A program made the translations under genes and the position numbers. The notes under the pieces were generated by a model. It did no database searches. It saw nothing but the letters and a program-made list of their open reading frames with translations, and was not told where the DNA came from. Below, piece after piece: positions 1 through 35,810 of a stretch of DNA of 35,810 nucleotides; within the stretch, counting starts at the first letter, position 1; every line of letters starts with the position of its first letter. Source of the stretch: Balneolaceae bacterium (GTDB lineage: Bacteria; Bacteroidota; Rhodothermia; Balneolales; Balneolaceae); contig RECI01000159.1 of the NCBI GenBank assembly GCA_007694095.1, positions 1-35,810 of the forward strand, read 5' to 3'.

Positions 1-2
1 CC

Positions 3-65
3 GATATCGATTTCGGGCTGGAAGGTTACCTGGAGCAGAGAAAAGCTTACCTGTTATATGAGTGA
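3..65 (+). CDS. C-terminal end of an unidentified protein (partial)
   Basis: Only the last 20 codons are present. In frame 3 the sequence reads DIDFGLEGYLEQRKAYLLYE followed by TGA at 63-65. This frame has a mixed hydrophobic/charged pattern expected of a real C-terminus, whereas the other two frames give less protein-like text. The gene starts upstream of the window and its function cannot be judged from so short a piece. It ends only 5 bases before a heptamer tandem repeat. Confidence 0.4.
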   Translation, partial: DIDFGLEGYLEQRKAYLLYE

Positions 66-70
66 TAAAT

Positions 71-116
71 AGTGAAAAGTGAAAAGTGAAAAGTGAAAAG
101 TGAAAAGTGAAAAGTG
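71..116. repeat. Heptamer tandem repeat (AGTGAAA, about 6.6 copies)
   Basis: Six perfect head-to-tail copies of the 7-mer AGTGAAA plus a partial copy (AGTG). It lies just after the stop codon of the upstream partial gene. It has the same 7-bp period as several sequence-unrelated arrays elsewhere in the window (8.5-8.7 kb and 33.1-33.9 kb). Downstream, 188-201 holds two further heptamer-like units (AAAACTC, AGAACTC). I see no gene between this repeat and the inverted element at 298. Confidence 0.95.
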
Positions 117-297
117 CTCCTAATTTATCCCGCGAAGCGAAAAGCTGGAGCGATAGCGACTGTCCCGATTCCTCGAAATTCATACTAAAAACTCAGAACT
201 CCACATCAAAGAATCCTTAAAAAAAGTGGCAGAACTATAGCAAGTAGTAATAGGGAAGTAAACAGGATATTTATTTTCCCGTTTCAGCCTGTTTTTT

Positions 298-431
298 ATC
301 CAAATTAAGCATTAGACGAAAAAGACTTCCGAAGTCTCTCTTCATTTTATTAAAATTTCGAATTTTCAATATTTAAGGGTTTCTTTCACAACTCCTGAAG
401 ACTTCGGAAGTCTATCGTTTAATACGGGTTT
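298..431 (-). repeat. MITE-like inverted-repeat element, copy 1
   Basis: About 134 bp whose reverse complement matches 4194-4331 at roughly 80 percent by eye, including an identical stretch of more than 20 bp in the middle. Each copy contains two near-identical 15-bp palindromes (AGACTTCCGAAGTCT or its one-base variants) about 75 bp apart. The outer ends are imperfect inverted repeats built on AACCC, ATTAAGC and TAGAC. No open reading frame of note lies inside. It ends 7 bases before the ATG of the DUF2071 gene, so it may supply that gene's leader or promoter. A non-autonomous transposable element is the simplest reading, but no transposase or target-site duplication was identified. Confidence 0.75.
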
Positions 432-438
432 AAATGAA

Positions 439-1167
439 ATGACAATTAAAGAGATATTATCCAATACGGAACACAGGCCCTGGAAAATTCCGGCAGAAAA
501 ATGGAAATATTACCAGGAATGGAATGATGTAGTATTTCTTCATTGGCAAGTTGACTATAATGAATTAAAGAAATTTGTACCAGACGACTTGGAGATCGAC
601 TTATTTGAAAGTAATCCCTGGGTGTCTTTGGTAGCATTTACTATGGAAAAAATAAGGCCGCGAAACTTGCCTGCATTTTCTCCTGTTTCCGATTTTGATG
701 AAATCAACATTCGTACTTATGTAAAAAAGGACAATAAGCAGGGAGTTTATTTTTTGAGCATAGAAGGTGGAACCAAAATTTCTTGTCAAATTGCTAAAGG
801 CCTGTCGGAACTGCCTTACAGGTATTCGAAAATGGCAAGACAAGACAACTTGTATTACTCAGAAAACATGCAGTTTCGTGACAGATTAGAAATTATGTAT
901 GAAGTTGGTAAAGAACTGATTGAAAAGACAGAACTTGACAAATGGCTGACTGAAAGATACGCGCTGTTTCAGGACACGTTGTCATCAATCAATGAGTTTG
1001 AAATACATCATATAGAATGGCCCATTAACAAAATCGAATTAAGAGAAATTGGAATTGAATATTCAAGATTTAATAAACTGCTGAATAACAGGCCTCTCAG
1101 ACAACATTATTCGCCCGGTGTTCAAGTATTGGCATGGGATAAGAAAAGGAATATTAAATTAGGGTGA
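439..1167 (+). CDS. DUF2071 (YqjF-like) family protein
   Basis: 242 residues. The N-terminal WKIPAEKWKYYQEW..FLHWQVDYNELKKFVPDDLEID block, then WVSLVAFTMEKIRPRNLPAF and FDEINIRTYVKK, are the signature of the DUF2071/YqjF family, whose fold resembles acetoacetate decarboxylase. No enzymatic activity is firmly assigned to the family. The length is typical. The protein has no signal peptide or membrane segment, so it is probably cytosolic. The ATG at 439 is used because the only nearer upstream ATG (434) is followed at once by a stop. The gene is monocistronic, convergent with rlmB, and its leader is the inverted element copy 1. Confidence 0.85.
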   Translation: MTIKEILSNTEHRPWKIPAEKWKYYQEWNDVVFLHWQVDYNELKKFVPDDLEIDLFESNPWVSLVAFTMEKIRPRNLPAFSPVSDFDEINIRTYVKKDNKQGVYFLSIEGGTKISCQIAKGLSELPYRYSKMARQDNLYYSENMQFRDRLEIMYEVGKELIEKTELDKWLTERYALFQDTLSSINEFEIHHIEWPINKIELREIGIEYSRFNKLLNNRPLRQHYSPGVQVLAWDKKRNIKLG

Positions 1168-1283
1168 TATCGGTATTTGCCCAAAACAGGAGTTTCATAC
1201 TTCGCCCGGTTTTCGAAATGTAACCCCTGCATGAACGAACCCGGAATTCCCGCAACCCTTCAGCCTGTTATTTTTTCCCGAAT

Positions 1284-1427
1284 CTATATACTGAATGCTA
1301 ACAGCTGATCGCCCTGAACTTTCTTAATCGTAAATGAAATAAACAACCAGGACAATTCGTCACTCACAATCACCCCTGCTGTATCAATCTCATTTTGCAG
1401 ATACAATTCTCTGTCGCCTCCATTCAT
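1284..1427 (-). CDS. Possible small ORF overlapping the 3' end of rlmB (47 aa)
   Basis: An ATG at 1427 opens a 47-codon frame, shifted relative to rlmB, which overlaps the last 38 bases of rlmB and runs to a TAG at 1284. The predicted peptide starts MNGGDRELYLQNEIDTAGVI and continues with an amphipathic, protein-like segment ending QLLAFSI. It could be a translationally coupled small protein or the decayed end of an older gene. I recognise no family. The support is only reading-frame openness and plausible composition. Confidence 0.25.
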   Translation of the reverse strand: MNGGDRELYLQNEIDTAGVIVSDELSWLFISFTIKKVQGDQLLAFSI

Positions 1428-2139
1428 AACAAATTAACGCTGCGCTTACAGATGCATTCAACGATTCCACACCATTACTCATGGGAACAGAGAGCATATA
1501 ATCGCAGTGTTCTCCAGTTTTTTTTCTGATTCCGCGTCCTTCATTCCCAATTACAAATGCCATAGGTACATCAAAAACCTGGTTCCAGATCGGTTCACCA
1601 CTCATATCAAGTCCGGCAATCCAAAACTTCTTCTCTTTGAGAGTAATGATTGCCTGGTTCAGATTTACCGTTCGCACAATCGGAATCCGGCCGGCTGTAC
1701 CTGCGCTTGTTTTAAAAACGGCTGCACTAACTGGTGCCTGGCGATGTTTCGGTACAATCACTGCACTGATATTAGCTGCGGCAGCGGTTCTGAGAATAGC
1801 CCCAAAGTTGTGCGGATCTTCAATTTCATCGAGGAGAAGTACCGCTGTATCGGCATCCGGTTCAACAGAATCGAGCCATTCTTCAAATTCCATATAAGAA
1901 GCAAGACTGATAGCAGCAACAATTCCCTGGTCATTTACACTGCCCACAAGTTCATGAAGTTTTGAACCCGGAACGTCTGTGACCGGAATACGGTTTGATG
2001 AGGCAAGTGAAATTATGGAAGATAAGCCATGTTGGCGTGCCCCTTTTTTCAGGTATATTTTTTCCACCTGACCCGGGTTTGTTTTTAATACCTCTTCAAC
2101 AGGGTTCCTTCCAAAAATAAATGTGTTTTCTTTTTCCAA
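1390..2139 (-). CDS. rlmB: 23S rRNA (guanosine-2'-O-)-methyltransferase RlmB (TrmH/SPOUT family)
   Basis: 249 residues, close to E. coli RlmB (243). An N-terminal substrate-binding domain (residues 5-80, opening FIFGRNPVEEVL) precedes a SPOUT trefoil-knot domain. Motif 1 is LDEIEDPHNFGAILRT at 103-118 (Asn111), motif 2 is IGNEGRGI at 197-204, and motif 3 is VPMSNGVESLNASVSA at 218-233. The family uses S-adenosylmethionine to methylate the 2'-O of a guanosine in 23S rRNA (G2251 in E. coli) during large-subunit maturation. Other TrmH-family targets cannot be excluded from sequence alone. It is transcribed divergently from the small membrane protein at 2213, with a 73 bp shared promoter region, and convergently with the DUF2071 gene. 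Confidence 0.9.
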   Translation of the reverse strand: MEKENTFIFGRNPVEEVLKTNPGQVEKIYLKKGARQHGLSSIISLASSNRIPVTDVPGSKLHELVGSVNDQGIVAAISLASYMEFEEWLDSVEPDADTAVLLLDEIEDPHNFGAILRTAAAANISAVIVPKHRQAPVSAAVFKTSAGTAGRIPIVRTVNLNQAIITLKEKKFWIAGLDMSGEPIWNQVFDVPMAFVIGNEGRGIRKKTGEHCDYMLSVPMSNGVESLNASVSAALICYEWRRQRIVSAK

Positions 2140-2212
2140 TCTGTAAAGAAATAATTTCAGTTTCCCGATTCGTTTGATAAATTAAATCAGATAATCAAGA
2201 TTACCCAATATA

Positions 2213-2563
2213 ATGGCCGGAAATCCTAAAAAAACTGGTTTACCTTACGAAAGCTTCGAAGTGAGGCCGGGTAAAAAACAGGCAAAAACCGGGAATTTTC
2301 GGTTTCGTTCACTTCTGACTAACAGTCACACTCTCATTCCTTTACTTTCGGGAGCTGTTATGATATTATCCGGTCTGACGATTGTCAGTATTACGATGCT
2401 TGGTTTAATCTCTTCCCTCTGGATATCAGTACTAATCAGCCTGCTGGGATGTGTCTCCTGTATGCTTGGCGGTTTTTTGATTTATCAAACCGTTACCTCA
2501 CAGGGTTCATTTGACGGGCTCATTAACCAGGCAATTCGCAGGGTGATCAATTCACAAAATTGA
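2213..2563 (+). CDS. Small membrane protein of unknown function (two predicted helices)
   Basis: 116 residues. A polar basic N-terminus (residues 1-42) is followed by two strongly hydrophobic segments at about 46-66 (LIPLLSGAVMILSGLTIVSI) and 73-96, with a Gly/Cys-rich second helix, then a short cytoplasmic-type tail. I do not recognise the family. It is divergent from rlmB and lies 71 bases upstream of the cystathionine gamma-synthase-like gene in the same direction, so the two may share a transcript, though no functional link is evident. Confidence 0.7.
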   Translation: MAGNPKKTGLPYESFEVRPGKKQAKTGNFRFRSLLTNSHTLIPLLSGAVMILSGLTIVSITMLGLISSLWISVLISLLGCVSCMLGGFLIYQTVTSQGSFDGLINQAIRRVINSQN

Positions 2564-2634
2564 ATTATATCCATAATCACATACGGGTGATTACGCTGAC
2601 AGTTCTTCAATTATGAACCAAAATATTTTTTTAA

Positions 2635-3819
2635 ATGGATTTTTCCAGGCTTAAATCCGGCACAGCTTCTGTTTGGGCGGGAGAAACTGAAATTTTTCCT
2701 GAAGGGAGCCATACCGTGCCAATTGTAAACACCGTCACCTTTGCTTATAAAGATCTTGAGGAATGGCATGAGGTGGCCAAAGGCAACCGTGATGGCCATA
2801 TTTACAGCCGTAATACGAACCCGACCGTCAGTGTGCTTGAAGAAAAAATCAGGGTGCTGGAAAAAGCAGAATCGGCTGCTTCATTTGCATCGGGCATGGC
2901 GGCCATCAGCAATACTTTGTTTGCCCTGTTAAAGCCGGGCAGCCGGGTGGTATCCATTAAGGATTCATATGGCGGTACCAGCAGGCTGTTCCTGGAATTT
3001 CTGCCCCGGTTTAACATTGAAGTTACACTTTGTGAAACAGGCGATCACGAACAAATGGAGAAAGAAATTGCCAAAGGTTGTGATCTTGTATATCTCGAAA
3101 CACCTACGAATCCTACACTCAAAATACTCGACCTGGAAAGGCTTTCCGGGGCGGCTAAAAAAGTTGCTGCAGTTACCGTAGTGGATAACACATTTGCATC
3201 ACCGGTAAATCAAAATCCACTGCTGCTGGGTGCGGACCTTGTAATTCATAGTGCCACAAAATATCTTGGCGGCCATTCAGACACTCTGTGCGGACTTGTT
3301 TGTGGCAGGAGAGAGTTGGTACACCAGATCTTTCTATTCAGGGAAATTAACGGGGCCAGTCTCAATCCTGAAACGGCTTACAATGTGATCAGAGGGATGA
3401 AAACCCTTGAAATCCGTGTGGAACGCCAGAATCATAATGCAATGCAAATCGCGAAATTCCTGGATTCTCACTCCAAAGTTGATAAAGTTTTTTATCCGGG
3501 ACTTGAAAGCCACCGGGGACATGAAATTGCCAAAAAACAGATGCGTGGATTTGGCGGCATCCTTAGTTTTGAATTAAAGGGTGGTTATGATGCCGTAAAA
3601 ACCGTTCTGCACAATTTAAAACTTGTTCATCTCGCGGCAAGCCTCGGCTCTGTGAGCACCCTTGCCGGAACACCACGCACCACCAGTCATGTGGAACTAA
3701 CAGAAGCTCAGCGAAAAGAACTTGGCATCTCAGAAAGCCTTGTCCGTTACTCTGTTGGCATTGAAAATACAGAAGATCTGATAAATGATTTAAGCGAAGC
3801 TTTAGATCTGCTTGGGTAA
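2635..3819 (+). CDS. Cystathionine gamma-synthase/lyase family PLP-dependent enzyme
   Basis: 394 residues, full length for the Cys/Met-metabolism PLP family (fold type I). The internal-aldimine lysine is Lys209 in SATKYLGGHSD. Other signatures are YSRNTNPTV (57-65, phosphate and cofactor contact from the neighbouring subunit), ASFASGMAAI near 83-92, YLETPTNPT near 153-161 and VVDNTFASP near 182-190. Members carry out gamma-replacement or gamma-elimination on homoserine esters, cystathionine or methionine. Cystathionine gamma-synthase, cystathionine gamma-lyase and methionine gamma-lyase cannot be separated confidently by eye. The ATG at 2635 gives the normal family N-terminus. No other sulfur-metabolism gene lies nearby. 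Confidence 0.9.
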   Translation: MDFSRLKSGTASVWAGETEIFPEGSHTVPIVNTVTFAYKDLEEWHEVAKGNRDGHIYSRNTNPTVSVLEEKIRVLEKAESAASFASGMAAISNTLFALLKPGSRVVSIKDSYGGTSRLFLEFLPRFNIEVTLCETGDHEQMEKEIAKGCDLVYLETPTNPTLKILDLERLSGAAKKVAAVTVVDNTFASPVNQNPLLLGADLVIHSATKYLGGHSDTLCGLVCGRRELVHQIFLFREINGASLNPETAYNVIRGMKTLEIRVERQNHNAMQIAKFLDSHSKVDKVFYPGLESHRGHEIAKKQMRGFGGILSFELKGGYDAVKTVLHNLKLVHLAASLGSVSTLAGTPRTTSHVELTEAQRKELGISESLVRYSVGIENTEDLINDLSEALDLLG

Positions 3820-4190
3820 ATTATTTTATTCTGTTGAACCAGTTGAAAACTGATGGTATTGAGTTGATTCGCGTAGCTCACCGGAAAGATATTTATGACC
3901 TGTTTCCGTAATCCTGTTTTTGTCTTAACCAAAGTAACGTTGGTATTAAAACCCGCAGAAACCATTGGGATGGTTGAAACCTGGTCAAATCCAGTAAGCT
4001 GATAAAACTGGTCGTTTTCATTGTCTTTGAGATCCAGACAAAATTTTGAAGTATCTCTGGCCTCAATCTGAAAAGCCAACCCTCTTGTGGTGTCGAAGGA
4101 ATTGCCCATTATGTACCCATCGTTGGTCTTTACAGGGATAGAGTGTATTGAAAAACCACTGAACCGGGGTAAAAATGAACCTGGATCCAA
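3747..4190 (-). pseudogene. Probable 5'-truncated gene fragment abutting inverted element copy 2
   Basis: An open frame reads protein-like text (for example DGYIMGNSFDTTRGLAFQIE and FYQLTGFDQVSTIPMVSAGF) rich in beta-strand-like alternation. It has no ATG at its beginning: the first possible start is TTG at 4190, and the frame runs upstream only into the repeat element, where it meets a stop at 4203-4205. Its 3' end overlaps the tail of the convergent PLP-enzyme gene by 73 bases. The simplest interpretation is a gene whose 5' part was removed or displaced when the element inserted. I recognise no family, and a functional TTG-started short protein cannot be ruled out. Confidence 0.45.
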
Positions 4191-4193
4191 TTT

Positions 4194-4331
4194 TAACCCG
4201 GATTAAGCGATAGACTTCCGAAGTCTTTCGGAGTTGTGAAAGAAACCCTTAAAGATTAATAGATCGAAGTTTTTAAAAAATGAGGAGAGACTTCGGAAAT
4301 CTTTTTTCGTCTAATGCTTAATGTGGGTTTA
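4194..4331 (+). repeat. MITE-like inverted-repeat element, copy 2
   Basis: About 137 bp, in inverted orientation relative to copy 1 at 298-431. It has the same two AGACTTCCGAAGTCT-type palindromes, the same conserved central segment (GGAGTTGTGAAAGAAACCC) and imperfect terminal inverted repeats: the left end AACCCGGATTAAGC matches the reverse complement of the right end, AACCCACATTAAGC, at 12 of 14 positions. It interrupts or abuts the open frame at 3747-4190 and sits about 120 bases upstream of the lipoprotein gene. Confidence 0.75.
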
Positions 4332-4453
4332 GTTTAGCTCTTCGGATTAACCGGGTTGATCTGTTAAAAAAAATTGTTAATTCATAAATAAGACGTGAAT
4401 ATTTTCGTTTTTGTTTTCATTATCTTAAAGAATGTTAGTCTAAGCATGTTTAC

Positions 4454-5329
4454 ATGGACGTTCTGCAAAAAAAATTACCCGTTTTACTCCTGGCTTTCGG
4501 GCTGATACTGAGTTCCTGCGATTTGTCCGAGGAAGCAGAACAAATTTTACCTCCTCCTGCAATACCGGAAAGAGAAATATTTGAACTGGATTTTACCGGA
4601 ATTGCATCGGCACCCACTGGTTATAAGGATATTAATGATACGGATTGGATACCGGGTAATTTTTTTGATTCAAACTACGCCATAACCATAGAAGATCCTT
4701 TCAGATTGGGCCTTGGCTTTGTGAATGATTTTCGCCGGGGAATGATGAGCCAATTGAGTACAATATTTCAGGCTACATTCCATAATATCAATAAAATTGC
4801 GCCGGAAGAAATTGATGGATTGTATACCTGGTATTTTTCATCGAATATCTTTGACCCGGATTTGGGATATCCGATGCAGAGATCTGATTTAAAACTAATA
4901 GCCGACAGAGAGACTAATGGAACCGTAATATGGAGATTATTCAAAATTACAGAGACTGACCAGATATTGATTGCATTGGGAGAAACCGGTAATAACCATT
5001 TAAAGGGAGAATGGATTTTCTTTTATCATGATGGCCTTGATCTGCCTGCTTTTAATTTTAACTGGGTCCGTAAAAGAGAAAAAACAGCAATTTTCCAATC
5101 AAAACTTCACTTTGCGAACGTAGCCACAACATATCAACAGGATGGTGACTGGGTTATACACACCCAGGACCGAAATGAGTCAATAGAAAAATCACTGTTT
5201 GCTGAAGTTCGCTGGAACCGCAGAACGGGTGAAGGGTCTGTCTATGTGAGAATTGATTCGATAAATGAAGAGATAAAAAGATGCTGGAATCGATTTAGAG
5301 AACCCATCGACGAATGCCCGGCTGAGTGA
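4454..5329 (+). CDS. Lipoprotein of unknown function
   Basis: 291 residues. It has a classical lipoprotein signal: basic MDVLQKK, hydrophobic core LPVLLLAFGLI, then lipobox LSSC with Cys22 as the predicted lipidated residue, followed by Asp, Leu, Ser and an acidic linker. The mature part is Trp/Tyr/Phe-rich and beta-strand-like (WYFSSNIFDP, EWIFFYHDG, EVRWNRRTGEGSVYVRID), with two Cys near the C-terminus that could pair. No family is recognised. The promoter region lies between the inverted element and 4454. The stop is 9 bases from the end of the convergent PIN-domain gene. Confidence 0.75.
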   Translation: MDVLQKKLPVLLLAFGLILSSCDLSEEAEQILPPPAIPEREIFELDFTGIASAPTGYKDINDTDWIPGNFFDSNYAITIEDPFRLGLGFVNDFRRGMMSQLSTIFQATFHNINKIAPEEIDGLYTWYFSSNIFDPDLGYPMQRSDLKLIADRETNGTVIWRLFKITETDQILIALGETGNNHLKGEWIFFYHDGLDLPAFNFNWVRKREKTAIFQSKLHFANVATTYQQDGDWVIHTQDRNESIEKSLFAEVRWNRRTGEGSVYVRIDSINEEIKRCWNRFREPIDECPAE

Positions 5330-5338
5330 TATATCATT

Positions 5339-5749
5339 TCAGTTGCAAAACTCTTTAACCCACTCGGCAGAAGTCATCACAGGGATTTCAGACTGATTAA
5401 AATCCTGCTTATTTCTTGTGATGATCATCAGTGCATTATGATATCGTGCACATTCATACTGCATGCAATCTTCAATATCTTTCCAGGTGCTATTGATTGC
5501 AGCTTCAGTCATTTTTCGGTTCACATCAAGCAGGCCGATAAATTTTATCAAATTGCACAGTACATTTTTCGTATCAATCTCTTTGTGATATCTTTTAAGA
5601 AGGAAAGTGAGTATTGGTATCGAAATGGTACTCACACCCAATTTCATGGATTTTTTGATATGGAATGCAACCAATTGTTCAGCATCCTCATGCCATGGGC
5701 TTCGTTTTGCCAGTAAATCAAGACAGATATTTGTGTCGAGAAATGTCAA
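5339..5749 (-). CDS. PIN-domain toxin (VapC-like ribonuclease)
   Basis: 136 residues, a single PIN domain. The N-terminal FLDTNICLDLL carries Asp5 and Asp11. Asp91/Asp94 lie in DIEDCMQYECA, and Asp116 in ITRNKQDF. These match the acidic metal-binding cluster of PIN_3-type nucleases. Such toxins cleave RNA and are held inactive by the antitoxin encoded just upstream. The start is unusual: the antitoxin TAA (5752-5750) is immediately followed, in the same frame, by TTG (5749-5747), and no ATG exists before residue 35, inside the domain. TTG initiation coupled to antitoxin termination is the most likely mode. Confidence 0.85.
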   Translation of the reverse strand: MTFLDTNICLDLLAKRSPWHEDAEQLVAFHIKKSMKLGVSTISIPILTFLLKRYHKEIDTKNVLCNLIKFIGLLDVNRKMTEAAINSTWKDIEDCMQYECARYHNALMIITRNKQDFNQSEIPVMTSAEWVKEFCN

Positions 5750-5986
5750 TTACCAGCCATGTTTTTTTTGGGCATGATCAAAGTACTCATTATCCGGTTC
5801 AGCAGCAGCCGGCAGATCTATTACTCCACTCACCGCTTTCAGGGCACTCATTTTTTCTTCCATACGGCTGCTTTCATCAATAAAATCAGAAAAAAGCCTG
5901 GATACAGAACTTTTTCTTTTTTTTGCAAGAATTTTGGCTCTGCGAATTGTTTTCTCCTCAACTGATAATGTAAGTTTGGATCGCAT
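5750..5986 (-). CDS. Antitoxin of the PIN-toxin pair (DUF6364-like)
   Basis: 78 residues from the ATG at 5986; an upstream in-frame TTG at 6001 would add five residues but is less likely. The N-terminus (MRSKLTLSVEEKTIRRAKILAKKRKSSVSRL, in part) has the beta-strand then helix pattern of ribbon-helix-helix-like antitoxins, and the C-terminal half (ESSRMEEKM..DHAQKKHGW) would wrap the toxin. It is directly followed by the PIN gene with no spacer. Autorepression is inferred from the nested palindromes at 6005-6042, just upstream of its start. Confidence 0.75.
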   Translation of the reverse strand: MRSKLTLSVEEKTIRRAKILAKKRKSSVSRLFSDFIDESSRMEEKMSALKAVSGVIDLPAAAEPDNEYFDHAQKKHGW

Positions 5987-6004
5987 ATAAAAGTATTTCA
6001 AGTC

Positions 6005-6042
6005 ACGTATAATTTATAAAAATATACGTAGATTATAAATTA
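6005..6042. promoter_or_regulatory. Nested palindromic operator candidate between antitoxin and M20 gene
   Basis: Two perfect inverted repeats are interleaved. TAATTTATAA at 6010-6019 pairs with TTATAAATTA at 6033-6042. ACGTATA at 6005-6011 pairs with TATACGT at 6023-6029. The site is AT-rich and lies 19 bases upstream of the antitoxin ATG, a normal place for autoregulation by a toxin-antitoxin complex. It also overlaps the promoter region of the divergent M20 gene, so it could affect both. Confidence 0.5.
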
Positions 6043-6048
6043 CATTTG
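6041..6048 (+). promoter_or_regulatory. Candidate Bacteroidota-type -7 box (TACATTTG) for the M20 gene
   Basis: TACATTTG fits the TAnnTTTG -7 consensus used by the Bacteroidota primary sigma factor. It lies 20 bases upstream of the ATG at 6069 and overlaps the right arm of the palindromic site. I could not see a convincing TTTG -33 element at the expected distance. Confidence 0.35.
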
Positions 6049-6068
6049 CCCAAATTTTGAATATTACC

Positions 6069-7235
6069 ATGATGATTGATAAAAACTTCACCATTGAAAC
6101 CTTGCAAAAACTGGTACGGATCAACTCAGTAAATCCGGCTCTTGAAGGTGGCGGAGGGGGTGAGTCCGATGTTGGAGTATTTATTTACGAACAGTTGTGG
6201 TCTTTGGGAATCGAGGCAGAAATCGACGAATTAGCACCCGGCAGGCTTAATGTGACCGGAACGATTAAAGGTGATGGAACCGGACGTTCACTGATGCTGA
6301 ATGCGCATATGGATACTGTTGGAATCAAAGGTATGGCAGACCCATTTTCGGGGAGGATTACTGATGGAAAGCTTTTCGGGCGTGGTTCGTACGATATGAA
6401 AGGGAGTATTGCCGCAATACTTGGAGCAGTCAAAACAATCCAGACAGAAAAACAAAAGCTGAAGGGAGATCTTGTTATCTCTTTCGTGGCTGATGAAGAG
6501 TATGAAAGTATTGGGGCAAAAGCTCTTGTACAAAAAATTAAAACGGACACGGCAATTGTAGCCGAACCTACCAGCCTCCAGGTCTGTACAGCCCACCGTG
6601 GATTTGGAATCTGGGAAATTACCACAAAGGGTAAAACAGCCCATGGGGGGAACCACCAGGTTGGTGTGGATGCAAATATGCATATGGGGCTGCTGCTGAC
6701 TGAGCTGTACCAAATGTCCGGAAAATTGCAAAGTTACAGGAATCACCCGCTTTGTGGTGAAGCATCCTTACACGTGCCTCTGATTCATGGCGGACACAGC
6801 CTTTTTATTTACTCTAACGAATGTACTATTAAGGTGGAACGCCGAACAATACCGGGAGAATCAGAAAAAAATGTTGAGGATGAAATTTTAGAGATTATAA
6901 AAAATATTCAAGGAAAGTATCCGGAATTTCAGGCAGGTATCAAGCAGGTTATGTGGCGCAGCCCTTATGAGATTGATCGCTCAAAAAAAATTGTAAAGGA
7001 TGTTTCAAAAGCCATTCATGAGATTACAGGCCGCCACCCTTTAATCATCGGCCATACCTGGTGGGAAGATTCTGCAATTTTTGGGGAAGCAGGTATTGAA
7101 ACGGTAATCCTTGGCCCGAAAGGGGGGGGTATTCATGAAGAAGTGGAATGGGTTGACCTGGATTCTGTGGTTCAGTTAGCCGGGGTTTTTTACAAATTGG
7201 CAACAGGGGAGATCACTCCGCAGTCACCCGGATGA
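6069..7235 (+). CDS. M20 family metallo-deacylase (ArgE/DapE-like)
   Basis: 388 residues from the ATG at 6069; a TTG at 6057 would add four residues. The zinc-binding residues of the M20 family are visible: His80 and Asp82 in NAHMDTVG, bridging Asp109 in GRGSYDMKG, catalytic Glu143 and ligand Glu144 in VADEEYES, Glu in VAEPTS, and the last His in [10 protein letters not shown] near the C-terminus. A dimerisation (lid) domain starts about residue 175 ([16 protein letters not shown]). Members hydrolyse N-acyl groups from amino acids or peptides, as in acetylornithine deacetylase and succinyl-diaminopimelate desuccinylase. The exact substrate is not shown by sequence, and no arginine or lysine gene is adjacent. 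Probably cytosolic. Confidence 0.85.
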
Positions 7236-7408
7236 CTGATATTTGGGGAGGTGCATTATAGCGAACAGGTGCGAGTGTGAATCCAAGTCCGTTGTTGATA
7301 TTGAGAAGCATATCACCAAGCATCCAGGCACCAAAATCCAAAGGTCTGCAGAAGAGCAATGGCCCTGCCTGAAAATTGGTGCTTGTAATTTGGTTTTTTC
7401 CTTCTATT

Positions 7409-8212
7409 CTACGGTTTTCCGCCAAGTTCATCATACCGTTTTCGTACTTTTTGTACATCCTCCCAGGCTGGCCGTTTCCATTGGGAATTTCTCAGTAAAG
7501 CGGCCGGATGATAGGTAACCGTAAGTTCAGCTCCTCTGAAGGGGTAAAAAACACCCCGCAGGTTTCCGAGGGTGTCTTCTTTTTTAAGAAGCGTGGTTCC
7601 GGATATTTTCCCGAGACACAGTATGATCTTTGGCTGGATAAGGTCAATTTGCTTCAGCAAATACGGGAGGCTGCGCAGCCGTTCATCGGGATTTGGGTTG
7701 CGGTTGCCTGGTGGCCGGTGTTTCAAAATGTTGGCAATATAGACGTCTTCACGGTTAAATTTTATTGCATCGAGGATTTTATTCAAAAGCTGGCCGGCTG
7801 CACCCACAAAGGGTTCTCCCTGCTTGTCTTCCTGTTCGCCGGGAGCTTCCCCGATCAGCATCAAATCGGCATGCGGGTTGCCCACCCCAAAAACAAGATT
7901 TGTACCCTGCAGGTCGGTACGAAGTTCATCGGCCTGTTCGCAAAGCTGACGCAGGGATTCGAGTGTTGTACATGAATCAAGTTTTTCCTGAAGCGTAAGT
8001 TCCATAGCTTCGGATTTGGATGCTGAGGATCTCTTATCCAGATCGGCACTTTTTGCAGTAAAGGAGGAGCCAGGCTCATTAAATGTATCAGTATCCTTTA
8101 TTTCTTCCGGCATTGCCGTGATAACAGGAATTGAAAAAGGGCCATAGATTTCCCGTTCATTTTTTAAGAATTGGATTATGTCGCTGAGTAGTTCTTCTTC
8201 CGGGTCAATCAT
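7409..8212 (-). CDS. Uracil-DNA glycosylase superfamily, family-4-like, lacking the Fe-S cysteines
   Basis: 267 residues. The catalytic domain spans about 104-260: motif [20 protein letters not shown] (121-140) and the later HPAALLRN (near 237-244) are those of family 4 enzymes, which remove uracil from DNA in base excision repair. Family 4 normally binds a 4Fe-4S cluster through four cysteines, two of them around KCRPPGNR and the following C-PYL. Here these positions are His165 ([10 protein letters not shown]) and Leu182 (SLPYL), and the N-terminal pair is reduced to Cys91 without its partner. An extra ~75-residue, Ser/Asp/Glu-rich N-terminal extension is present. It is convergent with the M20 gene across a 173 bp gap. 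Confidence 0.85.
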
Positions 8213-8506
8213 CTGGTAAAGATAAAACGATAGAGGATAAAGTTCATTCTAAAAACATTAAATTACCGACTACTTTAGCTGACGGCTTAAAAAGCTCCTC
8301 AAATAACTCCCCCTTAGCTAAAAAGGGGCCGGAGACTCCCCCTTTTATAAAGGGGGCCGGGGGGGATTTCTGGAAATATAAGATACATTGCCGAGTGGTT
8401 CATGAAAGGATTTATTTGAATAATAAACACATTTTCCCAATCTGTCACCGTTAGCGGGGGTCAAAAGTCCCGCAGGGCCAGGCGAGACGCCATCAATGTT
8501 CCACAG

Positions 8507-8538
8507 ATCAGAAATCGAATATCGCATATCAGAAATCG
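8507..8538. repeat. Degenerate heptamer array (ATCnnAn)
   Basis: Successive 7-mers ATCAGAA, ATCGAAT, ATCGCAT, ATCAGAA and a partial ATCG. ATC recurs exactly every 7 bases even though the other positions vary. Confidence 0.8.
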
Positions 8539-8711
8539 TCCCATGGGGATCCTGCAAGCATATCATGTATTTCATAATTTTAAATTGACCATCGATGCTG
8601 ACAGGAGCTATCGCACACTGGCAGGTCTTTCGTTCGGGAGCCAGACGCTTGAAGGAGCTCTCTCCGTTCGCACGCTTCAAGGTCTTTTCGTTCGAATACC
8701 AAACGCTGTCA

Positions 8712-8746
8712 CTTCATTATTCGATATTCAATATTCATCATTCAAT
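8712..8746. repeat. Degenerate heptamer array (ATTCRAT)
   Basis: Successive 7-mers CTTCATT, ATTCGAT, ATTCAAT, ATTCATC, ATTCAAT. It ends 6 bases before the REP-like element at 8752. Confidence 0.75.
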
Positions 8747-8751
8747 TCCCG

Positions 8752-8849
8752 GCTTGCACCCGCTTCGGGGCTGACGGCGGGCCGTTGGCCTGTTTCACAG
8801 GGCGCTGCCCGTACTGGTGATTTCGCCCCGCTTTGTTTCTGTTTTTGAG
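8752..8849 (-). repeat. REP-like element, orphan copy
   Basis: GC-rich sequence closely related to 11268-11372 in the same orientation, and partly to 10885-10930 in the opposite one. The diagnostic hairpin CACAGGGC-GCT-GCCCTGTG is damaged here: the right arm reads GCCC then GTAC. It lies 2 kb from the transposase remnant and immediately past the stop of the serine hydrolase gene. Confidence 0.75.
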
Positions 8850-8902
8850 GCAATTAAAATGGTTTCAATAATGAAATCAGTGTTTTTGCATTTTTTCGTT
8901 TT

Positions 8903-10462
8903 TTACTGAATCCGTGTATAAGTTACATCCCGATAATAGTCAGAAGGGTAGGCGCCAGCCTGGAGCAGCATTGGCCTTAAGGTGTAACGAATTTCCAGCG
9001 CATGGATGCTCCCTTCATAATCCATGTGAAACTGCATAAATTCCTCGCGCTGCGCCGGGTTTCTCCAGTTCACCCTGAATGTGTTGTGGTGCCAGTGTTC
9101 AAGGTCTGCAGTCAGGTTTTCGTCATCAAAAACAGTCAGGACAAGCTCCCCGTTTTCGTACCGGATCTCAGCCTGATCGTACAAATCGTTGTGGAAGAGC
9201 CCTGCATAAGCTTCGAGGCTGTGTGTTGTGGTGGTGCCCGGAATCCGGGTTGATTCAAACTCTTCTCTTATGGTTTTTACTGACTCATAATAATTATGGT
9301 AATTAGTCAGCAAGAGTTCATTCCAGTCACGGTCAGATGTATCAAGCATGTGGTCAATCACCGTATAAGCTACTGCAGTCATAAAGTTATTGAAGGTATT
9401 CGTCATGATGATAATTCCGAAATTGTGTTCTGGCATCAGCATGTAACTGGTATTCATGCCATCGGTAGCGCCACCGTGTGAGAGCAGCCTGTGGCCGCGA
9501 AAATCGGTGATATTGTAGCCATAACCGTAACTCCGCTGAGGTGCAGTGGAAGCGGAAGTTTCAAATGAAACTTTGGGTGTCTGTATATCTGTCAATACAT
9601 CAGTCGGGATAATTTGTTTATCATTATGGACACCGTTATTTAGCTGCATCAGCATCCATTTGGCCATATCTGTCGCGGTTGAATTGATGCCCCCTGCCGG
9701 TGATGAATTGTCCCAGTTCCTACGGGGGATGGTCACAATTTCACCATCTATATATTGATGCGGCCAGGCTGAATTGCCGTCGGGGTGCAAGTCGTTTATA
9801 CTTGTATTGGTGCGGTTCATGCCCATGGGCTCAAAAAAGTGTTCTGCCATGTATGAGTCCCAGCTTTGCCCGCTTACAGCCGCCACCACTTCGCCGGCAA
9901 GGGTATACATTACATTGCTGTAAACATAATCGGAGCGGAATGGCTGCTCGAATGTGTGAAAGCGCATATGCCTGAGGAGTTCCTCACGGCTGCGGTTGGT
10001 CATATACTGAAGGCGATTTCCAAGAATCCGGCCAACTCCCACCTGGTGGGTGAGGAGATCGTGGATAGTAACATGTGCCGTTACCCAGGGATCACTTAGC
10101 TCAAACCAGGGGATATGCTTGATCACCGGGTCGTTCCAGGTGATCAGTCCCTGATCCACAAGAAGCGCCAGCGAGGAAGCGGTCATGTGCTTGCTGACGG
10201 ATGCAATTCCGAATTGGGTATCTGCTGTAACAGGTTGCGATTCACCCAGCTTCAAAACACCATAGCCTTCAGCCAAAATCACCTCCCCGTCTTTAACTAC
10301 AGCAACAGCCATGCCGGGAATTTGCCACTGTTCCATTCCGTCATTGATCCATTGATCAAATTGATCAGGGATCACATCCTGGGCCACAACCAATGAGTAA
10401 ACAGAATTAAAAAGAAATAAAATTAAAAGGGCGGAGATTCGTATACGGATGTTTTTTGACAT
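8903..10462 (-). CDS. Exported serine hydrolase (class C beta-lactamase/esterase family)
   Basis: 519 residues from the ATG at 10462, which gives a clean signal peptide (MSKNIRIR then a hydrophobic core ending VVAQ); an ATG at 10498 would add 12 charged residues in front. Active-site motifs of the penicillin-binding fold are complete: S88-V-S-K91, Y181-S-N183 and HGG in LSHGGATDG near residue 335. A C-terminal ~100-residue beta-rich domain (DUF3471-like, from EAYAGLFHNDLYD) follows. Such enzymes act in the periplasm as D-aminopeptidases, esterases or beta-lactamases; the substrate is not predictable. The gene stands alone. Confidence 0.85.
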   Translation of the reverse strand: MSKNIRIRISALLILFLFNSVYSLVVAQDVIPDQFDQWINDGMEQWQIPGMAVAVVKDGEVILAEGYGVLKLGESQPVTADTQFGIASVSKHMTASSLALLVDQGLITWNDPVIKHIPWFELSDPWVTAHVTIHDLLTHQVGVGRILGNRLQYMTNRSREELLRHMRFHTFEQPFRSDYVYSNVMYTLAGEVVAAVSGQSWDSYMAEHFFEPMGMNRTNTSINDLHPDGNSAWPHQYIDGEIVTIPRRNWDNSSPAGGINSTATDMAKWMLMQLNNGVHNDKQIIPTDVLTDIQTPKVSFETSASTAPQRSYGYGYNITDFRGHRLLSHGGATDGMNTSYMLMPEHNFGIIIMTNTFNNFMTAVAYTVIDHMLDTSDRDWNELLLTNYHNYYESVKTIREEFESTRIPGTTTTHSLEAYAGLFHNDLYDQAEIRYENGELVLTVFDDENLTADLEHWHHNTFRVNWRNPAQREEFMQFHMDYEGSIHALEIRYTLRPMLLQAGAYPSDYYRDVTYTRIQ

Positions 10463-10884
10463 GATTTTCTTTTTGATGTTGTGATCACGTGAAAACATGG
10501 GATAAATTTGATTGACGATTCGGTTTACAGGATGTTAAACCAGCCTGTAGACCCCGGCATGATTTTAAATTAAATCCTTACAGAGATCTACGTTGTTTTT
10601 TGCCACGATGGTAAAAACACGAAGTATTTACATAGGTTATTACATGGTTTTTACTGTAGATCGTGTAATTTAGTGGCTTCGAGTCATAGTGGCAAATACA
10701 CAGTTTCTAAAATAGAAATGACCATGTTTGCAGCCTCTTAATTTTAAAAGATGTCATTGGAGTATAATTTTATTTTGAGTTACGATGAAGAAATTTTTTT
10801 GCCATAGTTTTCAACATTCAGGCAGAAATTTTGTAAGAAAACGGTTTTTTGCGGTTCATATAGAAACAATGTTCGATTCAAAAA
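10463..10884. other. Intergenic region upstream of the serine hydrolase
   Basis: AT-rich, no gene seen. It contains the 5' leader of the serine hydrolase and a stretch around 10598-10625 (TTTTTTGCCACGATGG and neighbouring CACGAAG) that resembles decayed intergenic repeat. No clear promoter box was found on the minus strand. Confidence 0.5.
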
Positions 10885-10930
10885 AGCCCCGAAGGGGTGC
10901 AAGCACCAACACAGGGCAGCGCCCTGTGCC
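10885..10930 (+). repeat. REP-like element, left of transposase remnant
   Basis: Starts with AAAAGCCCCGAAGGGG and contains a perfect stem-loop at 10910-10928: CACAGGGC, loop AGC, GCCCTGTG. It is the reverse complement of the element at 11268-11372, so the transposase remnant is bracketed by inverted copies. Confidence 0.8.
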
Positions 10931-11014
10931 AAGTGCATCAACTTGAGCAGAAAGCTCTGCCCCGAAGGGATCCCTTATGGGAAAAGAGCGTCATCCGAAA
11001 CCAAAAGCAAAACC

Positions 11015-11260
11015 ATGCCACAATCCTTATCCAAAGTCTACACTCATATCATATTCAGCACAAAAGACCGTAACTACACCGGATTCTATTGGCAGGATGG
11101 TTATGGCATCTTTTCAGTAAAACCAACCGGTGTGGAACAGGTTGTTATGTATATCAGAAATCAGAAAATACGCCACAAAAAGATGAGTTTTAAGCAGGAA
11201 TTCAGAAAGTTCCTGAGAGCTTACAAGGTTGAGTATGATGAACGCTATGTGTGGAACTAA
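11015..11260 (+). pseudogene. Internally deleted IS200-like / REP-associated tyrosine transposase
   Basis: 81 residues against about 150 for the Y1 transposase family. The first 19 residues (MPQSLSKVYTHIIFSTKDR) match the family N-terminus and the last ~60 (FYWQDGYGIFSVKPTGVEQV through VEYDERYVWN) match its C-terminal half, including the probable nucleophile Tyr46 in VVMYIRNQ. The middle ~65-70 residues, which carry the HUH metal-binding motif, are missing in one in-frame deletion. It should therefore be catalytically dead. GC-rich REP-like hairpins lie on both sides in inverted orientation, the arrangement expected of REP-associated transposases. Confidence 0.85.
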
Positions 11261-11267
11261 TATTAAC

Positions 11268-11372
11268 AGGCAGGCTTGCGCCCGCTTCGGGGCTGCCGGT
11301 GGGCCGTTGGCCTGTTTCTGTTTCACAGGGCGCTGCCCTGTGCTGGTGATTGCGCCCCGTTGGGGCTTTTTG
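11268..11372 (-). repeat. REP-like element, right of transposase remnant
   Basis: Contains CGCCCGCTTCGGGGC, GGGCCGTTGGCCTG and the perfect hairpin CACAGGGC-GCT-GCCCTGTG at 11324-11342, ending with GCCCCGTTGGGGCTTTTTGA. It is the same family as 8752-8849 and inverted relative to 10885-10930. Confidence 0.85.
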
Positions 11373-11431
11373 ATGAATCGGGCCTTGAACTCCTCCTGCT
11401 GATATAGCCCGCCCTGTGCCAACGTATGGAG

Positions 11432-11452
11432 ATCCCTGGTCAAGCCAGGGAT
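11432..11452. repeat. Short dispersed-type hairpin (ATCCCTGG/CCAGGGAT)
   Basis: A perfect 8-bp stem ATCCCTGG with loop TCAAG and CCAGGGAT, followed by GACG. This type of intergenic hairpin is widespread in bacterial genomes. It lies downstream of the exported propeller/cytochrome gene (minus strand), without a T-run, so it is more likely a repeat than a terminator. Confidence 0.6.
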
Positions 11453-11545
11453 GACGTTAAGTGTACCATGCGATTACCGATAAGCGCAATCAATTAGCCA
11501 TATTTATTCAACAGGTTACTTTTTTGCATATGCTTATTTACGGTG

Positions 11546-14206
11546 TTATTCAGGCTGATCATCATTTTTCTTTTCTGCCTCCAGTTCTTCGGGGGTTTTG
11601 AATATGGCATGCCCGGCATTTCCCCCTGAGATAATATAAGCGACGAGGTCCCGCAGTTCCTCTTCATTCAGCGGGTTGATGAGGCCGGGGGGCATCTGTG
11701 ACACTCCTACCGGTTCAATATTTTGCACTTCACTTCTTTGAACAATCGTGGGAGGCGCATCCGGATTACTGGAATAGATTTCCAGCATATCACCCCGTTC
11801 AAGTGCAAGTCCTGTTACCTGTACTCCAGAACGAAGCGTAACACGTGAACTGCTGTACTGGTCGGAAACAAGTATATTCGGATCGATTATTTTCTCCATC
11901 AATCCCCTTGTTGAAAACCTGCGGCTCACATTACTGAGATCGGGGCCAATATCCCCGCCATATATGTCGAAGCGGTGACAGCTGCCGCAGGCGGTCACAA
12001 AAAAGGCGTTTCTCCCACGTTCAAAATTCCGGTTGCTGCCAGCACTTAACTCACCGGAAAGCACCTGCATTGCATCGTTCAGCGTCCAGTTACGGCCGGG
12101 TCCTTCTGGCGGAACGAGGGCAAAGTCGAGCTGCCTTGTCAGGCGCACACCTGTGATGTCGGCTACAGCTTCCCGTTCTTCATCGGTCGAATTACGGAGC
12201 GCCTCCGAACGAAGGTCTTCAAGGAAGCCGGCATAACTCATCCCTCCAATCCGCTCGGCTGCTTCGTTGATAAACGTAAAGTAGTCCCTGCGTTGTTCAA
12301 TTGTCCATCCATCCCGCAGGTTTCGAAGCATAAAGGCATAACCAAGTTCAAGAATTGGGGGAGGGGATTCAATCATCTGTTGTATCACTCCCCCATATTC
12401 TTCGTTTCGTTCCAGCAGCTGAATACTCCAGTCGGGCCTCTGATCCGGCTTCTCGTTTTTCATCAATGTAAGGGCCTTATCAATAACCCGCGCGTCCCGG
12501 AGATATACCATCAGGCTAATAAGCTCCGTGTTTACCCTGTCATCATGGTGGGGGAGTAGTTGATTCAGCGCATCAGCAATCATTGTATGTTCGGCTTCAT
12601 CGGGTTCACCCAGCCTGATTATAACAAGGGATAACGCCCGGAGTTTGCCAAGCAGCTGGTCTGGCGTAAGTTCAGTGGCATTGAGTCCGAGTAATGACCG
12701 AATAGCCCGGGAACGATAGGTTGGTGAACCGTTCCGGGCAAGCGCCACGAGTGCCGCGATCCTGGCCTGCCCATTTTCTTCTGTGAATGCACGTTCAGCC
12801 CATTGGGCTGCCGGCTGGGATTCAACAGCAACACGGGCGGCATGGCGTATGATGCGGTCATCACTTCCGAGATAAGGCCATGCAGTATCAACGGCATCAG
12901 GGTGAACCTCTCCGTGAAAAGCTTCCAGTTTGTGGCGAAGCTCACGGGCCTGGCGTGCTTCGGGGATGTCGAACGGATCGGCCGGGGCAGTAGATTCGCT
13001 TCCACGGTATACCACACGGTAGAGCTGAGAATCCTGGTTTCGGCCACCGGTAATAAAATAGAGATGGCCGTCTTTGCCGATTGCAGCACTTGTGACCGGG
13101 AGCGGACTTCCGGATACAAATTCCTCGGCTTCAGCTTTATACGTGGGGCCGTGAGGAGTGAGATGAACGGCATAGATGGTGCCAAATGTCCAGTCGAAAG
13201 CGTACAAGGCACGCTGGTATGCTGCCGGGAATGCGGCACCTGTTCCAAATTCAAGTCCGGTTGGCGAACCGGGCCCGATGTTCAGCATTGGGGGCAGGCT
13301 GTCTTCATAATATTCAGGCCATTTTCCGCTGCCGCTGCGCCAGCCGTAATCACTGCCGCTTACAACATGAACCAGTCGGGTGGGACGATACCACGGCATA
13401 CCCATGTCCCACTCCATGTCGGAGTCGTAAGTAAATAGTTCACCGTGTTCATTTACAGCCGCATCAAACTGATTTCTGAAACCGATACTGATCATTTCCC
13501 ACTCAGTAGCCTCCGGATTAATCCGTGCGATGTATCCGCCTGGGGCAAGCACACCCCGTGCATGGCCGCGGGCATCCCACTCCCTTGGAAGCAGTAAGTC
13601 TTCATCCCAGTTGGTAATCCGGCTTTTTGTGAGGTTTGATGGGGGTGGAGTATGGTTTCCGGCAACATAGTAAAGCCCTTTGCCGTCGGGTGTTTTAAGT
13701 ATGGTGTGATTGCCGTGTTCACCGCCATACGCCGGACCACCAAGAAATTCGAGAAGATTGAGCTGCCCGTCACCATTCTCATCTCTCAGCCGGAACAGTC
13801 CGGTACCGTTTACGTTTGCGTAAAGGTGATCAAACACCCAGGCTGAGCCGTATGAACCGGAGAGTGGCATTACCAATTTTTCAATCTCTGCATCAGGGTC
13901 GTCGAGGCCTCCGCTTATGGTGATTTTATACAGGCCGTGATTCTGCTGGTCGGATGCATAGAGCGCCCCATCGGGACCCGATGTGAGGGAAACCCAGGAA
14001 CCCTGCCGATCGCGGGGCACATTATATATAAGCTGTACCTCGAAACCTTCTTTTACAAACGTGATGTTTGATTCGCTGCCATTTTCAGATTGCAGTTTTG
14101 TGTACGGGTTGTCGTTAAGCGGCGCACCGGCCGGAAAAATTATAGCAGAGAGGCTGAATGTGGCAGCCAGGGTTAAGAGCCTACTGGTAATAATATATTT
14201 GATCAT
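11546..14206 (-). CDS. Exported beta-propeller / HEAT-like / cytochrome c protein (putative dehydrogenase)
   Basis: 886 residues. A signal peptide (MIKYIITSRLLTLAATFSLS) leads into a six-bladed propeller of the glucose/sorbosone dehydrogenase type (about 45-400: GSWVSLTSGPDGALYASDQ, IGFRNQFDAAVNEHGELF, SDYGWRSGSGKWPEYYEDSL). A helical, HEAT-like middle follows (about 430-700). A C-terminal c-type heme domain (CGSCH near residue 740, IGPDLSNVSRRFSTRGLMEK, distal Met probably MPPGL) resembles the heme-binding domain family first noted in Planctomycetes and Verrucomicrobia. It probably oxidises a sugar-like compound in the periplasm and passes electrons to cytochrome c. The cofactor and substrate are inferred, not shown. 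Monocistronic. Confidence 0.8.
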   Translation of the reverse strand: MIKYIITSRLLTLAATFSLSAIIFPAGAPLNDNPYTKLQSENGSESNITFVKEGFEVQLIYNVPRDRQGSWVSLTSGPDGALYASDQQNHGLYKITISGGLDDPDAEIEKLVMPLSGSYGSAWVFDHLYANVNGTGLFRLRDENGDGQLNLLEFLGGPAYGGEHGNHTILKTPDGKGLYYVAGNHTPPPSNLTKSRITNWDEDLLLPREWDARGHARGVLAPGGYIARINPEATEWEMISIGFRNQFDAAVNEHGELFTYDSDMEWDMGMPWYRPTRLVHVVSGSDYGWRSGSGKWPEYYEDSLPPMLNIGPGSPTGLEFGTGAAFPAAYQRALYAFDWTFGTIYAVHLTPHGPTYKAEAEEFVSGSPLPVTSAAIGKDGHLYFITGGRNQDSQLYRVVYRGSESTAPADPFDIPEARQARELRHKLEAFHGEVHPDAVDTAWPYLGSDDRIIRHAARVAVESQPAAQWAERAFTEENGQARIAALVALARNGSPTYRSRAIRSLLGLNATELTPDQLLGKLRALSLVIIRLGEPDEAEHTMIADALNQLLPHHDDRVNTELISLMVYLRDARVIDKALTLMKNEKPDQRPDWSIQLLERNEEYGGVIQQMIESPPPILELGYAFMLRNLRDGWTIEQRRDYFTFINEAAERIGGMSYAGFLEDLRSEALRNSTDEEREAVADITGVRLTRQLDFALVPPEGPGRNWTLNDAMQVLSGELSAGSNRNFERGRNAFFVTACGSCHRFDIYGGDIGPDLSNVSRRFSTRGLMEKIIDPNILVSDQYSSSRVTLRSGVQVTGLALERGDMLEIYSSNPDAPPTIVQRSEVQNIEPVGVSQMPPGLINPLNEEELRDLVAYIISGGNAGHAIFKTPEELEAEKKNDDQPE

Positions 14207-14242
14207 TCTTGCAGGTTACAACGTTGAAGTTAAGTCTAAAGG

Positions 14243-14308
14243 ATTAGCGATAGACCGATTGATCGATTTTTTCCTGTTTGAAAATCGGATTATTGGTTTG
14301 TCGCTAAT
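14243..14308 (+). other. Long imperfect hairpin with 28-base arms
   Basis: Left arm 14243-14270 (ATTAGCGA ... GATTTT), loop TTCCTGTTTG, right arm 14281-14308 (AAAATC ... TCGCTAAT). By eye 21 of 28 positions are Watson-Crick pairs. Five of the other seven are G.U pairs if the plus strand is transcribed, whereas minus-strand RNA would have A.C mismatches there. It lies in the gap between two minus-strand genes, upstream of the propeller protein. Its function is unknown: RNA element, fold-back repeat or chance. Confidence 0.5.
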
Positions 14309-14476
14309 AAAATTGTGTACAACATGTTGGTATTAACTGCACTTTAAGCGCCTGATTTTGAATATCAAAATGGTTGTGCCACAGCCTGCCGGAATCATAC
14401 AGTTTTACCGGCTTATTCAGCAACCTGATTTTAAGAAAAAGAAAGGATGGATAAAAACGGGATATCAGTTAAACCC

Positions 14477-14500
14477 AAAAAAGCCGTTAGGCTTTTTTTT
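14477..14500 (-). terminator. Intrinsic terminator after the DUF4175 gene
   Basis: A/T-flanked stem: on the minus strand AAAAAAAAGCC, loop TAAC, GGCTTTTTT. It lies 15 bases past the stop of the DUF4175 gene. The symmetrical A and T runs would also let it work from the plus strand. Confidence 0.8.
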
Positions 14501-14514
14501 GCCCTCCGGGCCGA

Positions 14515-17500
14515 TCACTGAACCAACTGTTCTTCGAGGCGGCGGAGTTGTTCAAAGTAGCGCTCAATGAGCCGCTGGTATTGCTCAGAAAAACGTGTGT
14601 AATTAGGATCCTGCATTCGGGCGCGAATTTCCTGCTGCAGTTCTTCCAGGGAAATGTCAGGGGGAAGAACCCTCTCGTATTCAAGGCGGGTGGTTCCTTC
14701 TCTCTCTTCTTCCTCACCCCGCTGCTGAAGGGATTCTTCAGCATTAAGCATTCTTGAGAGGATGTTTTGCTGACGCTGAACCATAAGGGGATCGGTTACA
14801 CCGCCACGCATATCGTTGATGGAATCTTCCATCTCTTCAAGCATTCGCTGGAGTTCACTCAGCATGCGGTCGCCCTGGTCTAGTGCACCGCTATGCTGCA
14901 GTTCCTGCAGCTGCCTTCGAATTTCATTCTGCTGGCGCGCAATCTGGTCGAGCCGGTCAGATTGTTCACGCGTGAGGCGGTCTCCCTGAAGGTCATTTAT
15001 CAAGTCCTGGAGCTGCTGATTCAGCATCTGCTGGTCGCCCGACATATTCTGAAGCTGCTGAATCATCTGCTGCATACTCATGCCGCTTCCCATTCCTCCG
15101 TTTTGCTGGTTCATGAGCTGATCGATCAGCGAAGCGATCATCGAAGCAAGGTCATTGATTCCGCCTAACGACTCCCGCGTTGCAATGCCGGAGCCTCTCT
15201 GGCTGCGTTCAACCATCTGCTCCATGGTGCGTCCCAGGCGCTGTTCCACTTCAAGTTTTTTCCTGTTAATCTGGTTGGGGATACCCGGCAGCTCGGCAGA
15301 AACCTGGAAAAGGGTATCTGCGACATTAGAAAATTGATCACTGACATTTTTTTGGATACGTGCAAGGTCAATGAATCCCTGGCTGTTGTTCCTGGTTTCA
15401 GATGCGGTTTGAGTGAGGTATTCCTGCATGTTTGAAAGTTCCAGCAGCGTATAAAGAGATCGCTGCAGGGCGAGGATATTTACATTGAGCTGCTGACCGC
15501 TCATTTGCTGGATGGATTGCCTGAACCGTTCAGCTTCAGCCTGCATCTGCCGACCTATCTGTTGCTGCTGTTCCTGCATTTGCCCGGACGGCCTGTCTTC
15601 ACCGTTCTGTCCGTTTTCACCACCTTCGCCATTCTGTTCCCCGGATTCAGCATCCTGGCCTCCCGGTTGCGATTCATTAACCTGGTTCATAAAATCCCTG
15701 AGCTGGTCGCGTATGTTTTCAAGTTCGCGCTGTCCGTCTTCTTTCAATTTTCTCAGGGTTTCTTCAGACCGTCGGGGGGGATTCTGATCGAGCTGATCAA
15801 GCTGATCGGAAACCTGGTCCAGGTCCTGCTGAATGGTTTCCAGTTCACGTGAGAGCTGATCTGACTCAGCCTCATTTTCCTTCAGAATCCGTTCCGCCAT
15901 ATCCTCGTACTGCCGGGCCAGTTTATCGAGGTCGCTGTTCATTTTGAGGCGCTTGAAGAGCTCAACCGTCCTCTCAATTCGCTCACGGTAAAGTTGTTCG
16001 TTAAAGGAGACGTTTTCCAGTGCCCGTTCCAGTTCTGAAGGTGATAGGTTTTCAATAGCCCGCTGCAATTCTTCCATCGCTTCCCTGAGTGCAGGGTCAT
16101 CCAGCTCCTGCATAAGCTGCTGAAGCTCCTGGTAAGCCCTTCTGGTTTCATCCGAGACCCTGTCATTACCTTCAATTTCCGATCGCATCCTGTCGAATTT
16201 TTCATTGAGATTCTTTACGGCCTCATCTATCATATCCTGGCGTTCCTGAATATCTTCGAGTAACTGGCTCTCTTCAAATCCACCCTCTGGATTTTGCCTC
16301 ATCCGTTCGAGGAATTCCCGGTATTCCTGTTCCATGGTATCAAAGCTGTCAGAGATCTGGTCAAGTTCACCCTGGATGTCCCGTTCACGGTTGTCCAATT
16401 CATCGAAATATTCGGAAAGAGATGGCACCTGTAAAACTACTTGCTGCGATTCACCCATTTTATAGCCGGAAACCTCATCATTGTCCCACACTCTGATGGT
16501 AAAAGAGAGCTGGTCGCGGGGCCTCAGGTCAAATTGGCCAAGATCCCAGCGCAACTGTTCCATTCTGCCATTACGGGGCCGTTCAAGTACTTTCCTCCCG
16601 GTTTGGGCCTGCTCAACAAAAGCACGCTGATGCTGCCAGTGAAGTTCGGCTCTCGTTAATCCAAAATCATCAGTAGCCTGGTATAAAATAGTGATGGTAC
16701 CCGGATCGGTAACCATTACGGTTCCTGATGGCTCCTGGATTACAACAACAGGATGCTGATCCTCCCTGAGGTTAATAACCGTCCGGTATGGATTTCTGTT
16801 CTTCAACCCCTCGCTATTTATCATTTCAAATCTGACAGTATCCGGATTTTCGGGCATCAGCCTCAGGCTAAACCGGTTATCGCCTGATGATGACGCTTCC
16901 ATATTTACAGACGAGCCATTGCTGCTAACCGAGACGTGATCTAACGGTTGATTTGTTTTTCCTTCGAATAGTATGGATGAGCCCGGGTATAAATTGGCCT
17001 GGGTAAAGGGGTATTCAAGCCTGTTTACGGAAAGGCCGGTATAGGATGGCGGGGTTATTGTTGCTGCAAACTCATCAAAACGGGGCTGAAGCTGCACCAT
17101 AACGGAATATTCTTCGCTTACGAAACCATCCATTTCGACGCGGTATGTAATATCGTTGATTAAATCGATTTCCGGTGAAACAAAGCTGTTTGCATCGATT
17201 GGCTGCATTTGCCGCTGGCGATACTCTTCCTCCATACCGGTTTTAAATTCAAGGGTCACATTGCCGGGCACACGGTTATCTGAAAACCGGATATTCATCT
17301 GAATAGATGAACCGTGCTCAATGGTTGTATCTGCAGGGGCTATTGTATAGTTGAAAGGATTGGGCTGCACGTAGCCTGACCAAAAATGCAGGGTGCGCAT
17401 CGTTTCTGCCGTATTGACTGCGGCGATGGAGATTAATAATACAAGGGAAGCAATGAAGAAGGTTACAGAGGCTTTATAGAACCGATTTATCTTTTGCTTG

Positions 17501-17943
17501 CCCAAATAATCCCTTGCCTGACCGGCAAGCACAGCAGTATCTGTACCATCGAGATTCGATGATAATGCGGCAAGGTAAAATCTTGATTTATGTTGTTTTT
17601 CATCCAGATAGAGGTCAACAGCACTTAATGTGGCTTTTTTACCTGTGGATTGTAAAAAATCCTCATAAAAATTCCGGAAAGAAGGCCGTGACAAATGTTG
17701 AAAAAACCAAAAACCGGCGGCACAGGCCAGAAGCAAAATGGCAATTAATGAAATGGTTTTCGACATGCCTGACAAAAAGAGGTTTGTTTCGGCATAAATG
17801 AGCAAGATCAAACCGGTAAGGAGAACAGCAGCCAGCATAGCTATTACTGTTATCAACCTTCTTGACGAAAGCTGTTGATGCGCTTTCTCAAGAATGGATA
17901 CGATCTTTTTAATTTGCTGTTCTGTAGTTTGTTGCTCGGGCAT
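14515..17943 (-). CDS. DUF4175-type large membrane-anchored coiled-coil protein
   Basis: 1142 residues. Two hydrophobic helices near the N-terminus (about 29-50 and 62-83) and a third at about 160-178 anchor it. A region of beta-sandwich-like repeats follows (about 190-510), then a very long Gln/Glu/Arg-rich alpha-helical coiled coil (about 520-1142), broken by a Gly/Glu/Asn-rich linker around 745-775 (SGEQNGEGGENGQNGEDRPS) and a Gly/Met segment near 960-970. This architecture is typical of DUF4175 proteins in Bacteroidota and relatives. The extracytoplasmic part may span periplasm or bind the envelope, but no function is established. It stands alone, with a terminator behind it. Confidence 0.75.
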   Translation of the reverse strand: MPEQQTTEQQIKKIVSILEKAHQQLSSRRLITVIAMLAAVLLTGLILLIYAETNLFLSGMSKTISLIAILLLACAAGFWFFQHLSRPSFRNFYEDFLQSTGKKATLSAVDLYLDEKQHKSRFYLAALSSNLDGTDTAVLAGQARDYLGKQKINRFYKASVTFFIASLVLLISIAAVNTAETMRTLHFWSGYVQPNPFNYTIAPADTTIEHGSSIQMNIRFSDNRVPGNVTLEFKTGMEEEYRQRQMQPIDANSFVSPEIDLINDITYRVEMDGFVSEEYSVMVQLQPRFDEFAATITPPSYTGLSVNRLEYPFTQANLYPGSSILFEGKTNQPLDHVSVSSNGSSVNMEASSSGDNRFSLRLMPENPDTVRFEMINSEGLKNRNPYRTVINLREDQHPVVVIQEPSGTVMVTDPGTITILYQATDDFGLTRAELHWQHQRAFVEQAQTGRKVLERPRNGRMEQLRWDLGQFDLRPRDQLSFTIRVWDNDEVSGYKMGESQQVVLQVPSLSEYFDELDNRERDIQGELDQISDSFDTMEQEYREFLERMRQNPEGGFEESQLLEDIQERQDMIDEAVKNLNEKFDRMRSEIEGNDRVSDETRRAYQELQQLMQELDDPALREAMEELQRAIENLSPSELERALENVSFNEQLYRERIERTVELFKRLKMNSDLDKLARQYEDMAERILKENEAESDQLSRELETIQQDLDQVSDQLDQLDQNPPRRSEETLRKLKEDGQRELENIRDQLRDFMNQVNESQPGGQDAESGEQNGEGGENGQNGEDRPSGQMQEQQQQIGRQMQAEAERFRQSIQQMSGQQLNVNILALQRSLYTLLELSNMQEYLTQTASETRNNSQGFIDLARIQKNVSDQFSNVADTLFQVSAELPGIPNQINRKKLEVEQRLGRTMEQMVERSQRGSGIATRESLGGINDLASMIASLIDQLMNQQNGGMGSGMSMQQMIQQLQNMSGDQQMLNQQLQDLINDLQGDRLTREQSDRLDQIARQQNEIRRQLQELQHSGALDQGDRMLSELQRMLEEMEDSINDMRGGVTDPLMVQRQQNILSRMLNAEESLQQRGEEEEREGTTRLEYERVLPPDISLEELQQEIRARMQDPNYTRFSEQYQRLIERYFEQLRRLEEQLVQ

Positions 17944-17999
17944 GTACAGGTTTGTTTATCCTGATATTGTCAGTGTTCAATAACGAAAACAAATCCGGT

Positions 18000-18884
18000 T
18001 TATGAGATATCAGCTAAAGAAAGTGAATCTTTCATAGAAAATTTGCCGTTTTCTTTTTTTACTGTAACTATTTCGTGGGCTGAATCGTGCTCCAGGAACA
18101 GGTACCAGTTGCCTGCCATAGCATTTTCCAGGAATATCTCTTTTTCTTTCAGTGTTTGAACAGGCACCATATCGTATCCCATAATCCATGGCAGGGGTAT
18201 GTGGGCATAGGTTGGGATTAGGTCGGCAGCATAAACCAGGGTCTTATTACCTGCTTGTATCATGGGCAGCTGCTGTCCTTCAGTATGCCCATCCACACAA
18301 ACAGTACTTAATCCGGGTTCATATGTGTGCTGATTTTCTGACAGCTTTAACCTTCCGCTATTTTGAATGGGATCCAGGTTTTCTGGAAAAAAGCTGGCTT
18401 TTTCACGTTCATTTGGATATGTGGCGGTTTGCCAGTGCCTTTTATTCACATGGTAATTGGCGTTTGGAAACACTTCAATCAGATTTCCTTCATTATCATA
18501 TGCGGTTGTCCCCCCGCAGTGATCAAAGTGAAGATGGGTGAAAATAATATCAGTGATCCCTTCGGGTGTTACCCCCACGGATTCGAGTGAACGAAGCAGG
18601 TGGCTGTGGTTATAATCCAGCCCGTAAATCTCAGCCATTTTAGCGTTAAACTTGTCTCCGCTTCCGGTATCCACCAGGTAGATTTTCCCGGTATTTTTGG
18701 ATTTGATCAGCAGGCTGCGCATTGCCATTTGGATGCGATTATTATCATCTGCGGGAATATATCTGCTCCAGAGAGTTTTTGGGACCACTCCAAACATGGC
18801 GCCTCCATCAAGGAGAAAACGCCCTGCCTCTATTGTATAAAGTTGAAAATTTCCAAATTCTACCGGTTTAATAGTATGCATCAT
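18000..18884 (-). CDS. MBL-fold metallo-hydrolase
   Basis: 294 residues from the ATG at 18884 (another ATG follows directly). A longer frame up to 18935 is rejected because it would code through the terminator hairpin of the oxidase operon. The metal site is T-H117-L-H119-F-D121-H122 (THLHFDHCGG), with DGHTEGQQ, YAADLIP and EHDSAHEIV giving later ligands. The FGVVPKTLW start and overall layout fit the COG0491 group, which includes lactonases and other thiolester or ester hydrolases. The substrate is unknown. It lies downstream of, but is separated by a terminator from, the respiratory operon. Confidence 0.8.
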   Translation of the reverse strand: MMHTIKPVEFGNFQLYTIEAGRFLLDGGAMFGVVPKTLWSRYIPADDNNRIQMAMRSLLIKSKNTGKIYLVDTGSGDKFNAKMAEIYGLDYNHSHLLRSLESVGVTPEGITDIIFTHLHFDHCGGTTAYDNEGNLIEVFPNANYHVNKRHWQTATYPNEREKASFFPENLDPIQNSGRLKLSENQHTYEPGLSTVCVDGHTEGQQLPMIQAGNKTLVYAADLIPTYAHIPLPWIMGYDMVPVQTLKEKEIFLENAMAGNWYLFLEHDSAHEIVTVKKENGKFSMKDSLSLADIS

Positions 18885-18916
18885 ATTTCCAAATAATAAG
18901 TATAGGCTAAAATAAA

Positions 18917-18951
18917 CAAAAAAAGCCGGTCTCACAGAAACCGGCTTTTTT
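18917..18951 (-). terminator. Strong intrinsic terminator of the ACIII-oxidase operon
   Basis: AAAAAAGCCGG at the left, an 11-base loop, and CCGGCTTTTTT at the right; on the minus strand the stem is followed by a run of T. It is placed 18 bases past the stop of oxidase subunit IV. The symmetrical stem could stop transcription from either side. Confidence 0.85.
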
Positions 18952-18968
18952 AAAAATGTTAAATCTTA

Positions 18969-19274
18969 TTAGAAAGAGGGTACCGGATCAACCCTGTAAA
19001 GTGTATCGAGCAGGGTAATCCCTATCAAGAGCAGGAAAAAGGCGATCGACATAACAAATAACAATACATTGAATTTGCTGTCCCACCAAAGATTCATGAA
19101 AAAGGCAACAACAATCAACGCTTTGATTACGGCGATACCGATGGCAACCACAACATTCCAGGGTTCAGGAATGTGAATCCATGTTACAAAAACCGTGATA
19201 AACGTCAGGATAAAAAGTGAGGTTGCAACTCCCCACAAAAATTTAGCTGATGATATATGATGATGTACACTCAT
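18969..19274 (-). CDS. Cytochrome c oxidase subunit IV (bacterial, small)
   Basis: 101 residues with three predicted membrane helices (about 12-31, 38-60 and 69-92), the standard form of the prokaryotic subunit IV family. It is the last gene of the operon, 22 bases after subunit III. It has no cofactor ligands; the family is thought to stabilise the oxidase or aid its assembly in the cytoplasmic membrane. Confidence 0.85.
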   Translation of the reverse strand: MSVHHHISSAKFLWGVATSLFILTFITVFVTWIHIPEPWNVVVAIGIAVIKALIVVAFFMNLWWDSKFNVLLFVMSIAFFLLLIGITLLDTLYRVDPVPSF

Positions 19275-19296
19275 TTTAAAAATGTTTCTTTTTTGG

Positions 19297-19953
19297 TTAG
19301 TCGATCAGGTAAAGTAACGGGAACAGGAATATCCAGATGATATCCACAAGGTGCCAGTAGAGGCCGGTTATTTCAACGGGGGTATAATAACCGCTGTGGA
19401 ATACCTTTTTCTTCGCCTTAAATACAAGCCACACCATCAGGCCAATTCCAACCAGTACGTGAATACCGTGCAGGCCTGTCATCATGTAGTAGATACTGAA
19501 AAAGATATTGGCTTTTTCGTGAGCTATTCCTTCGTAGCTGTAGTGTGCTCCGGGAAGAATTCCTTTCGCGAATTTTTCGGAGTATTCGAAATATTTAATC
19601 ACCATAAAAACACACGCCAGGCCTATGGTAATGTAAAGATTAATGATCAGCCCTTTTATCTGGTTCAGTTGTGCGGAGCGGATTGCCATCGCAACGGTGA
19701 GGGAGCTGCCGATCAGTACCACAGTATTAACGGCTCCCCAGAATGTGTGGAGCTCTTCGGATGCCAGCAGGTAAAGTTCGGGATACCATGTGCGGTAAAC
19801 GATATATGCGAGAAAAAGCCCGCCGAAAAAGAGAATTTCAGTTACGAGAAAGATCCACATTCCCATTTTAGACGCTTCGAACTGCTGGTCACTGTCGATA
19901 AAGTAGTGCTTCAGGTGTTCTAATCTTTCTTCGGTTACAGAAGGTTGAGCCAT
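19297..19953 (-). CDS. coxC: Cytochrome c oxidase subunit III
   Basis: 218 residues, five predicted helices, the short form of subunit III. Signatures are FFGGLFLAYIVYRTWYPE (about 37-54), the acidic Glu in YFEYSEKF, GLHGIHVLVGIGLM (about 159-172) and the terminal YWHLVDIIWIFLFPLLYL. Subunit III carries no redox centre but supports proton uptake and stability of the catalytic subunit. It starts 19 bases after coxA. Confidence 0.93.
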   Translation of the reverse strand: MAQPSVTEERLEHLKHYFIDSDQQFEASKMGMWIFLVTEILFFGGLFLAYIVYRTWYPELYLLASEELHTFWGAVNTVVLIGSSLTVAMAIRSAQLNQIKGLIINLYITIGLACVFMVIKYFEYSEKFAKGILPGAHYSYEGIAHEKANIFFSIYYMMTGLHGIHVLVGIGLMVWLVFKAKKKVFHSGYYTPVEITGLYWHLVDIIWIFLFPLLYLID

Positions 19954-19972
19954 GATTGTTCTATCTTTTTGC

Positions 19973-21718
<1,746 letters not shown>

Positions 21719-22663
21719 TTAGTTACTTAAGGTTTTGATATACTCGATAATTGCATCAATCTGCCGGTCGTTGAGGGTTCCGGCATAGGAGGGCATCACG
21801 GGCTGATAGCCTGCTGTTATTTTCGCGTTGGGTTCGAGGATACTTTCGCGAAGATAATTTTCATCGGCTGTAATCACTTCACCATCCTGCATTTCTCTTT
21901 CCGCCATCCATAAGCCCTGGAATGTTGGGCCAACAAGGCGAGCGCCATCGCTGGAATGGCAGGTATTGCATGCATTTCTCACTACAAGCTGCTCTCCCAA
22001 TTCGGCAGGGGGGAGATCGTCATCGGCCGAACCGGCGGTTTCGAGCCATGTGATAAAATCTTCGGAAGAGTGTACATATGCCGTGGCAAGCATATTTGAG
22101 TGGGCAGTTCCACAATATTCGGTACAGAAAACTACTGACTCTCCAATTTCGGTGGCTTCAAACCAGAGAGATGTGTAGCGGTTGGGCAATACATCCATTT
22201 TTACGCGAAAATCGGGGATATAGAAAGAGTGGAGTACGTCGTCAGAACTCATAATGAGTTTCACGGGACGATTGACCGGTACGTGAAGTTCATTTACACT
22301 CACATGGCCTGTTTCATAGTGAAATTCCCATAACCAGCTTTTACCCACTACCCTGATTTCGTAAGCATCGGCCGGGGGAGTGGTCAGGTTCATGTAACCG
22401 TTCAGTCCCCATCCAAATACAATCATCACAAGGATGAGCGGAATTACCGACCATGTGATTTCGAGTTTGTTATTGTGAGTAATTACAGGCGTGACATCAT
22501 TTTCTGAGCGTCTTCGGTATTTCCACGCGAAGAAAATAATGGCAAAGGTGATACCTGCCAGCAGTATGATACTTGTAACATTCACAAAATGGAATAATGC
22601 GTCCGTTTGCTCAGCAAGCGTGCTTTTCTGAGGCGGGAGCATAAATTCACTAAATCTATTCAT
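21719..22663 (-). CDS. coxB: Cytochrome c oxidase subunit II with fused cytochrome c domain (caa3 type)
   Basis: 314 residues. Two membrane helices (about 28-48 and 70-90), a cupredoxin domain with the complete CuA site (His145, Cys180, Glu182, Cys184, His188, Met191 in FCTEYCGTAHSNM), then a C-terminal cytochrome c domain (about 223-314) with C232-N-T-C235-H236 and probable distal Met290. The fusion defines caa3 oxidases and gives electrons a covalently attached entry to CuA. The cytochrome domain is closely related to the second domain of ActE in the same operon. No obvious cleavable signal peptide is seen before helix 1. It abuts sco and coxA without spacers. Confidence 0.96.
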   Translation of the reverse strand: MNRFSEFMLPPQKSTLAEQTDALFHFVNVTSIILLAGITFAIIFFAWKYRRRSENDVTPVITHNNKLEITWSVIPLILVMIVFGWGLNGYMNLTTPPADAYEIRVVGKSWLWEFHYETGHVSVNELHVPVNRPVKLIMSSDDVLHSFYIPDFRVKMDVLPNRYTSLWFEATEIGESVVFCTEYCGTAHSNMLATAYVHSSEDFITWLETAGSADDDLPPAELGEQLVVRNACNTCHSSDGARLVGPTFQGLWMAEREMQDGEVITADENYLRESILEPNAKITAGYQPVMPSYAGTLNDRQIDAIIEYIKTLSN

Positions 22664-23494
22664 CTATTCTAATTCATATGTTGGTGGTTGTGAAGACCCT
22701 TTTTCACGTCTCCAAAAAACGCTCAGGAATATACCCAGAATTATTACTGTAGCCAAACCTCCGAGCTTCATAATATTCATGGCTACGGGTACATAACTTT
22801 GCGATGATGGGTCGTAGGTGAAACAATAAAAAAGCACCCTGTCGAGAGTATTTCCGATGGTTCCGTTGGCCGCTTCAAATAACGCGTTTCGCAGGTCAAA
22901 CTCACGGAAAGCGGCACCGTAGAGGTATCTTGTAATATCACCCTGCGGACTGATGAGCATGATGCTTGCAAGGTGCAGGTATTCGCCGGTTGGTTCATGG
23001 TATTTATACCGGAAACCCACGGCTTCTGTAAGTTTTTTGATCGACTCCTCAGGCCCGGTTAAAAAGTGCCAGCCTGCATCTGCACCGTCCCGGTTTAAAT
23101 CGCGCATGTACATCTCTTTCGATTCGGCCGCGAGCTCGTAAGTTTCACGCGGATCGATGCTGAATGAAATGATGGTATAGTCTTTTCCGGGACTCCATGC
23201 AAGTTCGTTCACCACCTTGAAAACTGCATCCAACACCAGACCGCAAAGAATAGGACAGTCGTAATAAAGCGGGTTCAACAGAACCGGTTTACCACTTTCC
23301 ATGAGATCACCCAGAAGAACCCGGGTTCCGTCGGAATTGATAAACTCAAGATCCAGCGGGATGGTATCCCCCAGCTTTTCGTCCACTCCGATATCCTGTA
23401 AGATGGCCGGAGTGGCCTGATTCAGCTGAGCTTGTGCAGTACTCAAAATGGAGAACACTGTAATCGTAAAAAAGATTATCAGTGTATGTCTCAT
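22664..23494 (-). CDS. sco1: SCO1/SenC-family copper chaperone
   Basis: 276 residues. Signal peptide (MRHTLIIFFTITVFSILSTAQAQ), a thioredoxin-like domain with C80-P-I-L-C84 and the matching His174 (GEYLHLASIML), the three Cu ligands of the SCO family, then a C-terminal membrane helix (about 245-265, LGGLATVIILGIFLSVFW). SCO proteins deliver copper to, or reduce the cysteines of, the CuA site of subunit II. Its position directly before coxB fits that role. Compared with Gram-negative SenC proteins, the C-terminal anchor is an extra. Confidence 0.92.
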   Translation of the reverse strand: MRHTLIIFFTITVFSILSTAQAQLNQATPAILQDIGVDEKLGDTIPLDLEFINSDGTRVLLGDLMESGKPVLLNPLYYDCPILCGLVLDAVFKVVNELAWSPGKDYTIISFSIDPRETYELAAESKEMYMRDLNRDGADAGWHFLTGPEESIKKLTEAVGFRYKYHEPTGEYLHLASIMLISPQGDITRYLYGAAFREFDLRNALFEAANGTIGNTLDRVLFYCFTYDPSSQSYVPVAMNIMKLGGLATVIILGIFLSVFWRREKGSSQPPTYELE

Positions 23495-23509
23495 ATTGGG
23501 TATATAAAT

Positions 23510-24010
23510 CTACTCGTTTGTTAAAATCGTAATCGCACTGTCAATCGGTATTCTGTAAATACCTTCATCGGGATCAACAACCCCGAATGATTCGAGACGC
23601 GCACGGTCTAATTGTTGAATTTCATCTATGTTGTAAAAGATGCTTTGCTGAAATCGTTCCTGGAGAGCACTTGTTCTGTTGTACTCGTGCATAAACATGA
23701 TACCAACAATAAACAGAACCACAGATACAGTACCAAATAATGACCAAAATGTGAGGCGCTTATAATTGAGTATGTCGAAGGTTGCGCCATATTCAACCGA
23801 TTTGATAAAATCCTCAGTTGCCTCCAAAGTAACATCTTCGTCATCAGTAACGCCAAAAGCTGAAGTTTCATGCATCCAGGTGCGAATTTCTTCTTCAGTA
23901 ACCCCGTGTTCTTCTGCAAGCTTTTTCAGAACTTCATCACCGGCGTTTTTTGCTTTTTCGGCAATTTGTGCCTTTTCTACATCTGAAAGTTTTTTCGGTT
24001 TGTCGCTCAT
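23510..24010 (-). CDS. Small single-helix membrane protein of the ACIII-oxidase operon, unknown function
   Basis: 166 residues. A charged helical N-terminal half (about 1-50: DVEKAQIAEKAKNAGDEVLK, HGVTEEEIRTWMHE) looks like a small helix-turn-helix-like or spectrin-like bundle. One membrane helix follows at about 91-110 (LFGTVSVVLFIVGIMFM). The C-terminal outside domain (about 111-166) ends GIYRIPIDSAITILTNE; small operon-linked proteins with a similar IPID/IPIE-type ending occur with ACIII and oxidase genes in related phyla. It may be an assembly factor or accessory subunit. That is inference from position, between actF (27 bases) and sco (15 bases). Confidence 0.75.
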   Translation of the reverse strand: MSDKPKKLSDVEKAQIAEKAKNAGDEVLKKLAEEHGVTEEEIRTWMHETSAFGVTDDEDVTLEATEDFIKSVEYGATFDILNYKRLTFWSLFGTVSVVLFIVGIMFMHEYNRTSALQERFQQSIFYNIDEIQQLDRARLESFGVVDPDEGIYRIPIDSAITILTNE

Positions 24011-24037
24011 ATCAAATCAGTTTACAAATAAATCAGG

Positions 24038-25237
24038 TTATTGATGATAATGTTTGCTCAGCGAAGCAGAAAGCTGCGGATCGTTTACCGGAACGATATT
24101 GTGCTTCTTCAGCCGCTGGAAGAAAAGCCCCATAAATATTCCGCCCAGCCCGATAAAGGTTGCAAAATCGAGCCAGCTTATGGCTACACCGCCATGGCTA
24201 AAGACCGGCATTACAATCCAGTGTAATTCTATGATGTGCATCACCAAAACGAGTACGGCGGTAAAGCCGAGAATCTTGTGATTATGCTTGAGGTCACGGT
24301 TCAGCAATACAATAAAAGGGATCAGGAATCTGCCGATAATCAGCATGTATGTGACGAACGCCCAGCTGCCCTCCATTCTGTGATAGAACCAGAGAGTTTC
24401 TTCCGGTATGTTTGCATAGTAAATCAGCAAAAACTGGCAGAAAGCGATATAGGCATAAAAAACGGTAAAACCGAAAAACCAGGCTCCAAGGTCGTAAATA
24501 TGGGCTTTACCGATAGTGTTTTTCAGAATCCCTTTTTTGTGGAACCAAAAAATCATGAGGATGAGTACCGGGAACAGTGCCTGGAAACTCATTGAGAAGA
24601 AGTATACACCAAACATGGTGGAGAACCAGTGCGCATCAAGCGACATAAGCCAGTCGAAGCTGGCAAAAGCTACGGTTAGCGAAAAAATTAAAATTCCGGG
24701 TGCGCTGAGTTTACGTAACAGGTTGGTAAGCCCCCAGTCGTTGGTTTCGTCCATTTCAACGGATAGTTTGTGCAGTCTGTAGCCAAGATAACCCCAGATT
24801 GCAAAATAGATGAACTGGCGGATTACAAAGAAGGGGACATTCAGATATGCAACCTTGCCAAGCATAATGGGATCGTTGGCAACATACTCTGTATTTGTCC
24901 AGGTATAAAGGCTGCTCATGCCCAGAAGTACAGGCACCAGGAACACCGACCAGATCCAGATATTGGATATAAACGATTCGGGAATTCTCATGATAACGGT
25001 GCCCCAGGATGATTTGGTAATATGGTGTATCATCACAAGGATAAGTGATGCAAGCGCAATACTCGTAAAAAATGAGAAACTGGTAAGATAAGAGTAGAAG
25101 AACTGTTCACTGTTCAGGAAAAATCCCACAAAACTTGCAATTAAACCGACCACACCAAAACCGTAGAATGTTTTTGCAACATCGAGATTTGTAGGGAATT
25201 GGAGGGAATCCGTTATTTTTGGACTTGTTGAAGCCAT
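24038..25237 (-). CDS. actF: Alternative complex III subunit ActF (quinol:cytochrome c oxidoreductase membrane subunit)
   Basis: 399 residues with about ten membrane helices, related to ActC and the NrfD/PsrC family but of the shorter ActF type. Recognisable segments are YLTSFSFFTSIALASLILVM, LGKVAYLNVPFFVIRQFIYF, ASFDWLMSLDAHWFSTMFGV and HRMEGSWAFVTYMLIIGRF; the SxDWLMSLDxHWFSTMxG motif is characteristic of this subunit. ActF is one of the two large integral-membrane parts of ACIII. The quinol site of the complex is attributed mainly to ActC, so direct quinone binding here is uncertain. Follows actE by 24 bases. Confidence 0.93.
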   Translation of the reverse strand: MASTSPKITDSLQFPTNLDVAKTFYGFGVVGLIASFVGFFLNSEQFFYSYLTSFSFFTSIALASLILVMIHHITKSSWGTVIMRIPESFISNIWIWSVFLVPVLLGMSSLYTWTNTEYVANDPIMLGKVAYLNVPFFVIRQFIYFAIWGYLGYRLHKLSVEMDETNDWGLTNLLRKLSAPGILIFSLTVAFASFDWLMSLDAHWFSTMFGVYFFSMSFQALFPVLILMIFWFHKKGILKNTIGKAHIYDLGAWFFGFTVFYAYIAFCQFLLIYYANIPEETLWFYHRMEGSWAFVTYMLIIGRFLIPFIVLLNRDLKHNHKILGFTAVLVLVMHIIELHWIVMPVFSHGGVAISWLDFATFIGLGGIFMGLFFQRLKKHNIVPVNDPQLSASLSKHYHQ

Positions 25238-25261
25238 GTAATTACCTTTTTTCGCTCAAAA

Positions 25262-26245
25262 TTATTCTTCTGATAATGATCTGATGAATTCAACCAATGA
25301 TTGAAGTTCACTTTCTGATAAATGTGCGTATGGAACCATCACATTGTCGTATCCCTGGACAATCAGAGCCCCCGGTTCAACAATGGATTCAATGATATAC
25401 TCTTCATCTGCAATGGCGCTGGTGCCATCGGTGAAATTTCTTTCCGATCCATAGAGCCCTGCAACGGTGGGGCCTACACCCGGGGTGCCGTCGAGTGAGT
25501 GACAGGCCTGACAGGCGTTGCGGACAAACAGTGCTTCGCCTCTTTCCGCACTAACTTCTTCACCTGCCCCGGCGGCACGTGCTGCGGCCAGCGCTTCAAG
25601 GCGTGCCTGTTCTTCTGTAAAGATCCGTCCCAGTTCAGCCAGGTCAATATCGTACCTCTCCATTTCGACGGCAGGAACATACTGGCTTCGCTGAAGCGCA
25701 CGGACATAGGCAACAATCGCCCAGCGGTCTTCAACAGGAATCTGCGTGGCATAAGCGGGCATGTTCCTCACACCGTTTGCGATAGCTGAATAGATTTCAC
25801 CATCCGGCATACCCCTGCTGATATCGGAGTGGAACGTAGGTGCCGGCACGTAGCCATAGCCCCCGGTCATGATAATACCCCTTCCGTCACCGGTTCCGCC
25901 GTGACACATCTGGCAAAAAATATCATAACGTTCCCGGCCGCGATTCAGAAATTCACGGGTTAATTCAAACGGGATTTCGGAAATGTAGTTTCCACCTTCA
26001 TCAAGGCCTTCAAACAAAGCAACATCGTGGCGGAGATTACCCCTCGCAATGGTCCCCTCCACCGGCATTCTCATAGCCATGCCATCTTCAAAAAACGGGT
26101 TTTCCTGCTGGGCATTAAAACGCTCCTGGAAATTCATGTTAAAATGATGCCGGATAGGCGGCTTGTCAGACAATTGTCCCCGGCAAGAAATAATCATCAC
26201 CGAGATCAATAAAAGTGCGCTGATATGTTTTAAGGCCAATTTCAT
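25262..26245 (-). CDS. actE: Alternative complex III subunit ActE, lipoprotein with two cytochrome c domains
   Basis: 327 residues. A lipoprotein signal with Cys21 in MIISC anchors it to the membrane. The first cytochrome c domain has C111-Q-M-C114-H115 and probable distal Met162 (NMPAYA). A helical, Ala/Glu-rich linker (about 195-232) leads to a second domain (about 236-325) with C245-Q-A-C248-H249 and probable Met303. ActE is usually described as a monoheme subunit (for example in Rhodothermus), so the second heme domain is notable. It aligns with the C-terminal domain of CoxB at roughly 45 identical residues of about 90 by eye. ActE sits at the electron exit of ACIII. Confidence 0.92.
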   Translation of the reverse strand: MKLALKHISALLLISVMIISCRGQLSDKPPIRHHFNMNFQERFNAQQENPFFEDGMAMRMPVEGTIARGNLRHDVALFEGLDEGGNYISEIPFELTREFLNRGRERYDIFCQMCHGGTGDGRGIIMTGGYGYVPAPTFHSDISRGMPDGEIYSAIANGVRNMPAYATQIPVEDRWAIVAYVRALQRSQYVPAVEMERYDIDLAELGRIFTEEQARLEALAAARAAGAGEEVSAERGEALFVRNACQACHSLDGTPGVGPTVAGLYGSERNFTDGTSAIADEEYIIESIVEPGALIVQGYDNVMVPYAHLSESELQSLVEFIRSLSEE

Positions 26246-26281
26246 GTTCTAAACAGTCTTAAAAAATTATATTTGGATGAT

Positions 26282-26833
26282 TTACTCATCAAAAATCGAT
26301 TCGATATTTGTTGCTCCTGCATCGGCAAGAAGTTTCTGGACTTTTTCAGGTTCAAACTGGGGGTCTTCCGATTCGATGCATACAAAAAATCCGTCATCGG
26401 TTGCTTTTTTAAAATTCTCGGAATTAAAGAGCGGATGATTTAACCTTGGCAGCCCGTTCAGATAAAACATTCCGAAAACCGCCCCAAACGCGGCAAGAAG
26501 TACGGTTAATTCAAATAGTACCGGAACCCAAGCCGGGAAATTAAACAGGCTTTTCCCGCTGATATTCAGAGGGTAATCAATTACCATCATATAATAGATC
26601 ATGGCAAAACCGGCGGTTAATCCCAAGAACCCATGCCCTGCAACAATCCAGCCGAGTTTTGATTTATTCAGGTTCATCGCTCGGTCTATACCGTGTATCG
26701 GAAACGGGCTGAAAGTATCAAAGTGCCTGTATCCGCTGTCTTTCACAAGCCGCGCAGCATCCATTAATTCTTTTGGATTTTTGAATTCAGCAAGTATACC
26801 GTAAAGTGTTTTATCTGTGGTTGCTTTTTCCAT
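26282..26833 (-). CDS. actD: Alternative complex III subunit ActD (DUF3341)
   Basis: 183 residues. A soluble N-terminal domain (YGILAEFKNPKELMDAARLV, then HFDTFSPFPIHGIDRAM, about 11-55) precedes two membrane helices (about 63-86 and 101-126), and the C-terminal tail DDGFFVCIES is typical of DUF3341. It is a structural membrane subunit without cofactors. The gene starts 12 bases after actC and 36 bases precede actE. Confidence 0.93.
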   Translation of the reverse strand: MEKATTDKTLYGILAEFKNPKELMDAARLVKDSGYRHFDTFSPFPIHGIDRAMNLNKSKLGWIVAGHGFLGLTAGFAMIYYMMVIDYPLNISGKSLFNFPAWVPVLFELTVLLAAFGAVFGMFYLNGLPRLNHPLFNSENFKKATDDGFFVCIESEDPQFEPEKVQKLLADAGATNIESIFDE

Positions 26834-26845
26834 CGCTAACTAATT

Positions 26846-28273
26846 TTAAACAGATTTTTTATAAGGTTCCGGTATGACAACTTTCGGGGGAATAAACTCA
26901 CCTTTGTCATTGTAATTGTGTGGATCGGCCTGCGGCATTACACCTTTCAGCTCAGCAACTGCAACCATTGGAAGGAACCGCAGGAAGAGCAGGAAGAATG
27001 TGAAAAACAGGCCAAATGTACCAATATAGGTGGCAACGTCCCAGATTGTTGGGGAGTAATATCCCCACGATGATGGTAAATAGTCAGTAGAGAGTGATGA
27101 AACCACAATTACAAACCGTTCGAACCACATACCGATATTTACCACAATAGAAATCAAAAAGGTGAAAGCCACATGCCTTCGGAGTTTTTTGAACCAAAAG
27201 AATTGCGGTGACAATACGTTACACGTAATCATGATCCAGTACGCCCATGCGTACGGGCCGGTTGCGCGCAGGATGAAGATCGCCTTTTCATACTCCACAC
27301 CGCCATACCACGCTATGAAAAACTCCATCGCGTAGGCAAATCCAACCATCGAACCGGTCACAAGAATAATGATATTCATCTTTTCGATGTGGTCTACCGT
27401 CATGATGTCTTCAAGGCTGTAAATTTTCCGGCAAATGATCATAAGAGTAAGCACCATCGCGAACCCTGAAAATACCGCACCTGCTACGAAATAAGGCGGG
27501 AAAATGGTTGTATGCCATCCGGGGATAATCGATACGGCAAAGTCGAACGATACGATAGTATGAACGGAGAGCACAAGAGGGGTTGCCAGGCCGGCAAGGA
27601 TCATGTATGCTTTTTCATAATTCCACCAGTGGCGGTTGCTCCCTCTCCATCCAAGGGCAAATGTTCCGTAAATTACCTGGCCGACCTTGCTTTTTATCCG
27701 GTCACGAATTGTGGCTAAATCGGGCACCAGGCCAACATACCAAAAGAGCAGGGATACCGTAAAATAGGTTGAGATGGCAAAAACGTCCCAAAGCAGCGGG
27801 CTATTAAAATTGGGCCACATGGCCATGGAATTTGGAATTGGAAACATCCAGTACACTACCCAAATACGGCCTACGTGAATCGCCGGAAATATACCGGCAC
27901 ACATCACGGCAAAAATGGTCATGGCTTCCGCAAAACGGTTGATGGCTGTCCGCCAGCCCTGGCGGAACAGGAAAAGGATGGCGGAAATCAGTGTTCCCGC
28001 GTGGCCAATACCCACCCACCATACAAAGTTAATGATCGCCCATCCCCAGCCTACCGGCTGGTTCAATCCCCAGATTCCGGTTCCTTCCCAAAACAGCCAG
28101 GCTATGGATACCAGCAAAACCAGCAGCAAAATGTTGGAAACACCAAAAGCTATATACCATCCCATCGGAGTTGGCCGCATGTTGATGTCGGTAACCATTG
28201 CCGTAATATCCTTAAAGCTGTGGTTGCCTTTTACAAGAGCGGGTTCCGGAACGTATTCGTACGTTTTACTCAT
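26846..28273 (-). CDS. actC: Alternative complex III subunit ActC (NrfD/PsrC-like quinol-binding membrane subunit)
   Basis: 475 residues with about ten membrane helices, the NrfD/polysulfide-reductase family fold. Typical segments are [20 protein letters not shown] (about 88-107), [20 protein letters not shown] (about 113-132), [22 protein letters not shown] and [20 protein letters not shown]. In solved ACIII structures the quinol-binding site lies in ActC, near the periplasmic iron-sulfur subunit. The His and Asp/Glu residues in the early helices are candidates for quinol contact and proton transfer. Begins 36 bases after actB. Confidence 0.94.
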
Positions 28274-28309
28274 GTTTAGTCAGTTGCAATTATTTCCTTA
28301 TTGATTGAA

Positions 28310-31300
28310 TCAGCTCAATTCAGGGTTTTTGTTTGTTAATCTTGCGAGATAGGATGTACGTGGCCGGACATTAATCTCCTCAAGCATCACATAATTTCTG
28401 TCGTTACTCTTATTCTTTGATACAATGCTGTTTGCATCGGTCAAATCACCAAAAGAAATTGCATTTGCAGGGCACGCCTGCTGGCAGGCTGTTTGAACAG
28501 TGCCATCTGCCGGTTTTTTGGAGCCGGTAGCAATTTTCGTCTTGATCTTGGCTTTGTTAACCCGCTGTACACAGTATGTACATTTTTCAATCACACCACG
28601 GAAACGAACGGTTACCTGTGGATTCATGGCCATCTGGATAATTTCAGGATCGTCTCCCGTGGTCAGATATTCTTTTGAGTAGTTAAAGAAATTAAATCTT
28701 CGCACTTTGAACGGACAGTTGTTGGCGCAGTAACGGGTACCGATACAACGGTTGTAAGTCATTTGGTTGATTCCGTCCTCACTGTGGGTGGTTGCAGCAA
28801 CAGGACAAACCTGCTCGCAAGGCGCAAGCTCACAATGCATGCAAGGTACCGGCTGATGATACGCCGTCGGATTATCAGGATCACCTTCATAATAGCGGTC
28901 GGTCCTTATCCAGTGCATGATTCTGCGGCGCCCAACCTCCCTCTTGCCGATAACCGGGATATTATTTTCGGCCTGGCATGCAATGGTACACACTCCGCAG
29001 CCAAAGCACGAGTTAAGATCAATGGTCATTCCCCATTGAGGTTGATGCTCGGGTCCATACATTTCATTAAACAGGGATACAGGGCCTCGGTCATCGCCGG
29101 CAGCAATGGCTTCCTTCATACCCGGCACTTTAAAACCATGGAAACTCTCGAATGAGGCGAAATCCGGTTTTTCTTTGTATTCGGAAAGCGTAGCGGTGCG
29201 GATCATATCGCGGCCTTCAAGTGAGTGATGATCCTGAACGCAGGCTATCTCATAGGTTGTGCCCGTTGATTCAACTGTGGCCTGCTGGTAAAACAAATTC
29301 TCTGATGTTCGCAGCGGATAGGTATCAACCCCGACCCCATCGGCCACCCGGCCTGCATTTTCGCGGCCATAACCTACGGTGAGGGTGATGGAATCGTCGG
29401 CATGACCCGGTTCGATCCATGCGGCTATTTCAATCGTTCTTTCGCCAGCGGTAATCCGTACTTTCGGGACCCTGTTATGGCGGAAGCTTCGTTCCGGGTT
29501 AATGCCGATTCGCCGGGCGGTAGCAGCGCTCATCAGTGCCACGTTATCCCAGGTAATCTTGGTCATGGGTTCCGGGAGTTCCTGCAGCCAGCCATTGTTG
29601 GCAAACCTTCCGTCGAATAATCTCACATCAGGTTTAATCGCGATTTCAATTCCATCGATTGGGCTGCGTGTTAGGGCAGGCTGGATGGATGATGAAAATC
29701 CTTCACTTAAATTGACCATTTCAGTGTCAAAACCACTTTCGGCATCTACACCATCATGCAGTATTTCTTCCCAGCGGCGGTCAAAATCAGAAGTAATCAC
29801 CCCATTCCAGGTTTCCTGTACCAGGTCATAACCGGCGCTTACTTCTCCTGTTAAAAATGTATGTAGAAATTCAATTTCACTGATTCCACCAAAAAGGGGC
29901 AGGATTTGGGGTTGAATAATAGATCTTTGGCCGGTAAAAGATAATCCGTCGCCCCAGGCCTCAAGAAAATGGGCGCGGTTTACATGCCAGGTACTCAATC
30001 GGGACGTTTCGTCAACATAATCGGAAAGATGTATCGATGTTTCAACATTACCGAGAGCAAGTGCCAGGTCGAGGTCTGCCGGGGCATTGTAAGCAAGATT
30101 ACCTCCAACCATAACAACCGTATCGAAAACACCGGCTTTTAATTCACTGACGGCATCGAGGAAAGCCTGGTTTTCATCCCGGTTTTCGCGGTATGGCAGT
30201 TCGTGGTATGTTACCGTATTGCCCGCATTCCCCAAAGCAAGATTTATGGCTGCGGCAGCGGCATGAGTTTCCGGGGCATGGTCAGCGCCAACAGTTACAA
30301 TCGAATTGCCTTGTGCATTTAAAAGTTCGCCGGCAATTTTTTCGATCCAGTCGTGATTTGAAAAATCGTTGTTTACACCGCTGAACGCATCAAGGCCGCT
30401 TATGGACTGAGACAGCCTGGCGGCAAGTGCAAACGTAAACGGTGCTATATGAGAAGACTTGAGGCGAAGCCTGTGGTCGGCATAAGAACCTGTATTTGTA
30501 AAGGCATTCTCAACAATATAAATGCGCGACATATCATCGCTTGTGGATTCCACTTTACGTTTGGACGTAATCTCCAGGGAATACTCAACACTGTTTTTCC
30601 CGGCCTGCGGGTTCATAAAATCATCATCAAGGGAGAGCACCACATCAGCACTGTCGAAATGGTTTACGGTGCGGAGGCGTTGCCCGAATGCGAGCTGAGC
30701 GCCTTCAAGTGCATTGTTCTCGGAAAACGGCTCATAGGTTACCCATTCTGCATTTGGGAAATTTTCAAGAATTTGCCGTTTGACTCTGTGATAGGTTGGA
30801 GATGAAGTGGCTTCATCTATAAAGAGGATATTTCTGCCGGTATTTGAAAAATGCCCGGCCGCAAATGCCGAAAAATCATCAATGGAGACTTTTTCGCCGT
30901 TATGTCTCGGGGATCGTGACCGGTCGGGGTCGTAAAGGCCAAGAATAGCGGCCTGATGGTAGATATTGGTTCTCCCGCCGCTTGCCGGGTGATCAGGGTT
31001 CCCTTCGATTTTTGATGGGCGTCCCTCATTATTTGTGATCAATAATCCGGTTATAGAATCCTGGAATGGCATACCTGTTGCGTAAAACAGGGGTTCTCCG
31101 AGTACAAGGTCTTCCGGCTGACGTGAATAGGGTAATATTTTTTGAATCGGTTTGCGGCATGATGCAAACCCGGCAAGGGCGATGGAAGCACCCATTACCC
31201 GTAAAAAACTGCGTCGGGAAACCTGATCGGTCAGTTCGGTTGCATTTTCAGGGAATTCGCGTTCCGCAAATTTTTTGTACTCTTCGTTTTGAGCGAGTTC

Positions 31301-31345
31301 GTTTAAGCTTTTCCAGTAAGTTGTTTGATTCGGCTGATCACTCAT
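28310..31345 (-). CDS. actB: Alternative complex III subunit ActB (molybdopterin-oxidoreductase-like plus iron-sulfur domain)
   Basis: 1011 residues, a fusion. A twin-arginine motif (R44-R45, RRSFLRVMG) is followed by a hydrophobic stretch ending ALAGFASC, so Cys63 could be lipidated: Tat export plus lipoprotein anchoring. Residues about 70-740 resemble molybdopterin oxidoreductases, but ActB is known to lack the cofactor. Residues about 760-1000 form a ferredoxin-like domain with four Cys groups: C780, C783, C786, C790; C835, C838, C843, C847; C867, C873, C877; C922, C925, C954, C958. The three-Cys group fits the 3Fe-4S site. It is the large periplasmic scaffold of the complex. Confidence 0.95.
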   Translation of the reverse strand: MSDQPNQTTYWKSLNELAQNEEYKKFAEREFPENATELTDQVSRRSFLRVMGASIALAGFASCRKPIQKILPYSRQPEDLVLGEPLFYATGMPFQDSITGLLITNNEGRPSKIEGNPDHPASGGRTNIYHQAAILGLYDPDRSRSPRHNGEKVSIDDFSAFAAGHFSNTGRNILFIDEATSSPTYHRVKRQILENFPNAEWVTYEPFSENNALEGAQLAFGQRLRTVNHFDSADVVLSLDDDFMNPQAGKNSVEYSLEITSKRKVESTSDDMSRIYIVENAFTNTGSYADHRLRLKSSHIAPFTFALAARLSQSISGLDAFSGVNNDFSNHDWIEKIAGELLNAQGNSIVTVGADHAPETHAAAAAINLALGNAGNTVTYHELPYRENRDENQAFLDAVSELKAGVFDTVVMVGGNLAYNAPADLDLALALGNVETSIHLSDYVDETSRLSTWHVNRAHFLEAWGDGLSFTGQRSIIQPQILPLFGGISEIEFLHTFLTGEVSAGYDLVQETWNGVITSDFDRRWEEILHDGVDAESGFDTEMVNLSEGFSSSIQPALTRSPIDGIEIAIKPDVRLFDGRFANNGWLQELPEPMTKITWDNVALMSAATARRIGINPERSFRHNRVPKVRITAGERTIEIAAWIEPGHADDSITLTVGYGRENAGRVADGVGVDTYPLRTSENLFYQQATVESTGTTYEIACVQDHHSLEGRDMIRTATLSEYKEKPDFASFESFHGFKVPGMKEAIAAGDDRGPVSLFNEMYGPEHQPQWGMTIDLNSCFGCGVCTIACQAENNIPVIGKREVGRRRIMHWIRTDRYYEGDPDNPTAYHQPVPCMHCELAPCEQVCPVAATTHSEDGINQMTYNRCIGTRYCANNCPFKVRRFNFFNYSKEYLTTGDDPEIIQMAMNPQVTVRFRGVIEKCTYCVQRVNKAKIKTKIATGSKKPADGTVQTACQQACPANAISFGDLTDANSIVSKNKSNDRNYVMLEEINVRPRTSYLARLTNKNPELS

Positions 31346-31394
31346 TCTTTAAATACAGTTTGTTTAAATCGTTTTTAAGATGCGGCTTTTCCAA

Positions 31395-32039
31395 TCAGAA
31401 ATGACAGCTCTGGCAATACGTAGGCGCGTTAATATTATGCTTCGCAACAAGTTCCCGCCCGAGTTCAAGCTGATTTTCCGCAACATACCCCATAGTGGTA
31501 ATTTCTGATACCGGCCTTACGTGTTTTTCCGGTTCCCTGTGGCAATCAAGACACCAGCCCATACTGAGAGGCATTGCCTGGTAAACAATATCCATTCTGT
31601 CCACACGTCCATGGCACGATTCACAGCCAACTCCAACATTCACGTGAGCCGCATGGTTGAAATATGCATAATCGGGCAGCATGTGTACCTTGATCCACTC
31701 TATGGGTTTGCCTGTTTCCCAGCTTTCGCGTACCGGGGCAAGTTTTTCACTATCTGTGAGGATTTGCCCGTGACAGTTCATACAGGTTTGTGTTGCCGGT
31801 ATATTGGCGTATTTGGATTCTGTAACCTGGGTATGGCAATACTGGCAATCCATGCCCAGTTGGCCAACGTGTACCTTGTGGCTGAACGGAACAGGCTGCT
31901 CCGGGGCGTAGCCAACATCTAAAAATTCGGGAGAGAAAAAATACCAGACTACAAAAACAAGTGCGTTAAGAACAATGATTGAACCAAATAGAATTCTGCG
32001 TGGTGCTTCATTTGTCCACTTAGGAAAAATCTGAGCCAT
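31395..32039 (-). CDS. actA: Alternative complex III subunit ActA (pentaheme cytochrome c)
   Basis: 214 residues. One N-terminal membrane helix (about 15-35) anchors a periplasmic domain with five CXXCH motifs: C65-C68-H69, C86-C89-H90, C139-C142-H143, C163-C166-H167 and C209-C212-H213; the last lies one residue from the C-terminus. Other His residues (SHKVHVGQ, FNHAAHVNVG, EKHVRPV) supply distal ligands. ActA relays electrons from ActB toward ActE. It is the first gene of the operon; 49 bases separate it from actB. I found no convincing promoter box in the 439-base upstream gap on this strand. Confidence 0.95.
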   Translation of the reverse strand: MAQIFPKWTNEAPRRILFGSIIVLNALVFVVWYFFSPEFLDVGYAPEQPVPFSHKVHVGQLGMDCQYCHTQVTESKYANIPATQTCMNCHGQILTDSEKLAPVRESWETGKPIEWIKVHMLPDYAYFNHAAHVNVGVGCESCHGRVDRMDIVYQAMPLSMGWCLDCHREPEKHVRPVSEITTMGYVAENQLELGRELVAKHNINAPTYCQSCHF

Positions 32040-32478
32040 AAATTCTGCTGAAAGTTACCAATTACGTCTAATGTTGGAGCGGGCAGTAAGCCTTAAAAGA
32101 TTTCGAATATATGAAAATCTGCACATTTCAATAGTACCCGGATACAATATTTAAAATGATTCTAAATAACAGATTTAAATAGTTAAACAGGCTGATAGAA
32201 TTGAGAAATAAGATAGGGCACTGTCCAGAAAATTGCTCAAAAATCAATTAATTATTTTTTTTACTTCACCGAATCCTGAACAACATTCTTTTGTTTGGGA
32301 GCGGAATTTAAAAAGAGATTGAAAGATAGCAGTTTAGTGCCCCGTATTTTTTTCAACAAATGAAATTATCGGGACGGAAAGTGATCACAGCTCCTTGAAA
32401 TCGTTTTAAATTTTAACACTCTTTATCCAAAAATGCTCTAATTTTGAGCGTGAACAAATAAGACTTCATTCAGTAAAT
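32040..32478. other. Divergent promoter region between actA and the DUF420 gene
   Basis: 439 bases, AT-rich, no gene and no strong hairpin. It must contain the promoters of the respiratory operon (minus strand) and of the DUF420 gene (plus strand). Only the plus-strand box at 32439 could be recognised; no CAAAnnTA (reverse -7 box) was seen for the operon. Confidence 0.6.
32439..32446 (+). promoter_or_regulatory. Candidate -7 box (TAATTTTG) for the DUF420 gene
   Basis: TAATTTTG fits the TAnnTTTG consensus of Bacteroidota-type promoters and lies 32 bases upstream of the ATG at 32479. A clear -33 TTTG was not found at the usual spacing. Confidence 0.4.
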
Positions 32479-33048
32479 ATGGATTCATCATTAAATGAAC
32501 AACTTACCGTAAATGCGTTAAAAGAGATCAGTGTACCCAAAGCCATAGGAGTTATTCTGCTGGTGAGTGGAGCAGCTTTTCTGTTGCTGATCTACATGCT
32601 CTATTTCCGTGAAACAGCGGATACAACTGCAAGCTGGGTTGAACAGCTGCCGGCAGTAAATGCACTTTTAAACAGCATCAGTACAATTTTTATACTTTCC
32701 GGTTTCATTGCCATTAAGCAGAAAAAGTATATTGCACACATGAGGTTAATGCTAACCGCATTTGTTGCTTCATCCCTGTTCTTGATCAGTTACCTCGTAT
32801 ATCACAATTTTGTTGGCCACACACCCTTTCCCGGTGAAGGTTTTATCAGGCCTGTCTATTTTACCATCCTTATATCACATATCATCCTGTCGGCATTCGT
32901 AGTACCCCTGGTACTAACGAGTTACTACTTTGCATTTTCCGGAAAATTTAAAACACACCGAAAAGTCTCAATGTGGACATTCCCGATCTGGCTCTATGTA
33001 TCAGTCACAGGTGTAATGATTTTCTTTATCCTCAACGCATACGTTTGA
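32479..33048 (+). CDS. DUF420 membrane protein (oxidase-associated)
   Basis: 189 residues with five hydrophobic segments (about 20-43, 59-78, 86-107, 124-146 and 162-188). DUF420 signatures are PAVNALLNSISTIFILSGF, HMRLMLTAFVASSLFLISYL and YFTILISHIILSAFVVPLVL, with conserved His in YHNFVGH and ISHIIL and in the HRKVSMWTFPIWLYVSVTG end. The family is common beside heme-copper oxidase genes and is suspected of a role in oxidase assembly or heme/copper handling, but this is unproven. It is divergent from actA. Confidence 0.85.
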   Translation: MDSSLNEQLTVNALKEISVPKAIGVILLVSGAAFLLLIYMLYFRETADTTASWVEQLPAVNALLNSISTIFILSGFIAIKQKKYIAHMRLMLTAFVASSLFLISYLVYHNFVGHTPFPGEGFIRPVYFTILISHIILSAFVVPLVLTSYYFAFSGKFKTHRKVSMWTFPIWLYVSVTGVMIFFILNAYV

Positions 33049-33062
33049 GGGTGAGGAGTCCC

Positions 33063-33237
33063 GTAACCCGGCTCGCTGAGCCGGAAGGGAAAGCCATTGG
33101 AAAAGCAATTTAAACCGAATTGCCGTGATGCTGGATACTGGATACTGGATAATGTAGCCCGGCTCGCTGAGCCGGAAGGGAAAGCTATTACTAAAGCAAT
33201 TATAACCGAATCACCGTGATACTGGATACTGGATACT
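33063..33237. repeat. Tandem duplication of about 85 bp with REP-like hairpin
   Basis: Unit 1 (about 33063-33152) and unit 2 (about 33154-33237) share the GTARCCCGGCTCGCTGAGCC type start, GAAGGGAAAGC, the AAAGCAATT/ACCGAAT section, CCGTGAT and a final run of TGGATAC heptamers. Each unit contains a perfect stem-loop CCGGCTC-GCT-GAGCCGG, the same 7-bp stem with GCT loop geometry as the REP-like elements at 8.7-11.4 kb. Confidence 0.85.
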
Positions 33238-33250
33238 TGTAACATCAACC

Positions 33251-33352
33251 AGATCGCACACCGTACATCAAAGATCGTGTATCGCAGATCAGGATCAACC
33301 GGGCTGATGTACGATACACGATGTGCGATCTTTGATGTGCGATGTGGTTGGG
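33251..33352. repeat. Large imperfect inverted repeat made of heptamer-phased units
   Basis: The left arm (33251-33299) has ATC every 7 bases (AGATCGC, then one unit lacking it, then ACATCAA, AGATCGT, GTATCGC, AGATCAG). The right arm (33304-33352) has GAT every 7 bases (CTGATGT, ACGATAC, ACGATGT, GCGATCT, TTGATGT, GCGATGT). The arms are approximate reverse complements and could form a long cruciform or RNA hairpin. Confidence 0.8.
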
Positions 33353-33591
33353 TATGGAAACGGTAACGAGATATGTAAAAACACCATACTGTAAACCAAG
33401 GTTATGGGCTAAAGCCCGAGTGGTTTTTCGTGGCGTTGATTGAGGCTGTCTCAAAAGTCGTTAATGCCATTTTTAGGCTTAATAAATTTAGGTGATGAAT
33501 GATAGAATTGATTTCCAACTATTCCAACCTTCCCTCGCCTCCTGCCTTCGACGCTGAAAGGACTTCCGCTAATACGCTGAACGATACTTTT

Positions 33592-33673
33592 AACCAGAAA
33601 CATATTGTCCCTGCCGGGACAACGGCGTGTTCGGGCCGGTCTTTTTCTACAAACATAGCATCCCTGACGGGAC
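33592..33673. repeat. Pair of degenerate GGGAC-hairpin repeats
   Basis: Two related ~27-base units, at 33592-33621 and 33647-33673, share ACAAACATA/AGAAACATA followed by a short palindrome: TGTCCC-TGCC-GGGACA at 33606-33621 and ATCCC-TGAC-GGGAC near 33660-33673. A third, more decayed trace lies at about 33691-33705. Confidence 0.6.
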
Positions 33674-33783
33674 GGGGGGAATTGCATTGGAACAAACGAT
33701 CCCTGAATCACAAATCTATTCATGCGTCGATGTAATTCTATGAACCGAAGCGCGCCGTCAGGTCTGACAGCGTTGTTGGGGTT

Positions 33784-33822
33784 TAGATACTGGATACAGC
33801 TGACGGCTGACAGCTGATAGCT
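33784..33822. repeat. Composite heptamer array (TGGATAC then AGCTGAC)
   Basis: Consecutive 7-mers TAGATAC, TGGATAC, AGCTGAC, GGCTGAC, AGCTGAT and a partial AGCT. Two different heptamer families abut without losing the 7-base phase. Confidence 0.85.
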
Positions 33823-33847
33823 AAATACCTCATATTATTATATTCTT

Positions 33848-33896
33848 CCAACTGCCAACTGCCAACTGCCAACTGCCAACTGCCAACTGCCAACTC
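33848..33896. repeat. Heptamer tandem repeat (CCAACTG, seven copies)
   Basis: Six perfect copies of CCAACTG and one CCAACTC. The minus-strand open frame here repeats SWQLAVG only because of the repeat. Confidence 0.95.
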
Positions 33897-33901
33897 ACCA
33901 A

Positions 33902-34039
33902 ACCGCTTCAACGCTGTCAGAAGCCGGGAAAGCACCGGCATGCTGACAGGTTTCGCTAGATACTGCCACCGTACCACACCGCTTCAACGCTGTCAGAAGT
34001 CCCGACAGGCTTGTCGGGACATGCTGCCAGGTTTCACTA
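33902..34039. repeat. Direct repeat with variable internal hairpins
   Basis: Copies at 33902-33958 and 33978-34039 share the outer sequence ACCGCTTCAACGCTGTCAG...CATGCTG.CAGGTTTC.CTA. The inner part differs: a weak CCGG/CCGG stem in copy one, a perfect 9-bp stem GTCCCGACA-GGCT-TGTCGGGAC in copy two. In copy one the outer GCTGTCAG and CTGACAG also pair, giving nested stems. A related partial copy in the opposite orientation is at about 33754-33773. Confidence 0.8.
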
Positions 34040-34043
34040 ATTA

Positions 34044-34748
34044 TTATCCCAGGAATTGTTCACCGGGCTGGGGGATCAAAACTTTGGTGTCACAATAATC
34101 AGCCGTGAATTCCCTGAAATCTTCCGGTTTGCCAATGAGCACCGGGAATGTACCGTAGTGGATGGGGATGGCCAGTTCGGCTTCGAGCATTTCACAGCAG
34201 AGTGCCGCTTCCTGCGGACCCATCGTGTAATAGTCGCCTATGGGGACGGCAATTACAGTAGGTTCGTACATCTCCCTGTATAGTTCAAGGTCACTGAAAA
34301 TGTTGGTATCGCCCATGTGATAGAAACAGATATCGTCATCAAAAGAGAGGACAAGTCCGCCCGCCTCCCCGGCATACTCCCCGCCAAATGACGAACTGTG
34401 ATTGGCATTGACAAGGGTCACTGAAAAATCGTCAAGATGAACCGTTCCGCCTTTGTTAAACTCTATTCGCTGCTCTTCTGCCAGCCCATGTTTTTTTAAC
34501 AGATGAGACAATTCAACCTGGGCGACCACGGTACAGCCCGTTTTTTTCGCAAGGTCGAGCGTATCACCCACATGATCTTCATGCCCGTGAGTGAGCAGGA
34601 TATAGTCGATTTTACCTGGTGATTTTTCACTGTCAGGGGTTTTCGGGTTGCCTGATAAAAAAGGGTCAATATAGATCACTTTGCCGGAGGGAGATTCCAG
34701 CCGTACAGCGGAATGCCCCAGCCACCATGCTTTTACTCTTGTTTCCAT
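34044..34748 (-). CDS. UPF0173-family metal-dependent hydrolase (MBL fold)
   Basis: 234 residues, normal for UPF0173. WWLGHSAVRLESP at 8-20 (His12), then the metal motif T-H54-G-H56-E-D58-H59 (LLTHGHEDHVGD), the HMGDTNIFSDLEL section near 144-156, the PIGDYYTMGPQEAALCCEML motif and the final IPIHYGTFPVL all match the family. It is a cytosolic beta-lactamase-fold hydrolase with no agreed substrate. It is single, on the minus strand, with the repeat-rich region beyond its 3' end. Confidence 0.9.
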   Translation of the reverse strand: METRVKAWWLGHSAVRLESPSGKVIYIDPFLSGNPKTPDSEKSPGKIDYILLTHGHEDHVGDTLDLAKKTGCTVVAQVELSHLLKKHGLAEEQRIEFNKGGTVHLDDFSVTLVNANHSSSFGGEYAGEAGGLVLSFDDDICFYHMGDTNIFSDLELYREMYEPTVIAVPIGDYYTMGPQEAALCCEMLEAELAIPIHYGTFPVLIGKPEDFREFTADYCDTKVLIPQPGEQFLG

Positions 34749-35154
34749 ATTATATATAGATTGATTTAGGTTATCCTGATAGTTTAGTTCGCTTTATATA
34801 ATAAACTAACAAAATGATGGAATTTATCGTTGAGAAATCTTCCGGTAAGTAGTTTTCTTATGAAAAGTGTTTTATAATCTATATATAAGGTGTTACCATT
34901 TGATGGCAAAAAGTGAAAAAAAATCCAATTTACATGCACCAAATTCCAAAGCTTTTATTGTTGAAGACAATCCGGATTGAAAAGTATTATTTACGATTAT
35001 CTATTCAACTCAACTATACCCTTGCGTATATAAAAAATCCTTTGTGTTTCACCGCGCCCTTTGCGGTCACAAAAACCTTTGCGTTTCACCGCGCCCTTTG
35101 CGGTTAAAAAACTCAGCGCCCTTAGCGGTTAACTAAAAAAATGGAGACTTACCT
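34749..35154. other. Intergenic region with GC-run direct repeats before the YrdC-family gene
   Basis: 406 bases with no gene. The left half is AT-rich promoter-like sequence. The right half holds the direct repeats listed at 35039-35132. A 13-bp inverted repeat (34750-34762 and 34876-34888, AATCTATATATAA) is present but may only reflect two AT-rich promoter regions. Confidence 0.6.
35039..35132. repeat. Direct repeats of a ~29-base unit
   Basis: Unit one at 35039-35067 and unit two at 35076-35104 both read CCTTTGYGTTTCACCGCGCC then CTTTGCGGT, differing at one base. A decayed third unit (CTCAGCGCCCTTAGCGGT) follows at about 35111-35130. It ends 23 bases before the ATG of the next gene. Confidence 0.85.
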
Positions 35155-35810
35155 ATGGCAGAACGAATCAAACTTCATCATGGCTCGCCACACAGAAAAC
35201 GGATTTTTGAACTGGCCGACAAATTGTTAGCCGGCGGTATTGGCCTTATTCCTACCGACAGCCGTTACGCGCTGGTCTGCGACTACAGAAACAAGAAAGG
35301 GATCGACAGGATCCGGCAGATCCGTCGTTTGGATAAAAAAAACCATCTTACAGTAATGTGCCACAGCCTGGAGCATGTTTCTATTTTTGCCAACTTGTCG
35401 GATGATAATTTCAAACTCATCAAGCGGCTGATTCCCGGCCCGTACACCTTTATCCTGCCCGCCACCCGCGAGGTGCCGCGCCTGCTCACACATCCCAAAA
35501 AGAGAACCGTTGGCATCCGTGTACCCGATTTTCCTATTTGCCTTGACCTGATCCGGGAACTGGGTAGTCCTGTGATAGTGAGTTCTGCAAAGCTGCCGGA
35601 TGTAGAATACGGTGATCCGGCTTACGGAGACCGGGTGATGTTCCTCAGCCGTTTCGATAATATTGTTGATGTGATTGTGGATGACGAGCTTTCCCTGTCG
35701 GATGAATCATCCACCATAATCGATCTCACCGGCAGCGAACCGGAAATCATCCGGGAAGGGCTGGGGATGGATAGGCTGAACGAAGCGCTTGCGCTTGAGG
35801 GGTTTGAGGT
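35155..35810 (+). CDS. Sua5/YciO/YrdC-family protein (3' end outside window)
   Basis: 218 codons are present and the frame is still open at the window edge. The ATG at 35155 begins MAERIKLHHGSPHRKRIFEL. Family signatures are GGIGLIPTDSRYAL (about 27-40), KGIDRIRQIRRLDKKNHLTV (about 48-67), LIPGPYTFILPATREVPRLL (about 93-112), TVGIRVPDFPICLDLI and TIIDLTGSEPEIIREGLG. The layout, especially TVMC and YTFIL..TREVPR, is nearer to YciO than to TsaC. TsaC enzymes make threonylcarbamoyl-AMP for tRNA t6A; the role of YciO-type members is less certain. A C-terminal extension of unknown length follows. Repeats at 35039-35132 form its upstream region. Confidence 0.85.
   Translation, partial: MAERIKLHHGSPHRKRIFELADKLLAGGIGLIPTDSRYALVCDYRNKKGIDRIRQIRRLDKKNHLTVMCHSLEHVSIFANLSDDNFKLIKRLIPGPYTFILPATREVPRLLTHPKKRTVGIRVPDFPICLDLIRELGSPVIVSSAKLPDVEYGDPAYGDRVMFLSRFDNIVDVIVDDELSLSDESSTIIDLTGSEPEIIREGLGMDRLNEALALEGFE

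Follow-up and report, generated by a model that had tools for sequence, protein, structure and literature searches.

Organization of the act-cox Locus

The window analysed here, i.e., the whole 35,810-nt stretch, carries the act and cox genes as one contiguous series on the minus strand according to the ORF list, in the order ActA, ActB, ActC, ActD, ActE, ActF, a 166-aa ORF, SCO1, CoxB, CoxA, and further oxidase genes. ActA (31395..32039, −) is a pentaheme cytochrome of 214 aa with five CXXCH motifs. ActB, the large iron-sulfur subunit (28310..31345, −), was assigned from its ORF, sequence, and operon order, and the membrane subunits ActC (26846..28273, −) and ActF (24038..25237, −) from ORF and order; ActD (26282..26833, −) is recognized by the Pfam ActD family (1.6e-65). 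On the oxidase side, we found a SCO1/SenC protein for CuA assembly (22664..23494, −; PF02630, 4e-8), CoxB, and the caa3 subunit I CoxA (19973..21718, −; PF00115, 512.9 bits).

The actE gene, placed between actD and actF by ORF order and Pfam, is an ORF of 327 aa (25262..26245, −) for the cytochrome c lipoprotein subunit of alternative complex III (ACIII), whose lipobox Cys21 is invariant in 51 relatives. Three parts can be distinguished in it: domain 1, the canonical ActE cytochrome c (about residues 95-190; 25676..25963, −), with a CXXCH motif at 111 and a PF13442 match at 101-181; an Ala/Glu-rich linker (residues 191-232; 25550..25675, −) with a predicted helix at 202-225; and domain 2, a CoxB-type cytochrome c (residues 233-325; 25271..25549, −) with a second CXXCH motif at 245. 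Having two such motifs, this protein does not fit the label “monoheme ActE” and is a diheme variant. CoxB, subunit II of the caa3 oxidase (21719..22663, −; 314 aa; TIGR02866 at 186.6 bits, PF00116, PF00034), is made of a CuA domain and a C-terminal cytochrome c domain homologous to ActE domain 2 (residues 220-313; 21725..22006, −; CXXCH at 232, PF00034).

Two further ORFs of the window deserve a mention. The 166-aa ORF between ActF and SCO (window 23510-24010) has one apparent membrane segment and, in Pfam, a sub-threshold HTH match alone; it may represent an ActG-like subunit. An 886-aa protein encoded downstream of the oxidase genes (window 11546-14206) ends in a CXXCH-containing domain (CGSCHRFD...) and is similar to large dehydrogenase-like proteins that bear a heme domain at the C terminus.

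Identity of the Second ActE Domain

The original prediction was that ActE and CoxB carry closely related cytochrome c domains, with about 45 identities in 90 positions counted by eye. Both ORFs are where the prediction had them, and a local alignment of ActE 233-325 with CoxB 220-313 bears the estimate out, with 47 identities over 93 aligned positions and one gap; the four motifs that had been cited (VRNAC..CHS.DG, VGPT..GL, ESI.EP.A, and GY..VM) all lie inside it. The alignment score is 225, about 44 SD above that of shuffled sequences (mean 26.3, sd 4.5, maximum 50), and the relatedness of the two domains is, thus, confirmed. CoxB is also the best match to domain 2 in this genome (2e-22), the next cytochrome c coming at about E=1e-5. 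ActE domains 1 and 2, when compared with each other, score 40, which is within the shuffle range; an internal duplication of domain 1 is, therefore, ruled out, and domain 2 has to come from elsewhere.

Searches against solved structures with phmmer gave the same division of the protein. Residues 11-195 of ActE are matched by the ActE of Rhodothermus marinus at E=1e-68 (PDB 6F0K chain E). For residues 233-323, the match is 1W2L, the c domain carried by subunit II of the caa3 oxidase in R. marinus, at E=1e-27 when the entire protein is the query and 5e-29 when only domain 2 is; the family that comes next is far weaker for domain 2 (58 vs. 103 bits). In an AlphaFold model of ActE based on 51 proteins from the window and the loci, both domains are predicted with confidence and the helix at 202-225 connects them (mean pLDDT 84); the pTM is 0.47, so that the mutual placement of the two domains is not fixed. 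Foldseek assigned the first part of this model to 6F0K chain E and the second to 1W2L, with a TM-score of 0.90, an rmsd of 1.2 Å, and 54% identity. Cytochrome_CBB3 and Cytochrom_C were the only families found in ActE, and there is no fusion to a CuA (COX2) domain. Judging by sequence and predicted fold, we identify ActE domain 2 as the cytochrome c domain of a caa3-oxidase subunit II (CoxB).

Distribution in Balneolaceae and Their Relatives

The family name was taken from named records, in which Balneolaceae include Rhodohalobacter, Balneola, Gracilimonas, and Aliifodinibius. Among 198 genomes of the phylum, a full-length match to the diheme ActE is confined to Balneolaceae; in the other families of this set, the match covers domain 1 alone, and a domain 2 query finds their CoxB. 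Reading the loci themselves led to the same picture: ActE has two CXXCH motifs and CoxB one in all 18 Balneolaceae loci read (window included), and ActE has a single motif in the four sister-family loci, as well as in the loci from elsewhere in the class and phylum. In a family-wide search, ActE was present in 86 of 92 Balneolaceae genomes and was a full-length diheme protein in all 86; it was not found in the other 6, five of which gave no match at all.

Monoheme ActE is found in other Balneolales, Rhodothermales, and many phyla (named records), as well as in the other Rhodothermia and Bacteroidota sampled, and diheme ActE is absent from every sampled sister Balneolales, Rhodothermia, and other Bacteroidota genome. 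The expectation that ActE is usually monoheme, thus, holds outside Balneolaceae, including for all sampled relatives in the phylum; a diheme ActE is the norm within the family and not across ACIII at large. Monoheme ActE together with a heme-bearing CoxB is thus the ancestral state here, from which it follows that the domain was transferred from CoxB to ActE. Longer ActE proteins (380-412 aa) of other Bacteroidota have one heme, near the C-terminal end, and were dismissed as another heme extension; their organization is consistent with ActD-ActE fusions.

A Single and Old Graft in Balneolaceae

The domain 2 sequences of Balneolaceae group in a clade of their own (99/97 in the outgroup tree and 94/70 in another, a third domain tree not resolving it), which sits inside a mainly Rhodothermia group of CoxB cytochrome c domains (89/89, outgroup tree). 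One has to keep in mind that the outgroup tree is weak at its base, where the outgroup rows are not one clade, and that the domain alignments have fewer than 100 columns; the exact donor is not resolved beyond Rhodothermia CoxB c-domains. As the clade covers the entire family, the graft must be older than the family, and its age also follows from the comparison of ActE domain 2 with CoxB at the DNA level, where no long match remains, only a short local alignment. These sequence comparisons, taken together, support a single graft from CoxB to ActE before Balneolaceae radiated.

The original prediction had envisaged a duplication “from, or into, CoxB within one operon”. The CoxB family as the source has stood, and the distribution gives the direction, from CoxB to ActE; a local duplication within this operon has not, given the family-wide clade. 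A recent in-operon duplication or gene conversion is likewise ruled out, since the domain 2 sequences of the family cluster apart from CoxB and there is no long DNA match.

Proteins of about 930-960 aa that end in a CoxB-type cytochrome c domain were also seen in some Balneolaceae and in one other genome of the class (L151, L152, L153, L154, L155, and L156); they make up a single clade close to ActE domain 2, and the one that was scanned is a DUF6797 protein.

Probable Grafts Outside the Family

Diheme ActE with a CoxB-type domain 2 also occurs in Myxococcota (L119, L126, L129, and L202-L213), i.e., in 15 of the 146 genomes sampled from this phylum. As in Balneolaceae, the protein is made of ActE domain 1 and a CoxB-type domain 2, but its linker is shorter and has no conserved helix-like Ala/Glu-rich stretch, and its domain 2 belongs to a separate clade. 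Indeed, the Myxococcota and Balneolaceae domain 2 clades are apart in the outgroup tree (100/99 and 99/97), and Myxococcota domain 2 groups with some Myxococcota CoxB domains (96/97, domain tree). Constraining all ActE second domains to one clade costs 34 log-likelihood units with an AU p of 0.074, so that one origin for all diheme ActE is disfavoured without being formally rejected; at least two independent grafts, in Balneolaceae and in Myxococcota, are suggested by the trees as the likely, though not proven, history. A third one has possibly occurred in a planctomycete MAG, where ActD, ActE, and a CoxB-type c domain are fused in one 504-aa protein (L118:6401-7912) and CoxB keeps its c domain too; among 149 genomes of that phylum, diheme ActE was found in this starting genome only.

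The Myxococcota loci differ from those of Balneolaceae on the oxidase side as well, with a CoxB devoid of the c domain and an extra diheme cytochrome beside it. CoxB forms without CXXCH were found in all 15 diheme genomes, one of which has an additional heme-bearing CoxB, and all 11 monoheme Myxococcota genomes checked (full single CoxB-c) have the CoxB c domain; the association gives a Fisher p of 1.3e-7, a value that ignores the kinship among the diheme genomes. This could suggest that the domain was relocated out of CoxB by loss. Such a relocation is not supported, as the c-less CoxB is a separate CoxB lineage, not the same CoxB stripped of its domain, and has its own diheme cytochrome, the gene of which adjoins it in nearly all cases. 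A fair statement is that both the oxidase and the heme chain differ in diheme Myxococcota, with domain 2 retained on ActE.

Another Myxococcota genome has what looks like the mirror image of the Balneolaceae arrangement, i.e., a 517-aa CoxB with two tandem C-terminal cytochrome c domains (L216:8564-10114; hemes at 282 and 437) alongside a monoheme ActE.

A Putative Tethered Relay from ACIII to the caa3 Oxidase

We consider it reasonably probable that the diheme ActE is a tethered relay from ACIII to caa3 that arose by fusion of a CoxB domain in the Balneolaceae stem. In this scenario, the stem lineage would have joined a copy of the CoxB c-domain to the C terminus of ActE via a helical spacer of near-fixed length, and electrons would pass from quinol to the ActB/ActA cofactors, ActE domain 1, ActE domain 2, the CoxB cytochrome c, and CuA. 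Domain 2 would do the work of a diffusing cytochrome c while staying attached to ACIII, and would couple the output of this complex to the caa3 oxidase of the same operon. For this organism, we infer heme occupancy, the order of electron transfer, and the existence of the supercomplex.

In R. marinus, the single heme of ActE adjoins the CoxB c domain and is reported to be the direct donor to caa3 (PMC5928083), and F. johnsoniae retains its aa3 activity when ActE is deleted (PMC8552683), so that ActE need not be on the main path everywhere. The ActA of the Balneolaceae window has no extra N-terminal c domain, and a PF00033 search found no cytochrome b of a bc1 complex in the genome, leaving ACIII as the only evident quinol:cytochrome c route. 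It is on these grounds that we read domain 2 as an extra tethered carrier, most likely a heme extending the ActE-to-CoxB relay known for R. marinus. A direct heme-to-heme path from ACIII to caa3 had been put forward in the original prediction; such a path is indeed the one reported for R. marinus (PMC5928083), but with a monoheme ActE, and a second heme would, thus, lengthen it, not create it. The absence of a soluble cytochrome c is not supported, as at least two small cytochromes c whose N-termini are lipobox-like are encoded in this genome, and these putatively membrane-anchored proteins could carry electrons instead of domain 2. Nothing supports the proposed domain-swapped contact between ActE and CoxB either: in Balneolaceae, domain 2 has a mean net charge of −11.2 and CoxB-c one of −9.5, and this strong acidity of both speaks mildly against a tight face-to-face pairing and against direct docking, a reading that a halophile proteome would confound.

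Domain 2 might also donate straight to CuA or compete with CoxB-c, in which case the two would be interchangeable entries or ACIII would serve oxidases with a c-less CoxB. We hold this to be rather unlikely. The heme-less CoxB forms of the 15 diheme Myxococcota genomes, set against the 11 monoheme relatives with a CoxB c domain, go in its direction, as does a second-oxidase CuA subunit without a c domain encoded in about one third of Balneolaceae, this genome included; however, the c-less Myxococcota CoxB is of a different lineage, with a separate diheme cytochrome beside it in nearly all operons, and most Balneolaceae are without the second oxidase, with domain 2 kept in all. A partnership of domain 2 with the second oxidase is weakened accordingly, and that enzyme cannot be the general reason for the domain. 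In this genome, it is a heme-copper oxidase of ba3-like layout (L229:999-3135), with a CuA subunit of 149 aa that has no c domain and a subunit I of 561 aa.

The occurrence of the same domain type on DUF6797 proteins of about 930 aa in some Balneolaceae indicates that the module is employed in other contexts, and domain 2 could deliver electrons to acceptors that have nothing to do with caa3, either soluble or outer ones (peroxidase, denitrification enzymes, other oxidases). This appears improbable to us, since domain 2 is universal in Balneolaceae, where it is paired with CoxB-c in the same gene series, since its identity is to the oxidase domain, and since ActE is at the oxidase side of R. 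marinus ACIII (PMC5928083). Between the two heme motifs of Balneolaceae ActE lie 134-137 residues, a near-constant linker length that contrasts with a drifting linker sequence (38% identity) and would fit a spacer of defined reach; that domain 2 is mainly a structural docking arm, joining ACIII and caa3 through CoxB-c-like contacts with an incidental heme, is nevertheless very improbable, its heme motif and the position of the distal (axial) Met being kept in the sampled sequences.

Significance and Relation to Known Systems

The role of ActE in the hand-over from ACIII to oxidases is disputed, being that of a direct donor in R. marinus and dispensable in F. johnsoniae. In this context, a natural ActE fused to the oxidase entry domain is evolutionary evidence for ActE and CoxB-c working side by side, and the repeated graft suggests an exchange of electron-entry domains between respiratory complexes; the Balneolaceae include cultured genera, such as Rhodohalobacter and Gracilimonas. 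It is tempting, if doubtful, to generalize that ACIII has acquired a cytochrome c module, sometimes the entry domain of the oxidase itself, on repeated and independent occasions (on ActE in Balneolaceae, Myxococcota, and perhaps a planctomycete; as a different domain on Flavobacterium-type ActA), and that the heme layout would then mark obligate ACIII-oxidase units without soluble cytochrome c.

A varying heme number in ActE has been noted before: ActE is duplicated in Caldithrix (PMC5317091), and MBNT15 has an ActE-like protein with four hemes (PMC9386147). The parts are already known, and their combination appears to be undescribed: we found no description of a Balneolaceae ACIII or of the ActE-CoxB domain combination in the open-access literature, an earlier mention elsewhere being possible.

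In actinobacterial III2IV2 supercomplexes, complex III likewise contributes two class I c domains; they belong to QcrC, a diheme cytochrome cc that replaces soluble cytochrome c (PMC8361435). QcrC, however, is part of a bc1-type complex; the genome studied here has no detected cytochrome b, and domain 2 matches CoxB-c, not QcrC. Flavobacterium-type ActA resembles the diheme ActE, as read here, in that it provides ACIII with an additional tethered c domain as a bridge to the oxidase (PMC5928083, PMC8552683), but this domain is at the N terminus of ActA (sixth heme), has only about 20-24 bits to the CoxB domain, and goes with a heme-less CoxB; in F. johnsoniae, it apparently takes the place of the CoxB c-domain (PMC5928083). 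N-terminal class I cytochrome c domains were seen on the ActA of Flavobacterium-type Bacteroidota (L222, L223, L224, and L225, with two domains in L222), and a heme-less CoxB in the loci of three of these Flavobacterium-type genomes (L063, L067, and L068).

The closest system is that of R. marinus, the ActE of which (6F0K chain E) has an orthologous domain 1 (E=1e-68), the same operon order, and a lipobox, but is monoheme, with about 209 aa and no CoxB-type domain. The c domain of its caa3 subunit II (1W2L) shares the fold of ActE domain 2 and about 54% identity with it; in R. marinus, this domain is fused to the CuA of the oxidase, whereas Balneolaceae domain 2 is fused to ActE, besides the copy in CoxB.
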